Shown: positions 1-64,000 of the stretch, one piece after another
Position numbering within the stretch: the stretch's first letter is position 1
Layout: the number at the start of each line of letters is the position of its first letter
DNA from: Roseospira marina
GTDB taxonomy: Bacteria > Pseudomonadota > Alphaproteobacteria > Rhodospirillales > Rhodospirillaceae
Assembly: GCF_014197855.1 (NCBI RefSeq)
Contig: NZ_JACIGJ010000001.1
Span: 372,001 to 436,000 of the forward strand
Reading direction: 5' to 3'
DNA: 64,000 nucleotides
Made by a program: the position numbers and the translations under genes
Notes under the pieces: generated by a model
Databases searched by the model: none
Seen by the model: only the letters and a program-made list of their open reading frames with translations
Told to the model about the DNA's origin: nothing

Positions 1-622
1 GGATCAGGGTGGGCGCCGGTGAGTCCGCATCGGGGGCTGTGACCGGTGTGGGGGAGGCCGGCGCTTGGGTGGGCGACCGTGCGGGCGTGGCCGATGAGGG
101 CGTGGCCGGGGAGGGACCCTGGCCCGTCGTGCTGGTGGCGGCGGCCGAAGGACGAGTTGGTGGAACCGGCGCGGGCGACGATAGGGCGGATGGCGACGGG
201 GTCGATGGTGCCGAGGCCGGTGCCAGCGTCTCTGCGACCGGGCGCAGGCGCGGGGTCGGTACGACCATCGGTGCGCTCGGATCCAGGCGGGGCGTGGCGG
301 GCAGCCCGCCGGTCGGCGCGCCGGACGGCACCCTAGCCGCACCATCCGGCACGGGTCTCAGGTGAATGGTCCCGCCGTCGGAGGGCGGCCGCGGTGCGCT
401 GTCCAGGCTTCCCAGAATGCCCCCGACCGCTCCGGTCGCGGTGGTTCGGGCTCCGGTGTTCGCCGACAGGTCCCGAAACCCGGTGCCGGGCCCGGCGAGT
501 TCGCTGGCGCTGAGTCCGGCGGCCTGGACCGCCGGAAGCGGCACGGCGAGGGCGACCGCGCCGGCCGTCAATCCGCCGCGTATCCGACGCCAGAAACGTT
601 GATCTTCCATGGGTTCCGTCAT
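1..622 (-). CDS. Exported Pro/Ala/Thr/Ser-rich protein, 5' part only
   Basis: The minus strand is open from an ATG at 622 to the window edge, about 207 codons with no stop, so the gene is cut by the boundary. The N-terminus looks like a Sec signal peptide: a basic stretch (RFWRRIR, residues 9-15), a hydrophobic core (about 16-30) and an AxA-type site ending near residue 34 (AVQA). After that the chain is low complexity, with Pro, Ala, Thr and Ser dominating and many PAP/PTP/PSP patterns, as in cell-envelope linkers. No catalytic domain is visible in this part, so function is unknown. A second ATG at 610 could be the true start. A TATACT-like box lies just upstream at about 631-636. Confidence 0.55.
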   Translation of the reverse strand, partial: MTEPMEDQRFWRRIRGGLTAGAVALAVPLPAVQAAGLSASELAGPGTGFRDLSANTGARTTATGAVGGILGSLDSAPRPPSDGGTIHLRPVPDGAARVPSGAPTGGLPATPRLDPSAPMVVPTPRLRPVAETLAPASAPSTPSPSALSSPAPVPPTRPSAAATSTTGQGPSPATPSSATPARSPTQAPASPTPVTAPDADSPAPTLI

Positions 623-1002
623 GACGCGCGGAGTATAGGCAGGAACGGTCGGCCGGAACCATGGCTTTTCCGCCCCCGATCCGGCAAGGCCCGGCGTCGA
701 GCGGTCAAAAAAATGTGTCGCGGGAGCTCCGAGAACGCAGGGCGGAGTTTGAGGACGAAGCTGGTGGCGCTGCCGAAAACCTCTAGGTGGTGCGCGGTCC
801 GGGCCGGGGTGAGGCGCGTCGAGTGAGAGGGGCGCGAGAACACGGAGTTTAAGAACCATCATGATCTGTGAGGCAGCCGAAAACGGCAACGTCCGCCCGT
901 ACTTTAAGGACGACGACGTGCAGGAAGCCCGTACGCGGTGTGTCTCGGCGGCGGAGGCGTTGCCCATCTGCGACGAAAGCGCGCTCCCGCACATGCTGGC
1001 TG
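623..1002. other. No convincing gene
   Basis: About 380 bases between the edge gene and the IS remnant. Short open frames exist on both strands but none resembles a known family or has a clear ribosome binding site. The stretch from about 861 is open in the frame that later becomes the transposase orfB, but its protein does not look like an IS3 N-terminus. It is probably unrelated sequence joined to the element. Confidence 0.5.
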
Positions 1003-1416
1003 GGCGTGTCGGACGCCCAGCGGCTGAAGGCCCTGGAGGCGGAGAACGCGCAGTTAAAGCGGATCGTCGCCGACCCGCAGCTGGACATCGCGATGCTGAA
1101 GGAAGTGGCGTCAAAAAAATGGTGACGCCCGCCGTTCGACGGGAGGTCGCGGCGCATCTGGTGGCGGATCACCAGATGAGCCAGCGGCGGGCGTGCCGGG
1201 TTCTTGGGGTTGGGCGGTCGAGCGTGCGCTACCGTACGCGACAACCGCCAGATGGGCCGGAGCGGGAGCGTCTGCGGGCTCTGGCCGCAGAACGGCGCCG
1301 GTTCGGCTATCGGCGGCTGACGGTTCTGTTGCGGCGCGAGGGCGTTTGCATCAACCACAAGCGGGTCTACCGGATGTACACGGACGACGGACTGCCGCGG
1401 CGAAGAAGAGGGCGGC
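1003..1416 (+). mobile_element. IS3-family insertion sequence remnant (orfA 3' end and orfB 5' end)
   Basis: From 1003 to 1125 one frame gives the C-terminal heptad coiled coil of an IS3 OrfA (GVSDAQRLKALEAENAQLKR, ending EVASKKW). A second frame from ATG 1119 gives the N-terminus of OrfB, with a helix-turn-helix (SQRRACRVLGVGRSSVRYR) and the conserved RRFGYRRLTVLLRREG block, then stops matching near KRVYRMYTDDGL. The frames overlap at a run of seven A (1113-1119), the usual programmed -1 slip site of the family. OrfA lacks its N-terminal half and OrfB lacks the whole DDE catalytic core, so the element cannot move. Terminal repeats are not visible. Confidence 0.8.
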
Positions 1417-2003
1417 GTGATGGCCACCAAGCCCATCCTGTTCAGTGGGCCGATGGCCCGTGTGTTGCTGGACGGCAGGAAAACGCAGACGCGGCGGGCC
1501 CTGGCGCCGCAGCCGTTTTCGGATGCCTACTATGATGGTGATGTCGAAGCGGTCGTCACTCCCCCAGTCTCGGGTTGCTCCTATGTTGGCAGTCCCACAA
1601 AGGGGGCGTTCGGTTCACTGCCGCTGCTGTTGGCGGGGGCGCGGTGCTGGAAGATGTCCGCCTTCTGCCCTACGCCCCGGCCGACCGGCTGTGGGGGCGC
1701 GAGGTGTTCACGCTGGTCGGGACCGTGGACCCTGGATGGGTTCTGTACCGCGCCTCCGGCTACGAGGCCGAATGCGCGCGCCATGGGTTCGACACGCCAT
1801 ACCCGCCGGAAAGCGCCGTCAAATGGCGCCCATCGATCCACATGCCCCGCTGGGCGTCTCGCATCACCATGCCCGTCTATCGTGTGCGCGGAATCAAGCG
1901 GGTGCGCGCCCCCGCGACTGGCGCCGTCTACGGGACGCCAGGAATGAAATGCAGCTACCTCTTGCGCTGGCTCAAGACCGGGACGACCTCGTGCCCATCT
2001 TGA
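1417..2003 (+). pseudogene. Frameshifted phage-type hypothetical protein
   Basis: The first part (ATG 1417) reads MATKPILFSGPMARVLLDGRKTQTRR..., the signature start of a prophage protein family found next to phage morphogenesis genes. The matching downstream part (APADRLWGREVF ... KWRPSIHMPRWASRIT) lies in another frame that stays open to 2003. The frame must change between about 1600 and 1665, and a G5 run at about 1634-1639 is a likely point. The 3' end of the family also seems to be replaced. The gene starts right where the IS remnant ends, which suggests the insertion or deletion event lies here. Without a fixed frame the product would not be made. Confidence 0.6.
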
Positions 2004-2248
2004 CGGCTTTGGTCCAAGTCCTATCCGCCCTGCTGGCCGGGACGCCGCTACCGGACGCCGCCATGGATGCCTGCCGCACCATGGCCCTCGGGCAGCAGGC
2101 TGCCGAGAACACCCGCCAGCCCCAGGCCCAGCCCATCCAGGCACCGCCCAAGCTGGGGCTTGGCACTGACCGTCAAAGACACGCCCGCAAGCGCCCTAAT
2201 TTGCGGGTCGTGGGCGATCCCCGGCGGGACAAGGAGCCAGGGCGATGA
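1949..2248 (+). CDS. Small hypothetical protein, accessory region
   Basis: A 99-residue protein begins at ATG 1949 behind a GGA-type ribosome binding site and ends with a TGA that overlaps the next start (ATGA at 2245-2248), which supports translation coupling. The first half is a short hydrophobic/amphipathic stretch (LVPILTALVQVLSALLAGTP) and the second half is Gln/Pro-rich then basic (RQRHARKRPNLRVV). No family is recognised. The position behind a phage-type relic suggests prophage ancestry. It overlaps the tail of the preceding pseudogene in another frame. Confidence 0.45.
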   Translation: MQLPLALAQDRDDLVPILTALVQVLSALLAGTPLPDAAMDACRTMALGQQAAENTRQPQAQPIQAPPKLGLGTDRQRHARKRPNLRVVGDPRRDKEPGR

Positions 2249-2535
2249 GGCTTACCCGTTTCCTCCCCATGTACCTTGCCGCCGCCAGCCTCAGCGCCAT
2301 CCGCCGACGCACACCCGGCGCCTGGACCGTGGCTGCTGCAATCTGGCTGCCGCCCATCCTGCTGGCCTACCTTGTCGCATGCGGCGTTCCGGTGGGCGCC
2401 TGGGATGCGGCGAGAGAAGGGCGGCACGGTGCCGCCCTAGCCCTCTTCTGCCTCACGCTGGGACCGCTGCTCGTCCTTCTACTTCTCGGCCGTCTTGCAG
2501 GGGCTCAAGGCCGTGAGCCTCACGGATCGGATTGA
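2245..2535 (+). CDS. Small membrane protein, unknown function
   Basis: A 96-residue protein whose ATG overlaps the upstream stop. Two hydrophobic segments, about residues 27-47 (TVAAAIWLPPILLAYLVA) and 65-84 (ALALFCLTLGPLLVLLLLG), would make a hairpin in the inner membrane. The basic N-terminus (SAIRRRTPG) would stay in the cytoplasm. No family is recognised; a phage holin-like role is possible on shape alone but has no sequence support. The last 83 bases overlap the 3' end of the convergent minus-strand gene, which is unusual if both are expressed. Confidence 0.5.
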   Translation: MRLTRFLPMYLAAASLSAIRRRTPGAWTVAAAIWLPPILLAYLVACGVPVGAWDAAREGRHGAALALFCLTLGPLLVLLLLGRLAGAQGREPHGSD

Positions 2536-3025
2536 GGAACTTCTTCGCAATCCGATAGCGCTCAGGCGCCTCAACGCCGCCGTAAACGAAGGTCGTCTTT
2601 CCTTTCCGGAAAGCGTGAAAGCGGTTGGAATAGCTCCAACCTTCCTCAAGGTCGCGCGACCGCTTCGGGTCGGGTACAAAGAGGATTTCCCCCTCTCCGT
2701 CAGCCTTGGGCGTAATGTCCTTCAACTCTCCCTCCGGCGTCTCCCACACGCTGTGGAAGATCGCCTCAGCGCAGCTACGGCTGACCCAGACGGTCCAGCC
2801 GTAAACGACCCGGCCGCCGAAGCGCCGAACGGCCTCAGCCGTGTTGAGGTGGCAGTTCTCGGCGACCGCCCCCTCAAAAGGCTGCAAGGTCAAATACACC
2901 GCCTTCTCCCGGCTCAGGCTCCGGCAGAACTGCCCGACTTTGCCAGTCGCCTTCTCCGGCGTCGTCGGAATGGAAGCCATCAGGACTTCCATCATCTTTT
3001 CCATATCCATAAGATTGTAGTTCAT
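2453..3025 (-). CDS. Conserved hypothetical protein, CHxN-motif family
   Basis: A 190-residue protein. ATG 3025 is chosen because AAGGA sits about nine bases upstream; an in-frame ATG at 3160 lies inside an inverted repeat and has no such site. The core is NCHLNTAEAVRRFGGRVVYGW ... AEAIFHSVWETPEGELKDITP, a pattern I recall from uncharacterised proteins scattered in phage and mobile DNA. The paired Cys/His near residue 62 and the later FHSVW/ITP block are its invariant features. Function is unknown; a metal site or a thiol hydrolase would fit the Cys-His pair but this is guesswork. The gene is less GC-rich at its start than the neighbours, in keeping with transfer. Confidence 0.6.
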   Translation of the reverse strand: MNYNLMDMEKMMEVLMASIPTTPEKATGKVGQFCRSLSREKAVYLTLQPFEGAVAENCHLNTAEAVRRFGGRVVYGWTVWVSRSCAEAIFHSVWETPEGELKDITPKADGEGEILFVPDPKRSRDLEEGWSYSNRFHAFRKGKTTFVYGGVEAPERYRIAKKFLNPIREAHGLEPLQDGREVEGRAAVPA

Positions 3026-3158
3026 GAAATGATGTCCTTCTTCAAAGTTAAACTTCCGAAGATTGACGGAGGCTTTTTCAACCCCCGCCTTCCTTCGCAA
3101 GCAGTGCTGAGAAGAAGACCCAACCGCCCCGCCGGGGCGCCCCTCCGAGATTGTTCCC

Positions 3159-3178
3159 ATCGGACACGTATGTCCGAT
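3159..3178. promoter_or_regulatory. Perfect inverted repeat, candidate operator
   Basis: ATCGGACACGTATGTCCGAT has two perfect 8-base arms around a 4-base centre. It ends 5 bases before a good -35 box (3184) for the plus strand and lies 134 bases upstream of the minus-strand gene start at 3025, so a dimeric repressor bound here could control both directions. No regulator gene is adjacent. Confidence 0.5.
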
Positions 3179-3183
3179 TTAAC

Positions 3184-3211
3184 TTGACAAGGGGCCTTCG
3201 CCCCCTATCCT
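3184..3211 (+). promoter_or_regulatory. Sigma-70-type promoter for the hairpin RNA
   Basis: TTGACA (3184-3189), 16 bases, TATCCT (3206-3211). The -35 box matches consensus and the -10 box matches at four of six positions. No plus-strand protein gene follows, so the expected product is the structured non-coding transcript ending at the terminator at 3333-3358. Confidence 0.5.
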
Positions 3212-3217
3212 CCCGTA

Positions 3218-3358
3218 AGGGAGGTAAGGGCGTTATGCCCTGAGGACGTTGCCTCCAGGACATCTTTTCAAGTCATCAGGTCTTCACAGACCTGGATCAC
3301 TTTGAGATAAATGACCGCTGCGAAATGCAGCGAAGCCGCCCCGAAGGGGGCGGCTTTT
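3218..3358 (+). ncRNA. Candidate structured small RNA (tandem hairpins)
   Basis: No protein gene occupies this stretch, yet it is packed with short perfect stems. CCTCCC/GGGAGG with a GTAA tetraloop lies at 3209-3224, AGGGC/GCCCT at 3227-3241, CAGGTCT/AGACCTG with a TCAC loop at 3277-3294, CGCTGC/GCAGCG at 3316-3332, and a 10-bp stem with a T run at 3333-3358. A further GGGGC/GCCCC stem lies at 3191-3204, inside the promoter spacer. An alternative fold pairs GGAGGTAA (3220-3227) with TTGCCTCC (3249-3256). With a promoter upstream and a terminator at the end this fits a roughly 140-base transcript. It could instead be a DNA element such as a single-strand origin. No known RNA family was recognised. 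Confidence 0.4.
3333..3358 (+). terminator. Rho-independent terminator
   Basis: AAGCCGCCCC (3333-3342), loop GAAG, GGGGCGGCTT (3347-3356), with the T run reaching 3358. The T tract is on the plus strand, so it ends transcripts coming from the promoter at 3184. Confidence 0.65.
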
Positions 3359-3471
3359 GTGCGTCTGGGGCCTGAGTTTTCGGTTGCCCACCCTGACCAC
3401 CGCCAAGGTCGCCCTGCGCTGACTCGTGAGGGTCGCTTCGGGCTCGTTGGCCGTGGACAGCGTGGACACCC

Positions 3472-6400
3472 CTACCCGTCGTGCGGGAATCCAGGCAAGA
3501 GGAAGGCGCCCGACCGCTCCACCCGGCGGCGGTACAGACGAACCGGAGCCGTCGCCACCGGGCGGCGGGGCTTTAACTCACCCACTAGAATACGCATTGC
3601 CAGCCGGTCCATCTGATCAAGCATCCGTTCCCGCTTATCAGCGGACGCACGATGCGCCGCCAGGGCCAGCGACCACAGGCGGGCGTGCAGGCCGTTCTTA
3701 CGGTCGAAGCTGGGCAGCCGCAGGTGCTTGAAGACGTTGCTGCGCTGAATGCCGATAGTGTGGCTTTCGACATACTCTCGGACGAGGGAACAATTCAGCA
3801 TGCCGCACAGGAAATACGCCGTTTCCCGGTCCCATGCCTCGGCAAAGTAGACCTTGTGGTCTGGGACGTAGGGCTGCGGGCCGCCCCTTAGCGGAACCGC
3901 CGCAGTTTCAGCAACAGCGACTTCAAAGCGTCCCTGTTCCGGCCACATCACCTTGTAGGGGGCGAACGTGTAGGTTCCGGCGTTGTAAACCACGTAGGGC
4001 GGGGCATCGCTGGCACGCTGCCGCAGCTTGTACGTAGACCGCTGACTGAGGGCGGCGGTGTAGGTGCCAAAGTACTTGCGGAGGTTCCTAAGCCCGCCGA
4101 CCAAGGCGGCGGCGGCCTCGTAGTCCTGCCGCTTAATCCCAGTGTTCGGCACCAGAACGAAAACGTCAGGGTCCGCAGGCTCGAAGTGGCAGGCCGAGAA
4201 ATCGGCTGCACCCTTCACCAGCGGGAACAGGCAGTCAGGTTCAATCCAAAACGTGGAGGCAGGTTCAATCTTCCGGCGGTTCGGCCCCTTGCAGGCCTCC
4301 GGCCGGGTCTGCACCTGCACAAGGCCAGTCTTCGGGTTGTGGTCAAGCACCCGGACCATGAACAGGCCGTTGAGGTCCGTCGTGATCCCCTTCCGCCCCT
4401 GGACCCAATCGGAAACGCCACGAATAGCCCGCATTTGGTGAAAGCGGCCCTTTCTGAGAACCGCCCACGGCCCCCGCTTACCGTCAACGGGGCTGGCCTC
4501 CATTTCAGCGACGGCGACACGACCTGCGACCGTAGGCCAAGAGGCCTCAGCCGGAATAGTGGCAGTGTAGCCCTTCGCCTTGGTCCACGTGCGGTAAGGC
4601 ACCGGGTAGACAGGCGCCGCCGTCCCCTTGTGCAGCTTCATCAAGGCCGTCTTGTTGGCGACGTTCGGAAACGGCTTGAGCAGCTTCAAATCATCCACCA
4701 CGACCGGCGCTAGGTAGGTGCTGCCATCCACTTTGAAGCTGCGGAACCCTTGGGATGACGGCGACTGAAAGTGCGTCTGCGTGATCAGGAAGACCAGCGA
4801 ACCGCCGTCCTTCAACCACTTGTCGCCCACGGTGTAGGTGATCATGCCGCTGATATCGAGTTCATTGCCGCCGTGATACGGCGAGTCCGAGAATATCTCG
4901 TATTGCTGACACGTGGGCTTGATGCGCTTCCGGTAAGCCTCCGGCAGGTTCGACCACCGAACCCAGGGCGGATTGCCCACGACCACATCAAACCGACCCG
5001 CCGTAGCCGACCAGAAGAAATTTCGGACGATGCGGAACCAGATGCCGTTCCAGTTTTGCCGGTGGAGGCTCAGAACCCGGTCATACGTGGTCTTCAGCGG
5101 CTCCGCCCACTCCTTCAACTCCGTAGGCGTCAAGATGCCCTTGAGCATGGTTTCAGCGGCCGGGTACTCGTCGTCCGCCTCGACCCGTTCGCCCATCACC
5201 TCGAACACGTCGTCAAGGCGCTGGCGGTCAAAGGCGAGCTTAGCAGGGAGCGTGATCTTCAAATCAGCGTGCGTGCTGCCGATCTCGTACTCAACCACCT
5301 TCACGCCCTTGCCCGGCGCCTGGGCAGGCGAATAGACCGCATCGGCCAGAAGGACCGGAAGCTCCACGGGATGCCCCTTTGCAGCGTGGAGCAGGTCCGC
5401 AACAGCGATCAGGAAATTGACACGGGCCGATTGGACCGCCAGCGGGTTGAGGTCGAACCCCCAAACGCTGCTTGTCAGATGGTCTAGAGTTTCTTCCGCA
5501 GACCAGCCTTCCGCCGCCGCCCGTTCCCGTTTCCGCCGGATGAACTGAAGGAGGAAGGTGCCGGAGCCGCACGTGGGATCGAGAGCCCGGAGCAGCAGCC
5601 AGTCAGCAGCGGATGCCCGCTGGCAAGCAAGGTCCGCCAGCCAATCAGGCGTGTAGAACTCACCCAGGGCCTTCCGCAGGGCTTCCGGCACAAGGGCCTG
5701 ATAAAAGGCCTTCAGAACGTCCTTGGAGCGGGCCTCATCAAGGGCGTCCATGCGGTACAAGGCGACCTGAACAAGAAGGCTGCGGATGCTCTCTGCAATC
5801 TGCTTCCGCCCTTTCGGCGATAGGCTGGCATCGCCGTACCATCCGAAAATCGCTTCCTCTACGAAGCCCCGAATCTGGGCCGCCTGGAAGAACCCGCTTC
5901 GCTCAAGCTCACTGTCGAGCCGCTGGAAAAGCTGGAAATCGTCGGGCAGCTTCAGCAGGGACTCGCAGAAATCCGGGTGGGCTGTCAGTCCAAATTCGCT
6001 GACAATCTCGGCGGCCAAAATTTTGATGATGAAGGCGTTGTAAGTGTGGATCACGAACAGCAGCGCCGGAACTTCATCATCCCCCAGGGCCGCCGCCCGC
6101 AGCGGCACCGCCCGGCGGATTTCGGCCACCTGAGCGGCCGAGAGGTCGGCCACCTGCCCGAAGAGCGTGCGCCATTCTTCAAACAACATCTTGATCTTGT
6201 TGTTCTTGGGATCGAGAAGGTGGGCCTCAAGCTCCCGGACCAAGGCTTGCATCATCCCATCGCCCACGGTCGAACCGTGGCCGAAATCCTCAATGAGATT
6301 GTCGGCGGTCACGGCCCGGCGCTCTGCATCAACGAGCGCCTGAGCAACGAGGTCAACCGCCTTCTCAGAGAACGGGATCAGGGAGCGGTGCTTGATCTTG

Positions 6401-6744
6401 CCGCCCTTGCGAAAGGCAAAGCACACATGGTCGCCGTCAATAGCGATCCCGATATAATCCTCTTCCGGCAACCCCTCGTCGGCCGCCCGCCGGATGATGT
6501 ATTTGTCGAGCCGATCAAAGATGGCCTCTTTGAAGGCGGCGCTCGTCTCGCTGCCGTGAAAGAGCCCCTTGTCCTTGAACTCGATGATGACGTTGTTGCT
6601 GTGGGCGTCGTTCCGCCCCCGCTCCGCCTTCACCGATACATCAAGCTCAGCCCGAAGGTGGCTCACCCAGCTAATGCGGACCTCTTCCTCATTGGCCCAG
6701 CCCGGCGCATCCGCCTTGATCTTATCAAAGAGCCCCTTGTACAT
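3472..6744 (-). CDS. Single-chain restriction-modification enzyme (type IIG-like, Eco57I-type methylase)
   Basis: A 1090-residue protein. The N-terminus has a PD-(D/E)xK-type nuclease pattern, D46 then E55-F-K57 (IIEFKDKG). After a helical linker comes an N6-adenine methyltransferase: GEFYTP (361-366), the S-adenosylmethionine loop DPTCGSGTF (389-397) and the catalytic NPPW (591-594). The remaining 500 residues are presumably target recognition. Cutting and modification in one chain is the type IIG plan, so no separate specificity or helicase subunit is needed and none is seen nearby. Phage defence is the expected role. BREX PglX proteins share the methylase half but are longer and normally sit among brx genes. 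The first ATG is used, behind a GAGGGGG ribosome binding site. Confidence 0.8.
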   Translation of the reverse strand: MYKGLFDKIKADAPGWANEEEVRISWVSHLRAELDVSVKAERGRNDAHSNNVIIEFKDKGLFHGSETSAAFKEAIFDRLDKYIIRRAADEGLPEEDYIGIAIDGDHVCFAFRKGGKIKHRSLIPFSEKAVDLVAQALVDAERRAVTADNLIEDFGHGSTVGDGMMQALVRELEAHLLDPKNNKIKMLFEEWRTLFGQVADLSAAQVAEIRRAVPLRAAALGDDEVPALLFVIHTYNAFIIKILAAEIVSEFGLTAHPDFCESLLKLPDDFQLFQRLDSELERSGFFQAAQIRGFVEEAIFGWYGDASLSPKGRKQIAESIRSLLVQVALYRMDALDEARSKDVLKAFYQALVPEALRKALGEFYTPDWLADLACQRASAADWLLLRALDPTCGSGTFLLQFIRRKRERAAAEGWSAEETLDHLTSSVWGFDLNPLAVQSARVNFLIAVADLLHAAKGHPVELPVLLADAVYSPAQAPGKGVKVVEYEIGSTHADLKITLPAKLAFDRQRLDDVFEVMGERVEADDEYPAAETMLKGILTPTELKEWAEPLKTTYDRVLSLHRQNWNGIWFRIVRNFFWSATAGRFDVVVGNPPWVRWSNLPEAYRKRIKPTCQQYEIFSDSPYHGGNELDISGMITYTVGDKWLKDGGSLVFLITQTHFQSPSSQGFRSFKVDGSTYLAPVVVDDLKLLKPFPNVANKTALMKLHKGTAAPVYPVPYRTWTKAKGYTATIPAEASWPTVAGRVAVAEMEASPVDGKRGPWAVLRKGRFHQMRAIRGVSDWVQGRKGITTDLNGLFMVRVLDHNPKTGLVQVQTRPEACKGPNRRKIEPASTFWIEPDCLFPLVKGAADFSACHFEPADPDVFVLVPNTGIKRQDYEAAAALVGGLRNLRKYFGTYTAALSQRSTYKLRQRASDAPPYVVYNAGTYTFAPYKVMWPEQGRFEVAVAETAAVPLRGGPQPYVPDHKVYFAEAWDRETAYFLCGMLNCSLVREYVESHTIGIQRSNVFKHLRLPSFDRKNGLHARLWSLALAAHRASADKRERMLDQMDRLAMRILVGELKPRRPVATAPVRLYRRRVERSGAFLLPGFPHDG

Positions 6745-6774
6745 GCCGCCCCCTCGGGTTGTCCTGCGGCGGCG

Positions 6775-6803
6775 TTTATAGCCGAGACGGGGTTAGAGGC
6801 CAA
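6775..6803 (-). promoter_or_regulatory. Promoter for the restriction-modification gene
   Basis: On the minus strand: TTGGCC (-35, 6803-6798), 17 bases, TATAAA (-10, 6780-6775), about 30 bases upstream of the ATG at 6744. The -10 box is strong and the -35 box is partial. Confidence 0.45.
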
Positions 6804-6840
6804 TCAAGGACTGCCCAGGGCGACGCCCACCGCCTGACCT

Positions 6841-6868
6841 GTCCCACAGCGGCGTGGGACGGATTTTT
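6841..6868 (+). terminator. Terminator-like hairpin
   Basis: GTCCCAC (6841-6847), six-base loop, GTGGGAC (6854-6860), GGA, then TTTTT. Read on the plus strand this is a good intrinsic terminator, but no plus-strand gene feeds it. It may be a relic of a deleted gene, or it may stop antisense transcription into the tRNA. Confidence 0.4.
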
Positions 6869-7077
6869 AGCCCTCCTTCCTCGTCTTGCGCTCATCTATG
6901 CGGCAAGCGCCCGCCCGAGTCCTCGCAGACCCACCGAACAAGTAGAGGATATTCGGCGCTGACGGCGTTCTGCGGGTTTGCGCCCCGGCGCCGAGAGGCG
7001 CCCAAACCCAACGACTTGCGGAGCCCGAGTCAAAGGCGTGGGACAGATGTGGGACAGAAGATGTGGGGCGGAAAAGG

Positions 7078-7112
7078 AAAAGCCCCCGGAAACGCAAGGT
7101 TTCCAGGGGCTT
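7078..7112 (-). terminator. Terminator of tRNA-Met
   Basis: Immediately 3' of the tRNA on the minus strand, AAGCCCC-T-GGAAAC pairs with GTTTCC-G-GGGGCTT across a five-base loop, followed by T-rich sequence. This is a clear intrinsic terminator for the tRNA transcript. Confidence 0.7.
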
Positions 7113-7114
7113 AA

Positions 7115-7191
7115 TGGTAGCGGAGGAGGGACTTGAACCCCCGACACGCGGATTATGATTCCGCTGCTCTAACCAGCTGAGCTACTCCGCC
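7115..7191 (-). tRNA. tRNA-Met (CAT), elongator type
   Basis: 77 bases with a 7-bp acceptor stem (GGCGGAG/CTCCGCT, one mispair), a D arm, anticodon stem GCGGA/TCCGC around the loop ATCATAA (anticodon CAT), a T arm with GTTCAAG, and an encoded CCA. The sequence resembles the elongator tRNA-Met of alphaproteobacteria; tRNA-Ile2 also has CAT as its gene anticodon and cannot be fully excluded by eye. It has its own promoter and terminator. Its 3' end faces the accessory region. Confidence 0.9.
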
Positions 7192-7206
7192 CCGGAAGGG
7201 ATCGGC

Positions 7207-7235
7207 TTTATACGGGCGCTCCCGTCCCCTGTCAA
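7207..7235 (-). promoter_or_regulatory. Promoter of tRNA-Met
   Basis: Minus strand TTGACA (7235-7230), exactly 17 bases, TATAAA (7212-7207), about 16 bases before the tRNA 5' end. Near-consensus sigma-70 promoter. Confidence 0.75.
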
Positions 7236-7415
7236 GCGTGCGCGAAGGGGGTTTTGGCCGGTGTGCGATGCGGTCGTAAAACGAAACAAAGCGGGTGTGC
7301 CGGACCTGGGGTCACTGACCGGGAATGGCGGCGGCGAACTGTGGGCTGCCATTTGGGACCACCACATCGGTCATCGGACGTGAACGATAGGGCGGAGCCG
7401 GATCGACGCCCGGCT

Positions 7416-9242
<1,827 letters not shown>

Positions 9243-9290
9243 GGGGCGGGTCTCCTTGATAAGCCGGTGCTGTGCAGGTTCGAGCGGAGG

Positions 9291-10634
9291 TCAGCCCTTG
9301 CCGGCGAGCCGCTTCATGCGAGCGCGGAAGCGGGTGGCCCAGCCGTCGCGCGTCATTTGCGGCGCGCGGGTTAGGGCGAGGGCTTCGGCCGGGACGGTTT
9401 GGCTGATGGCGCTGCCGGCGCCGATGATGGCGCCGTCGCCGATGGAGACCGGCGCCACGAGGGCGCTGTTGGAGCCGATGAAGGCGCCGGCCCCGATGTC
9501 GGTGTGGTACTTGCCGAAGCCATCGTAGTTGCAGGTGATGGTTCCGGCCCCGATGTTGGCGGCCGCGCCGACGCGGGCATCGCCGATGTAGCTGAGGTGG
9601 TTGACCTTGGCGCCGGCCTCGACGGTGGCCTTCTTGACCTCGACGAAGTTGCCGATGTGCGCGCCGGATCCGATCGACGCCGCCGGCCGCAGCCGGGCGT
9701 ACGGGCCGACCTTGGCCGCGTCGGCGATGGTGCAGCCCTCGAAGTGGCAGAAGCCCTTGATCTCGACGCCATCGCCGACGGTGACGCTGGGGCCGAAGAC
9801 GCAGAAGGGTCCCACCGTCACGTCGCGACCGAAGATCGTGTCCATGGATAGGAAGACGGTCGCGGGGTCGATCATGGTCACTCCACCGGCCAGGGCGGCG
9901 GCCCGCAGGCGGTCCTGCACCACCCGTTCGGCGGCGGCGAGCTGGCTCCGGTCGTTGATGCCCAGCATCTCGGCTTCGTCGCCTTCGACCACTGTGCAGC
10001 GGTGACCCTCGGCGCAAGCCAGGGCGACGAGGTCCGTCAGGTAGTACTCGCCCTTTGCGTTGGCGTTGCCGATCTGATCCATCAGGGGGAACAGCAACGC
10101 CCCGTCGACGGCCATGACCCCGGAGTTGCAAAGGTCGACGGCCTGTTGGTCCGTGGTGGCGTCCTTGTGCTCGACGATGGCCTCAAGGTCACCGTCGGTG
10201 CCGGTCACCAGGCGGCCATACCCGGTTGGATCGGCGGCGCGGAACCCAAGCACGACCACAGCGGCGTCGGCGCGCGCGGTCAGCATGGCGCGCAGCGTCT
10301 CGGGCCGGATCAGGGGCGTGTCGCCGTACAGGATCAGCACGGTGTCGGGCGGCGCGGGCAGGGCAGGGCGGGCCTGAAGGGCGGCGTGGGCGGTCCCCAG
10401 GCGTTCCGCCTGCACCACGGTGGGCCGTGGCGCGGCGATGGACTCGACCTCCTCCATCGCCGGTCCGACGACGACAACGGTATCCCGTGCTCCAAGCCCA
10501 TCGAGGGCCGCGAGAACATGACCGAGCAGCGGGCGACCGGCCAGCTTGTGAGCAACCTTGGGCCGGGCCGATCGCATGCGCGTGCCCTCCCCGGCGGCGA
10601 GAACGATGGCGGCGAAATCGGTGTGGGTCATCAT
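9291..10634 (-). CDS. glmU: Bifunctional UDP-GlcNAc pyrophosphorylase / GlcN-1-P acetyltransferase
   Basis: A 447-residue enzyme that acetylates glucosamine-1-phosphate and then couples it to UTP. The N-terminal nucleotidyltransferase domain opens with [16 protein letters not shown] (about residues 12-27), has YGDTPLI and runs to about 230. The C-terminal half is a left-handed beta helix of hexapeptide repeats ([16 protein letters not shown] onward), with NFVEVKKA and HLSYIGDA in the acetyltransferase site. The first two codons are both ATG (10634 and 10631), so the exact start is uncertain by one residue. It lies upstream of glmS in what looks like a two-gene operon and is divergent from gph. 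Confidence 0.96.
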
Positions 10635-10790
10635 CGGGGACGCAGTATCATGGGTCTGTAGCGGTTGGGAATATCAGCCCTACCCGAAGTGGGCTAGCTT
10701 CGGCAAGGAGGCTGCCATACTCTCCGGGTTCATCCAAATCACACAGTTTTGCGGTTGGTTACAGCCGCCGCTTCGGATTCGAGGACCATC

Positions 10791-11519
10791 ATGACATCCC
10801 TTCCATCCCTGCCGTCCGACCTGCCGTTCGAGGGGATCGTGTTCGATCTGGATGGCACGCTGATCGACAGCGTGCCGGATCTCGCGCTCGCGTTGAACGC
10901 CTTGTTGCGGGAGGAGGGCCTGCCGCCGGTCGAACCCGCCCAGGTCCCCGGGTTCGTGGGACAGGGTGCGCGCATCCTGGTGGGCAAGGCCATGACGGCA
11001 GTGGGCCGGCCGGTCGCGGACGAGGGCGCCGGGGCGGCCGAGCTGGACCGGCTGCATGACCGGTTCGTGGCACTCTACGAGGCGAAGCCGGTCGAAGGGA
11101 CGCGGCCATACGACGGCGCCGAAGCGTTCCTGCGCGCCCTGCACGCGCGGGGTGTTCGGCTTGGCGTGTGTACCAACAAGCCGCATGGGGCGACCCTAGG
11201 CGTGCTGGAGGCGTTGGGTTTGGCCGCTCTGTTCGACGCCGTTGTGGGCGCCGGGCTGATCCCGGAACGCAAGCCGGATCCGGCCCCGCTGCGGTTGGCG
11301 TTGGAGCGCATGGGGATCGCGCCGGAGCAGGCTGTGATGGTCGGCGACACGCCGTACGACGTCGGGGCCGCGCGGGCGGCCGGGGTGCGGACGATCCTGG
11401 TGGATTTCGGCTACAGCCCGGTTCCGCCGGCCGAGGTCGGCGCCGACATCCTGGTCTCGTCGTACGCCGAAATGCCCGCCGCCCTCGCGCGTTTGCGGTC
11501 GGTCACAAAACCGGCTTGA
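10791..11519 (+). CDS. gph: Phosphoglycolate phosphatase (HAD family)
   Basis: A 242-residue HAD hydrolase. The nucleophile motif is FDLDGTLIDS (D19 after PFEGIV), followed by a helical cap domain. CTNKPHG is motif II and GDTPYDVGAARAAG is motif IV. Gph removes 2-phosphoglycolate made by Rubisco oxygenation or DNA repair. ATG 10791 is chosen because GAGGA precedes it; an upstream in-frame TTG at 10749 is unlikely. Close HAD relatives with other sugar phosphates as substrate cannot be excluded, but length and cap match Gph well. It is divergent from glmU, leaving a 156-base shared promoter region. Confidence 0.85.
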   Translation: MTSLPSLPSDLPFEGIVFDLDGTLIDSVPDLALALNALLREEGLPPVEPAQVPGFVGQGARILVGKAMTAVGRPVADEGAGAAELDRLHDRFVALYEAKPVEGTRPYDGAEAFLRALHARGVRLGVCTNKPHGATLGVLEALGLAALFDAVVGAGLIPERKPDPAPLRLALERMGIAPEQAVMVGDTPYDVGAARAAGVRTILVDFGYSPVPPAEVGADILVSSYAEMPAALARLRSVTKPA

Positions 11520-11544
11520 CGACCCGGCGTGGGGGGGCTATAAG
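11516..11544 (+). promoter_or_regulatory. Promoter of tRNA-Val
   Basis: TTGACG (11516-11521), 17 bases including a G7 run, TATAAG (11539-11544). The -35 box overlaps the last codon and stop of gph. The tRNA starts about 48 bases downstream. Confidence 0.7.
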
Positions 11545-11591
11545 CCGCCCTCCACACCGGACGGCGGCCTTCGCCGCTGCTTCCACGGGAC

Positions 11592-11666
11592 GGGCGCGTA
11601 GCTCAGCGGGAGAGCACTCGCTTCACACGCGAGGGGTCGCTGGTTCAATCCCAGCCGCGCCCACCA
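11592..11666 (+). tRNA. tRNA-Val (CAC)
   Basis: 75 bases with acceptor stem GGGCGCG/CGCGCCC, a D arm (GCTCAGCGGGAGAGC), anticodon stem CTCGC/GCGAG around TTCACAC (anticodon CAC), T arm CTGGTTCAATCCCAG and an encoded CCA. A standard alphaproteobacterial tRNA-Val reading GTG codons. It has its own promoter. Confidence 0.93.
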
Positions 11667-11876
11667 TACCCCCCCACATCGCCGATATTCCGTCATGCAG
11701 GGCCGAGCAATCTCGGTCACGGGGGCCATGGTCATCCGGTTCGGCTCACGTCGCGGCCGCGCATTCGTCTCGGCGCGGCCTGTGTGGTGTGATTTCTGTG
11801 TGCTGCGGTCGGTGGACTGCGGTCTTGGTCGGGCGACACGATCGCCGCCCGGCCTCGACGCGGGATCCCAAAGCGT

Positions 11877-14800
11877 TTACGCCAGCAGGGTGTCCGATAC
11901 CCGCACGGCGACCGGCAGTTCTTCCAGAAGCAGGGCCGCCGGCAGTGTGCCGTCGGTTTCAGCGCTTAGCGGCGGGGCGGTCGGGCGTCCGAGCACATCG
12001 CACAGGCCGCGCGTCGCCCAGGGGGCATCGGCCGGCAACTGGACCGCCGTATCGGCCCAGCCGCGCGGCAGCGGCAGCCCGTCCCGTTCGTCCATCAACG
12101 GCCAGACCAGTCGAGGGACCACCACGACGACGGCCTGGTCGCCGTCGGTCGACACCCGGGCAAAGGCAATCAGGCGGTCGGCGTGACACCCGACGGTCTC
12201 CAGCGGTACATAATCCCCAAAGGCGAAGAGGTTCGGGTTGCTCGTCCGCAGGTCCAGAAGTGCCGCAATCAGCGCCTGCTTGACCCGGCCGTCCCGCCAG
12301 GTCTCCATACGCTCCGACGGCCGAGCGCCTTCGGCGAGCCAGCGGGCCCGCGCGACGAAGTCCACGGGCCGGCGGTTGTCGGGATCGACCAGACTGAAAT
12401 CCCAAAGGTCGGTGCCCTGGTACAGATCGGGGACGCCCGGGACGGTCAGTCTCAGCGTCGTCTGGGCCAGGGCGTTCACGATGCCCGCCGGGGCGAGCCG
12501 GGCAACAAACGCCGCCATATCGGCCACGAAGGCGCCCCCTACATTGGCGGACAGGACACCGCGAACGAACCCCTCCACTCCGGCCTCATACTCCGGATCC
12601 TGGGCAGTCCAGGCGGTGTCACGCTTGGCCTCCCGGGCGGCCTTCTGCATGTAGGCGACCATCCGCTCCGTGATGTCGGCCAGGGCCTCCGACGGCGGGG
12701 CGGCCACGGTCCCGTCCTCGTCGGGGATCGCGAGGTCCAGCGGCCAGATGCCGAGAAGCGTCTGGTAGAACAGGTATTCGTCGTTGGCTGAGGGCGCGCG
12801 CCGTCCATCCGGCAGTTCACTGGCGCGGCGTTGATTAAGATCGCGCCACCGCCGCACCCGCTCGAGCCAGACCTCCGGCGCCTCGGACAGAAGGGCTAGA
12901 CGCACCCGCATGTCTTCCCCGCGCTTGTGGTCGTGAGTCGCGGTCGCGAGCAGGGTGAAGGGCCACTTTTCGAGCCGGGTCTGACAGGCGTGATGGAACG
13001 CGGTGACGGACAGGCCGAACCGTTCCGGCTCTCCCCCCACCTCGTTCAGGGCCGTGAGCCGGACATAGCGATAGAATGCGGTGTCCTCCATGGCCTTGGC
13101 CATCACGGGGCTGGTCAACTGCTGCACCCGCATAGCCACGTCGATGACCGTGTCCGCGTCGTGACCCCTGTCGGCCAACGCAAGATCCCCAGTCAGGACA
13201 TCATAGAGGAAATCGTACACGGAGACGTCGGGTGTCCGCGCCCTCTTGCGCGCCAAGCCAACGGCCCATTGCAGATCGCGCCGGTCTTGGTCGTCTATCC
13301 GCGCGGCGGTCGGATCGGCGCCGTCGCCTTCCAACTCTCCCACGGCCGCCAAGGCCCGGGGGCTGACGTAGGTTCGATAGACCGGGAAATGCGCGATGAC
13401 GTCGATCAGGGCCGCCCGCAGCGCCATGCGGGAGTAGTCCCTGGTCGCCCGGGACTGTTTCGCCAATCGATTTAGGCGGTTGGCCATCACGCCGACTTCG
13501 CTGGCGAGGGATTCCTCCATCACCTGTCGCTTGGCGGCCAGCACATCGTCTTCGTAGGGTCGTATGGGACCAGCGGCCTGCGCATAAGCGTCGTTCAGCG
13601 GGCCTTCCCCGGCCGGATCAATGAACAGGCCGAGCGCCTGATTCATGAACTCGTACCCCGTGGATCCGGCGATCGGCCACGACTCTCGCAGCCGCTCATG
13701 AGGGGCCAGGATCTTTTCGACAATCACGTAAAAGGGCTGGTCCGGCCCGAACGGCGAGGCGTCCGCCTCCATATCCGCCGGGTTTGGCGCCGTCACCGGC
13801 GGGATATGGCCGGCTGCCCTGCCGCGTGCCTCGGCCGCGCAGGCGTCCGCTTGAAGGCGCTGGAAATAGACTTGAGGATCCAGCAGCCCATCGACATGAT
13901 CCAGACGAATGCCCTGTACCCGACCCTCGGCGATCAGGTCGAACAGCAGCTTGTGCGCGGTCTCGAACAGGTCGGTCCGCTCCATGCGTAGGGCGGCTAG
14001 ATCGTTGATCTCAAAAAAGCGGCGATAGTTGATCTCATGCGCGGCCACCCGCCAGAACGCCGGGCGGTAGTTCTGGCGCTCGATCAGGGCGTTCAGGGGA
14101 TCGAACGAGGACGCTTGGCCCGGTGTCCCCGTGAAGGCGGCTTCCGCCGCCGCGGCGGCGGCGCGCGCCTCGGCGCTGCTCTCCAGCAACTCCGCCAGCC
14201 GGCGCTTGATGACGGCGGCGACGCGGCGCCGGCCGACGGTATCCGAGTCATGCCGGTCGGACAGACGCAGGGAGTCCGCACCGGCAATGACGAGGGCCAG
14301 CACACCGTCTTCATCGCGGTCCGGCGTCACCCCTTGGCGCAGGATGTCGCCATAGTCGTGCGTGCGAATGGGAAAAGCGTGCTCGTAGTACCGGACGACA
14401 AAACCGCTCAACTCCGCATCGTAGCGCAACGTCAGCTCGCCGCGCTCCAGAATGGCGCCATAGTGGTCGCCCAGGACGGGGAGCAGGATCTTGCCGTGGA
14501 GCGACGGTTCCGCCGGCTCCCAGTCGATGTCGAACCAGTCAGCGTGCGGGCTGTCGCGCCCCCACTCCAGAACATCCCGCCACCAGCGGTTCTCCCCGAC
14601 TCCGATGCCCATGTGGTTCGGTACGATGTCGAGAATCAGGCCCATGCCATGCACTTGCACAGCGTCGCTGAAGCGGCGGAAACCGGGCTCTCCACCCAGA
14701 TCGGGATTGATGCGGCTGTGGTCGATGATGTCGTAACCGTGCTGGGAGCCGGCCCGCGCCATCATGATCGGCGACAGATAAACGTGGCTGATGCCCAACG

Positions 14801-14933
14801 CGGACAGCGTGGGAACAATGGCCGTCGCGGCATCGAAGCCGAAGTCCGGCGTCATCTGAAGACGCACGGTTGCGCGCGGCCACGTCGGCGGGCCATTGAC
14901 GCCAACGGCAGAGGAAGGGACGGCAGGCGGCAT
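11877..14933 (-). CDS. treY: Maltooligosyl trehalose synthase
   Basis: A 1018-residue GH13 enzyme that rearranges the reducing-end glucose of a maltodextrin to a trehalose linkage; TreZ then frees trehalose. The (beta/alpha)8 barrel motifs are present: LILDIVPNHMGI (region I), GIRLDHVDGLLDP (region II) and FYVIVEKILAPHE (region III). The TreY-specific C-terminal block PGVPDLYQGTDLWDFSLVDPDNRR is intact. ATG 14933 is chosen over an upstream in-frame ATG at 14996 because AAAGGA precedes it. No treZ or glycogen gene is adjacent. With ectABC nearby, a part in osmolyte supply is a fair inference. Confidence 0.93.
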   Translation of the reverse strand: MPPAVPSSAVGVNGPPTWPRATVRLQMTPDFGFDAATAIVPTLSALGISHVYLSPIMMARAGSQHGYDIIDHSRINPDLGGEPGFRRFSDAVQVHGMGLILDIVPNHMGIGVGENRWWRDVLEWGRDSPHADWFDIDWEPAEPSLHGKILLPVLGDHYGAILERGELTLRYDAELSGFVVRYYEHAFPIRTHDYGDILRQGVTPDRDEDGVLALVIAGADSLRLSDRHDSDTVGRRRVAAVIKRRLAELLESSAEARAAAAAAEAAFTGTPGQASSFDPLNALIERQNYRPAFWRVAAHEINYRRFFEINDLAALRMERTDLFETAHKLLFDLIAEGRVQGIRLDHVDGLLDPQVYFQRLQADACAAEARGRAAGHIPPVTAPNPADMEADASPFGPDQPFYVIVEKILAPHERLRESWPIAGSTGYEFMNQALGLFIDPAGEGPLNDAYAQAAGPIRPYEDDVLAAKRQVMEESLASEVGVMANRLNRLAKQSRATRDYSRMALRAALIDVIAHFPVYRTYVSPRALAAVGELEGDGADPTAARIDDQDRRDLQWAVGLARKRARTPDVSVYDFLYDVLTGDLALADRGHDADTVIDVAMRVQQLTSPVMAKAMEDTAFYRYVRLTALNEVGGEPERFGLSVTAFHHACQTRLEKWPFTLLATATHDHKRGEDMRVRLALLSEAPEVWLERVRRWRDLNQRRASELPDGRRAPSANDEYLFYQTLLGIWPLDLAIPDEDGTVAAPPSEALADITERMVAYMQKAAREAKRDTAWTAQDPEYEAGVEGFVRGVLSANVGGAFVADMAAFVARLAPAGIVNALAQTTLRLTVPGVPDLYQGTDLWDFSLVDPDNRRPVDFVARARWLAEGARPSERMETWRDGRVKQALIAALLDLRTSNPNLFAFGDYVPLETVGCHADRLIAFARVSTDGDQAVVVVVPRLVWPLMDERDGLPLPRGWADTAVQLPADAPWATRGLCDVLGRPTAPPLSAETDGTLPAALLLEELPVAVRVSDTLLA

Positions 14934-15017
14934 GGCGTCGGGTCCTTTCCAGGGACGGTGGGCGCCACGCGGATGGGGCGTGCCACCCTGCGGCACGCCA
15001 CCGTGTGCCGCGGGGCG

Positions 15018-15051
15018 GCACGGCCCGGTTCGTTGCCGAACCGGATCGTGC
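15018..15051 (-). terminator. Long hairpin after frdD
   Basis: Just past the frdD stop on the minus strand, GCACG-AT-CCGGTTC pairs with GAACCGG-GC-CGTGC around a six-base loop. The stem is strong but no T run follows, so it may stabilise the mRNA 3' end or act in Rho-dependent termination rather than as an intrinsic terminator. Confidence 0.4.
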
Positions 15052-15056
15052 GAAGG

Positions 15057-15404
15057 TCAGATCGCCAGGACGGCGAACAGAGCAATCACTGAGAACAGAC
15101 CGGCGAACCCGTATACACCCATGGCGATGGTTCCGTCACTGCGGATACCGAAGTCATGGGCGGTGACGCGCAACCGGTGCGCGGCGTGCCACAGCGTGAG
15201 GATCACGACGCCGAGCAGCACCACCTTGACGATCCAGTTGCCAAGGAAGGCGGTCATCCGCTCATACGACATCGCGTCCTCGCCGAACACGCCGAGCGGG
15301 ACGAGAAGGCCCGTCACCAGGATCATCGCCGGCACGACGAAGGCCGAGATCGTGCCACCAGCGGCGAAAAGACCCCAGACGATGGGCTTGTTGGATTTGG
15401 CCAT
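15057..15404 (-). CDS. frdD: Fumarate reductase membrane anchor subunit D
   Basis: A 115-residue integral membrane protein with three hydrophobic segments (about 10-34, 56-76 and 92-114), close to the size of E. coli FrdD (119). With FrdC it anchors FrdAB and forms the quinol site. TLWHAAHRLR carries the conserved His pair region seen in this subunit, and HDFGI follows it. It lies one base after the frdC stop, the last gene of frdABCD. The pairing of two short anchors (130 and 115 residues) marks this as the four-subunit, haem-free E. coli-type complex rather than succinate dehydrogenase. Confidence 0.9.
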   Translation of the reverse strand: MAKSNKPIVWGLFAAGGTISAFVVPAMILVTGLLVPLGVFGEDAMSYERMTAFLGNWIVKVVLLGVVILTLWHAAHRLRVTAHDFGIRSDGTIAMGVYGFAGLFSVIALFAVLAI

Positions 15405-15405
15405 C

Positions 15406-15798
15406 TCACAGAACTCCCATCAGCACGATGATCACCAGCGATGCGGCACCCCACAGACCGTAGTGCGCGCCGACGATGGTCTTGCCGGGCACGAACCCGT
15501 CGCCCTGCGGGATACGCATGGCCTTCGGCGTCACGTTGAACCAGCTCGTCGCGTGATAGCAGGCGAAGCCGAACGCGATCAGATGAAACAGGATCGCCAC
15601 CGGCGAGGACAGCCCGGCCAGATAGGACTGCCACGCCTCCGGGCCCTGCATCAGGCGCACAAGCCCGATGACCAGACCGGCCATGTAGAGCGCCAGGAAC
15701 ACGCAGGTGACCTCGCGCGCCATGTAACGCATATAGCGCCCGTTCCGCATGTACCAAGTGGTCTTCGGAACCTCGCGCACATAGGGTTTCCGGCTCAT
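15406..15798 (-). CDS. frdC: Fumarate reductase membrane anchor subunit C
   Basis: A 130-residue protein, almost the same length as E. coli FrdC (131). [19 protein letters not shown] is the typical N-terminus, and three hydrophobic segments follow (about 28-52, 66-88 and 108-129). FHLIAFGFACYHATSWFNVTPKAMRI holds the conserved charged residues next to the quinone site. The start at 15798 overlaps the frdB stop as ATGA; a longer in-frame start at 15810 would overlap frdB more and lacks the GGAGGG ribosome binding site that fits 15798. Confidence 0.92.
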   Translation of the reverse strand: MSRKPYVREVPKTTWYMRNGRYMRYMAREVTCVFLALYMAGLVIGLVRLMQGPEAWQSYLAGLSSPVAILFHLIAFGFACYHATSWFNVTPKAMRIPQGDGFVPGKTIVGAHYGLWGAASLVIIVLMGVL

Positions 15799-16541
15799 TT
15801 GGCCCTCCACGGCATCAGGTGCTCAAGGTACCAGTCCACGGTGCTGGCGATTTTCATCTGCTGGATGGCGCCAGCGGGATCGACGTCCTTCGGGCAGACC
15901 TCGGAGCAGGCACCGACGAAGGAGCATTCCCACACGCCTTCATGCTGCGCCACCACTTCCTGACGCTGCGAACGGCCACCGTCGCGGGAGTCGAGGTTGT
16001 AGCGGTGCGTCAGGGCGAGAGCGGCCGGACCGATGAAGTCGTCGTTCAGGCCGTACTGGGGGCAGGCCGCGTAGCACAACATGCAATTGATGCACATGGT
16101 GTACTGCTTGAAGTTCTTGAGCTGGCGCGGTGTCTGTTTGTACTCGCCTTCTTCGACCGGCTTTTCCTTCTTCGGGATGATGTACGGCTTGACCGACTGC
16201 AGTTTGCCCATGAAGTCGTCGAGCACCACGACCAGATCCCGCTCGATCGGGAAGTGGCTGAGGGGTTCGACCCGGATCTTGCTGCCCTTGTAGTCGCGCA
16301 GGAACGCCTTGCACGACAGCGTCGGCTCGCCATTGACCATCATGCCGCAACTGCCGCACACGGCCATGTGACAGGACCAGCGGTAGCTCAGCGACGTGTC
16401 GAGGTGATCCTTGATGTAATTGATGGCATCCAGGACCACCCAGTCTTCCTGACACGGAACGCTGTAGGTCTGGACCCAGGGCTTGTCGTCGGTCTCCGGA
16501 TTGTAGCGGAGCACCTCGAAGGTGATTTGCCTCTCGCTCAT
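15795..16541 (-). CDS. frdB: Fumarate reductase iron-sulfur subunit
   Basis: A 248-residue electron-transfer subunit linking FrdA to the anchors. The plant-ferredoxin domain holds the [2Fe-2S] ligands in [21 protein letters not shown] (about 57-77). The C-terminal domain has [12 protein letters not shown] (about 150) for [4Fe-4S] and [17 protein letters not shown] (about 206) completing the [3Fe-4S] and [4Fe-4S] sites. All ligand cysteines are present. Its ATG overlaps the frdA stop (ATGA), so translation is probably coupled. Confidence 0.95.
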
Positions 16542-18301
16542 GACTTCGCTCCCGAGTAATCGCGAACCCCGGGCTGGGATTTGGTGATGACGACATCCAG
16601 GTAGTCGATCCGGGGAGCCTCCTCGCCTTGATAGTGCGCCATCGAGTGCTTCAGATAGGTCTTATCGTCGCGGTCGACGTAATCCAGGCGCTGGTGCGAT
16701 CCGCGCGATTCCTTGCGGTTCAGGGCGCTCAGCGCCACCGCCTCGGCGACGTCCAGCATGCTGCCCAACTCAAGGGCTGCGGTCAGCTCGGTGTTGAACA
16801 CCTTGCTCTTGTCCTTCAGCGCGATCCCCGTCTGGCGCGCCCGCAGGGAGGCCACCTTCGCGGTGGTTTCCTTCAGCGGCTCTTCCTCTCGGTAGATGCC
16901 AGCGCCTTCTTCCATGGTGTGCTGCATCTCGTCGCGAATGCCGGAGATGGTTTCGCCGCCGTCCGCGCGATCGAACAGGGCCTGAATGCGCGCCTGGGCG
17001 GCGGCGGCCTGACGACCGGCTTCGGCCGTGTCCACCGTCGGCTTGCTGTCGCCGCGCACGTAGGCCAAGGCGCTTTCGCCGGCCCGGCGCCCGAACACGA
17101 GCAGCTCGGTCAGCGAGTTGGACCCCAGACGGTTCGCCCCGTTGATGCTGACGCAGGCGCATTCACCCGCCGCGAACAGGCCCGGCAAGGGCGTCGCCGC
17201 GTTGATGTCGGTGTGAATGCCGCCCATCATGTAGTGCACGACCGGGCGGATAGGCACCATGTCGGTGACCATGTCCACGCCGGAGTAGCTCTTGGCGAGA
17301 TCACGCACGAACGGCAGACGCTCGTTGATCTTGGCCTCGCCCAGGTGGCGCAAATCCAGGTACACGCAATCGCCCCACTTGGTCGGGATCGTGTTGCCCT
17401 TTTTCTGCTCCTGCCAGAACGCCTGGCTCAGCCGGTCGCGCGGCCCCAGTTCCATGGTCTTGAGCACTGGCTCGCCGAGCGGTGTTTCCGGGCCCATGCC
17501 GTAGTCCTGAAGGTAGCGGTAGCCGTCCTTGTTGCGCAGCACGCCACCCTCGCCACGGCAGCCCTCGGTCAGCAGAATGCCGGTCGAGGGAAGGCCGGTC
17601 GGATGGTACTGGACGAATTCCATGTCCTTCAGCGGCACGCCAGCGCGATAGGCGAGGGCCATGCCGTCGCCGGTCTTGATGGCGCCGTTGGTCGTGAACG
17701 GGAAGATGCGGCCCGCGCCGCCAGAGCAGATGATGACCGCCGGGGCCTGGAACTGGATCATCTCGCCGCTGCGCATCTCGATGGCGCAGCAGCCCTGCAC
17801 ACGGCCATCAGCGACGATCAGATCGGTCGTGAACACCTCGTCGAAGCGGCGGATCGATTCATACTTCAGCGAGGTCTGGAACAGCGTGTGCAGGAGGTGG
17901 AAGCCGGTCTTGTCGGCGGCGAACCACGTGCGCTTGATCTTCATGCCGCCGAACGGGCGAACGCCGACCGAGCCGTCTTTCTCGCGGCTCCAGGGGCAAC
18001 CCCAGTGTTCAAGCTGGGTCAGTTCCTTGGGCGCTTGGTCGATGAAGTACTCAACGGCATCCTGGTCGCACAACCAGTCGCCACCGCCAACGGTGTCGCC
18101 GAAGTGCAGATCCATGCTGTCATCGCCCTTGATGACGCCGGCTGCGCCGCCTTCGGCCGCGCAAGTATGGCTCCGCATTGGGTAGACTTTGGACAAAAGG
18201 GCTATGCGTAGGCCGGGATCGGTCTCCGCCAGAGCGATCGCGGCGCGCAGCCCCGCGCCGCCGGCGCCGATAATCACGACATCGGACTGGATGGTTTCCA
18301 T
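16538..18301 (-). CDS. frdA: Fumarate reductase flavoprotein subunit
   Basis: A 587-residue catalytic subunit that reduces fumarate to succinate with electrons from a low-potential quinol. It has the FAD-binding [14 protein letters not shown] at the N-terminus, the covalent-FAD histidine in [10 protein letters not shown], the substrate block [21 protein letters not shown] and the FAD-contacting [20 protein letters not shown] with [12 protein letters not shown] 18301 ([11 protein letters not shown]) fits GTGGAG upstream; an in-frame upstream start at 18334 is less likely. It heads a compact frdABCD operon. In Rhodospirillum-type bacteria this enzyme works with rhodoquinol during anaerobic growth; no rquA is in the window. 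Confidence 0.93.
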
Positions 18302-18382
18302 AAGGCGGACTCCACGGTAATAGGATCGGCCCATCGGGCCGTCACCTCGGGAGGGGGCATCGGGGTCCGAACGCTACCAGAT

Positions 18383-19216
18383 TTAATCGGGACCGCGTAA
18401 GGCGGTTCTGGGCTCATAAGAATGAAAGTTCGACGCGGAGGCGTCGAGAGAAACCCGCGCCACAAGCGGTAGGTGGTCCGAGGCCATCCGCGCCAGGGGG
18501 CCGCGCCATGCGTAGACCTCGTCAAGCGTGGCGCCCGGCCCCGGCCACACTTTGTCCAGCGGCAGAATCGGTGCGGGCGCCGGCCAGGTGCGGCGCCAGG
18601 GCGGACGGTGTTCCATGAGCTGGACAATGGGCCGATAGGTATGCGACGGCGGCCACATATCGTTGAAATCCCCCAGGACGATCGTACTCCGGGGTGCGGA
18701 GTCGCACGCCTGATCGGGATGGGAGACCTCCAGGAAACGGGCCAGTCGGGCGGCCTGCCAAGCGCGCTCCGGTCCGTTGAGGCCGAAATGGGTGATGGCC
18801 ACGCGCACCGTGCCACCGGGGGTCGCGATCAGGGCATCGATGGCGCCGCGCGGTTCATGGACACCGTCGGACAGGTTCAGGCGCCGGGCGGCGCGGATCG
18901 GATGGCGGCTGAGCAGGGCGTTGCCGTACCGCCGTCCGGCGCGCATGAGGTTCGCGCCGGCGCGCGCCTCGTACCCCAGGGCGTGCGCGAACACCGCCAA
19001 TTGGTCGGTGCCCAGGGCATCGCCGCCGGACGCCACGGGCAGGACCGTCATGACGTCCAGGGCCGCGTCGGCGCCCAACACCTCCTGCAGGCCTATGATA
19101 TCCGCGTCCAGGGCGCCGAGAACGTGCGCCACCCGGCCGACGTCATGGCGCCGGTCCATGCCCACGCAGCCATGCACGTTGTAGGTTACGATGGTTAACG
19201 GCGGCGAGACCGTCAC
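18383..19216 (-). CDS. Endonuclease/exonuclease/phosphatase-fold protein
   Basis: A 277-residue EEP-superfamily hydrolase with the metal-site motifs in order: TYNVHGC (N-terminal Asn), LQEVLGA (Glu), ITHFGLNGPER, GDFNDMW (Asp/Asn) and the C-terminal SDHLPLVA (Asp-His). Members cleave DNA, phosphoinositides or sphingolipids; the substrate is not evident here. The start is a GTG overlapping the stop of the upstream phospholipase D gene (GTGA at 19213-19216), so the two are translationally coupled. EEP proteins are repeatedly found beside PLD-VTT proteins, which hints at a lipid role. It ends 81 bases upstream of frdA. Confidence 0.82.
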   Translation of the reverse strand: MTVSPPLTIVTYNVHGCVGMDRRHDVGRVAHVLGALDADIIGLQEVLGADAALDVMTVLPVASGGDALGTDQLAVFAHALGYEARAGANLMRAGRRYGNALLSRHPIRAARRLNLSDGVHEPRGAIDALIATPGGTVRVAITHFGLNGPERAWQAARLARFLEVSHPDQACDSAPRSTIVLGDFNDMWPPSHTYRPIVQLMEHRPPWRRTWPAPAPILPLDKVWPGPGATLDEVYAWRGPLARMASDHLPLVARVSLDASASNFHSYEPRTALRGPD

Positions 19217-21489
19217 GCGCCGGCCCCTCCTTCGTCGTCGAGGGCTTTCGGCCGCCCGCGGGCGGCTACCCGTGAGAACCAGCGGAACCCGAGCACCAGC
19301 GCGGCCAGACCCAGCAGAATGAGCAGCACCTCCGTCCAGCTCGCCGCCTGGATGAGCTGGCCGAGGCCGGCGCCGAACAGGCTAAGCACCGCGATGCCCG
19401 GCAACTGGCCGATCAGTGTGCCCAGCAGATAGGTCCGCCAGGTGATGCCGGCGGCACCGCACGCGAGATTGACCACCATGAACAGCAACACCGGGACGAC
19501 CCGGAAGAAAATCACCGTCTTCAGCGCGTGGTTGCGAACCGCCTCGACCAAGGTCCTGGCCTTGGGGAATTTCTCGGTCAGGGTGTCGAGGCCGTTCTTG
19601 GCCAGCAGACGCCCGAGTCCGAAGCCGATCGCCGCCGTGATAAGGGTGCCGATCGTGTTGTAGATCATGCCCTCGATTGGTCCGAAGACCAGCGCGTTGG
19701 CGATCATCAGCGGCAGGATCGGCGCCATGACCAGGGAGCCGAGCGCGACAAAGCCGATGCCGCCCAGCGGCGCCAGGGGATGGCCGCGCACGCCTTCGAT
19801 CCAAGCCGCGGCCCGCTCGACGGTCAGCGGCCCGTCCAGGGGCACGAACCGCCATGCGATCAGGAGGGCCAAGCCCAGGCCGGCCAGAATCAGAATCCGG
19901 CGGTAGGGGTGACGCGCGCCCTTCGATTCCGCGATATCCCCGAGGTCCGGTAGGAAGACGGCTCGCAAATCCTTGGCGTCCACCGGCGCTTCGAAGTCGC
20001 CGGGGACGGGCGAGGGCATGGACTCGACCAAATCGTCCGGGGCGTCGCCGCTCTCCACAGGCTCCAGGTCGCGCACGGCCGGATCCCCGTAGCGGTCAAG
20101 CACCGACCGCAGTGAGCCGGTCTCGTGCAGGGTGGCGCGCACCTGATCCGGTGTCGCGGCCAAGTGCTCGCCCAGCAGGGTGCATAGGATGAACGCGATC
20201 AGGTGTCGGACATCGTCGCCGCGCGCCGTGCCGGTGACCGGATCCACCAAACCCGGTTCGAGGTGATAATCAAGCTCGGTATCCAGACCCATCGACCGGT
20301 TGTTCAAATTCGCGGAACCATGGCGAAGCGCGATGTCATCCACGATCATCAGTTTCGTGTGAATCTTCAGCTTGCCCGGCCCGCGCCCTTCCAGAACCGG
20401 CGTGACCACCCTTAGCCGCCCGTAGTGGTCGGCGTTCTTGAGGACGCGCAGCAGGCGTTCCCGGCCCACGCCCATGGTCGCGGTTTCCAGCCATCCGTCC
20501 CAAATGCGGGGAATCACCGCCACGACCTCCGGGCCGTCCGGCTCTGCCAGGCGCTCGGCCAGAAGGTCCGCGACCAGCCGGGACGTCAGGTACTGGTCCT
20601 CCATGTAGATCCAATGGCGCGCGGCGCGGATATCCGCTTCGATCAGGGCGGCGATTTCGCTTACGGGCGCCGTCATTTCGTCGCCGGGGGCGGTGCGGGC
20701 CAGCGCCAGCGGGAGCGCGTCGATGTCGGGCGCCCAACCCTCCGGCCAGGCCGAGGGCAGAAACGGCGTGGGCTTCGGCGGTTCGGCCTCTCCGGTGACG
20801 CGCGCCCAGCGGGCGCGGAGCATCGCGCCCAGCTCGCCCGCGACCGGTCCCTCCATCATCGCCTGCATGTCGTGAAACGCGGGGTAGGGTTCGCCACTGG
20901 TCGGCAAGCGCCGCCGGGTATCGTCCATATAATGCGAGGAGGTGTCCCAGCGCGCCGGGGCCAGATCCAGCCCGCCCATGAACGCCAGCCGATCGTCGAT
21001 CACGACGACTTTCTCATGGTGCGCCCCCTCCACCGGCCCCGTGCCGTCCAGGCGCAGGGTCATGCGGGGGTTGGGATTCCAGTTCTGTCGCCATGCCGGC
21101 AACAGCTCCCGATCCGAGGCATAGAGCACCGGGAAGTCCCAGAGCAGCACGCGCACGTGCAACGCGGGCCGCGCTTCCGTGAGCGCGCGCAGCAACTCCG
21201 CCAGACGCACGGGCCATCCGTCGTCCGGCGGCGGAGCTTCTGGGTCGACCAGAGGAATCGTGCTGGAAATGTCCCAGGCTGAGATCAGAACCTGTTCGCG
21301 GGCCGCGATCAGGACCTGCCGCAGGGCGGCAAAGTAGGCGGCGCCGTCGACCAGGAAACGGAAGCGATCGGCCCGCGTGATCTTCCAGCACGTGGTTCCG
21401 GGGTGGGCCAGGGGGGGCGGCAGATCGGCGAAGGATTCAACGGATCCACCGCCCGGCCCGGCAATCTGTTCGGGTGTATCAGGCGTCAT
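19213..21489 (-). CDS. Phospholipase D-like / VTT (DedA-like) membrane fusion protein
   Basis: A 758-residue fusion. Residues about 30-480 are a two-repeat phospholipase D domain with both HxKxxxxD motifs: H158-E-K160...D165 (HHEKVVVIDD) and H377-T-K379...D384 (IHTKLMIVDD) followed by GSANLNNRSMG. Residues about 525-545 form a transmembrane helix. From about 570 to 740 there is a VTT/SNARE-associated domain with several helices and the typical PILPLMIANALVFG and FFRVVPVLLFMVVNLACGAAG blocks. The PLD part probably acts on membrane phospholipids or cardiolipin precursors, with the VTT part placing it in the inner membrane. No strong ribosome binding site is seen at the ATG. Confidence 0.88.
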   Translation of the reverse strand: MTPDTPEQIAGPGGGSVESFADLPPPLAHPGTTCWKITRADRFRFLVDGAAYFAALRQVLIAAREQVLISAWDISSTIPLVDPEAPPPDDGWPVRLAELLRALTEARPALHVRVLLWDFPVLYASDRELLPAWRQNWNPNPRMTLRLDGTGPVEGAHHEKVVVIDDRLAFMGGLDLAPARWDTSSHYMDDTRRRLPTSGEPYPAFHDMQAMMEGPVAGELGAMLRARWARVTGEAEPPKPTPFLPSAWPEGWAPDIDALPLALARTAPGDEMTAPVSEIAALIEADIRAARHWIYMEDQYLTSRLVADLLAERLAEPDGPEVVAVIPRIWDGWLETATMGVGRERLLRVLKNADHYGRLRVVTPVLEGRGPGKLKIHTKLMIVDDIALRHGSANLNNRSMGLDTELDYHLEPGLVDPVTGTARGDDVRHLIAFILCTLLGEHLAATPDQVRATLHETGSLRSVLDRYGDPAVRDLEPVESGDAPDDLVESMPSPVPGDFEAPVDAKDLRAVFLPDLGDIAESKGARHPYRRILILAGLGLALLIAWRFVPLDGPLTVERAAAWIEGVRGHPLAPLGGIGFVALGSLVMAPILPLMIANALVFGPIEGMIYNTIGTLITAAIGFGLGRLLAKNGLDTLTEKFPKARTLVEAVRNHALKTVIFFRVVPVLLFMVVNLACGAAGITWRTYLLGTLIGQLPGIAVLSLFGAGLGQLIQAASWTEVLLILLGLAALVLGFRWFSRVAARGRPKALDDEGGAGA

Positions 21490-21516
21490 AGGCCTGACAT
21501 AGGGTGTCGTGTGCCG

Positions 21517-21759
21517 TCAGGCCACCCGCAGGCACGCGCCAGCGCAGCCGTCGCGGCGTTTTACTTCATCAAGCATGGCGATCGACGGGCGTGGCGCCGG
21601 CAGGGTTCGGCCATCGCGCGCCAGCGCGGACAAGGCCTTGGAGGCCTCGTTCACGGCATCGTCCACGGTCGGGCCAACGGCACTGCATCCGGCAACGCCG
21701 ACGACGTCGGCGTGGTATCCGTCCGCGTGATGGGAAACAACGACAATATGTCCTTTCAT
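21517..21759 (-). CDS. Solitary HicB-like protein
   Basis: An 80-residue protein: MKGHIVVVSHHADGYHADVV, then a glycine/cysteine turn and VDDAVNEASKALSALARDG, the partial RNase H-like fold of HicB antitoxins. ATG 21759 is chosen because GGAGG lies nine bases upstream; an in-frame ATG at 21768 abuts the GGAGG. HicB antitoxins normally pair with a small HicA toxin and often carry a C-terminal DNA-binding domain. Here neither a HicA gene nor a DNA-binding tail is present, so this is probably a stand-alone member of unknown role. The C-terminus has two cysteines (DGCAGACLRVA). Confidence 0.55.
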   Translation of the reverse strand: MKGHIVVVSHHADGYHADVVGVAGCSAVGPTVDDAVNEASKALSALARDGRTLPAPRPSIAMLDEVKRRDGCAGACLRVA

Positions 21760-21833
21760 GACGGACATCCTCCGTACAAGAAATCAGCAATCAAAGGCAG
21801 GGGGCGCTCGCGAAAACCGCCCGATCCCCCAGT

Positions 21834-21861
21834 GATGATCTCACAATTCGGCGAGATCATC
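21834..21861. repeat. 9-bp perfect inverted repeat
   Basis: GATGATCTC (21834-21842) and GAGATCATC (21853-21861) around a ten-base centre, 75 bases upstream of the HicB-like start. An operator for that gene is possible; no T run follows, so it is not an intrinsic terminator. Confidence 0.4.
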
Positions 21862-22116
21862 GGCTCGCGATCCTTTGGAGCACATCGGCTCCACACTGGG
21901 ACCGCCTGATGCGGCAATGTCCAGCGCAAACTGGATCGGTGCTGGAACCATACGGATCGAGCCTGGAAACGCAACCCTGAAATTGAGAAAAAAATTTGAA
22001 ACACGGTTGGAAAAATTGTTTCATCACAGTGAAATATAAGTCTTTAGCGACAGGAAATAAATTTTACTTCACTTTATTTGCTTTACAGCAAAACACGAAC
22101 GTTACCGCGTGCAGGG
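21862..22116. other. AT-rich regulatory stretch upstream of ectABC
   Basis: No gene is visible. From about 21980 to 22110 the DNA is strongly AT-rich within a GC-rich chromosome. It carries TGAAAC (21997-22002) with GTTTCA (22018-22023), and just after it another loose dyad with outer arms GTGAA and TTCAC (about 22029-22071). This looks like a binding region for a silencer or an osmotic regulator of the ectoine operon, but the factor is unknown. Confidence 0.4.
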
Positions 22117-22144
22117 TTGACAACTGCTGAGCTGAGCGTATTGT
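22117..22144 (+). promoter_or_regulatory. Candidate ectABC promoter
   Basis: TTGACA (22117-22122), 16 bases, TATTGT (22139-22144), at the edge of the AT-rich stretch and about 245 bases before ectA. The long leader could hold further control sites. Another start nearer the gene is possible. Confidence 0.4.
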
Positions 22145-22388
22145 TCTGTCCATCCAAGCGCGACGCCCGCCGAACTCGATATGGGTGTCGCACGTTGGGG
22201 CCCGGCCGACGCTCAAGGCGTTCGGGGTCCGGTGTCAGCGTCCTCTTGATCGGGGACCGACGGGGTTCGCGAATATAGTGCGACGACCGTCATATTACTG
22301 ACACGAACACGCACAAGACCCGGGGCCGATCCGCGGCAACCGGGCGCCGTGCCACTCCTGGCTTGCCTCAAGATACGAGGGATCGACG

Positions 22389-22967
22389 ATGACCGACGCA
22401 TCTGTCTCCCCCATCCGGAGCACCACTCCGACCCCCACCACTCCGACGCCACCCGCCATCAAACTGCGCCGTCCGACGGGCGAGGACGGTGCCACGATCT
22501 GGCAACTGGCGCGCGACAGCGGGAAACTGGACTTAAATTCGCCCTATGCTTACATGATGATGAGCCACTTCTTTCCGGACACCTGCGTTGTTGCGGAAAT
22601 CGACGGGGAGCCCGTGGGGTCCGTGGTCGGGTTCGCGCCGCCGGCGCGTCCGAACGCTTTGTTCGTCTGGCAGGTCACCACGACCGAGCGCGTGCGCGGC
22701 CAGGGCCTCGCCTCCCGCATGATCGAGCACCTGCTGTGGAATGCGCCGCTGAAAGGGCAGGCCCGCTGGCTGGAAGCGACCGTAACCCCCTCCAACGAAC
22801 CGTCCGCGCGGCTGTTCAAGGGCATCGCACGGCGTCATGGCGTGGCCTGCGAGGTGGCGCCGTTGTTCGAGGAGGACTCGTTCCCGTGCCCGACTCAGAC
22901 CGACGCGACGTTCGAACCTGAGCACCTGTTCCGGATCGGTCCGCTGCGGCAGGCGAAGGCGGCCTGA
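22389..22967 (+). CDS. ectA: L-2,4-diaminobutyrate N-acetyltransferase
   Basis: A 192-residue GNAT enzyme, the second step of ectoine synthesis, acetylating diaminobutyrate at the gamma amino group. It has the family landmarks IWQLARDSGKLDLNSPYAYM (substrate side), VVAEIDGEPVGSVVGF, the acetyl-CoA loop VRGQGLASRMIEHLLW and ATVTPSNEPSARLFKGIARR. Residues about 1-24 are an unusual Pro/Thr-rich leader (TTPTPTTPTPPA) before the conserved core starts. It is the first gene of ectABC, 80 bases before ectB. Confidence 0.95.
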   Translation: MTDASVSPIRSTTPTPTTPTPPAIKLRRPTGEDGATIWQLARDSGKLDLNSPYAYMMMSHFFPDTCVVAEIDGEPVGSVVGFAPPARPNALFVWQVTTTERVRGQGLASRMIEHLLWNAPLKGQARWLEATVTPSNEPSARLFKGIARRHGVACEVAPLFEEDSFPCPTQTDATFEPEHLFRIGPLRQAKAA

Positions 22968-23047
22968 GCGCCCTCCGCCCGCCCCAGCGAATCCTCAGCG
23001 GTCCGCCGCCTCGTCACCCTTTTTTTTAACAGATACGAGATCTTGCA

Positions 23048-24340
23048 ATGCCTTCAGAGACCCTGGACGTTATCGATCGCCATGAATCGGCCGTGCGGAG
23101 CTACGTGCGCGCATTCCCGGAGGTCTTCACGACCGCCAAGGGCCATGTGATGCGTGGGGAGAGCGGCCGGGAGTACATTGATTTCTTTGCGGGAGCCGGC
23201 GCTCTCAACTATGGCCACAACGACGATGGCATGAAGAGGGCGCTGCTGGACTACATCGCCAGCGATGGGGTGACGCATTCCCTGGATATGGCGACGACGG
23301 CCAAGGGCCGCTTTTTGGAACGCTTCCACGAGGTGATCCTGGCCCCGCGCGGCCTTGACCACCGTGTTCTGTTCCCGGGGCCGACCGGCACCAACGCCGT
23401 TGAAACCGCGCTGAAGCTGGCGCGAAAAGTGACCGGTCGCGAGAAGATCGTCAGCTTCACCAACGGATTCCACGGCATGACGCTGGGATCGCTGTCGGTG
23501 ACCGGGAACGGCTTCAAGCGGGGCGGTGCCGGTCTTCCGCTCGACAACGCCGTGTTCATGCCGTTCGACGACTTCATGGGCGATGGGTTCGATGGTCTGT
23601 CGTACCTGGAGCACATGCTGTCGAACGGTGGCTCCGGGCTGGACCTGCCCGCGGGCGTCATCGTGGAGACGGTGCAGGGCGAGGGCGGCATCAACGCCGC
23701 GTCCTTCGACTGGCTGAAGCGGCTGAGCGATCTGTGTGCTCGGTGGGACCTGCCGCTGATCCTCGACGACATCCAGGCGGGCTGCGGCCGGACGGGAACG
23801 TTCTTCAGCTTCGAGCCGGCGGGTATCAAGCCGGACATCATTTGTCTGTCGAAGTCCCTGAGCGGTTATGGTCTGCCGATGTCGGTCGTGCTGGTGCGGC
23901 CGGACATGGATGTGTTCGGTCCGGGCGAGCACAATGGCACCTTCCGTGGAAACGCGCCCGCCTTCATCACCGCGACGGAAGCGCTGCGCTTCTGGACCGA
24001 TGATACCTTGTCGCGTGCCGTCGAAAAGAAAGGCGCGATCATTGAGGCTGCGTTGACTGAAATGGCCGAGCGTCATCCCGAGCTTAAGCCGCAGGTGCGC
24101 GGGCGGGGCCTGATGCGCGGGCTGGCCCTCCACGTCAAGGGTGTGGCCGAGGCGGTCTGCGCCGAAGCCTTCCGCAACGGCGTCATTATGGAGACGTCGG
24201 GGCCGGACTCCGAGGTGGCCAAGCTGCTGCCGTCGCTCACCATTCCGGAGGAGGCGCTGCGCCAGGGCCTGGAGGTCATGGCCCAGGCGGTCGATACGGC
24301 GGCGGCGCAGCAGGCCAAGGGTGCGTCTCAGGCGGCTTGA
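23048..24340 (+). CDS. ectB: Diaminobutyrate-2-oxoglutarate transaminase
   Basis: A 430-residue PLP enzyme that converts aspartate semialdehyde to L-2,4-diaminobutyrate, the first committed step to ectoine. It has the class III aminotransferase signature [19 protein letters not shown], the PLP-binding [13 protein letters not shown] (residues 238-250) and the Schiff-base lysine K269 in [12 protein letters not shown]. Length is typical. The gene follows a T8 run and precedes a 108-base spacer with a terminator-like hairpin before ectC. The start [19 protein letters not shown] matches the family. Confidence 0.96.
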
Positions 24341-24365
24341 TCCGGACCCCCATGCGGCTCGACAG

Positions 24366-24420
24366 GGTCCCCGTTTCCCACGCGATGTCGTCGGGCGGAC
24401 GGGGACCTTCTCCTTTTTTC
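24366..24420 (+). terminator. Hairpin with T run between ectB and ectC
   Basis: GGTCCCCGT (24366-24374) pairs perfectly with ACGGGGACC (24399-24407) across a 24-base loop, followed by TTCTCC and TTTTTT. The long loop makes it a weak intrinsic terminator; it may attenuate ectC relative to ectAB or protect the ectAB message. Confidence 0.45.
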
Positions 24421-24448
24421 GTCTTATGTTGAGGGAGCTTCTTCAACC

Positions 24449-24841
24449 ATGATCGTAAAGAAACTCGAAGACCTGGTCGGAACGGCGGCGTCGGTGGACA
24501 ACGGCAATTGGGTCAGCCGGCGTTTTTTGGCGCGCAAGGACGGGTGCGGGTTTTCCATGCATGACACCATCATCCGCGCCGGGACCGAGACGTACATTCA
24601 CTACGCCAATCACCTGGAAGCGGTGTACTGCGTGGCCGGCAACGGTGAAATCGAGGACCTGGAAAGCGGCATCGTCCATCCGATCAAGGACGGCACGCTG
24701 TATTGCCTGAACGGGCACGAGCGCCACAAACTGCGCGGCGGCAGCGAAGACATGCGGATGGTGTGCGTGTTCACGCCGCCGCTGACCGGGCGTGAGGTCC
24801 ATGACGAGAACGGCGTCTACCCGCTCCTGACGGACGACTGA
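24449..24841 (+). CDS. ectC: L-ectoine synthase
   Basis: A 130-residue cupin that closes N-gamma-acetyldiaminobutyrate to ectoine. The start [27 protein letters not shown] is the family N-terminus. [22 protein letters not shown] and [17 protein letters not shown] carry the iron-site residues of the cupin barrel. Length is normal. No hydroxylase (ectD), ectR or ask_ect follows; the operon is the minimal ectABC form. Confidence 0.96.
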
Positions 24842-25295
24842 TCGCATAGCGGTGCTTGTTTAGGAAAGGACTGACTCCCGCCCCTCGGCGGAGGGCGCTG
24901 GTCGCGGTGTGCGGCCCGGCTTGAAGGCGTTCTCGGGGTGGGCGTCGGGACGGTATAAAAACGGTGAGGGGAAAGGGGCGCGCCGACGGGGGCGGAGGAG
25001 CCCGGCGGCGGGCCGAGACGGAGACGGCTCGTGCCGCCGCCCCAGAACGCTCATGCCACCGTTGAGGCGACATCGACCCTGACCAGTGTGTTCGTCGACG
25101 CGGCGCGGATTCCGGTCCGCGGAACCGAGGGGCCGGCAAAGGCGTGGATGTCATTCGCGCGCAATCGGCGTATGATCCGCGACCGTGGCGCGCCGTCGTG
25201 CATCACGCTTCGGATGCATCGCACCGTCTGTCTTTGGTTGATACAGGGCTCATTTCTGGGGCGGGGTGCGCCCCTGTCCGGCTGGATAGTGCCTT
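24842..25295. other. No convincing gene
   Basis: About 450 bases between ectC and the HAD gene. One plus-strand frame (25031-25315) is open, but its protein has no recognisable pattern and it overlaps the HAD start. No clear terminator for ectC and no strong promoter were found. Confidence 0.5.
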
Positions 25296-26237
25296 ATGCT
25301 AACGCAAGGTTTTGACGCCGCCTGGGCGACCTACCTCGCCGCGGGTGCCTGGTTGCCTGCCGCGCCGCCCCCGGTCCGCCCTCGGCGCGTGCCTCATTTG
25401 GGTGCCGTTCTTGACACGGAAGACATCGCGGCCGTGGTCCTGGATGCCTACGGTGTTCTCCATACCGGGCTGCATCCGATCCCCGGCGCCGCCAACGCCA
25501 TTGCCGACGCCCGGCGGCGCGGCCTCGCCCTTCGGATTCTCACCAACGACGTGACGCATGAGCCGGCCGGTGTCGCGGCCGGTTTGCGACGTCGGGGCCT
25601 GGACATCCGTCCGGACGAGGTCGTTTCGGGCCGCGACCTGTTGCCCGAAGCCCTCGCGGAAGTGGGCGACGGAGAGGGCTGGGGTGTCATCGCCATCCAT
25701 CCAGACGAACTGGTGGTCCGCTACCCGCGCCTGACGGCGGTCGAGGGCCTGGCCACGGCGCCGCCCGAGACCTGGGATGACCTCCGTGGGGTCGTTTTGG
25801 TCGACTGTTTTCACTGGTCGACGGCGGATCTCGAGGGTTACCGCGCGCTGATGGCGCGTCGGCCGCGCCCGCTGATCATCCCCAACCCGGACGTGACCTG
25901 CCCCTACGAGGGGGCACTGACTCTGGAGCCCGGCGCCCTCGGATTGGAGGCGGCCCGGGATCATGGTGTGGCGATCCGCTTTTTGGGCAAGCCCTTCCCA
26001 GGCATCTATGCCCGCGTGAAGGCACAGTTTCCTGGCGTGTCGGCTGAGCGGCTGCTGATGGTCGGCGACAGCCCGCACACCGATATCCTGGGCGCGCGCG
26101 GGGCCGGACTGCGCTGTCTGTTGGTCGAAACCGGGCTGCTTCACGGCGAGGACCTGGACCGCCGGTTTGCCGAAAGCGGGCTTTGGCCGGATTTCGTGGC
26201 GCCCTCCATCGGAGTCACCGAAACGGTCGCTGTGTGA
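25296..26237 (+). CDS. HAD-superfamily hydrolase, type IIA (NagD-like)
   Basis: A 313-residue HAD phosphatase. The nucleophile motif is VVLDAYGVLHTG (D50), a variant of DxDG typical of the IIA subgroup. RILTNDVTHEP is motif II; an alpha/beta C2 cap covers about 95-215; GKPFPGIYARVKAQFP supplies the motif III lysine and MVGDSPHTDILGARGAG is motif IV. The substrate is unknown; members of the TIGR01459 type act on small phosphates. It stands alone, 138 bases before the next gene. Confidence 0.82.
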   Translation: MLTQGFDAAWATYLAAGAWLPAAPPPVRPRRVPHLGAVLDTEDIAAVVLDAYGVLHTGLHPIPGAANAIADARRRGLALRILTNDVTHEPAGVAAGLRRRGLDIRPDEVVSGRDLLPEALAEVGDGEGWGVIAIHPDELVVRYPRLTAVEGLATAPPETWDDLRGVVLVDCFHWSTADLEGYRALMARRPRPLIIPNPDVTCPYEGALTLEPGALGLEAARDHGVAIRFLGKPFPGIYARVKAQFPGVSAERLLMVGDSPHTDILGARGAGLRCLLVETGLLHGEDLDRRFAESGLWPDFVAPSIGVTETVAV

Positions 26238-26375
26238 CTGCACCAGTTCGAAAAGTACGGGAGGCGGTCTGATTTCGGGTCCGTTTCGATGTCGTCCATC
26301 TGCTAGACTTGCCGGGCGGCCCGCCCCTGTGGCTGGCCCTCAGCCCGGCTTCGAGGACGGCAGGAGGACGGACCC

Positions 26376-26834
26376 ATGCGAACCGCTCCGGCGATGGCAT
26401 TTGCGGCCGTCGCGCTGCTGATGACCGCAGGCCGCGCGTCGGCGCAATGGCCGGGCGAGGGGGACGGGGAGGGCGCCGCCGAGTCCGGTCGCGTACGGGC
26501 CGAACTCAACAAGGTCGAGGATATCGACGGCGCGTGCCGCAGTTTCTTCCTGTTCCGCAACCACACTCCGGTGACGTTGACCGGCTTCGAGATGTCGCTG
26601 GCGATTCTCGACACCGATGGGGTCATTGATCGCCTGCTCACCATCGACGCGGCCCCGCTGCCGGCCGGCCGAACGACTCTCAAGCTGTTTGATATCCCGG
26701 ACGTCGCCTGCGCGGACATCGGCAAGATCATCCTTCACGACATGGGCGCATGTCAGGGCGACGACGGCACGACCCGCGATTGCTTCGCGTTGCTGGATGT
26801 CTCGTCCCGCGCCAGCATCGCCTTTGGTCTGTAG
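26376..26834 (+). CDS. Exported hypothetical protein
   Basis: A 152-residue protein with a Sec signal peptide (MRTAPAMAFAAVALLMTAG, cleavage near RASA-Q at residue 24). The mature part is beta-rich with four cysteines: DGACRSFF, PDVACADIG, MGACQGD and RDCFALL. Their spacing suggests two disulfides in the periplasm. The family is unknown to me. It ends 35 bases upstream of an ExbB-type gene, so it may be a periplasmic partner of that energy-transducing system. The adjacent exbD is broken, so this function may be decaying. Confidence 0.6.
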   Translation: MRTAPAMAFAAVALLMTAGRASAQWPGEGDGEGAAESGRVRAELNKVEDIDGACRSFFLFRNHTPVTLTGFEMSLAILDTDGVIDRLLTIDAAPLPAGRTTLKLFDIPDVACADIGKIILHDMGACQGDDGTTRDCFALLDVSSRASIAFGL

Positions 26835-26869
26835 GGGGCGGCCCGCGCTGAAGCGGAAGGGGGTCTGCG

Positions 26870-27520
26870 ATGAGCAAGCTGATGGAGCTTTTGGGGGGAT
26901 GGCTGGAGGCGGGCGGTCCGATCATCGTGATCCTGGCGGCTCTGGCCCTGTCTTCCTTGGCGTTAATCGTGGGAAAGGCCTTCCAGCTTGCCGGAACCCT
27001 GAACGGCCAAGCGCGACGCGAGGCCGCCGTCGAGGCATGGCGCGCCGGTGATCAGGAGACGACGACCGAGGCCCTCGCGGACGGTCGGCGGCCGGCAGAC
27101 CGGGTGCTGGCCACCGCGATGGCTGGCCTGGATGCGGGGCTCGACCGGGATGCTGTGCGGGAGGATGTGGAGCGGCACGGAAACGCGGAACTGGAACACC
27201 TCCGCCGTCATCTGCGGACGCTGGAGGTCATCGCGACGGTCAGTCCGCTGTTGGGTCTGCTTGGGACCGTGCTCGGGCTGATCCAGTCCTTGCAGGGCCT
27301 CGAAATGGCCGGCGGGTCGGCCAACGCATCGGTTCTGGCCGGCGGCATCTGGCAGGCGCTGCTGACGACGGCGGTGGGCCTTCTGGTTGCGATTCCGGCG
27401 GCCATCGCGGCGAGCCTGATGGCCGCCCGTGTCGATCACGTGGGGCACGGCATCGAAGATAGTGTGGCCCGGCTGATGGTGGCCGCCCGCGACATACCTG
27501 GGCGGCGGGCCCAGTCATGA
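26870..27520 (+). CDS. MotA/TolQ/ExbB-type proton channel protein
   Basis: A 216-residue inner-membrane protein with three hydrophobic segments (about 16-37, 118-140 and 158-186). The conserved ExbB/TolQ block between the last two is clear: LEVIATVSPLLGLLGTVLGLIQSLQG ... IWQALLTTAVGLLVAIPA, including the Thr and Pro residues of the channel. The family converts the proton gradient to force through a periplasmic ExbD/TolR/MotB partner. Its stop overlaps the start of the exbD-like gene (ATGA). The typical assignment would be exbB, but no TonB or Tol gene is nearby, so the client is unknown. Confidence 0.85.
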   Translation: MSKLMELLGGWLEAGGPIIVILAALALSSLALIVGKAFQLAGTLNGQARREAAVEAWRAGDQETTTEALADGRRPADRVLATAMAGLDAGLDRDAVREDVERHGNAELEHLRRHLRTLEVIATVSPLLGLLGTVLGLIQSLQGLEMAGGSANASVLAGGIWQALLTTAVGLLVAIPAAIAASLMAARVDHVGHGIEDSVARLMVAARDIPGRRAQS

Positions 27521-27738
27521 CGGTCCGGCTGGTTCGAACGCCGCGCCGGGGCGCCCTGATCGCGCTCACGCCGCTGCTCGACGTGATGGTGATCCTGCTG
27601 ATGTTTTTCATGGTCACGGTGTCTTATCTCGACCTGGACGTGATCCCGATGGTCGATCATGGAACGGCGCCGGATCAGGAGCGGGCCGTGGCCGGTTCAG
27701 CGGCCGGCTGCGCCGGCGTGGAGCGGCGGAGCCGATAG
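27517..27738 (+). pseudogene. exbD-like gene, truncated by a stop
   Basis: The first 47 residues match an ExbD N-terminus: a basic cytoplasmic tail (RLVRTPRRGALIALTPLLD), the proton-carrying Asp in LTPLLDVMVILLMFFMV and the start of the periplasmic part. After about residue 50 the sequence is no longer ExbD-like and a TAG ends it at 73 residues; ExbD is normally about 140. In the same frame after the TAG there is a short ExbD-like piece (GTLDDRSLGAI). The partner of the upstream channel protein is therefore probably lost, unless the short form still works. Confidence 0.65.
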
Positions 27739-27912
27739 CACGGCACGCTCGATGATCGCTCCCTTGGCGCCATCCAGACCTGCGTGGGGCCCGGCCCGGC
27801 ATCGGCGGGCGCGGGCGTGTCGGTTCGGGACGGTGTGGCGGCGCCCATTCGATCCAAACCGCGACTTCTTCGTCCTGCCGCAACCGCAGGGTACTGTCGT
27901 GCAGGTCCTTGA

Positions 27913-28086
27913 TGGCCTCGCATTGTCGCGCAGTCGGAGGGCCGGAATGACGGTCCGCTCGTCATGGGACAGGCCACCCAGGCCGGTGTTGCCGGTTTCG
28001 TCGGTGGGGACATCGTGCGGCTTGGGATCGAAACACCGGACTATCCGGCCTGGATCCAGCTCGACTACTTCGACGGTGCCGGATAA
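27913..28086 (+). pseudogene. Coding relic, C-terminal fragment
   Basis: In the same frame as exbD, after two stops, a coherent stretch reads IVAQSEGRNDGPLVMGQ ... VGGDIVRLGIETPDYPAWIQ and ends LDYFDGAG before TAA. The VRLGIETPDYPAWIQLDYF part resembles the C-terminal domain of DUF4384-type surface/kinase-associated proteins, as far as I can recall. There is no start codon with a ribosome binding site and no N-terminal part, so it is a remnant. It shows that the exbB locus was once longer. Confidence 0.4.
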
Positions 28087-28230
28087 ATTTGCGGCATGAA
28101 ATACACCAAGAGTTTAACGGAGAGCGGGAATACCTTTTTATATAGATGGGCGCGCCTTAATGGGAACAATGATAAGAACGTAAAACTTGATGTTGTGTTT
28201 GTGTCACGACTATCCGTGATATTCACTTGT

Positions 28231-28253
28231 CCTTACGTCATAAAAATGTAAGG
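28231..28253. repeat. Inverted repeat upstream of the chemoreceptor
   Basis: CCTTAC (28231-28236) and GTAAGG (28248-28253) in an AT-rich stretch (about 28090-28260) that lacks genes. It lies 48 bases before the chemoreceptor start and may be part of its control region. Confidence 0.3.
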
Positions 28254-28301
28254 AGATACGCCATATGGGGGCATTGGCGAGTCAGGTGAGGTGGACGGAT
28301 T

Positions 28302-30338
28302 ATGTCGCTAAAAAACATAAGAATCGGCATTAAGATTTGGCTTCCGCTTATCCTGGCCTCCGTTGGCCTCGTTACCGTATCGATATTTGCGACATCTCTT
28401 GTTCACGCCGAGTTGATGCATGAACGTATCGTGCAAGTGCGCGGTATGGCCGAAGGGGCGCAATCGATCGTGGAAACGTATTACTCCCGTGCGAGGGCTG
28501 GGGAGTTTTCCATGGCTGAGGCGAAGACACGCGCGCGCGACGCAATTCGCTCCATTCGGTACTCAAACGGGGCCGAATATTTGTTCGTTTTTGACTTCGA
28601 TGGTGTGAATCAGGTCATGGGGCCGCGGCCCGAGTGGGAGGGAACGCGCAAGCTCGATCTTAAAGACGCCGAAGGAAAGCCCTTTATAGTTGATTTGATC
28701 GACGCGGCCCGGCGCGGGGGCGGCACCGTGGACTACGTGTTTCCCCGCGCTGGCACGACCACACCGGAGCCCAAAGTCTCCTGGGCTGCCAACTTCGCGC
28801 CGTGGCAGTGGATGATCGGCACCGGCGTGTATGTCAGCGATGTGGACCACGCCGCGTGGGGTGCAACCCTGAAACTTTTTTCCGTTGTGGCGGTCGTCCT
28901 GTTTGTCGCGGCGATGGTCGCTATTCTGGTCATCCGGGGCATCACCCGCCCCCTGGCGGACCTGACGGCCACGATGACTGAGTTGGCCGGTGGGAACCTG
29001 GATGTGGATATCCCGGACACGGCGCGGCGCGACGAGATCGGCACCATGGCCGATTCGGTGCAGGTCTTTCAGGACAACGCCCGAGAGGTCGCGCGGCTTC
29101 AGGCCGAGCAGGCAGCGGAGCAACGGCGTGCGGCGCGCCGGGTGCGGTGTGAAATGTTGGCCATGACCAACGCCCTGGATGAGGAAGTGCAAAGCGCGAT
29201 GGCGCGCGTTTTGGAACAGGCCGATGCCATGTCGAATGCGGCTAGGGCCATGGCGGCGGCTGTTACGGAAACGGAGGAGGGTGCCGCCGCCGCCGCAAAC
29301 GCGTCGCAGGGCGCGGCGACCAGCGTGGACGCGGTCGCGGCGGCCGCAGAAGAATTGACCTACTCCATCACCGAGATCAGCACTCAGGTGACCGGTGCCG
29401 TCGAGGTGGCCGGGCGGGCCGCCACGCAGGCAGAGGTGACCAACACCCATGTGGCCGGGCTGGCCTCGGCGGCCGACGCCATCGGGACCGTGGTGAACCT
29501 CATTAGCGATGTGGCAAAGCAGACCAATCTTCTGGCCCTGAATGCCTCCATTGAGGCGGCGCGGGCCGGCGAGGCGGGGAAGGGCTTCGCGGTGGTCGCG
29601 AACGAAGTCAAGACGCTCGCCAATCAGACGGCCAGTGCCACCGAGGATATTGCCCGCCAGATCGAGGGGATCCAAACGGCCACACGCTCGGCCGTCGACT
29701 CGATCCGTACGTTTGGCGCGGTGATCGATCAGCTTAACGAAACCTCCGCCGCCATCTCGGCCGCCGTCGAGGAACAGAGCGCCGCCACCGGCGAAATTAG
29801 CCAAAACGCCCACCGCGCCTCCGAGGGGACGCAACATGCGACGGCGGGGATCGCCGCCGTGTCCACCAGCAGCCGCCGGACGGGGGAGCAGGCGCGCTCC
29901 GTTCAGGAGTCGTCGGAGGACGTGCGTGCGCGTGTGCGGCAGATGCGCCAGGCGCTCGAAACCATCATGCGGTCGGGCAAGGACGCCGACCGCGACGCCA
30001 ACCGCTTGCGCCGAATCGATGTTCCGGTCACCTTGGCGAGACGTGGCGGCGCGGCGTCCGTCTCCTGCACCCTGCGCAGCCTGGCCTGTGCTGGGGTGGG
30101 GACTCTGGATGGCGCGGACCGTCTATCCCCGGGGGAGGCGTTCGACATCACGCTCCCTGAGGTGGGATCGCTAGCGGGCAGCATTGTGGCCCGGACAGAC
30201 CTCGTCACCCACATCCGGCTTGACGTTGATGAGTCAATTGCGGACAACGTTGAAACGTTTGTCCGTCGCCGCGAGCAGGCTGGACGCGGTTGGGCGCGAG
30301 ACAAATCGCAAGGATTCGCGCAATGCGAGACGCGCTAA
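28302..30338 (+). CDS. Methyl-accepting chemotaxis protein, sCache-HAMP-MA with PilZ-like tail
   Basis: A 678-residue transmembrane receptor. TM1 covers about 11-33 and the periplasmic sCache_2 sensor about 35-185 ([32 protein letters not shown]). TM2 covers about 192-212 and HAMP follows ([17 protein letters not shown]). The signalling tip at about 405-425 is [21 protein letters not shown]. Unusually, residues about 565-665 form a PilZ-like beta domain ([12 protein letters not shown] ... [20 protein letters not shown]). The c-di-GMP motifs RxxxR and D/NxSxxG are degenerate there, so binding is doubtful. No CheR/CheB pentapeptide is seen. It is followed by a STAS gene and a REC-kinase-phosphatase gene, which suggests output other than classic CheA chemotaxis. 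Confidence 0.88.
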
Positions 30339-30386
30339 TATTGTGCTTATACTCGTGTTCGCGGTCCAAGACCAAAGGGCAAGGCC

Positions 30387-30695
30387 GTGCAGTATAATAT
30401 CACCACCGAAGGCACCGCCACCGTGCTGCACTTGAGCGAGCAGCTCGTGGACGCGGATAGGGCTGCGTTCGATACTGTGCTGTCCCGTGTCCTGTCATCG
30501 CGACCGCCTCGTGTCATCGTCGACTTTTCGGGGCTTCACTATATGGACTCGGCGGGGCTTGGCCTGCTGTTGACTCTGCGGGAGCGGGCGCGCGCCGCTG
30601 GGGCCGAGGTTGTGTTGCGAAATCCGACGGGTGCTGTGCGCGACATGCTCCAATTGGCCCGGTTCGACACCTTGTTTTCGGTGGTCAACGCCTGA
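30387..30695 (+). CDS. STAS-domain anti-sigma factor antagonist
   Basis: A 102-residue single-domain protein (SpoIIAA/RsbV type). The phospho-acceptor is S55 in LHYMDSAGLGLLLTLRERA, preceded by VIVDFSG. Such proteins are phosphorylated by an anti-sigma kinase and dephosphorylated by a PP2C phosphatase; both activities appear fused in the next gene, 102 bases downstream. The start is GTG 30387. It is the likely switch component of the locus. Confidence 0.88.
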   Translation: MQYNITTEGTATVLHLSEQLVDADRAAFDTVLSRVLSSRPPRVIVDFSGLHYMDSAGLGLLLTLRERARAAGAEVVLRNPTGAVRDMLQLARFDTLFSVVNA

Positions 30696-30796
30696 GGAGC
30701 CGTCCGACGTTACGTCTCGCATGTAACGGGCAGGCGCATCGCCGGTTCGGGCAAGGGGGGCGTCGACCCAGGCGCGCATGAGGGAGACAGGGGCCC

Positions 30797-32620
30797 ATGT
30801 CCGGTCCGCCCCGGGGTCTTGTGGTTGATGACAATCGCATCAGCCGGCAATTGCTGGCCGGACATCTGGACGTGCTGGGATACGAAACCGTCCTCGCCAG
30901 CGACGGGGACGAAGCCTGGGATATCCTGGAGCGTGAGGGAACCAGCTTTGATGTTGTCCTGCTGGACCGGCGCATGCCGCGCATGGACGGGATGGAGGTG
31001 CTGGCCCGCATCAAGGCGTCGCCCCACTTGCAAACGCTGCCCGTCATCATGCAGACGGCCGCCGACAGCCAGCAGGAAATCATCGACGGCATTCGCGCCG
31101 GCGCGTTCTACTACCTGACCAAGCCCGTCCAACCCGAAGTCCTGTTGTCCGTCACGGCGGCCGCAGTGGAGCATCACGCGCGATTCCGCCAACTGCGGCA
31201 GGGCGTTCACCGGCAGGCGGCGGCCCTGCGGCAATTGCAGACCGGGCTGTTCCGCTTCAAGAGCCCCCGCGATGGCAGCGATCTCGCCACGGCCCTGGCC
31301 GCGGCGATGCCCGATCCTCAGCGGCATGTCATCGGGCTGGCGGAGTTGATGATGAACGCCGTCGAACACGGCAATCTGGCCATCACCTACGAGGAAAAGA
31401 CGGACCTTCTGGCACGCCGGGCGCTTGATACCGAGTTGAACACCCGCCTTAACCATCCCGACTACCGCGATCGTGAGGTCACGGTTGCATTCGAGCGCAC
31501 GCCGGACCGCGTGGTTCTCACCATCACGGACGAGGGGGCGGGCTTCGATTGGCGTCGCTACCTGGAGATGGACGCCAAGCGTGTGTTCGATACGCACGGG
31601 CGCGGCATTGCCCTCGCCCAGAGCATCAGCTTTGACACGTTGGAGTATCGGGGGCGCGGCAATCAGGTTGTGGCCACCGCCCGAGTGCCGCGGGACTCGG
31701 AACTTGGACCGAATAGGGATGCTGGGGCGGCTCCCCTTGTCTCGGGCGCGCCGGCCTCCTTGCCGACGCACCAGGGGGCGGAGGACCCGGATCGGCGCCG
31801 TCTTGTCTCGGTGCAGACGCATTTGATTCACACGCAGGCCGACCTGCGGGCGTCCCAGCAACGGCTGGCGGCCGATCTGGCTGCGGCGAGGCAGATGCAG
31901 CATGATCTGCTGCCGGATCCGGCGGTCCTGGATACGCTCCAGCAGCGTCATGGTCTTCGCGTGGCGAGCCATTTCGAGACATCGTCGGAGCTGGGCGGGG
32001 ACCTGTTCGGCCTGCGTGGTATCGACGAACACCGGTTTGCGCTGTGGACCGTCGATTTCGCCGGGCACGGCATTGCGGCGGCGCTCAACACGTTCCGCCT
32101 GCACACCATGCTCGACGAGTTTCCAGAATGGATGAACTATCCGGGTGAGTATCTCAGCGTTCTCGGGGTTCGTCTTGCGTCGCTTCTGGCGACGGAGCAG
32201 TACGCGACGGCGCTGTACGGTGTCGTCGATACCCAGAGTGACACGCTGCGCTATGCCGCGGCGGCCTCACCCGCGCCCTTGATCGCCAACCTGCGAACCG
32301 GGGAGGTTACGGCGGGCGACGGCTCGGGTGTCCCCTTGGGCATCGACAGCGGGATCCTGTACGAAACGCGGGAACTGGCGTTTCCCCCCGGCCATCTTGT
32401 GCTGCTGTTCAGTGATGCCCTGCTGGAATGCCGCCTGGGGGACCGCACGGCCTTGGGCGAAAGCGGTGTCCGTGGTCTGCTGTCGGAGGCGATCGCACGG
32501 CATGGCGAGGGGGTTCTGCTGGAGCAGGTGCTTGCGCCGTTTCTGGATCGCGTCGACCGTCCACTGACCGACGATTTGACCGCGCTGATGTGTGTGCGCC
32601 GACCGGATGGCACGGACTGA
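30797..32620 (+). CDS. Response regulator with anti-sigma-type kinase and PP2C phosphatase domains
   Basis: A 607-residue three-part protein. Residues 1-125 are a receiver domain with D11-D12, phospho-acceptor D57 (VVLLDRRMPRMDG) and K109. Residues about 150-290 are a HATPase of the RsbW/SpoIIAB type, with the N box in LAELMMNAVEHGN and G1 in ITDEGAGFDW. After a Gln-rich helical linker (about 345-380), residues about 385-605 are a SpoIIE/RsbU PP2C phosphatase with SSELGGDLFG, DFAGHGIAAALN, LFSDALLE and DDLTALM. A receiver therefore controls a kinase and an opposing phosphatase in one chain, with the upstream STAS protein as obvious substrate. Similar logic is known from HsbR/HsbA in Pseudomonas. 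No sigma factor is adjacent. Confidence 0.88.
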   Translation: MSGPPRGLVVDDNRISRQLLAGHLDVLGYETVLASDGDEAWDILEREGTSFDVVLLDRRMPRMDGMEVLARIKASPHLQTLPVIMQTAADSQQEIIDGIRAGAFYYLTKPVQPEVLLSVTAAAVEHHARFRQLRQGVHRQAAALRQLQTGLFRFKSPRDGSDLATALAAAMPDPQRHVIGLAELMMNAVEHGNLAITYEEKTDLLARRALDTELNTRLNHPDYRDREVTVAFERTPDRVVLTITDEGAGFDWRRYLEMDAKRVFDTHGRGIALAQSISFDTLEYRGRGNQVVATARVPRDSELGPNRDAGAAPLVSGAPASLPTHQGAEDPDRRRLVSVQTHLIHTQADLRASQQRLAADLAAARQMQHDLLPDPAVLDTLQQRHGLRVASHFETSSELGGDLFGLRGIDEHRFALWTVDFAGHGIAAALNTFRLHTMLDEFPEWMNYPGEYLSVLGVRLASLLATEQYATALYGVVDTQSDTLRYAAAASPAPLIANLRTGEVTAGDGSGVPLGIDSGILYETRELAFPPGHLVLLFSDALLECRLGDRTALGESGVRGLLSEAIARHGEGVLLEQVLAPFLDRVDRPLTDDLTALMCVRRPDGTD

Positions 32621-32717
32621 CAGCGCTGGATATTGGGGTGGGCGCAAGCGGGGCCCTCGGCTACACTCCGGCCGCGTTTTACGTGTCGTCCGTCCGTTTC
32701 GTATCGGGAGTTCCGTC

Positions 32718-33104
32718 ATGTCGCAGCCGCTGTCATCGGACAGTCCCATCACGGACCGGGACCGCGCCGCCCGCATGATGGTTTTTGTCCTGCACGGCCT
32801 GTTCCTGGTGTCCGTTCCGTTGCCTTTCATGACTCCGGTGATCGGGGCGATCCTGGCGTTCCTGACGCTAGTGATCGGGGTGGCGCTGGCCTATACGAGC
32901 CGACTGGAGGCGCCGCCCGTGTGGCGAACTCACTTCGACGAGGCCATCCGCACGTTCTGGACGTTCCTGTTGCTTCAGCTGGTCGGGGTTCCGCTGGTGG
33001 GTGTCCTGCTTATTGGGGTGATCCCGATGACGGCCGGGTACGTCCTGCTGGTGTTCCGCGCGACCCGTGGCCTGCTGCGGGCCGCCAAGTGGTTGGGCGT
33101 ATGA
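32718..33104 (+). CDS. DUF4870-like small membrane protein
   Basis: A 128-residue inner-membrane protein with hydrophobic segments at about 20-42, 44-62 and 83-112, and the pattern FDEAIRTFWTFLLLQLVGVPLVGVLL ... VLLVFRATRGLL near the C-terminus, as in DUF4870-type proteins. Function is unknown. ATG 32718 is used because the hydrophobic core and the family length fit; the open frame extends further upstream without a ribosome binding site. It lies 97 bases after the phosphatase gene on the same strand. Confidence 0.6.
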   Translation: MSQPLSSDSPITDRDRAARMMVFVLHGLFLVSVPLPFMTPVIGAILAFLTLVIGVALAYTSRLEAPPVWRTHFDEAIRTFWTFLLLQLVGVPLVGVLLIGVIPMTAGYVLLVFRATRGLLRAAKWLGV

Positions 33105-33117
33105 CGTGATCCAGCGT

Positions 33118-34299
33118 ATGAGGGGGGTGTGTCTGCGGCATCTTTCGCGCCGCGCCCTTCTCCGGGCCGGGGCCTCTGGTCTGGCGGCGGGGGCCCTGAC
33201 GACGCCCGCCGACAGGGTGGTGGCGGCGCCGGCCCGTGAGGGGGCAACGCCGGCCGTTCCGGTTCGGGTTCTGGTCTACGATCTCTGGCCCGATGCCGTG
33301 GTCGAGCATCTGAATCGTGACTACGGGCTGGCGGTCACCTGTGAGCCCGTGGCCTCACTGGCGGAGGTCCGTGAGCGCCTTCAGGCCGGCGCGGCACCGG
33401 AGAGCGACGCGGCGGATGCCGCCATACTGGGACTGGAAGACGTTGCCGGCTGTCGAGACGAGGGCCTGCTGGCGCCCTGGGCCGGGCGGATCGCGGGACG
33501 GATGCCCGCCGCACTTGACGCGGCCCTTCGGGGTCATGGCGGTCGCGACGCGGATGGGACCACGTGGCTGGCGCCGCTCTGCCTGGGGTTTGACGTCCTG
33601 TTCGGACTCGGACCCGCGGTCAGCGTCGGCGGGCTCGACCGGCCGGAGGCGCCAGCGTGGGGGACGTTGCTGAATCTCCCTCTCAAAGGGCGCGTGGTCA
33701 TGGACCCCGACGGTGCGGTGTGGATGGCCATGCGGCGCGTCGATCCGGACGGCGCCCGCCTTGATGCGGCCCAGACCGACAAGGCCGTGGCTCGCGATCT
33801 GTTTCAGCAGGTCAGGGCGGTCTTGGCGCCCTATCGGGACCAACTGGCGAGCGTCTGGACCGATACCGTGTCCTTCCTGATGGCGGTCCGCAATGCGTCG
33901 CCCGTTGTGGGGCGGGCGGGCATGGCGTGGGATTCGCTCGTGCGCCGCGTCGCGCGTGAGACGGGATCGGTGTCCATGGACGCCCGGATTCCGGCGGATG
34001 GTGCCGCGGCATGGCTCGACGGTCTGGCCCTTTCGGCCACGTCTCCCCGGCCCGAGGCGGCGCGGCGGCTGGTGTCGGCCCTGCGCGCCCCGTCCACGCT
34101 GGCCCTGTGGTGTCGCAACCGGGAGGCGATTCCGGCCGATCCGGCGGCGTGGCTCTCCTTGCCCGCTGGCGATCAGGCGTGGATGACGCGGGTTCTGGTC
34201 CGTGATGAGGGTTGGGCGCGGCTCTGGTTCCGCCCGAGCCTCGGTCCAGCGGTCGTCCCGGCCTTCGCGGACGCCCGCGACCGGTTCGAGGGGGCGTGA
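33118..34299 (+). CDS. Tat-exported periplasmic solute-binding protein (PotD-like)
   Basis: A 393-residue protein with a twin-arginine signal (LSRRALLRAGASGLAAGALT, cleavage near 33). The mature part has the two-lobe pattern of extracellular solute-binding proteins: VRVLVYDLWPDAVVEHLNRDYG, AAILGLEDVAG, TTWLAPLCLGFDVLFG, LLNLPLKGRVVMDPDGAVWMAMR and FADARDRFEG at the end. This is closest to the polyamine/iron-binding (PotD/FbpA) group, but the ligand is unknown. No permease or ATPase gene accompanies it, so it is an orphan. The start is uncertain: ATG 33118 is chosen because it gives the best Tat signal, though GTG 33106 is possible. Confidence 0.65.
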   Translation: MRGVCLRHLSRRALLRAGASGLAAGALTTPADRVVAAPAREGATPAVPVRVLVYDLWPDAVVEHLNRDYGLAVTCEPVASLAEVRERLQAGAAPESDAADAAILGLEDVAGCRDEGLLAPWAGRIAGRMPAALDAALRGHGGRDADGTTWLAPLCLGFDVLFGLGPAVSVGGLDRPEAPAWGTLLNLPLKGRVVMDPDGAVWMAMRRVDPDGARLDAAQTDKAVARDLFQQVRAVLAPYRDQLASVWTDTVSFLMAVRNASPVVGRAGMAWDSLVRRVARETGSVSMDARIPADGAAAWLDGLALSATSPRPEAARRLVSALRAPSTLALWCRNREAIPADPAAWLSLPAGDQAWMTRVLVRDEGWARLWFRPSLGPAVVPAFADARDRFEGA

Positions 34300-34380
34300 T
34301 CCCACCATCGGCTCCGCCGTCATCGCGCGGTGCGGTGTTGCCCGGTTCCTCTTTTCCGCGCGTTGCTCTACGGTGTGGGC

Positions 34381-35010
34381 ATGTTCATCGTCGCCGTCGC
34401 CAACAGCAAGGGTGGATGCGGCAAGACCACCGTCGCCACCCACATCGCCGCGCAGTTCGCCGCGCGCGGTTTCCGCACCGGTTTGGCCGATCTGGACCGC
34501 CAGCAAAGCGCCGCTGGCTGGCTGGACCGCCGTCCGGCGGATCTCGCGACCATCACCGGCATTGATCTGGATGTGGAGGACGGCAAACTCCCCAAGGGGC
34601 TCGACCGGCTGGTGGTCGACTGCCCCGCCGCGATGACCAAGGCGACCGTCAAAGACGTCGTGCAACAGGCCGACGCCATCATCGTTCCGGTGCTGCCGTC
34701 CGCGTTCGACGAGGACGGCACGATCCGGTTCCTGAAGCTCCTTTTGAAACTGAAACCGGTGCGCAAGAACCGGCGGGATGTGGCGTTCGTCGCCAACCGG
34801 ACCCGGGCGCGGACTCGGGCCGCTGATCGACTGGAGCAGTTCCTGACGGAGCTGGACTTTCCCGTCGCGGCCTGTCTGCGCGATACGCAGCAGTACGCCA
34901 ACGCGGCCGTCGATGGCCAGACGGTGTTCGAGACGGGCGGGGCGCGCGCCCAAAGTCACCGCGACGACTGGATGCCGCTGTTCAATCTTCTGGAACGCTG
35001 GGCGCAGTAG
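34381..35010 (+). CDS. Orphan ParA-family ATPase
   Basis: A 209-residue P-loop ATPase with the deviant Walker A motif K10-GGCGK-TT (ANSKGGCGKTT), LADLDRQQSA as switch I and LVVDCPAAMTKATVKDVVQQADAIIVPV as Walker B. It lacks the N-terminal DNA-binding extension of plasmid ParA. Small orphan ParAs of this kind position protein clusters, chemoreceptor arrays or flagella on the nucleoid. No parB or parS-like gene is adjacent. Its 3' end overlaps by 29 bases the 3' end of a convergent ribbon-helix-helix gene. ATG 34381 is chosen as it starts the conserved beta strand. Confidence 0.82.
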   Translation: MFIVAVANSKGGCGKTTVATHIAAQFAARGFRTGLADLDRQQSAAGWLDRRPADLATITGIDLDVEDGKLPKGLDRLVVDCPAAMTKATVKDVVQQADAIIVPVLPSAFDEDGTIRFLKLLLKLKPVRKNRRDVAFVANRTRARTRAADRLEQFLTELDFPVAACLRDTQQYANAAVDGQTVFETGGARAQSHRDDWMPLFNLLERWAQ

Positions 35011-35248
35011 GCTCCGTCGACGGGTCGCGATAATACGCCAGGACGTGGACCCGCAGGGCGCTCGACAGATTGCCGCGCGGCCCATCCGGGCCGGTCGCCC
35101 GACCAGCGTCGATCTCGGTCACCACCTCCGCGACCGACTGGCCGCGCGCGACGGCGATTTCCCGCAGAGCATCCCAGAACGGTTCTTCCAGGGAAATGCT
35201 CGTGGCATGTCCGGCAATCGTGATGGACCGCTTGCGGACGGAACTCAC
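34982..35248 (-). CDS. Ribbon-helix-helix domain protein
   Basis: An 88-residue protein from a GTG at 35248 that overlaps the stop of the upstream hydrolase (GTGA). SVRKRSITIAGHATSISLEEPFWDALREIAVARGQSVAEVVTEID is an RHH fold: a basic beta strand followed by two helices, as in the alphaproteobacterial RHH_4 family. The C-terminal part SALRVHVLAYYRDPS is the family tail. It is likely a small DNA-binding regulator. Its 3' end runs 29 bases into the convergent parA gene. Confidence 0.75.
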   Translation of the reverse strand: MSSVRKRSITIAGHATSISLEEPFWDALREIAVARGQSVAEVVTEIDAGRATGPDGPRGNLSSALRVHVLAYYRDPSTEPTAPSVPED

Positions 35249-35892
35249 GGTCCCGCCCCCCCGCGCGCCAGGGCGTGGATGAACCGTGCGGTCGTGGTGA
35301 CGGCGGTCTGGATGTGGTCGGCTTCCGAAAAGCCCGAGGCCTTGCGCGGCTTGAACCCGTGATCGCCGTCCTCCAGCCAATGCAGGTGGATCGCGGGCGA
35401 CAGAGGAAGCCCGCTCACCGTCTCCCGGCTGCCGAGCGTGTCGCGCGTGCCCTGGCAGAACAGGGCCGGTGTGTGCAGCGTTTCCAGATGGTCGGTGCGC
35501 AGTCGGTCCGGCTTGCCCAGGGGATGGAATGGGTAGCCCAGGCAGACGAGGCCGCGCACACCGGCGCCATCGGCGACCATGGACGCCGTGCGCCCGCCCA
35601 GGGACTTGCCACCGATGACCAGACGGTCGGCCGGACCATAGGCGGCGATCATCGCGCCCCACGCATCGAGAAGCACGGGCACCCGATCCGGCGGGCGGCG
35701 GCCTCCCTCGGCGCGTCGGCGGGCCATGTAGGGAAATTCGAACCGGATGACCCGGACGCCGGCGTCCGCAAGCCCAACGGCAACGGCCTCCATCCAATCC
35801 GAATCCATCGGCGCGCCGGCCCCATGCGCCAGCAGCAGCCGGGGGCCGTCCGAGGGACCGTTCTCAAGGATAGGTGAGCGGTCATCCGCCAT
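35245..35892 (-). CDS. Alpha/beta hydrolase (KANL3/Tex30-like)
   Basis: A 215-residue hydrolase. RLLLAHGAGAPMDSDWMEAVA is the oxyanion loop, IGGKSLGGRTASMVA holds the nucleophile Ser (GKSLGG), FCQGTRDTLG carries the acid Asp and EDGDHGF the His. The GKSLGG and LLAHGAG forms are those of the KANL3/Tex30 dienelactone-hydrolase-like group. The substrate is unknown. It is the third gene of a tight minus-strand run; nine bases separate it from the TfoX-like gene upstream and it overlaps the RHH gene downstream. Confidence 0.8.
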   Translation of the reverse strand: MADDRSPILENGPSDGPRLLLAHGAGAPMDSDWMEAVAVGLADAGVRVIRFEFPYMARRRAEGGRRPPDRVPVLLDAWGAMIAAYGPADRLVIGGKSLGGRTASMVADGAGVRGLVCLGYPFHPLGKPDRLRTDHLETLHTPALFCQGTRDTLGSRETVSGLPLSPAIHLHWLEDGDHGFKPRKASGFSEADHIQTAVTTTARFIHALARGGAGP

Positions 35893-35901
35893 AAGTTGGC
35901 G

Positions 35902-36315
35902 TCACACAATCCGGGCGCCGGCTCGGGCGCGTTTGGCCGCTTCCCAGGCGGCCTTGCCCCAGTCGGCTAGCGTGTCTTCGTCATCCAACACGAATGGCGG
36001 CAGGCGCCGGAACCCGAGGGAGGCCGATGCGCCGCCAATTGACGGTTCGGCCATTCCGTTCCAGGGGCCATGACCGTCATCGACTTCGACCGCGTCGCCG
36101 TCCTCGGCAGTGGAGGCTTCAGCAGCGTCATACGCCGGCCGAGTGCGCGCATCGACTCGAAACAGGATTACGCCGTCCTGGATGAGGCCGAACAGCACGC
36201 CCTGCAAGAGCAAGCCAATCGCATCGTGGCCCGGTCGCGCCTCCACGCCACCCAGGGCGGCGCGAAACAGGGGCAGAACAGCCGCCAGCGTCCGCTCGTT
36301 GACCGACGATGTCAC
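35902..36315 (-). CDS. TfoX/Sxy N-terminal domain protein
   Basis: A 137-residue protein from a GTG at 36315 that overlaps the stop of the DUF2794 gene (GTGA). GLLLQGVLFGLIQDGVILFRVDARTRPAYDAA is the TfoX_N beta sheet and LGFRRLPPFVLDDEDTLADWGKAAWEAAKRA is its C-terminal helix pair. An insert of about 35 acidic/glycine-rich residues (TAEDGDAVEVDDGHG) separates the halves and is longer than usual. In enterobacteria TfoX activates competence genes with CRP, but in alphaproteobacteria the isolated domain has no known role. Confidence 0.68.
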   Translation of the reverse strand: MTSSVNERTLAAVLPLFRAALGGVEARPGHDAIGLLLQGVLFGLIQDGVILFRVDARTRPAYDAAEASTAEDGDAVEVDDGHGPWNGMAEPSIGGASASLGFRRLPPFVLDDEDTLADWGKAAWEAAKRARAGARIV

Positions 36316-36680
36316 GAGGATCCCCGGAGCAGGCGTAGCGGTTGGTCGAAAACAGGCAGCACGTCCAGAAGACTGGTGCCCTGGGCCACCTTTTCGCGCC
36401 CGCTGGAGACGGTGAATTGGAAGACGGTGTTCTGGGATGCGCCGGAACCCTTGGCCTGTCCCTTGACCTGTTTGCTGATCACGAACAGCGGGCGCTCGAA
36501 ACTGCTGCGGAACACGGCAAAGCGCGCCATGCCGTCGCTCTGGTCGATGGCATAATCCCGCCACTCACCCCGCATAACATGGCGGCTGTACAGCGAAAGC
36601 AGAGAGTTCATTTCAGACCGGGTGAAATGGACGAAGGGGACGCCGCGCCTGTATTCAAGGAAACGGACGATCTTCGACAT
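36312..36680 (-). CDS. DUF2794 family protein
   Basis: A 122-residue protein. FTRSEMNSLLSLYSRHVMRGEWRDYAIDQSDGMARFAVFRSSFERPLFVISK is the DUF2794 core, a family found almost only in alphaproteobacteria. An insert VKGQAKGSGASQNT follows and TSLLDVLPVFDQPLRLL ends it. ATG 36680 (MSKIVRFLEYRRG) is chosen; an in-frame ATG at 36710 adds ten residues unlike the family. Function is unknown. It is the first gene of the overlapping four-gene run that ends with the RHH protein. Confidence 0.78.
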   Translation of the reverse strand: MSKIVRFLEYRRGVPFVHFTRSEMNSLLSLYSRHVMRGEWRDYAIDQSDGMARFAVFRSSFERPLFVISKQVKGQAKGSGASQNTVFQFTVSSGREKVAQGTSLLDVLPVFDQPLRLLRGSS

Positions 36681-36871
36681 GGACGTTCCAATGCTTCCCA
36701 GTGCTTCCAAATGCTATAGGCGTCCCCGTGTCCGGAGGACGCGAGCCTACCAATAGCGTCGCCCGGCGCGGCGCATGCGTGAATGCGTCACATTGTCCGT
36801 CGAGTCGCGGACCCTGTCGAGGGCAAAGTGCCCGCGTTTACCGCTTGGTTGTGCCCGGTGCGGCCGGGGGG

Positions 36872-37306
36872 TCAGCGCTGGCCGGGCAGGGGGCCGGTCA
36901 TAGGACCAGACAGCGACCGCGAACTGATGACGTGGCGTGGGTCTGTTACCTGCCGGGTTTCCTCGCCGGGAATCTCCGAATCGTAGCAGCTGATCTTGCC
37001 GATCGACCGGTAACAGTACAGGCGCGTTTCGACGGGCTTGTTGGCGGGCAGGGGTTTCACACAGTAATAGCCCCCGGTGCTGTAGCGGACCAGGGAACAG
37101 TCCTGGCCGGTGGCAAGGTCCACGACATGGTCGGGTATGGTCTTGTCTGTCGCGACCACGGTGGCGACGTTCAGTGCGCCCGCCGTCAGGGTGACCGGAT
37201 GGGTCGCCACATCGTACACGGCATCGCAGCCGGCCATCGCCAGCACCGCCATCACCCCCGCAAGCAGGGTCGCCCCTGGTCTCCGCGACCGCCGCCGTGC
37301 CGTCAT
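36872..37306 (-). CDS. Hypothetical lipoprotein
   Basis: A 144-residue protein with a lipobox: a basic start (MTARRRSRRPG), hydrophobic stretch LLAGVMAVLAMAG and C27 (LAMAGC). The mature part has GQDCSLVRYSTGGYYCVKP and RLYCYRSIGKISCYDSEIPGEE, four further cysteines that may form two disulfides. This pattern recurs in small alphaproteobacterial outer-membrane lipoproteins. Function is unknown. It stands alone, 191 bases downstream of the DUF2794 start on the same strand. Confidence 0.7.
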   Translation of the reverse strand: MTARRRSRRPGATLLAGVMAVLAMAGCDAVYDVATHPVTLTAGALNVATVVATDKTIPDHVVDLATGQDCSLVRYSTGGYYCVKPLPANKPVETRLYCYRSIGKISCYDSEIPGEETRQVTDPRHVISSRSLSGPMTGPLPGQR

Positions 37307-37436
37307 CCGTTCCGTCCCGTTGCCGCACGGTTCCGCGTTCGGCGCGGTTCCGTGAGTTGCACATGCCTCGTCGATACCCTACGTCACCTCTCGTTAAGGA
37401 TCGCTAAACCCACTGGCTCGGAGGCACGCAAGATCG

Positions 37437-37991
37437 ATGGCCGTACACACCCCCATTTGCGACTTCGGCTGGCCCGCTCCCGACTTTGCGTTGCCCGGTG
37501 TGGACGGGAAGACGTGGCGTTTGGCGGACGTGCGCGGGGCGCGCGGCACGCTGATCGTGTTCATCTGCAATCACTGCCCCTATGTGAAAGCCGTTGTGGA
37601 CCGTCTGGTGCGCGACGCTCATGCCCTGACGGAGATCGGTATCGGGGTTGCCGCGATCTGCTCCAACGATCCCGTTCAGTATCCGGATGACTCGTTCGAG
37701 AACATGAAACGGTTCGCGGTGGAGCACGGGTTCCAGTTCCCGTACCTGCACGATGAAACCCAGGCCGTGGCGCACGCGTACGACGCCGTCTGCACGCCGG
37801 ACTTTTTCGGGTTCGACGGCAACTTGGGCCTGCAATACCGCGGACGACTGGATTCGTCGGGACGTCAGCCGGCTGCCCCGGATGCCCGCCGGGAGTTGTT
37901 CGAGGCCATGCAGGCCGTGGCGGCGGGTGGCTCCGGTCCTACCGACCAGACTCCGTCCATGGGCTGCTCCATCAAGTGGAAAGCAGTCTGA
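37437..37991 (+). CDS. Thioredoxin-like (redoxin) protein
   Basis: A 184-residue protein of the PRX_like1 group. FALPGVDGKTWRLADVRG is the AhpC/TSA-type opening and VFICNHCPYVKAVVDRL holds a CxxC pair (CNHC) in the redox position. The cis-Pro region follows at AVCTPDFFGFDGNLGLQYRG, and SMGCSIKWK ends the chain with another Cys. It is probably a cytoplasmic thiol-disulfide protein or peroxidase-like reductase; the substrate is unknown. No signal peptide is present. It is a single gene. Confidence 0.8.
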   Translation: MAVHTPICDFGWPAPDFALPGVDGKTWRLADVRGARGTLIVFICNHCPYVKAVVDRLVRDAHALTEIGIGVAAICSNDPVQYPDDSFENMKRFAVEHGFQFPYLHDETQAVAHAYDAVCTPDFFGFDGNLGLQYRGRLDSSGRQPAAPDARRELFEAMQAVAAGGSGPTDQTPSMGCSIKWKAV

Positions 37992-38117
37992 CCGACTCAT
38001 CGAGCCGGCGTCCCGCGTTGCCATCACGGGACGCGCTCATTATGGTGTGCCTCCCACCCTCGGCGGTGGCCTTAACGGGGCCAGCCGAGGTCCGTGTTGC
38101 GCATCAAGGAGACAACC

Positions 38118-38885
38118 GTGGCGAAGACGCCGAAGCGCGCCGAGAAAGCAGCGTCCCTCTCTAAAAAGGCAAAGGACGCGCCGGAGCCGCAGGATCTGGA
38201 TCCCGCCCAGGAGGCGTTGTTCCGCGAGGTCGAGGAAGACCTGCGCGCGGAGCAAATGCAGAAGCTCTGGAAGCAGTACGGGAGTTATGTGATCGGCGCG
38301 GCGGTGCTGATCGTGGCGATCGTTGCCGGCTTCCAGGGCTGGTCGACGTGGCAGGCCTCGGTTCGTGCCGACGAGGCGGGACGCTACTTCACCGCCATTG
38401 ATGCGACCGGATCGGATGCCACGGTCGACGACGATGCCCTGATCGCCCTCGGCAAGGAAGGACAGACCGGATACGCCGAGATGGCCCGGATCCGCCATGC
38501 CAACGATCTGGCGGCGGCGGGCGACACGGCGGGAGCCATCGTGGCGTATGATGCCCTGTCCTCGGACGGTGGGGCGCCAAAGCCGGTGCGAGACCTTGCG
38601 GCAATGCTGGCCGCACTGAATGCCATGGATCTTGAGGACCCGGCGACCGTGCGTGGCCGCCTGACACCGCTGGCCGCTGACGATGGCGCTTGGCGGTTCA
38701 TGGCGCGCGAGCTGATCGCGACCCTTGACATGCGGGCCGGGAACGCCGACGCGGCGCGCGACATGTTTACGGCGCTGACCGAGGAACGCGATGCGCCGCC
38801 GGGGGTGCGGACCCGAGCGTCCGAATACCTGTCCATGCTGGGTGGACCCGCCACGAACGTTGACGCGGATGGGGGCGAGGGCTAG
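38118..38885 (+). CDS. YfgM-like translocon-associated TPR protein
   Basis: A 255-residue membrane-anchored protein. A lysine-rich cytoplasmic start (AKTPKRAEKAASLSKKAKD) precedes one transmembrane helix at about 56-76 (YVIGAAVLIVAIVAGFQGW), and the rest is an alpha-helical TPR-like periplasmic domain. GTG 38118 is chosen because AAGGAG lies six bases upstream. It sits directly before bamB and der, the yfgM-bamB-der order known from E. coli, where YfgM works with PpiD at the SecYEG translocon to help outer-membrane protein biogenesis. Confidence 0.82.
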   Translation: MAKTPKRAEKAASLSKKAKDAPEPQDLDPAQEALFREVEEDLRAEQMQKLWKQYGSYVIGAAVLIVAIVAGFQGWSTWQASVRADEAGRYFTAIDATGSDATVDDDALIALGKEGQTGYAEMARIRHANDLAAAGDTAGAIVAYDALSSDGGAPKPVRDLAAMLAALNAMDLEDPATVRGRLTPLAADDGAWRFMARELIATLDMRAGNADAARDMFTALTEERDAPPGVRTRASEYLSMLGGPATNVDADGGEG

Positions 38886-38888
38886 GTC

Positions 38889-40241
38889 ATGGCGCGGTCG
38901 GTGGAAGCTCTGCGCCGGCTCAAGCCGGGGTGCGCTGCAATGGTCTTGGCTGTGGGCTTGACCGGTTGCGGCTGGCTTGGCGCGGACACCCAGAAGCCGC
39001 TGCCGGGCACGCGCATCAGCGTGCTGGAGCGGGAAGCGCGGCTCGCGCCCGACGCGACCGACGGGACCGCCGACATCCGTCTTCCGGCGCCTGAACCCAA
39101 CGATGACTGGCCGATGTCCGGGGGATACGCCAACCACGCCATGCAGCACATGACGTTGGGCGATACCCCATCGCGTCAGTGGGCCACCGACATCGGCACG
39201 GGATCCGGATCGCGCAACGCGCTGTTCTCGGAGCCAGTGATCGGCGGCGGACGGATTTTTACCATGGACGCAGACGCGGAGGTCCGGGCGTACGACTTAG
39301 GGACCGGCGAGCTGCTGTGGAGCCGGTCGCTGCCGGATCCCGACCGCGACGAGGATGACGGCTATTTGTTGGGCGGCGGCTTGGCCTATGGGGCGGACGG
39401 ACGGCTGTACGCGACCACGGGGTTCGCCAAGGTGATTGCGCTCGACGCGGCGTCGGGCGACGAAATCTGGCGTGAGGACGTCGGCGTGCCCATTCGCGCC
39501 GCCCCCACGCTGAACAGCGGGCGCGTTTTCGTCGTTACCGTCGATAACCAGACGGTGACCCTGGCGGCGCAGAACGGGCGCAAGCTTTGGACCCATTCCG
39601 GTGCGCCCGAGGTGGCGAGCCTGTTGGGCGCGCCGGCGCCGGCGGTCGACCAGGGCACGGTGATCGTGGCCTACAGTTCCGGCGAGCTGTTCGCCTTGCG
39701 CGTCGAGACCGGCGCCGTGTTGTGGCAGGATTCCGTGACGACGGTGCGCCGGACCGACGCGGCCGGGAATCTCCGGGATATCCGGGCGCGGCCCGTCATG
39801 GCGGGCAGCCGAATCTATGTCGTGGGCCACAGCGGTCTGATGACGGCGATTGATTTGGCGACGGGCGAACGGATCTGGCAGGCCGAACTCGGTGGTGTGC
39901 ACCAGCCTTGGATTGCTGGCCGGACGCTCTATGTGCTGACAGCGGACGCCGATCTGGCGGCGGTCTCCGCCGAGGACGGGCGCATTTTGTGGGTGACCCC
40001 GCTGCAACGCTGGGAGGACCCGGAGGATAAGGAGGGGCCGGTCACATGGACCGGGCCGCTGCTGGCCTCCGACCGTCTGATCGTGGCATCGAACACCGGG
40101 GAGATCCTGGCCGTGTCGCCCTACGATGGTGCCGTTCTCGGCTATGTGGAGGCGCCGGGCGGCGTCACCGTATCACCGGTGCTGGCGAACGATACGCTGG
40201 TGTTCCTCACCGACGACGGGGAACTCGTCGCCTACCGGTGA
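38889..40241 (+). CDS. bamB: Outer membrane assembly lipoprotein BamB
   Basis: A 450-residue lipoprotein with lipobox GLTGC (C27 after [11 protein letters not shown]). The mature chain is an eight-bladed beta propeller of PQQ-like repeats, such as [54 protein letters not shown] and [14 protein letters not shown]. BamB is part of the Bam complex that inserts beta-barrel proteins. It is longer than the E. coli protein (392), mostly through an N-terminal extension. It starts three bases after the yfgM-like stop. Confidence 0.92.
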
Positions 40242-40336
40242 TCCGTTCACCGTACACAGCGGGTTCCCGTGATCTTAGAATCACGCCCTCCGCGTCGTTC
40301 ATGCGCGCCCTTTGCGCGCTCTCGGATGTCCGAACC

Positions 40337-41794
40337 ATGACCCCCTTGACCGTTGCCATCATCGGCCGCCCCAACGTGGGTAAGTCGACCCTGTTCAACC
40401 GGCTGGCCGGGCGCCGGCTGGCCATCGTCCACGACCGTCCCGGGGTCACGCGCGACCGCCGCTTTGCCGAGGGTCGCTTGGGCGACATGCCTTTGCGCAT
40501 CGTCGATACGGCGGGCCTGGAGGAGGCGCCGGCCGACGCGCTCGAAACCCGCATGCGCCAACAGACTGAGCGCGCGCTGGCGGAGGCCGATGTCGCCCTG
40601 ATGCTGATCGACGCCCGCATGGGCATCACGCCGATGGACGCCCACTTCGCGCAGGTGCTGCGGGTATCGCCGACGCCGGTGATCCTGATCGCCAACAAGT
40701 GCGAGGGCGGGGCCGCGCAAGCGGGGCTGTATGAAGCGTTCGGGTTGGGCCTTGGCGATCCCGTGCCACTGTCGGCGGAGCACGGCGAGGGGCTGGCCGG
40801 TCTCTACGAAGCCCTGTTGCCGCACGAGGCCGCGCTGAAGGAACGCCAGGCGGCCGAGGGGCTCGGGGCGGAGGCTGACGGTGCCGCGGATGCCGATGCG
40901 GATCTGTCGGGCGAGGACCTGGAAGCCCGCGCCGCCGCCGGTGCGGACGACGACGCGGACGAAGAGCCCGTGGACCCAGGACGGCCGCTCAATCTGGCCA
41001 TCGTCGGGCGCCCGAACACCGGCAAGTCCACGCTGGTGAATCGGTTGATCGGGGATGATCGCCTGCTGACCGGCCCGGAGGCCGGCGTGACCCGCGACGC
41101 CATCACGGTGGACTGGGTCCATAAGGGCCGGCCCGTGCGGCTGGTCGACACCGCCGGTATGCGGCGCAAAGGGCGCGTGGTCGAAAGCCTGGAGAAGCTG
41201 TCGGTTGCCGACACACTCAACGCCATCCGCATGGCCGAGGTGGTTGTGCTGATGATGGACGCCGACATGGTGCTCGATCGCCAGGACCTGACCATCGCCC
41301 GGTTGGTGGTGGAGGAGGGGCGCGCCCTGGTGTTGGCCGTCAACAAGTGGGACGCGGCGGCCGATCGCACCGCCACGATGCAGCGCCTGCGGGACCGCAT
41401 GGAAACGTCCATGGCCCAGGTGCGCGGAATTCCCTATGTGACGCTGTCGGCGCTGAAGGGCCGCAACCTCGACCGCCTGATGGACACCGTTCTGGAGACG
41501 CACGCGATCTGGAACCGCCGCGTATCGACCGGGCGACTGAACCGGTGGCTGTCCGCGATGACGGGAGAGCATCCGCCGCCGATGGGCAAGCATGGCCGTC
41601 GCCTCCGCCTGCGCTATATGACCCAGGCGAAGGCCCGCCCGCCGACCTTCGCGGTGTTCTGCTCGCGGCCGGAGGACCTGCCGGACAGCTACACCCGCTA
41701 TCTCGTCAACGGCCTTCGCGAGGCCTTCGGGTTCGAGGGCGTGCCGGTGCGGCTGTTCCTGCGCAAGAGCGAGAACCCCTACGCGAAACGGTAA
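40337..41794 (+). CDS. der: Ribosome-associated GTPase Der (EngA)
   Basis: A 485-residue double GTPase needed for 50S assembly. The first G domain opens with [20 protein letters not shown] (residues 8-27) and DTAGLEE; the second has [27 protein letters not shown] and NKWD. An acidic linker ([15 protein letters not shown] and DDDADEEP) joins them. A KH-like C-terminal domain ends in the chain PYAKR. ATG 40337 ([10 protein letters not shown]) is the natural start; the open frame extends upstream through unrelated sequence. It follows bamB at 95 bases. Confidence 0.95.
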
Positions 41795-41823
41795 GAGGCC
41801 GGATTGGCGGCGGGAACCTTACC

Positions 41824-42201
41824 TTACGCTGCCCCCGCCACCTGCCGGCCTGCATCCGTCAGCTTGCAGATGTGCCAATCCGGCTTCAGCGGGTTGGCGA
41901 ACCACGGCTCGGCCCATCCGGCGTCCAGGCAGGCTCGGACCAAGCGGGTGCTGACACGCCGGCCGTTGTGGTCGAACAGCGGCAACTTGCCCCCTGGCTG
42001 GGCCAGCCCGCGCGCGAGCCAAGCCTTTTGTGCCTTCGTCGGCCCTTTCGTCGGGGCCACACCCTTTTTGGTCGCGCCTTTCTTGGCCGGTCTCTTCTTG
42101 GTCGATCTCTTGACGGCACGCGGCGCGCTGCGCACCGTGTCCGGCGTGACGGCGGTGGGCTCGTCCGAAAGGGACGGCTGGGTGACGGGTCGCGCGCTCA
42201 T
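41824..42201 (-). CDS. Small basic conserved protein, unknown function
   Basis: A 125-residue protein. The N-terminal half is disordered and Lys/Thr/Ala-rich, histone-like (VKRSTKKRPAKKGATKKG). The C-terminal half is a compact conserved block: KAWLARGLAQPGGKLPLFD, RRVSTRLVRACLDAGWAEPWF, NPLKPDWHICKLTDAGR. The latter resembles a small winged-helix-like domain in Rhodospirillales proteins encoded beside der. Nucleic-acid binding is likely from charge but not shown. ATG 42201 is used; it is divergent from cutA, 35 bases away. Confidence 0.6.
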   Translation of the reverse strand: MSARPVTQPSLSDEPTAVTPDTVRSAPRAVKRSTKKRPAKKGATKKGVAPTKGPTKAQKAWLARGLAQPGGKLPLFDHNGRRVSTRLVRACLDAGWAEPWFANPLKPDWHICKLTDAGRQVAGAA

Positions 42202-42236
42202 GACGGCATGGTAGGAAGGCGGTGGGGAGGAGTCCA

Positions 42237-42566
42237 ATGGAATACTGTCTCGTCTATATGACCGCTGGATCGCACGACGAGGCGGTCCGCATCGGCCATG
42301 CACTCGTCGCCGAGCATCTGGCGGCCTGCGTGAACGTCCTCGGGCCGATCACGTCCATTTTCCGGTGGGACGGCGCGACGCAGGAAGACCAGGAGGTCGC
42401 CTTCCTGGCCAAGACCCGTGCCGAACACGTGGACGCTCTGGCGGCGCGGGTGCAGGCGCTGCATTCCTATGACTGCGCCTGTGCGGTGGCGCTGCCGATT
42501 CAGGGCGGCCACCCTCCATTTCTTCAGTGGATCGGTGAAGAAACGGAGGTAACCCCTCAAAACTAA
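42237..42566 (+). CDS. cutA: CutA divalent-cation tolerance protein
   Basis: A 109-residue trimeric cytoplasmic protein of the CutA1 family. CLVYMTAGSHDEAVRIGHALVAEHLAACVNVLGPITSIFRWDG is the core and EVAFLAKTRAEHVDALAARVQALHSYDCACAVALPI completes the ferredoxin-like fold. ATG 42237 follows GGGGAGGAG at ideal distance. The family is linked to copper tolerance in E. coli but its molecular job is unclear. Confidence 0.92.
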   Translation: MEYCLVYMTAGSHDEAVRIGHALVAEHLAACVNVLGPITSIFRWDGATQEDQEVAFLAKTRAEHVDALAARVQALHSYDCACAVALPIQGGHPPFLQWIGEETEVTPQN

Positions 42567-42587
42567 GACCCGAATCGGCTTCCGTTC

Positions 42588-43808
42588 TTATCCGGGCAGG
42601 GACACGGTCGCCGTCGCCTGCGCCGCTATCCCTTCACCGCGCCCGGTGAACCCGAGCTGTTCCGTCGTCGTGGCCTTGACCGCGACACGTCCGCCGTCGA
42701 GGCCCAGGATCTCGGCGATTCGCGATGTGATGGCGGCCCGGCGGGGGCCGACCTTGGGCCGTTCGCAGATCAGCGTCAGGTCGAGGTGCAGGATGCGCCC
42801 ACCCAGGGCCTCGACCAGGGCGCCGGCATGCCGCAGGAACACGTCCGAGGGTGCGCCCTTCCAACGCTCGTCGGTGGGCGGGAAATGCCGGCCGATGTCG
42901 CCGGCCGCGATGGCGCCATAGATGGCGTCCGTTACGGCGTGCAGGCCCACGTCGGCATCGGAATGCCCCACCAGCCCGTGTTCATACGGGATCCGGATGC
43001 CGCCGAGGGTGACGTGATCGCCCGGGCCGACGGCGTGCACGTCGAAGCCGCTGCCGACCCGGACCTCACCCGGCCCCTGGAAGCGCCGTTCGGCGCGGCG
43101 CAGATCCTCGACCGTTGTGATCTTCACGTTGCGCTCGGCGCCCGGGACGATCCGAACCGCGCCGCCGGCCGCCTCCAGAACGGCGGCGTCATCGGTTAGG
43201 GTCTGGCCGGCCGCGGCCCGGTGCGCCGCCAACAGATCGGGGAAGCGGAACCCTTGCGGAGTCTGGGCGCGCCACAGGCCGCTGCGGTCCACGGTTCCGG
43301 TGATCAGGCCGTCGGCGCCGACGCGCTTCAGGGTGTCGGCCTGCGCGACCGCCGGAATGGCGCCGGGTTGTTCGTCCAGCGCGGCAATGACCCGGTCCAC
43401 AACATCGGGGGTCAGGAACGGGCGGGCCGCGTCGTGGATCAGCACCTGATCGGGCGCGAGATCGGCGAGGCTCTCCAGGCCGAGCCGGACCGAATCCTGC
43501 CGTTCGGCGCCACCGGGAACCGGATCGAGCAGGTCCAGCCCCCGCGCGGCTTGATCGTACAGCGGCTGGTCATCGGGATGGATGACGGCCCGCACTGCGG
43601 CGATATCCGGATGCGCGGCGAACACGGCCAGACAGTGCCGCAGGATGGGGCGGCCGCCGAGGGTGAGGTATTGCTTCGGCAATTCGCCACCGAGCCGGTA
43701 GCCGCGTCCCGCCGCAACCACCAGGGCCACGCGCTTCGGTTCCCCCCGGCGTGCGCCGGCCTGCCTGTCCGCTGTCATCGTCCGTTCGATCCTTTCCACG
43801 GCCTCCAT
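42588..43808 (-). CDS. ispDF: Bifunctional MEP-pathway enzyme IspD-IspF
   Basis: A 406-residue fusion catalysing two non-adjacent steps of non-mevalonate isoprenoid synthesis. The N-terminal cytidylyltransferase (IspD) has [35 protein letters not shown] and [11 protein letters not shown]. The C-terminal cyclodiphosphate synthase (IspF) starts [28 protein letters not shown], with [18 protein letters not shown] (metal Asp/His) and [18 protein letters not shown] at the end. Fused IspDF is typical of alphaproteobacteria. ATG 43808 has GGAGG nine bases upstream; ATG 43778 is an alternative. It is divergent from the ypjD-like gene. Confidence 0.94.
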
Positions 43809-43954
43809 GCCGCGCCCCCTCCGGCGCGGCGCGGCGCAGGGTAGTGCATTCGCGCGCGGGCGCAAATCCTGAAGGCGCCCCTCTGGTGGTCCTGTTGCCG
43901 CGTGTGCGAACGCGACGCGTTGTGGACCCCCGATCCGCGCGGTATAGTCCGGCC

Positions 43955-44755
43955 ATGGCCAACACGCTCGGTTTCCATCTTGCCGCCATCGCCACGTTGC
44001 TCCCGGCGGCCGTGCTGCCCCTGTGGCGCGCCTTGCAGCCGTCCTGGCAGGCGGCGGCGACGGTGCTTGCCGCCATGGGACCGACCACGTGGGTCACGTG
44101 GCAACTGACCGAGGGGTGGCACACCGGAGCCTCGGCGACACTGTGGGTTGCGGTCGCGGCCAGCTCCCTGGTGTTCTTCTTGGTGACCATGGTGAACCGG
44201 CATGCGTGGCGGCTGGCCGCTCTGCTGATGCCCTATCTGGCCGTGCTCGGCCTGCTGGCGGCGGTCACGGCGGCGAGTCCCAATCCGGTACTGCCGATGC
44301 ACGGACAGGCGCCACCTGCGTGGCTGGTGTTCCACATCGTCGTCTCGGTGGTGACCTATGCGCTGCTGACGGTGTCGGCGGTGGCGGCGCTGGGCGCGTT
44401 TCTTCAGGAGCGTGCATTGAAGCGCAAGCGCCCCACGCGGCTGACGCGCCTGTTGCCGTCAGTCACCGAGTCGGAACGGCTGTCGGTCGGTCTCTTGGCC
44501 ATGGGCGAAGCGGTCCTGGGCCTCGGTCTGCTGAGTGGCATGGCTGTCGAATACTTTAGTGCCGGGGTTTTGTTTGTGTTCGATCACAAGACGTTGCTGT
44601 CCGTCCTGGCCTTCCTGGTGATCGGGGGCCTGCTGGCCGCGCAAGCCTGGGCCGGGGTGCGCGGTCGGGCGGCGGCGCGCTATCTGCTGCTGGCCTATCT
44701 GCTGCTAACCCTCGCCTTTCCCGGCGTAAAAATCGTCACCACAATTCTTGCCTGA
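43955..44755 (+). CDS. YpjD/CcsA-like inner membrane protein
   Basis: A 266-residue protein with about eight hydrophobic helices. [43 protein letters not shown] and [35 protein letters not shown] give the cytochrome-c-assembly (CcsA/CcmC) fold of the YpjD subgroup. Histidines at the periplasmic ends of helices (HIVV, FDHKT) fit haem contacts. YpjD itself has no firm role; the gene often neighbours ffh in enterobacteria. Here it lies between ispDF and dusB. Confidence 0.82.
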
Positions 44756-44825
44756 TTAAAGCAGCCGCAGAGTCGCGCGAAAAACCATCCGGAACCCGGG
44801 ATTGGCTCGCCAACTGCCTAATCAC

Positions 44826-44845
44826 TGTGCATAATGCGGCGCACA
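44826..44845 (+). promoter_or_regulatory. Dyad upstream of dusB-ntrBC, possible NtrC site
   Basis: TGTGC (44826-44830), ten bases including a CATAAT box, GCACA (44841-44845), 31 bases before the dusB start. The arms resemble half sites of NtrC operators (TGCAC...GTGCA) and overlap a possible -10 box, a layout that fits autorepression. The match is short. Confidence 0.35.
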
Positions 44846-44876
44846 TATCATCAGGCTCTGGCTTTGATCCCACTCC

Positions 44877-45899
44877 ATGACCCTTTCCATCGGCTCGGTC
44901 CGTCTGGACCCCCCCGTCTTGCTGGCGCCCATGTCGGGCATCACCGATCGTCCGTTCCGGCGGCTGGCCCATCGGTTCGGGTGCCCGCTGTCGTTTTCGG
45001 AGATGATTGCCAGCGGCCGGGTCGCCACGGGGCATGACGAAAGCCTGCGCATGGGCGAGGGCGATCCCGAGGGCGGACCGGTGGCCGTTCAGCTTGCCGG
45101 CTGCGATCCGCAGATCATGGCGATGGCCGCGCGGCTGTGCGCGGACCGGGGCGCCGAGTTGATCGACATCAACATGGGCTGTCCGGTCAAGAAGGTGGTG
45201 AAGGGGCAGGCGGGCTCGGCCCTGATGCGCGATGAACGGCTGGCGGCGGCGATTATCGCGGCCGTGGTCGGGGCCGTCGATCGGCCGGTGACGCTGAAGA
45301 TGCGCGCCGGCTGGGATGCCACCCACCGTAACGCGCCCCGCCTCGCCCGGATCGCGGAGGACCTGGGGGTGCGCATGGTCACGGTCCATGGGCGGACCCG
45401 CGATCAGTTGTACGGGGGTGTCGCGGACTGGGCCTTCATCGGCGAGGTGAAGGCGGCCGTCTCGATCCCGGTAATCGGCAATGGCGACGTGGCCTCGGTC
45501 GAGGATGCGCGCCGTCTGATGGCCGTGTCCGGCGCGGACGGGGTGATGATCGGGCGTGCGGCTCAGGGGCGCCCGTGGCTGCCGGGCATGATCGCCGGCG
45601 CCTTGCGGGACGGGACGCGGTCTCAGGAGCCGGACATCGCGACGCGCGCCGCCATTGCGCTGGAGCATTTCGACGCCCTTTGTGCCCACTACGGCGCCTA
45701 CCGTGGTGTGCGCCTGGCGCGAAAGCACATGGCCTGGGCGGCGCAGGGCCTCCGCCACGCGACGGCGTTCCGGCGAGCCTTCAACGCCGAGGACGATGTC
45801 GCGGACGCCCGGATTGTTCTTGAGCGGTTCTGGGCCACCGCCGAAGCGGAGCCGATCCTCGCGGATCCGGTGAACGGAATCAGGAGGGCTGCGGCATGA
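44877..45899 (+). CDS. dusB: tRNA-dihydrouridine synthase B (NifR3)
   Basis: A 340-residue FMN enzyme that reduces uridine in the tRNA D loop. LLAPMSGITDRPFRRLAHRFG is the FMN-binding start, C102 in DINMGCPVKKVVKG is the catalytic cysteine, and VTVHGRTRDQLYGG, VIGNGDVASVEDA and GVMIGRAAQGRPWL follow. As in Rhodobacter and Azospirillum, where it was named nifR3, it heads the nitrogen-regulation operon; its TGA overlaps the ntrB ATG (ATGA), so the two are coupled. Confidence 0.96.
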   Translation: MTLSIGSVRLDPPVLLAPMSGITDRPFRRLAHRFGCPLSFSEMIASGRVATGHDESLRMGEGDPEGGPVAVQLAGCDPQIMAMAARLCADRGAELIDINMGCPVKKVVKGQAGSALMRDERLAAAIIAAVVGAVDRPVTLKMRAGWDATHRNAPRLARIAEDLGVRMVTVHGRTRDQLYGGVADWAFIGEVKAAVSIPVIGNGDVASVEDARRLMAVSGADGVMIGRAAQGRPWLPGMIAGALRDGTRSQEPDIATRAAIALEHFDALCAHYGAYRGVRLARKHMAWAAQGLRHATAFRRAFNAEDDVADARIVLERFWATAEAEPILADPVNGIRRAAA

Positions 45900-47050
45900 G
45901 CCGACCTCTGAAAGTTGTGGGCGCCGTTGGAAGCGCAGTTTGCGGGATCGGCGGGGATCGAATGGTGCCGGACACCCCTCTGGACGGGATCGCCGTCCTG
46001 AACGCCATCGCGTCCGCCGTCGTAGTGCTGAACAGCGAAGACGACGTTTTATTTATCAACGCGGCCGGCGAGCAGCTTTTTGAAAGCAGCATGGGCCACC
46101 TGAAAGGGACACCCCTTGAGGATTTGGTGCCGCGCGACAGCCAGGTGTTTTCGCTGATCTACCAGGCGCGGCGGAACAACTCGGCGGTCTGGGAATACGA
46201 GGTCGAGATCGACACCCCGCGCACCGGGCCGCGGGTGATGACCATTCAGGTCTCGCCGCATGTCGAGATCCCGGGTTGGGTTGTCGTGCAGTTCCAGGAA
46301 CACTCCAAGGCCCTGCGCATTGGTCAACAGATGTTGAGCCGAGGCGCGGCCCGGTCGGTGTCGGCCATGGCCCGTCTGCTGGCCCACGAAGTCAAGAATC
46401 CGCTGTCCGGTATTCGCGGGGCCGCCCAGTTGCTCGACCAGAGCGTCGCCGAGCCCGACCGTGTGCTGACCCAGCTCATCCGCGATGAGACCGACCGCAT
46501 CGTGGCCCTGCTCGACCGCATGGACGTGTTCTCCGACGGCGGGAGCCTGAGCCGCGAGGCCCTGAACATCCATCAGGTGTTGGAGCACGTGAAGCGCCTG
46601 GCCGAGAACGGGTTCGCGCGGGGCGTTCGGATTCTGGAGCGGTATGATCCCTCGCTGCCGCCGGTCAACGGCAACCGCGACCAGCTTATTCAAGTGTTCC
46701 TGAATCTGGTGAAGAATGCGGCCGAAGTCGTGCCCGAGGATGGTGGCGAGATCGTCCTGTCCACCGCTTACCAGCATGGCTTGCGCCTGGCCGCGCCGGG
46801 TTCGGCCGATCGGCTCGACCTGCCGCTGGTCGTAACGGTCCGGGACAACGGCCCCGGCATTCCGGACGACATACGCGGCCATCTTTTCGACCCGTTCGTG
46901 ACCAACAAGCCTTCGGGCAGTGGTCTGGGGCTGCCCTTGGTGGCGAAGATCGTCACCGACCACGGCGGTATTGTTGAATTCGACACCCAGCCGGGCCGGA
47001 CCACGTTCAGGGTGGTTCTTCCGCTGGACCCCGCGCTCGCCAAGGGATGA
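45896..47050 (+). CDS. ntrB: Nitrogen regulation sensor kinase NtrB
   Basis: A 384-residue soluble histidine kinase. A PAS domain (about 30-135) is followed by the phospho-acceptor H164 in LLAHEVKNPLSGIRGAAQLLDQ and an ATPase domain with NLVKNAAEVV (N box), VRDNGPGIPDD (G1), PFVTNKPSGSGLGLPLVAKIV (F/G2). No transmembrane segment is present, as expected. NtrB is controlled by PII proteins and phosphorylates NtrC under nitrogen limitation. About 25 residues before the PAS domain are not conserved. Confidence 0.95.
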   Translation: MSRPLKVVGAVGSAVCGIGGDRMVPDTPLDGIAVLNAIASAVVVLNSEDDVLFINAAGEQLFESSMGHLKGTPLEDLVPRDSQVFSLIYQARRNNSAVWEYEVEIDTPRTGPRVMTIQVSPHVEIPGWVVVQFQEHSKALRIGQQMLSRGAARSVSAMARLLAHEVKNPLSGIRGAAQLLDQSVAEPDRVLTQLIRDETDRIVALLDRMDVFSDGGSLSREALNIHQVLEHVKRLAENGFARGVRILERYDPSLPPVNGNRDQLIQVFLNLVKNAAEVVPEDGGEIVLSTAYQHGLRLAAPGSADRLDLPLVVTVRDNGPGIPDDIRGHLFDPFVTNKPSGSGLGLPLVAKIVTDHGGIVEFDTQPGRTTFRVVLPLDPALAKG

Positions 47051-47079
47051 GCGGCGGACCCGATGTTTGAGGAGGGGAG

Positions 47080-48582
47080 ATGAGCGACGTCACGGGCGAC
47101 GGCAGGACTGCCACCGTCTCGCCGTCCCTACATGATCCGGCCCCCGACGGCCGTACCATTTTGATTGCCGATGACGATCGCGCCATCCGCACCGTGTTGA
47201 CACAGGCCCTGGGCCGGGCCGGCTACGAGGTCCGAACGACGGGCACGGCGGCGACGCTGTGGACCTGGGTTTCGGACGGGGCCGGCGATCTGGTCATCAC
47301 CGATGTGGTCATGCCCGACGAGAACGGTCTCGACCTGATCCCCCGTATCAAGAAGGTCCGGCCGGAACTGCGTATTATTGTGATGAGCGCGCAGAACACG
47401 CTGCTGACGGCCGTCAAGGCCACCGAGCGGGGCGCTTTCGAGTATCTGCCGAAGCCGTTCGACCTGACGGAACTGGTCAACGTGGTGCGGCGGGCGTTGT
47501 CGACTCCCGCCCGGCCGACGGCCGCGCCGGGGGTTGTGGACGACGACACCGACGGTCTGCCGCTGATCGGGCGGTCGGCGGCGATGCAGGAGATCTATCG
47601 GACCCTTGCGCGCCTGATGAACACCGACCTGACCGTGATGATTACCGGCGAGTCGGGCACGGGCAAGGAACTGGTGGCGCGCGCCCTGCACGATTACGGC
47701 AAGCGACGCGCGGGCCCCTTCGTCGCCGTGAACATGGCCGCGATACCCCGGGAACTGATCGAATCCGAACTGTTCGGGCATGAAAAGGGTGCGTTCACCG
47801 GTGCGACGACGCGGGGTGTCGGCCGGTTCGAGCAGGCAGACGGCGGCACCCTGTTCCTCGATGAAATCGGCGATATGCCGCCGGAGGCGCAGACTCGGCT
47901 GCTGCGTGTGCTTCAGGAGAACGAGTACACCACCGTCGGCGGCCGCACGGCGATCCGCGCCAATGTGCGCATCGTGGCCGCCACCCACCGCGATCTGACG
48001 CAGCAGATCCGCCAGGGCCTGTTCCGCGAGGATTTGTTCTACCGCCTGAATGTGGTGCCGATCCGGCTCCCGCCGCTGCGAGAACGGGCGGAGGACATTC
48101 CGGAACTTGTCCGCCATTTCCTGGCCGAAGTGGCGGACGAGGGGTTGCCGGCCAAGGCGCTCGACGGGGCGGCCATGGACCGGCTGAAGCGCCACCGCTG
48201 GCCCGGCAACGTGCGCGAATTGGAAAACCTCGTGCGCCGGCTGGCCGCCTTGTACTCGCAAGAGACCATCGGGGTGGAGGTGATCGAGGCGGAGCTGGCC
48301 TCGACCCCGCCGGTGTTGAACTCCGCGGGGAGCAGCGAAGGCCTGAGCGGCCTCGTCGAGCGCCACCTGCGGGAGTACTTCGCCGCCCACAGCGACGCCC
48401 TGCCGGCGGCTGGTCTGTACGACCGCGTCCTGCGCGAGGTCGAGCGCCCCCTGATTGCCCTGTCGCTGGAGGCCACGAAAGGCAACCAGATCAAGGCCGC
48501 GCATCTGTTGGGCCTGAACCGGAACACCCTGCGCAAGAAAATCCGGGAGTTGGACATCCAGGTCATTCGGGGCGTACGCTGA
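47080..48582 (+). CDS. ntrC: Nitrogen regulator NtrC, sigma-54 activator
   Basis: A 500-residue enhancer-binding protein. The receiver domain covers about 24-145 with D75 ([12 protein letters not shown]) as phospho-acceptor. The AAA+ domain holds Walker [13 protein letters not shown], the sigma-54 loop [12 protein letters not shown] with an intact GAFTGA, and [14 protein letters not shown] Fis-type helix-turn-helix ends it ([30 protein letters not shown]). About 20 extra residues precede the receiver. It lies 29 bases after ntrB with a GGAGGGGAG ribosome binding site. Confidence 0.96.
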
Positions 48583-48619
48583 CATCGTGCCGCAGTCTTT
48601 TCCGTCCGAGCCTCAGCGC

Positions 48620-50887
48620 ATGAGCGCACAGAATCGTCGCACCCTGCATCGCCGCCTCCTGCGCATCGGTCTCTTGGCCCGGCGCGTGCGGTTGACCCGC
48701 GCGCTGACCCTGGTCTTGGCGGTGTCGGCCGTGATCTCGGTGGGGGCGACGGCGGCAGTTCTTATGGGCGTCGGGCCGACGGTCAACGATCCGGCCGTCA
48801 TGCTGATCCTCCTGAACGTCAATTTGGTCATCATGCTGGCCCTGGGCGTGCTGGTGGCGCGCCGGCTGGTCAAGGTATGGATGGCCCGGCGCAGCGGTGG
48901 CGCGGGCTCCCGGTTGCATGTGCGGCTGGTCGTGTTGTTCGGTGTGGTGGCGGTCACGCCGGCGATCCTGACCTCGGTGTTCTCCATCCTGATCTTTCAG
49001 GCCGGGGTGCAGTCCTGGTTTTCGTCCCGTGTCTCGACGGCGTTGGATGAGTCGTTGTCGGTGGCGCAGGCGTACCTTCGCGAGCATCAGCAGGTCATTT
49101 CCGGCGACGTTTTGGCCATCGCCAACGACCTGAACCGCGATTGGCTGCGGGCCAGTCGGAATCCGCAGAACCTTAATCAGTTTCTGAGCGCGCAATCGGC
49201 TTTGCGGAACCTGACCGAGGCCGTCATCTTCGGCAAGGATGGCAAGGTGATCGCGCGCGCCGGTTATACGTATTCGCTCCAGTTCGAGCAGGTCCCGTTC
49301 TGGGCCATGGATCGCGCGGACACCGGCGACGTTGCGATCCTGACCGGCGAGAACGACGACCGCGTGCGGGGGCTGGTACGCCTGGGCGTGGACAGCCTGA
49401 ATCCGCTGTATCTGTATGTCGGTCGTTTCGTCGATCCGCAGGTCCTGGGCGCGATCGAAAGCACCGAGGCGGCGGTCAATCAGTACCGCGAGCTGGAAGG
49501 GCGCCGATCGGGCTATGAACTGACGCTGTCGATGATCTTCATCATGGTGTCGGTGCTGCTGCTGCTGGCAGCGGTGGCCGTGGGCCTGACCATGGCGACG
49601 CGGCTGGTCCAGCCGATCATGGCCTTGATCGAGGCCGCAGACCGGGTCCGCCAGGGCAACCTGCGGGTCCGGGTACGGGAGATCGTGGCCAACGACGAGG
49701 TGGCATCGCTGTCCCGGGCGTTCAACCGCATGACGGCCCAAATCGAGGCCCAGCAAAAGAGCCTGCTGGCGGCCAACCAGGAACTCGACGAGCGCCGCCG
49801 GTTCACCGAAACGGTTCTGGCCGGGGTGTCGGCCGGCGTGGTCGCGTTGGATCGCGACGGTCTTGTCACCCTGGGCAATCCGCCGGCCAGTCGGCTGCTG
49901 GGGGAGGCGCTGGACGACTGGTGCGGGCGGCCCGTGGACGTGCTCATGCCTGCCATTGCGTCCTTGATCGAGCAATGCCGCGCCCGGCCGGACCGGCCGG
50001 CGCAGGCCGAAATGAGCCACGGCCAGGGCGGTCGGACATTGACCCTGCTCGTGCGGGTCAGCGCCGAGCGAGACGAGGACGGCGACATTCTCGGCTATGT
50101 GCTGACCTTCGATGACATCACCGAACTTCAACAGGCTCAGCGCAAGGCTGCCTGGGCCGATGTCGCGCGCCGAATCGCGCACGAGATCAAGAATCCGCTG
50201 ACCCCCATCCAACTTTCGGCGGAGCGCCTGAAACGCCGCTATCTGAAGCAACTGACCCACGATCAGGACACCTTCGTGCAGTGCACCGACACCATCGTGC
50301 GGCACGTCGGGGACATCGGGCAGATGGTGGACGAGTTCTCCGCCTTCGCGCGGATGCCGGCACCCTCGATGCGGCCGGAACGCCTGGACGAGATCGTGCG
50401 CCAGGCGGTCGTCCTGCAACGCACCGCCTATACCCGTATCGCGTTTCATACGGATCTGCCCGAGGCGGCGGTTAAGATGCACTGCGACGCCCGCCAGATC
50501 AGTCAGGCCCTGACCAACCTGCTCAAGAACGCGGTCGAGGGGATTGACGGCCGTCTGGAAAAGGAAAAGGATCAAGCAACTGAACCTGGGATCATCACGG
50601 TCCGCGTCGAAGAGCGGTCGGACGAGACCGCGATTGTTGTGGAAGACAATGGAAAGGGCCTTCCGGACGGAGACCGTAACCGCCTGACCGAACCCTATGT
50701 CACCACGCGCAGCAAGGGCACCGGGCTGGGTCTCGCCATCGTCCGAAAAATTCTGGAAGATCACGGAGGATCGCTGCGGCTGGATGACCGTCCCGGCGGC
50801 GGGGCGAGGGTGTCGATGGTCATTCCACGACCGGAGGAACTTGCTCCCGGCGATCGGGACGCGGCGGTCACGGCCGATGCGCGCTGA
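48620..50887 (+). CDS. ntrY: Transmembrane sensor kinase NtrY
   Basis: A roughly 755-residue sensor. Three hydrophobic segments lie near the N-terminus (about 28-48, 56-80 and 94-116). A periplasmic domain of about 190 residues, another membrane helix, HAMP (RLVQPIMALIEAADRVRQGN) and PAS domains follow. The kinase core has the phospho-acceptor His in RRIAHEIKNPLTPIQLSAERLKRRY, NLLKNAVEGID (N box) and TRSKGTGLGLAIVRKILEDHGG (G2). The family pairs with NtrX in alphaproteobacteria and responds to redox or nitrogen state. A GTG at 48587 is an alternative start; neither start has a strong ribosome binding site. Confidence 0.93.
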   Translation: MSAQNRRTLHRRLLRIGLLARRVRLTRALTLVLAVSAVISVGATAAVLMGVGPTVNDPAVMLILLNVNLVIMLALGVLVARRLVKVWMARRSGGAGSRLHVRLVVLFGVVAVTPAILTSVFSILIFQAGVQSWFSSRVSTALDESLSVAQAYLREHQQVISGDVLAIANDLNRDWLRASRNPQNLNQFLSAQSALRNLTEAVIFGKDGKVIARAGYTYSLQFEQVPFWAMDRADTGDVAILTGENDDRVRGLVRLGVDSLNPLYLYVGRFVDPQVLGAIESTEAAVNQYRELEGRRSGYELTLSMIFIMVSVLLLLAAVAVGLTMATRLVQPIMALIEAADRVRQGNLRVRVREIVANDEVASLSRAFNRMTAQIEAQQKSLLAANQELDERRRFTETVLAGVSAGVVALDRDGLVTLGNPPASRLLGEALDDWCGRPVDVLMPAIASLIEQCRARPDRPAQAEMSHGQGGRTLTLLVRVSAERDEDGDILGYVLTFDDITELQQAQRKAAWADVARRIAHEIKNPLTPIQLSAERLKRRYLKQLTHDQDTFVQCTDTIVRHVGDIGQMVDEFSAFARMPAPSMRPERLDEIVRQAVVLQRTAYTRIAFHTDLPEAAVKMHCDARQISQALTNLLKNAVEGIDGRLEKEKDQATEPGIITVRVEERSDETAIVVEDNGKGLPDGDRNRLTEPYVTTRSKGTGLGLAIVRKILEDHGGSLRLDDRPGGGARVSMVIPRPEELAPGDRDAAVTADAR

Positions 50888-51020
50888 GGGTGTCCTGCGG
50901 TTCCGCCAAGGACGGGACCGGGGTATCGAGGAATCAAGAGTGTGTGCAGAAGAGACGAGTTGTTCTTCATGACCGGAGACAGGGGGGCGGTTGCGGCCGT
51001 GGCACCCCGTCAGCGTGACC

Positions 51021-52517
51021 ATGTCGCATGATATTCTGATCGTTGATGACGAGAGCGATATTCGCATGGCGGTGGCCGGAGTCCTTGAGGACGAGGGCTA
51101 TGACTGCCGGGAAGCCACGGACAGTGACAGCGCCTTGCAGGCGATTTCCGAGCGGCGCCCTAGTCTCGTGATTCTCGACATCTGGCTGGAGGGCAGCCGT
51201 CTCGACGGCCTGGAACTGCTGGAGATCATCCTGCGGGATGCCCCCATGACGCCCGTGCTGATGATCAGCGGCCATGGCACCATCGAGACGGCGGTCGCGG
51301 CCATCAAGAAGGGCGCGTACGACTTCATTGAGAAGCCGTTCAAGACCGACCGCCTGTTGCTGATGGTCGAACGTGCCATTGAGGCCGCGCGCCTGAAGCA
51401 GGAAAACGCGGAGCTGCGCATCCGGATCGGCACACAGACGGAGCTGATCGGCGAAAGCGCCTCGGTCGTGCAGCTTCGGGGGGCGGTGGCCAAGGTCGCC
51501 CCCACCGGCTCGCGCGTGCTCATCAGTGGTCCGCCCGGCACCGGCAAGGAGGTTGTGGCGCGCATGATTCACGCCCGCAGCCGGCGTGCGGATCAGCCGT
51601 TCGTGGTCGTGAACTGTGCCGCCATGCATCCGGATCGCATGGAACTGGAACTGTTCGGCACCGAGTCCGGGCTGGACGGTCCGGACTCCCCGCGCAAGGT
51701 GGGACTGTTTGAGCAGGCCAACGGTGGCACCATGCTGCTGGACGAGATCGCCGACATGCCGCTGGAAACCCAGGGCAAGCTGGTGCGTGTGCTCCAGGAG
51801 CAGTCGTTTGAGCACGTCGGGGGCACCCGCAAGGTCGCGGTCGATGTGCGGGTGATCGCCACCAGCCACCGGGAGCTTCAGGACGAGATTCAGACCCACC
51901 GCTTCCGCGAAGATCTGTACTACCGGTTGGCCGTGGTGCCGCTGCGGGTGCCGTCGCTGGTGGAGCGGCGCGGGGATATTCCCGTGCTGGCCCGGTATTT
52001 CATGGAGGCCGCCGCACGCTCCGGCGGCATTCCGCCGCGTCCGTTGGGCGAGGATGCGCTGGCCGCGCTTCAGGCGTACGACTGGCCGGGCAACGTGCGC
52101 CAGTTGCGCAATGTGATCGACTGGCTGCTGATCATGGCGCCGGGCGAAGCTCGCGATCCGATCCGGGCCGACATGCTGCCGAACGAGATCAGCGCGCTGA
52201 CGCCCGACACGCTGCGGCTGGAAAAGTCGCCGGAGATCATGACGTTGCCGCTGCGTGAGGCGCGCGAGATGTTCGAGCGGGACTATCTGCTCGCGCAGGT
52301 CACGCGGTTCGGCGGCAACGTCTCGCGGACGGCGGAGTTCGTGGGCATGGAGCGGTCCGCCCTGCACCGTAAGCTGAAGAGCTTGGGCGTGGCGGGTGGT
52401 GGGGCCGCTGCGGCCGCCGCCGCCCAGGCGAGTGCCGCCGCCGCGGATACGGCCGGCGCCATTCCACCCGGTGGGACCGGTGACGCCGCCCAGGGATCCC
52501 GTGGTCCCGCGTCCTGA
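51021..52517 (+). CDS. ntrX: Response regulator NtrX
   Basis: A 498-residue NtrC-family regulator with receiver D53 (LVILDIWLEGSRLDG), Walker A GPPGTGKEVVAR and GGTMLLDEIADMP. The AAA+ loop that carries GAFTGA in NtrC reads ELFGTESGLDGPDSPRKVG here, so the sigma-54 contact motif is missing; NtrX probably does not open sigma-54 promoters. The Fis-like helix-turn-helix is GGNVSRTAEFVGMERSALHRKLKSLG, followed by an unusual tail of about 40 Ala/Gly-rich residues. ATG 51021 starts the conserved SHDILIVDDE. Confidence 0.94.
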   Translation: MSHDILIVDDESDIRMAVAGVLEDEGYDCREATDSDSALQAISERRPSLVILDIWLEGSRLDGLELLEIILRDAPMTPVLMISGHGTIETAVAAIKKGAYDFIEKPFKTDRLLLMVERAIEAARLKQENAELRIRIGTQTELIGESASVVQLRGAVAKVAPTGSRVLISGPPGTGKEVVARMIHARSRRADQPFVVVNCAAMHPDRMELELFGTESGLDGPDSPRKVGLFEQANGGTMLLDEIADMPLETQGKLVRVLQEQSFEHVGGTRKVAVDVRVIATSHRELQDEIQTHRFREDLYYRLAVVPLRVPSLVERRGDIPVLARYFMEAAARSGGIPPRPLGEDALAALQAYDWPGNVRQLRNVIDWLLIMAPGEARDPIRADMLPNEISALTPDTLRLEKSPEIMTLPLREAREMFERDYLLAQVTRFGGNVSRTAEFVGMERSALHRKLKSLGVAGGGAAAAAAAQASAAAADTAGAIPPGGTGDAAQGSRGPAS

Positions 52518-52547
52518 CGCGGTCGTGTCCGGGAAGAGGATGCCAGC

Positions 52548-53924
52548 ATGAAGGTGATCGTCTGCGGGGCCGGGCAGGTCGGGTTCAGCATCGCGCGCTA
52601 TCTGGCGTCCGAAGGCAACGACGTGACCGTGGTCGACCAGCGGCCGGACCTGATTAGGAAGATCTCGGACAGCCTCGATGTCCAGGCCATCGTCGGGTAC
52701 GCCTCGCATCCAGGCGTTCTGGATGCCGCCGGTGCGGCCGACGCGGAGATGCTGATCGCCGTCACGCACGCCGACGAAGTCAACATGATCGCGTGTCAGG
52801 TCGCGCACTCGCTGTTTCATATTCCGACCAAGATCGCCCGGGTCCGCGCCCAGGATTATCTGGAGGACCAGTGGGCGAACCTGTTCAGCCGGGAGAACAT
52901 GCCGATCGACGTCACGATCTCGCCTGAAATCGAGGTCGCGAAGGCGGTCATCCGGCGTCTGCGGGTGCCGGGCGCCACGGAACTGATCCCGCTGGCGCAT
53001 AACAAGGTGCGGCTGCTCGGCGTGCGCTGCTCCGACGACACGCCGGTGGTGTTCACACCGATCCGGCAGCTCTCGGCGCTGTTCCCGGAACTGTCCATTG
53101 TGATCGTCGGGATTGTCCGTCAGGACCGGCCGATGGTGCCGAGCCCGGATGACCAGATGCTGCCCGGCGACGATGTGTATTTCGTCTGCGCCACCGAGCA
53201 TCAGGCGCGGGCGCTGGCCGCGTTCGGGCATGAGGAGCCGGAGGCCCGGCGGATTCTCGTGCTGGGGGGCGGCAACATCGGCCTGTTCCTGGCGCAGCGC
53301 CTGGAGCGCGACTTCCCGCACGTCTCGGTTAAGGTGGTGGAGCAGGACCGCACCCGGGCGGAATTCGTCGCCAAGACCCTGACCCGGTCCGTCGTCATCA
53401 ACGGCGACATGCTGGACCAGGAGATCCTGGAGGAAGCCGGCGTCGAGCAGACCGAGACCGTGGTTGCCGTCACCAACGACGACGAGAACAATATCCTGGC
53501 GTCGCTGTTGGCGAAGCGGAACGGCTGTCAGCGGGCCATCACGCTGATCAACAAGTCGACCTACAATCCGCTCGTCTCCACGCTGGGCGTCGATGTGGTG
53601 GTCAACCCGCGCAGCATGACGGTCTCGACCATCCTCCAGCACGTCCGGCGCGGGCGCATCCACAGCGTCCACTCCCTGCACGAAGGGTTCGGGGAGCTGA
53701 TCGAGGCCGATGCGCTGGAAACGTCCGGCCTTGTCGGGCGTCCCCTACGCGAGGTGCGCCTGCCGGCCGGCGTCATCCTTGGCGCCGTGGTGCGCGGCGA
53801 GCAGGTGATCAGTCCGCGCGGCGGCACCGTTCTAAAGGCGGGGGACCGGGTGGTCCTGTTCGCCTCGGCCGGCGCCATCAAGAAGGTCGAAAAGATGTTC
53901 TCCGTCCGGTTGGAGTTCTTTTAG
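52548..53924 (+). CDS. trkA: Trk potassium uptake regulatory subunit TrkA
   Basis: A 458-residue peripheral protein with two RCK units. Each has a Rossmann NAD-binding half (VIVCGAGQVGFSIARYLASEGNDVTVVD at residue 2, ILVLGGGNIGLFLAQRLERDF near residue 235) and a TrkA-C half (NKVRLLGVRCSDDTPVV; EVRLPAGVILGAVVRGEQVISPRGGTVLKAGDRVVLF). It gates the TrkH/TrkG K+ channel, a part of the osmotic response. In Azospirillum-type genomes trkA follows ntrX as here. No trkH is in the window. Confidence 0.95.
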   Translation: MKVIVCGAGQVGFSIARYLASEGNDVTVVDQRPDLIRKISDSLDVQAIVGYASHPGVLDAAGAADAEMLIAVTHADEVNMIACQVAHSLFHIPTKIARVRAQDYLEDQWANLFSRENMPIDVTISPEIEVAKAVIRRLRVPGATELIPLAHNKVRLLGVRCSDDTPVVFTPIRQLSALFPELSIVIVGIVRQDRPMVPSPDDQMLPGDDVYFVCATEHQARALAAFGHEEPEARRILVLGGGNIGLFLAQRLERDFPHVSVKVVEQDRTRAEFVAKTLTRSVVINGDMLDQEILEEAGVEQTETVVAVTNDDENNILASLLAKRNGCQRAITLINKSTYNPLVSTLGVDVVVNPRSMTVSTILQHVRRGRIHSVHSLHEGFGELIEADALETSGLVGRPLREVRLPAGVILGAVVRGEQVISPRGGTVLKAGDRVVLFASAGAIKKVEKMFSVRLEFF

Positions 53925-54056
53925 GTGTCGAGCCCCGCGTCGGGGACACAGCCGATGCGCCCTCCGGGCATTCCCTTGCGCGCCGATCTGCTATAGATCC
54001 AGAACGCCCGCCAAGGCTCCCACCCCGACCGATCCCGCCCGCCTTCTGGAGGCCCC

Positions 54057-54935
54057 ATGTCTCGCGTTGCCTATGTCAACGGCCGCTATCAGCCGCACGC
54101 CGTCGCCGCCGTCCATATCGAGGATCGCGGGATGCAGTTTTCCGACGGCATTTACGAGGTCGTAGCTGTCGTCGATGGTCACCCGATCGACCTCAGCGGG
54201 CATATCGCGCGCCTGGACCGCTCGCTGACCGAGATGCGGATCGCCCGGCCAATGCCCTCGCGCTCGCTGCGTCTTGTGATGCGCGAACTGGTGCGGCGCA
54301 ATCGGCTGTCGAATGGTATCGTCTACATCCAGGTGAATCGGGGCGTGTATCGCCGCGATCATCCGTTCCCGCCGGCCCATGTCGCGCCTTCCCTGGTCAT
54401 GACCGTCCGGTCGGGCGTGGGACCGTCCCGCACGGCGATCGAGAACGGGGTGCCCGTCATTACCATGCCGGATCGCCGCTGGGCGCGGCGCGACATCAAG
54501 TCGGTGTCGCTGCTGCCGAACGTGCTGGCGAAAGAAGCCGCGCACGAAGCCGGGGCATGGGAAGCCTGGCAGGTGGACCGCGACGGGTACATCACAGAGG
54601 GGGCGTCGACCAACGCCTGGATCGTTTCCCGGGATGGCGCGCTGGTCACCCGGCCGTTGAACGACGACATCCTCGCCGGCATCACCCGCCAGAGCTTGCT
54701 GGCGTTGGCCCGGGCCGACGGCATGACGGTGGAGGAGCGGCCGTTCACGGTCGAGGAAGCCAAGGCCGCCCGTGAGGCCTTCACCAGCAGCACGACCCTG
54801 TCCGCCCTGCCCGTGGTGCGCATCGACGACGCGGTAGTCGCCAACGGCGTCCCCGGCAGTCTGACCCGTCGCCTGCGGGAGCTATACGCCGCCCATATCG
54901 CCGGTGCCGGCCGAGAGGACTGGTTGCCGGAATGA
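54057..54935 (+). CDS. dat: D-amino-acid transaminase
   Basis: A 292-residue fold-type IV PLP enzyme. YVNGRYQPHAVAAVHIEDRGMQFSDGIYEVV is the N-terminal signature of D-alanine transaminases, K148 (RDIKSVSLLPNVLAK) is the Schiff-base lysine, and EGASTNAWIVSRDG with TRPLNDDILAGITR forms the phosphate-binding site. It supplies D-Ala and D-Glu, or degrades them. Branched-chain aminotransferases share the fold, but the RDxKS and EGASTN forms favour the D-specific group. Its stop overlaps the next start (ATGA). Confidence 0.9.
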   Translation: MSRVAYVNGRYQPHAVAAVHIEDRGMQFSDGIYEVVAVVDGHPIDLSGHIARLDRSLTEMRIARPMPSRSLRLVMRELVRRNRLSNGIVYIQVNRGVYRRDHPFPPAHVAPSLVMTVRSGVGPSRTAIENGVPVITMPDRRWARRDIKSVSLLPNVLAKEAAHEAGAWEAWQVDRDGYITEGASTNAWIVSRDGALVTRPLNDDILAGITRQSLLALARADGMTVEERPFTVEEAKAAREAFTSSTTLSALPVVRIDDAVVANGVPGSLTRRLRELYAAHIAGAGREDWLPE

Positions 54936-55663
54936 CCCTCACCGTACCCACGACCGCGACGAGGACCGGCGAACCGACGGACCCGCCGGCCCCGACGGCC
55001 ATTCTGTTCGACTGGGACAACACCCTGGTCGATACGTGGCCGACGATTCATCAGGTTGTGAATGTCCTGATGACGCATATGGGCCATCCGACCTGGACGC
55101 TGGAGGAGACCAAGCGGCGCATCGGCCCCTCGATGCGGGATGTCTTCCCGACGATGTTCGGGGACCGCTGGCAGGAGGCGGGCGAGGTGTTTCTTTCGGC
55201 CTTCCGGGCGATTCACCTGGAGCAGCTTGCCGTCCTGGACGGCATGGAGCCGATGGTGCGCGGTCTGGCGGAGCGCGGTGTTCCCATGGGCATCGTCAGC
55301 AACAAGACCGGCGCTTTGCTGCGTCGGGAGATCACCCACCTCGGGTGGGACGATCTGTTTTTCGCCAGCGTGGGGGCGGGCGACGCGACGCGGGACAAGC
55401 CCGCTCGCGACGCCGTGGACCTCGCGCTCGCCACCGCGCCCGGCGGACCGTTGCCCCTGGACGCCCGTGTGTGGTTCGTGGGGGACAGCCCGACCGACAT
55501 GACGTGTGCCGAGACCTGCGGTTGCACGCCGATTCTGTTGCGGCGGTGGGCACCGGAGGACGGCGAGTTCGATCTCGTTTCGCCTCTTGTGCATCTTTCC
55601 CATGGCGACCACCTTTTGACCATGGTGGATGCTGCGCGCGCCGCACGCCGCGCTCACGCCTGA
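54932..55663 (+). CDS. HAD-family hydrolase (phosphoglycolate phosphatase-like)
   Basis: A 243-residue HAD phosphatase with ILFDWDNTLVDTW (motif I; the DxD is DWD), MGIVSNKTGALLRREI (motif II), TRDKPARDAVDLAL (motif III lysine) and VWFVGDSPTDMTCAETCGC (motif IV). A helical cap lies between motifs I and II. About 20 unconserved residues precede motif I. It is coupled to dat by ATGA overlap, in the position seen across Rhodospirillaceae between dat and hfq. The substrate is unknown. Confidence 0.8.
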   Translation: MTLTVPTTATRTGEPTDPPAPTAILFDWDNTLVDTWPTIHQVVNVLMTHMGHPTWTLEETKRRIGPSMRDVFPTMFGDRWQEAGEVFLSAFRAIHLEQLAVLDGMEPMVRGLAERGVPMGIVSNKTGALLRREITHLGWDDLFFASVGAGDATRDKPARDAVDLALATAPGGPLPLDARVWFVGDSPTDMTCAETCGCTPILLRRWAPEDGEFDLVSPLVHLSHGDHLLTMVDAARAARRAHA

Positions 55664-55819
55664 ACGACAGCGATGGTTCGAGACCTCCGGCGCGGAGGCT
55701 CCGGCGTGTCCGGGACTCGGCGGGCCGATGGTTGTCGCAACAACGGCAGGGTGGCACACGAAATCCGACACATAACGACATAACAACATCACAAGAAAAA
55801 ACGGAAAAGGAGCCTCTGC

Positions 55820-56074
55820 ATGCCCCAGGAGAAATCCCAGAACGTACAGGATGTATTTCTAAATTACATCCGTAAGAACAAGACGCCCGTGACAGTCTTT
55901 TTGGTGAACGGCGTTAAGCTTCAGGGTATCGTCACCTGGTTTGACAATTTTTCTTTGCTGCTGCGCCGCGATGGACATACCCAGCTTGTCTATAAGCATG
56001 CGGTGTCGACCATCATGCCCAGCACGCAGATTCAACTGTTCGAAAACAAAGGCGAGGAAGGAGCCGAAGCCTAG
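55820..56074 (+). CDS. hfq: RNA chaperone Hfq
   Basis: An 84-residue Sm-like protein that pairs small RNAs with target mRNAs. [42 protein letters not shown] is Sm1 and [13 protein letters not shown] is Sm2 with the canonical YKHA. It has a short acidic C-terminal tail (NKGEEGAEA). AAAAGGAG precedes the ATG at good spacing. The first codons are AT-richer than those of the neighbours. It precedes hflX, the widely conserved pair. Confidence 0.98.
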
Positions 56075-56077
56075 TCC

Positions 56078-57466
56078 GTGGCCACACCCACCAAATTCGA
56101 ATACGACGGGCCGCCGGCCCCCACGCGGGCCCTGGTCGTGCATCCCCAGATGCGCACCACCGCCGCAGCGGCCGCGCAGACGCGTGACCCCGATGTCCGC
56201 CTTCAGGAGGCGGTCGGTCTGGCTCGCGCCATTCATCTGGACATCGTGGTGGAGGAGATCGTTCCGGTCTCCCGTCCGCGTCCAGGAACCCTGTTCGGCG
56301 GCGGGGCGGTCGATCGCCTCGGGGAAATCGTGACGGCCGAGGAGATCGGCGTCGTCATTGTCGACAACCATCTATCCCCGGTGCAGCAGCGCAACCTGGA
56401 GCGCGCGTGGTCTTGCAAGGTCATCGACCGCACCGGGTTGATCCTGGAAATCTTCGGCGAGCGTGCCCGCACCCGCGAGGGTCAGCTTCAGGTCGAACTG
56501 GCGCATCTGTCGTACCAGCGCAGCCGTCTGGTCCGAAGCTGGACCCACTTGGAACGCCAGCGCGGCGGCCTCGGCTTCGTCGGTGGTCCGGGTGAAACCC
56601 AGATCGAAATCGATCGACGCTTGATTGGGGAACGCATCGCGCATCTGCGCAAGCAACTGGATGAAGTCGCCCGCACGCGCGACCTACACCGGGCGGCGCG
56701 GCGGCGGGTGCCGTATCCCATCGTCGCGCTGGTCGGCTACACGAACGCGGGCAAGTCCACGCTGTTCAATAAGGCAACCCGCGCGGACGTGCTGTCGAAA
56801 GACATGCTGTTCGCCACCCTCGACCCCACCATGCGCGGCCTGACGCTGCCCTCGGGGCGGACGGTCATCCTGTCCGACACCGTGGGCTTCGTTTCAGACC
56901 TGCCCCATGAGCTGGTTGCGGCTTTCCGCGCCACTCTGGAGGAGGTCCTGGAGGCTGATGTCATCGTGCATGTGCGGGACATGGCCTCGCCAGACTGCGA
57001 ACCGCAGAAAGGCGATGTCGAGGCCGTTCTGCGGGACCTCGGGGTTGGCGATAAGGTCGACGCCGGCTTGATCGAGGCGTTCAACAAGATCGATCGCCTG
57101 AACGACGAGGAACGCGCGGCGCTGCAGGCGGCGATCCGAACGCCCGAGACGCAGGTCGCCGTCTCGGCGGTGACGGGGGAGGGCGTCGACGACCTGGCAC
57201 GGGCGGTGGACCGCGTGCTGTCCGCCGGCCGGATCGAGGTGGACGTGGATCTGGACCTCGCGGACGGCGCGACGCTGGCGTGGGTGTATCGCCGGGGCGA
57301 GGTTCTGGATCGGACGGACGGCGACGACGCCGTGCATGTCCGCGTGCGTCTGGATCCGCCGGATGCGGAGCGGCTGCGTCACACGTTGGGCCTGTCCGCG
57401 CCACACGACGCCGACGGACTTCCGGTGGCATCGGATGGGGCGGGGCGGGTCGCGGCCACACGGTAG
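56078..57466 (+). CDS. hflX: GTPase HflX
   Basis: A 462-residue ribosome-splitting GTPase. The N-terminal HflX domain contains LFGGGAVDRLGEI, QRNLERAWSCKVIDRTGLILEIF and RGGLGFVGGPGETQIEIDRR (the GPGE loop). The G domain holds ALVGYTNAGKSTLFN (G1), LSDTVGFVSDLPHELVAAF (G3) and NKID (G4). The start is GTG 56078, four bases after the hfq stop, with AAGGAG inside the end of hfq. It rescues stalled or heat-damaged ribosomes. Confidence 0.96.
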   Translation: MATPTKFEYDGPPAPTRALVVHPQMRTTAAAAAQTRDPDVRLQEAVGLARAIHLDIVVEEIVPVSRPRPGTLFGGGAVDRLGEIVTAEEIGVVIVDNHLSPVQQRNLERAWSCKVIDRTGLILEIFGERARTREGQLQVELAHLSYQRSRLVRSWTHLERQRGGLGFVGGPGETQIEIDRRLIGERIAHLRKQLDEVARTRDLHRAARRRVPYPIVALVGYTNAGKSTLFNKATRADVLSKDMLFATLDPTMRGLTLPSGRTVILSDTVGFVSDLPHELVAAFRATLEEVLEADVIVHVRDMASPDCEPQKGDVEAVLRDLGVGDKVDAGLIEAFNKIDRLNDEERAALQAAIRTPETQVAVSAVTGEGVDDLARAVDRVLSAGRIEVDVDLDLADGATLAWVYRRGEVLDRTDGDDAVHVRVRLDPPDAERLRHTLGLSAPHDADGLPVASDGAGRVAATR

Positions 57467-57492
57467 AAGGCGGCCCCTTGCCGGAGGGCGTT

Positions 57493-57506
57493 GTCTACTA
57501 GTAGAC
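57493..57506. promoter_or_regulatory. Perfect 14-bp palindrome, candidate operator
   Basis: GTCTACTAGTAGAC is fully self-complementary and lies 34 bases before the start of the 89-residue gene at 57541, in a 74-base spacer after hflX. Its form (GTCTAC-TA-GTAGAC) is like operators of TetR- or RHH-type dimers. It may be the operator of the downstream gene; no regulator is known. Confidence 0.45.
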
Positions 57507-57540
57507 TTGCGGTTCACCGTCCCGGCCGCCGGTATGGATC

Positions 57541-57810
57541 ATGGCCACACGCACGTCGCAGCGCCGATGGCGCAGCAAGAACCATCTGGTCAAGCGCCAG
57601 CTCAATGTCATGGCGCGGGATCTGGTTCATGAGTACCTGGACGAGATCGCCTCGGCCCATGAACTGCGGGGCAAGGGGGAGGCGGTCGCGTTCGCGGCGT
57701 TCGCGGTTCGGTTGCTCATGCAGCACGCCGAGCATGACCCGGCGGCGGCGCAACGCCTGACCGATCTGCGCGAGAGTTACCATCGGGATCGGGAATTGTA
57801 TCAGGGGTGA
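57541..57810 (+). CDS. Small conserved hypothetical protein
   Basis: An 89-residue, strongly helical, basic protein: SKNHLVKRQLNVMARDLVHEYLDEIASAHELRGKGEAVAFAAFAVRLLMQHAEHDPAAAQRL. No known domain is recognised, but the even charge pattern and normal codon use suggest a real gene. A perfect palindrome lies just upstream. The KRQLN ... YLDEI pattern could be a ribbon-helix-helix or helix-bundle regulator, which would fit autoregulation; this is a guess. It stands between hflX and an inositol-monophosphatase-family gene. Confidence 0.6.
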   Translation: MATRTSQRRWRSKNHLVKRQLNVMARDLVHEYLDEIASAHELRGKGEAVAFAAFAVRLLMQHAEHDPAAAQRLTDLRESYHRDRELYQG

Positions 57811-57853
57811 GGGGCCGCGGTCGCTCGCCTCGTCTTTACCGAAACGGATCGTC

Positions 57854-58663
57854 ATGCCCCGCGCCCTTCCCATCGAAGCCGTCTCCAGCCTTCTGCGCGA
57901 TGTCGCGGCGGCGGAGGTCCTGCCCCGCTTCCGCAACCTGTCCGACACCGAGATCCATGCCAAGACCTCGGCCCAGGACGTCGTGACGCTGGCGGACCTC
58001 GAAGCCGAAAAGGCGCTGTCGGCGCGTTTGCCGGATCTTCTGCCCGCGTCCACCGTCGTGGGGGAGGAGGCCGCCTACGCGGATGCGACGATTCTGGAGC
58101 GCCTGTCGGGCGACGGACCGGTCTGGGTCATTGATCCGGTCGATGGGACGGGCAATTTCAGCAAAGGCATCGCCGCGTTCGGGATGATCGTCGCCTTGGT
58201 GGACAAGGGCGAGACCGTCGCGGGTTGGATCCTGGATCCGATCGGGGACCGGCTGGCGATCGCGGAGCGCGGCGCCGGCGCGACCGTCAACGGAACGCCG
58301 GTTCGCATCGACACCGCCGCGACGCGCATGAACACGTTGAAGGGCTGCGCCTTCGGCCCGCGCGGCAAGGCGCTGCGCGGGCGGGTCGGCCGCTTGATCC
58401 ATATCGGCAGCGCGGCGCAGGTGTACCTGGACCTTGCCGAGGGGCGACTTCAGTTCGCCGCATACTCCCGTCTCATGCCCTGGGATCACGCCGCCGGTAC
58501 GCTGCTGTTCGCCGAGGCCGGCGGGCACCTTGGGCTGCTCGACGGCCAAGCGTACGCGCCCACCGTGCACCAGGGGGATCTACTGCTGGCGCCGAACGCT
58601 GCCGTATGGGCCGATATGGCCGACCTGCTCCGGGGTTCGGGGATGGTCGGGGCCTTGCGGTAA
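57854..58663 (+). CDS. Inositol-monophosphatase-family phosphatase
   Basis: A 269-residue Mg-dependent phosphatase. VTLADLEAEKALSARL and VVGEEAA give the first metal ligands, WVIDPVDGTGNFSKGIAAFG is motif A (DPVDGTxNF), and SRLMPWDHAAGTLLFAEAGG is motif B (WDxAAG). In bacteria the family includes SuhB, CysQ and histidinol phosphatase; the sequence does not settle which. NFSKG in place of the more common NFxHG is a minor difference. It lies ten bases upstream of the next gene on the same strand. Confidence 0.85.
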   Translation: MPRALPIEAVSSLLRDVAAAEVLPRFRNLSDTEIHAKTSAQDVVTLADLEAEKALSARLPDLLPASTVVGEEAAYADATILERLSGDGPVWVIDPVDGTGNFSKGIAAFGMIVALVDKGETVAGWILDPIGDRLAIAERGAGATVNGTPVRIDTAATRMNTLKGCAFGPRGKALRGRVGRLIHIGSAAQVYLDLAEGRLQFAAYSRLMPWDHAAGTLLFAEAGGHLGLLDGQAYAPTVHQGDLLLAPNAAVWADMADLLRGSGMVGALR

Positions 58664-58673
58664 GGGGGCGACG

Positions 58674-59039
58674 ATGCTCGGTCTCTTCGGCCTGTTCGGG
58701 CGGGCGCGTGAAATCCAGACCCTGGACGCTGCTGTGCGTGAGGAGGGCCTTCATCCCCGCCTGGTGCCGGATGCCGTGAAGATGACAGTGGTCCGGCTGG
58801 TTAAGGGCGAGGGGCTGGACGATGTCATACCGGCGGCCCCCCTGCTGGCGTATGCGATGCTTGGGCCGGAAGACCATGCGGCGGCCGTGGGCGAAGCTCG
58901 GTCGGCGGAGGCACGGGCCCGCCTCGAGAAGGCCATCGCGGCGGAAACCAGCCTTGATGCGCGTCTCGTCCTGCTGTGTCTGGAGGCGGGCGTCCTTCAC
59001 CCGGATGTCGTCGCCGACTATGACCTGGAACGGGCCTGA
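58674..59039 (+). CDS. Hypothetical protein
   Basis: A 121-residue acidic helical protein: FGRAREIQTLDAAVREEGLHPRLVPDAVKMTVVRLVKGEGLDD, then AAPLLAYAMLGPEDHAAA and a helix rich in Ala/Glu. No known family is recognised. ATG 58674 is ten bases after the phosphatase stop with GGGGGCG before it, so the pair is probably one transcript. Codon use is like that of the neighbours. Confidence 0.6.
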   Translation: MLGLFGLFGRAREIQTLDAAVREEGLHPRLVPDAVKMTVVRLVKGEGLDDVIPAAPLLAYAMLGPEDHAAAVGEARSAEARARLEKAIAAETSLDARLVLLCLEAGVLHPDVVADYDLERA

Positions 59040-59062
59040 TCCCCGATTCAGCACAGACGGTC

Positions 59063-59743
59063 TCAGAACAGGCGGCGCATGGCCGATCGTGCCGAAGCGG
59101 ACGCGGGCGCCGACGGGCGCGACGACACGCGCGGCGTTGGCGCTGCGGGCGTCGCAGCGGACGCATCGGCAACCCGGATATCCGGCCGCGACCGGTCCGG
59201 ATAGATGAAGCCCAACGCCGGATACACCCGCCCATACCCGCCAACGGCCGGATGCTTGAACCGGACCTCGCTCCAGTCATTGGCCTCAGAGACGTCCTTC
59301 ACCGGCATATTCGTGTAGACGCGCCCGCGCGTCGCCGAATTCCAGCCCCAGTTTGCGTGGCTGACACGGATCTCGCGCGGTCCCTCGATCCCAGTTACGA
59401 CGGCGACATGGCCGTCGCTCAAACGGCGATCCGGTTTCAGGGCCAGAACGGCGTAGGGCGCCGGCTGGCGGCCACGCTCATACCGGCCGGCCGCCTGGGG
59501 CCACCAGGTGTCGGCATCGCCCCAGATCTGAACCCCGGAAATCTCACGCGCATAGGGTACGCACCACACGAAGCTCTCGGTTCCAGAGTAGGCCGCGACG
59601 GGATACTGACCCTCGCCCACATCCGCCGGACCACTGCTGCATGCGGCCAGAAGCAGCAGCGCGGCGCCAACGCAGGCCGGGCGCGCGGCAGGGGAGGGGA
59701 GGGGGCGCCGTGTGCGCGCCCGGGACGTCCGTTTTGTCAGCAT
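59063..59743 (-). CDS. CHAP-domain lipoprotein (putative peptidoglycan amidase)
   Basis: A 226-residue protein with a lipobox (ALLLLAACS, C35) and a CHAP cysteine-peptidase domain: nucleophile C61 in ESFVWCVPYAREISGV, then GDADTWWPQAAGRY, DGHVAVVTGI and the His block IRVSHANWGWN. The domain usually cleaves peptidoglycan stems or trypanothione-like amides; here it would act in the periplasm from a lipid anchor. The last 45 residues are Ala/Pro/Ser-rich. ATG 59743 follows AGGATC; an upstream ATG at 59758 lacks a site. Confidence 0.8.
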   Translation of the reverse strand: MLTKRTSRARTRRPLPSPAARPACVGAALLLLAACSSGPADVGEGQYPVAAYSGTESFVWCVPYAREISGVQIWGDADTWWPQAAGRYERGRQPAPYAVLALKPDRRLSDGHVAVVTGIEGPREIRVSHANWGWNSATRGRVYTNMPVKDVSEANDWSEVRFKHPAVGGYGRVYPALGFIYPDRSRPDIRVADASAATPAAPTPRVSSRPSAPASASARSAMRRLF

Positions 59744-59781
59744 GATCCTGCCATTCAACGGTATGGCTGATACAGTGCTAA

Positions 59782-59810
59782 AAAATATCCATATAACACA
59801 TTGAAGTCAA
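59782..59810 (-). promoter_or_regulatory. Promoter of the CHAP lipoprotein gene
   Basis: Minus strand TTGACT (59810-59805), 17 bases, TATTTT (59787-59782), 39 bases before the ATG, in an AT-rich pocket. Confidence 0.55.
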
Positions 59811-60439
59811 ATAATATTCTTGTTTTAGCCAGAAACTTGCCGCAAGGGCGACAGGGGGGGTGACCTGTCGAGGGCATGACGGTGCCATGCTTCGGGATGT
59901 GAGATGTCCGGGTGAGAGGGGCATGGACGGGGACACCGAAGCCCAGTCACCGCCGACGGTCACGCCGGTGGCCGCGGCCCGCGACGACGCGGGCCACCGT
60001 GAGCGGTGTGTGCACGGGGGTGCTCGTCATCACCCTGGTTTTTAATCGGGGTCATCTTCGCCAGCGCCCCCCGGACGCCGAGTTCGGAGTCGTCCGTGGG
60101 GAGGGCGCCGCGCCGGCCGTGGCGGAGTGAAAGGTGCGGGACCGCTGGCGGGGCCTGATGCACCTCTGGCGCGATCGAAATAGGGGACCGTGCGCTCGGC
60201 ACACAATGACGCGACTACACCCATTGCGCGGCATGGCTTATATTTCTCTTGCAGAACGGGCCGCGAGCCGGTTAGCCAAAGGACTCGTGCGCGCTTCATG
60301 ATCGAGGCCGGTGTGGTTGTTCCGGCGTGGGCACGGTCGCCTGGGCTGCTGCATCTGGGCGTCGGGCTGGGCAACGAGATCACAGTTGTCGGCGGCACGG
60401 TGGCGACTGTGGCCCCCGCTGCCGAGGGGAGATGATCGG
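59811..60439. other. No convincing gene
   Basis: About 630 bases. Several short plus-strand frames exist (for example 59860-60045 and 59912-60130, the latter with a hydrophobic GVCTGVLVITLVF patch), but none continues in one frame with family-like sequence. The stretch may hold a decayed small membrane protein gene. GC content recovers to the genome norm after about 59840. Confidence 0.4.
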
Positions 60440-60883
60440 ATGGGCCTTCAAGCTGGTGCGTGGACATTCCAAGTGGGCAGCCCGCCTCTGGATGCCGTGA
60501 TGGCTGCGCTTCGCGAGCAGACGGGGCTCGACCTGACGCCAACCTACGACGAGGACGGTGCGCTGAGCTCTGTGGAGGCCCCGCAAGTGCGGTCCATGCT
60601 TCTCCACTGGGCCCGGAGCGACCACCGCATCGCCGTCAGCACGCCGATTCCGCTGAATCCCTATCTATGGAGCCACCTGGACACGGCCATGATGAGTCTC
60701 GGTGGCGTGTTCGATAGGTCGGACGACATCGTTTCAGCCCCGGAGCCGCTGCGCCCGGCCTTCGACCGTCCGTGGTCGGCGCTGACATGGCGCCAGCGCG
60801 CGCTTCTCGGGCGGCCGTTTCTTCGCGAGATCGGCCCGCTCCGAGAGGGGATTGTTCAGCGACGCGGGGGCCCTCGCTCCTAA
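60440..60883 (+). CDS. Hypothetical protein
   Basis: A 147-residue protein from ATG 60440, with GAGGGGAG upstream. WTFQVGSPPLDAVMAALREQTGLDLTPTYDEDGALSSVEAPQVRSMLLHWARSD looks like a compact alpha/beta domain, and PLNPYLWSHLDTAMMSLGGVFDR follows; the C-terminus is basic (WRQRALLGRPFLREIGPL). No family is recognised. Codon use is normal, so it is probably real. It converges with the crotonase gene. Confidence 0.5.
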   Translation: MGLQAGAWTFQVGSPPLDAVMAALREQTGLDLTPTYDEDGALSSVEAPQVRSMLLHWARSDHRIAVSTPIPLNPYLWSHLDTAMMSLGGVFDRSDDIVSAPEPLRPAFDRPWSALTWRQRALLGRPFLREIGPLREGIVQRRGGPRS

Positions 60884-60907
60884 TCTGCATAACCAAGCCG
60901 ACGGGGC

Positions 60908-61723
60908 TTATTCCCCCGCCCAATGGGGTTCGCGTTTCTCCAGGAAGGCGTCGATGCCCTCTTCGGCGTCGTGAGCCAGCATGTTTGTTGTCATGACGTC
61001 ACTGGCGTAGGCATAGGCGTCGGCCAGGGGCATGTCGAGCTGACGGTGGAACGCCTCCTTGCCTATGGCCAGGGTCAGCGGCGACTTGGACGCGATGCCG
61101 GTTGCGAGTTCGGTAACCGCCGCATCCAGCGCGGCCGCATCCGGCACGACGGCGTTCACCAAGCCGGCGGCCTTGGCCTCCACCGCTGTGATCGGCCGGC
61201 CGGTCAGCAGCATCTCCATGGCGGTTTTTCGGCCGACGTTCCGCGACAGCGCCACCATGGGCGTGGAGCAGAACAGGCCGATGTTGACGCCCGGGGTCGC
61301 GAAGCGGGCGTGTTCCGTCGCCACGGCGAGGTCACAGGTTGCGACAAGCTGGCAGCCGGCCGCCGTCGCCATCCCCTGCACCTTGGCGATCACCGGCTTC
61401 GGCAGGCGCACGATGGACAGCATGAGGTTCGAGCACTGCTGGAACAGCGCCTCGTAGAAGGCGCGGCCTGGGTTCGCCCGGACTTCCTTCAGATCGTGAC
61501 CGGCGCAGAACGCGGGGCCGTTCGCCGCGAGGACCACGACCTTGACTGTGTCATCGACGGCGATGGCGGCAAAGGCGTCCTGCAACGCTGTCATCAGATC
61601 AACCGACAGCGCGTTACGCGCGGCCGGGCGGTTGAGGATGAGCGTCGCGATGCCGTCGGCATCGTCGCGCAGCAAAAGCGGTTCCATGGTGCCGGTGTCC
61701 TCCGGTGCAGGGGCAGTGGTCAT
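60908..61723 (-). CDS. ECHDC3-like enoyl-CoA hydratase/isomerase-family protein
   Basis: A 271-residue crotonase-fold protein. LNRPAARNALSVDLMTALQDAF and FCAGHDLKEVRAN form the CoA and oxyanion sites, ATAAGCQLVATCDLAVATEHARFA continues, and TPGVNIGLFCSTPMVALSRNVGRK is the ECHDC3 signature. The catalytic glutamates of true hydratases are not present at the usual positions (PGVN replaces the PE form), so hydration activity is doubtful; the real reaction is unknown. ATG 61723 follows GAGAGGACCGCC. Confidence 0.85.
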   Translation of the reverse strand: MTTAPAPEDTGTMEPLLLRDDADGIATLILNRPAARNALSVDLMTALQDAFAAIAVDDTVKVVVLAANGPAFCAGHDLKEVRANPGRAFYEALFQQCSNLMLSIVRLPKPVIAKVQGMATAAGCQLVATCDLAVATEHARFATPGVNIGLFCSTPMVALSRNVGRKTAMEMLLTGRPITAVEAKAAGLVNAVVPDAAALDAAVTELATGIASKSPLTLAIGKEAFHRQLDMPLADAYAYASDVMTTNMLAHDAEEGIDAFLEKREPHWAGE

Positions 61724-62154
61724 GGCGGTCCTCTCGCGGTGAACCGGTGGTGGGAAGGGCCCGGAGTCGCGACGAGCGCGCGCTCCGGACATCGTGCACG
61801 GCGACCTGGATAACACAACGCGTTCGGCGGCAAACCTCGATCGACGGGGTGTGAAACTCACACACCACGTCGACACATTCCCGCTGCCCGCCAAACACCG
61901 TGCTGTCGGCATTCAGGAGCCGGACATCCGCCGTCAGCCCCATGCTATAGACCCCGTCCGCCCACGTGTAGGGCAGGCCGGAGGGTTCGATACAGAGATG
62001 GGGGAGGGGCGACCATATGGGAGGCATCCGGCCCGCGGCGATAGCGCCTGAACGCGGTCGCTGCCTCGCGCGCGTACGCGTGTTCCATACGGTGCCGTCT
62101 GGATGTAGACTGGCTCCCTTCGTCCCACAGATGCGAATGGAACGATACCCAGCC
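61724..62154. other. Gene-free divergent region
   Basis: About 430 bases between the divergent crotonase and thioesterase genes. Short frames on both strands look random. A 15-base inverted repeat GTGTGA-AAC-TCACAC lies at 61849-61863, about 126 bases upstream of the crotonase start, and may be an operator. No strong promoter boxes were found. Confidence 0.45.
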
Positions 62155-62643
62155 ATGTCGCGTATTTCACTGCCCGAGTTCACGGCCATTCTGGACCGGG
62201 AGCTGCCGATTACACGCCTGTTGGGGATCCGGACCGAGGCCATCGAGCAGGGCTACGGGCGGCTGCGCATGGCGTTTAATCCCGACCTCGTCCGGCCCGG
62301 CGGCACCGTGGCGGGGCCGGCCATGATGGCCTTGGCCGACATCGCCATGTACGCGGTGGTGCTCAGCCTCCTTGGGCCGGTGGAACTGGCGGTGACGACC
62401 AACCTGTCGATCAACTTCCTCCGCAAGCCGGAGCCAGGGGACATCGTGGCGGAAGCCCGGTCGCTGAAGGGCGGCAAGCGGTTGATCGTGGTCGAGGTTG
62501 AACTGTATGCCGAGGACCCGGACAGCGCGGACGGGCGCGCCCTGGTCGCGCACACGGTCGGAACCTATTCGGCCCCGCCGTTGCCGGATCCGGAAGCCGT
62601 GGGGGAGGCCATCCAAGCCGGGGACTGGTCTAAGGTACCCTGA
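62155..62643 (+). CDS. PaaI-family hotdog thioesterase
   Basis: A 162-residue hotdog-fold acyl-CoA thioesterase. ITRLLGIRTEAIEQGYGRLRMAFNPDLVRPGGTVAGPAMMALADIAMYAVVLS is the fold core and TTNLSINFLRKPEPGDIVAEARSLKGGKRLIVVEVELYAED completes it. The residues after PGGTV replace the usual GG(A/S) of PaaI, so the exact subfamily is unclear. ATG 62155 (MSRISLPEF) is chosen; ATG 62131 is possible. Divergent from the crotonase, it may take part in the same acyl-CoA metabolism. Confidence 0.8.
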   Translation: MSRISLPEFTAILDRELPITRLLGIRTEAIEQGYGRLRMAFNPDLVRPGGTVAGPAMMALADIAMYAVVLSLLGPVELAVTTNLSINFLRKPEPGDIVAEARSLKGGKRLIVVEVELYAEDPDSADGRALVAHTVGTYSAPPLPDPEAVGEAIQAGDWSKVP

Positions 62644-62685
62644 TACCATAGCTCTAGCTTTCTGATTTGGCCGTTCTTTTTCGCG

Positions 62686-62714
62686 TTGACATGGTCCGTT
62701 TCGATGGCATAGTG
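62686..62714 (+). promoter_or_regulatory. Promoter of rplM-rpsI
   Basis: TTGACA (62686-62691), then 16 bases to CATAGT (62708-62713) or 17 bases to ATAGTG (62709-62714), about 115 bases before rplM. Strong -35 box, as expected for a ribosomal protein operon. Confidence 0.65.
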
Positions 62715-62829
62715 CGCGCCTCGATCCGGGCGGCCGTGTCAGCGCCCCGGGCCCGTGCGCCCGCCCGATCCCCGCCATTCCCGCCGTGCCGTTCCACGCG
62801 CCGGCGCTCGTACGCGGACGGAGAGCCGA

Positions 62830-63294
62830 ATGAAAACCTATTCCGCCAAGCCCAGCGAGGTGGAGCGCAAGTGGTACCTGATCGACGCCGATGGCGTCGT
62901 TCTGGGCCGGCTTGCCGCCACCGTCGCGAACATCCTGCGCGGCAAGCACAAGACCATGTTCACGCCGCACATCGATACCGGCGACCACGTCGTGATCATC
63001 AACGCTGACAAGGTGCGCCTGACCGGTCGCAAGGTCACGCAGAAGCGCTTCTACTGGCACACCGGCTATCCGGGTGGCATCAAGAGCAAAACCATGGAGC
63101 AGATCCTGGGTGGGAACCACCCCCAGCGCGTGGTCGAAAAGGCCATCGAGCGCATGGTGCCCAAGGGTCCGCTCGGCCGGTCCCAGCTCAAGAAGCTGCG
63201 CGTCTATGCCGGCGACGAGCATCCGCACGCCGCCCAGCAGCCGGAGGTCCTCGACCTGGCCGCGCGCAATCCCAAGAACAAGAGGAGTGTCTAA
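62830..63294 (+). CDS. rplM: 50S ribosomal protein L13
   Basis: A 154-residue ribosomal protein with the family start [43 protein letters not shown] and [18 protein letters not shown]. It ends with [22 protein letters not shown]13 binds 23S rRNA early in assembly and in E. coli also represses its own mRNA. ATG 62830 is the family start; the open frame upstream is unrelated. It lies two bases before rpsI. Confidence 0.98.
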
Positions 63295-63296
63295 GC

Positions 63297-63812
63297 ATGG
63301 CCGACGAGCGTACGGGCCTGGAAGGCCTGAAGGACGCGATGCGCGCCCAGCCGGCCGCTGCCGCCGCCTCGGCCGGTGAGCCGACCCCCGTCGCCGGTGA
63401 CGCCCCGCAGCCGATCCGGGATTCCTTTGGCCGTGCCTATGCGACGGGTCGCCGCAAGAACGCCGTCGCCCGGGTGTGGGTGAAGGCCGGCAGCGGCCGC
63501 ATAACCGTCAACGGCCGCGACGTGACGACCTACTTCCCGCGCCCGGTGCTGCGGATGGTCATCAACCAGCCCTTCGTCGTCACCCAGACGATGGGCCAGT
63601 TCGATGTCATCTGCACCGTCAAGGGTGGTGGCCTCTCCGGGCAGGCCGGTGCTGTGCGCCACGGCCTCAGCCACGCAATGGGGCGCTGGGACCCGAGCTT
63701 GCGGCCGCCGCTGAAGGCACAGGGCTTCCTGACCCGCGACTCCCGCGTCGTGGAGCGTAAGAAGTACGGTAAGGCCAAGGCGCGTCGGAGCTTCCAGTTC
63801 TCCAAGCGCTGA
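63297..63812 (+). CDS. rpsI: 30S ribosomal protein S9
   Basis: A 171-residue protein. The conserved core starts near residue 45 ([24 protein letters not shown]) and runs to the C-terminal tail [15 protein letters not shown] that reaches the P-site tRNA. About 40 Ala/Pro-rich residues ([18 protein letters not shown]) precede the core, a common alphaproteobacterial extension. It follows rplM and is the last gene before a strong terminator. Confidence 0.98.
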
Positions 63813-63863
63813 CGCTTTTGGCCCGGTGCCTGGTTGTCGGGCGTCCGAGGCCACAGAAGAATG

Positions 63864-63894
63864 GGGCCGCTCCCTTCTGGGGGCGGCCCTTTTT
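63864..63894 (+). terminator. Rho-independent terminator of rplM-rpsI
   Basis: GGGCCGC-T-CCC (63864-63874), loop TTCT, GGG-G-GCGGCCC (63879-63889), then TTTTT (63890-63894). A strong intrinsic terminator 52 bases after rpsI. Confidence 0.85.
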
Positions 63895-63992
63895 CGTGCG
63901 CCCAGGACCACCCCTGGCGTTTCATCGTTTCTTAAGCGGACAACGGCACTCTCGTGTAAGCGAAAACAGCCAATGCAAAGAGGGGCGACCGG

Positions 63993-64000
63993 ATGCGAAC
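63993..64000 (+). CDS. Possible start of the next gene (cut by the edge)
   Basis: An ATG at 63993 follows AGGGGCGACC and is the last feature before the edge; another ATG at 63973 is in a different frame. Only three codons are visible, so the gene cannot be identified. argC often follows rpsI in this group, but nothing here proves it. Confidence 0.25.

Follow-up and report, generated by a model that had tools for sequence, protein, structure and literature searches.

What is the row of hairpins at positions 3159-3358 of the window (the whole 64-kb stretch of DNA analysed here, bases 372001-436000 of a 549,745-base contig in a 4.6-Mb genome)? A first-pass annotation had read it as seven inverted repeats with their own promoter, operator-like repeat and T-tailed terminator, and had offered a mobile-element regulatory RNA, an antitoxin RNA and a single-strand replication origin as explanations. 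As argued here, the array is most suitably described as a candidate small RNA locus that carries a phage-type operator.

The repeats themselves could be recovered by script, 7/7 within 3159-3358 at the positions that had been given, with stems of 5-8 bp followed by stems of 6 and 10 bp, all perfect and with loops of 4-5; an eighth hairpin was found close to a minus-strand terminator-like site. The elements of the array and the two genes that flank it are the following:

2453-3025, minus strand: small gene of unknown function, with similarity to PHROG 37148
3125-3139, no strand assigned: eighth hairpin, 6-bp stem and loop of 3, outside the original list
3159-3178, plus strand: perfect operator-like palindrome ATCGGACA-N4-TGTCCGAT, 8-bp stem, 5 nt upstream of the -35 hexamer
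3184-3211, plus strand: promoter-like site TTGACA-16-TATCCT, from a promoter scan
3186-3209, minus strand: spacer hairpin, a perfect 5-bp stem on the plus strand (3191-3204) and a 10-bp helix on the minus strand
3209-3224, plus strand: hairpin with GTAA loop, 6-bp stem
3218-3360, plus strand: predicted non-coding RNA of about 143 nt
3227-3241, plus strand: hairpin, 5-bp stem
3277-3294, no strand assigned: hairpin, 7-bp stem, core of a longer imperfect hairpin
3316-3332, no strand assigned: hairpin, 6-bp stem, terminator-like on the minus strand
3333-3360, plus strand: hairpin (10-bp stem at 3333-3356) followed by TTTT, likely intrinsic terminator
3472-6744, minus strand: type IIG restriction-methylase (PADLOC E 9e-225), complete-looking and converging on the array

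The array is far denser than chance, as had been claimed: it has seven hairpins and 47 paired positions, whereas 2000 dinucleotide shuffles averaged 0.72 hairpins and never exceeded 4 (24 positions). When 200-nt segments were slid along the 64 kb, 1/3191 had seven hairpins (start 3161) and 0/3191 had 47 positions. The excess of hairpins is real and exceptional within the 64-kb window.

The array lies in a patch (about 860-7110) comprising an IS3 remnant, a split phage gene, the small gene and the type IIG enzyme, which is indeed the restriction-modification neighbour noted at first. The phage gene (PHROG 874, 1417-2003, plus strand) is split over two frames, a sign of decay, and the start of the small gene at 3025 was picked from the start of its similarity and an upstream purine-rich stretch. 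Left of the patch is an LptD-like gene, and right of it are tRNA-Met and a GlmS-like gene (7416-9242), both genes being named from a reading of their frames. Continuous DNA similarity to the LptD-like gene in five sister species fades at window position 14-28, within its 5' part, with two more pieces in L148 that reach 355 and 669; on the tRNA-Met side similarity ends at 7114-7115 in 5/5 sister species, two of whose stretches are shorter than 1.3 kb, and L080 shows a GlmS match that is distant (34.5%) as well as a single piece of 107 bases. Past the fade point, tblastn (E 1e-15) with the window's frames of at least 120 aa between -999 and 30000 matched none of them in the sister-species stretches (four of about 12 kb and one of 1.4 kb). 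Since flank similarity ends on both sides, the patch sits where these species have other neighbours. No exact repeat of at least 12 bases of 7081-7191 was found in the patch or the left flank, so that integration at tRNA-Met is not supported. Just past the tRNA-Met end, at the patch edge, 7034-7072 carries three imperfect 14-nt direct repeats (AGATGTGGGACAGA).

The restriction gene has 39 relatives at 48-61% identity, spread over Proteobacteria, Firmicutes and a small number of further groups, which suggests frequent horizontal transfer. Beside these 39 genes, BLASTN with the array returned only 15 bases in L024 (E 0.32) and covariance models returned nothing; the top downstream hairpin score was 26 in the 36 relatives with enough sequence, against 44 here. 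Among viral contigs, no relative of the restriction gene or of the small gene was confirmed.

Frames in or across the array gave no significant Pfam, PHROG or NCBIfam match (best E 0.16) and those behind 3211 no protein-family match, so that nothing here matches the decayed protein gene that would have refuted the first-pass annotation. The Rfam comparison suggested there brought no known family above the gathering cut-off anywhere in the window, and a permissive search of 3000-3480 gave nothing below E 2.9.

Our preferred reading, held tentatively at a probability of roughly 0.42, is that the array is an intrinsically terminated small-RNA gene of about 143 nt that sits in a decayed mobile patch and has an orphan operator of phage type. 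From TTGACA-TATCCT, RNA polymerase would initiate plus-strand transcription close to 3218, and synthesis of the strongly folded RNA would end at the 3333-3360 hairpin. The palindrome upstream of the -35 hexamer would be a repressor operator of the phage hicAB-like promoter kind, which suggests that the RNA, probably a regulatory small RNA belonging to the decayed element, was formerly switched by a phage or mobile-element repressor whose gene is now gone from the locus. We infer the transcript, its strand, its control and its regulatory role from hairpins far above chance, a promoter-like site and a terminator hairpin on one strand, the likeness of operator and TTGACA to viral hicAB promoters, and the lack of any protein-family signal.

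A promoter-like site followed by a terminator-like hairpin, without a protein gene, is the layout of a small-RNA gene. Indeed, the array has what intrinsically terminated bacterial small RNA genes have: a promoter-like site, stable stems in a non-coding stretch (here about 143 nt) and a terminal hairpin with a T run. It differs from them in having no Rfam family, no relative, a T run of only four and a strand assignment that is a prediction. The promoter announced earlier is present at 3184-3211, though sites like it are not rare, 2 being present in 6.7 kb where 0.8 +/- 1.1 are expected. The terminator is likewise accepted in part: its hairpin type recurs in 14 other genomes of the class (BLASTN), but only four T follow the stem pairs, a weak tail, and it is missing from the plus-strand list of the terminator scan. 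Folded as plus-strand RNA, 3216-3364 has an MFE z of -5.46 and 3150-3364 one of -7.33. A scan of 319 non-overlapping plus-strand windows (15 shuffles each), on whose grid 3159-3358 does not fall as such, gave the lowest z at 49459 (-5.5) and the second lowest at window 3259 (-5.0). A duplex-energy target search over 44 gene starts, which ignores accessibility, found the neighbours unremarkable (z -1.1 for the small gene, start 3025, and +0.9 for the restriction gene). The probability of a small RNA is kept down by the better folding of the minus strand, by hairpins that precede the start and by mutually exclusive pairings. A start near 3218 leaves all of hairpins 3159 and 3191 and part of 3209 upstream, so that the predicted RNA does not explain them; by eye, GGGAGG at 3219-3224 can pair with either CCTCCC at 3209-3214 or CCTCC at 3252-3256.

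Even when an RNA has no relatives, the pattern of operator and promoter can offer a clue to its orphan non-coding locus. The pattern TCGGACA-N4-TGTCCGA-N6-TTGACA is found in five viral contigs, four of them distinct (L074 and L075 look identical where printed), and in 5/5 a short gene follows and a second copy of the palindrome lies over the promoter. The frame behind the short gene, scanned in three contigs, matches HicB_lk_antitox at E 4e-7, 3e-5 and 2e-3, the first above the Pfam cut-off and the other two below it. The short protein gave no significant Pfam match; we take it to be HicA-like from gene order, size and sequence features. With a spacing of 3-9 bases the pattern occurs in seven viral contigs, adding L094, with hicA-like and HicB-like frames by eye, and L093, with other genes; a hicA-like frame thus follows in 6/7 (five distinct). 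The control, one scrambled half-site of the same composition, occurs in 0 viral contigs.

The array has in common with the phage hicAB-like promoters (L072-L076, L094) the palindrome TCGGACA-N4-TGTCCGA and a TTGACA 6 nt on (8 nt in L094); in contrast to them, it has an unrelated hairpin in place of the second operator, and neither hicA nor hicB follows the promoter. Half-site, spacing and distance to the -35 hexamer support, at the level of sequence, a layout like that of operators at phage hicAB-like promoters, and the operator-like repeat proposed at first is upheld in this sense. HicB antitoxins are described as repressors that act via palindromic promoter operators (PMC11594946, PMC10865869), and the titles and abstract openings among the matches listed describe no HicB-controlled RNA. 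A quorum-sensing palindrome that shares letters (PMC12114271) was set aside, its layout being different.

Relatives of the L074 HicB occur in 19 of the 60 genomes searched, including 3/5 sister species (41% identity in G005, 39% in G001 and 37% in G003). The genome studied here is among the 19 by one weak match (E 6e-4) within a 674-aa frame, and the same search found no clear phage-type HicB in it. CGGACA-N4-TGTCCG is absent from 10/10 HicB-relative loci examined, and more distant HicB proteins therefore probably use other sites. The palindrome is exact only at 3159-3178 in its own genome, which has 19 other two-mismatch sites against 16 for a reversed control, and no other genome among 385 of the class contains the pattern at up to one mismatch.

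The first alternative to weigh, which we consider doubtful, is a structured intergenic RNA on the minus strand, within a transcript that leads out of the restriction gene in the direction of the small gene. It would serve either as a 3' UTR that protects the mRNA of the restriction gene or ends it, or as a structured leader for the small gene; the promoter hexamers on the plus strand would then arise incidentally from the two arms of the 3186-3209 helix. Folding is more extreme on the minus strand, whose MFE z for 3159-3358 is -9.6 against -7.4 on the plus strand (0/200 shuffles as low on each strand) and whose z for 3040-3362 is -8.65. Moreover, the 3186-3209 helix is extended by two G.U pairs, to 10 bp, on this strand only, and the terminator scan lists minus-strand sites at 3333-3315 and 3136-3119. 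Against this, the scan of 600-7300 shows no minus-strand promoter-like site, G.U pairs over 3120-3362 (4 minus, 3 plus) do not separate the strands, and the restriction gene does not have the small gene as its neighbour in other genomes: 0 of the 39 loci of its relatives contain a small-gene match at E 0.01.

Relatives of the array were sought widely. Up to eight candidates per genome were scored by BLASTN in 98 relatives, which yielded the own locus and one match, in L002, judged to be chance since it sits in a long sensor-kinase-like reading frame (by a reading of that frame). In 385 genomes of the class (up to two candidates per genome, E 0.01), 16 matches fell in 14 other genomes; 15 of them lie entirely within the terminator hairpin (window 3327-3365, query 148-186), and the remaining one covers query 7-35. 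BLASTN found no relative of the array in phages or E. coli genomes, and in plasmids nothing beyond pieces of 22-31 bases (E 0.2-0.6). A search of viral contigs for two exact patterns taken from the RNA gave 0 and 0 occurrences. Two covariance models, R1 for the plus-strand RNA and R2 for the minus-strand array, are weak because each was built from one sequence; they were run over 317 genomes of the order with up to 10 and 7 candidates per genome, respectively, and recovered the own locus and chance-level matches only. Among the latter, an R1 match in L071 was rejected, as the model there pairs with the end of an RplQ-like frame (again by reading the frame) and with that frame's terminator, and three R2 matches with E 0.007-0.009 per genome are about what 317 genomes would give by chance. 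As far as these sequence searches reach, the array is a single orphan, matched by no known family searched, and with no homologue to align, covariation cannot support its structure. A mobile-element regulatory RNA thus survives from the original proposals as the best single reading, but with no homologue, covariation or Rfam match, and with a minus strand that folds at least as well.

An array conserved nowhere among the genomes searched is also consistent with a functionless pile-up at the synteny break, in which GC-rich palindromes, the remnant of an operator and two or three terminators came together without any function as a unit, an explanation that we place next and regard as unlikely. 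Of the eight hairpins, as many as three resemble terminators and another is an operator, and the patch, with its IS3 remnant and split phage gene, is one where sister species differ in neighbours. However, decay should erode perfect stems, and seven are perfect; moreover, the four hairpins at 3191, 3209, 3227 and 3277 are neither operator nor terminator.

A bolder proposal, which we would call a long shot, is that a toxin-antitoxin-type operator beside the type IIG enzyme has been captured and now drives a structured RNA in place of a toxin. Control of this RNA would lie with a phage repressor or a HicB-like antitoxin; the RNA would be released without the repressor and silenced when a phage supplies one. 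The antitoxin RNA of the first-pass annotation is not supported: unlike type III toxin-antitoxin RNA, the array has no tandem repeat (2900-3600 searched), and no ToxN-like or other toxin gene was recognised nearby in the scanned frames. Least probable of all, and very much so, is a DNA-level structure (single-strand origin, packaging site or transposon end), for although the array folds well as single-stranded DNA (z -7.25 for 3120-3362) and perfect stems serve both strands, the scanned frames hold no replication initiator, relaxase or transposase beyond the IS3 remnant, and BLASTN finds no second copy in the genome. The array resembles the hairpin-rich intergenic regions of filamentous phages, which likewise pack several hairpins and a promoter into about 200 nt, but no phage initiator or coat gene was recognised here.

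If the array is transcribed, the defence gene would have next to it a structured RNA that is unannotated and covered by no current Rfam family, and the promoter of this RNA could respond to incoming phage repressors. If it is not, it would be an ordinary accumulation of terminators with an operator remnant.

The palindrome alone, present in 34 viral contigs, is not diagnostic because it is also found within NRTxxSDL frames or arrays, and only the form with TTGACA was therefore used as evidence. A frame in the window resembling this phage NRTxxSDL motif (E 0.09) was judged to be chance. In L095, L110, L118 and similar viral contigs, ATCGGACA-N4-TGTCCGAT lies in a reading frame and, by eye, spells NRTxxSDL, and selection there may act on either the palindrome or the protein motif. 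Another viral contig, L105, carries at least four near-identical CGGACA/TGTCCG palindromes in a row at about 3150-3275, perhaps a replication or partition site.
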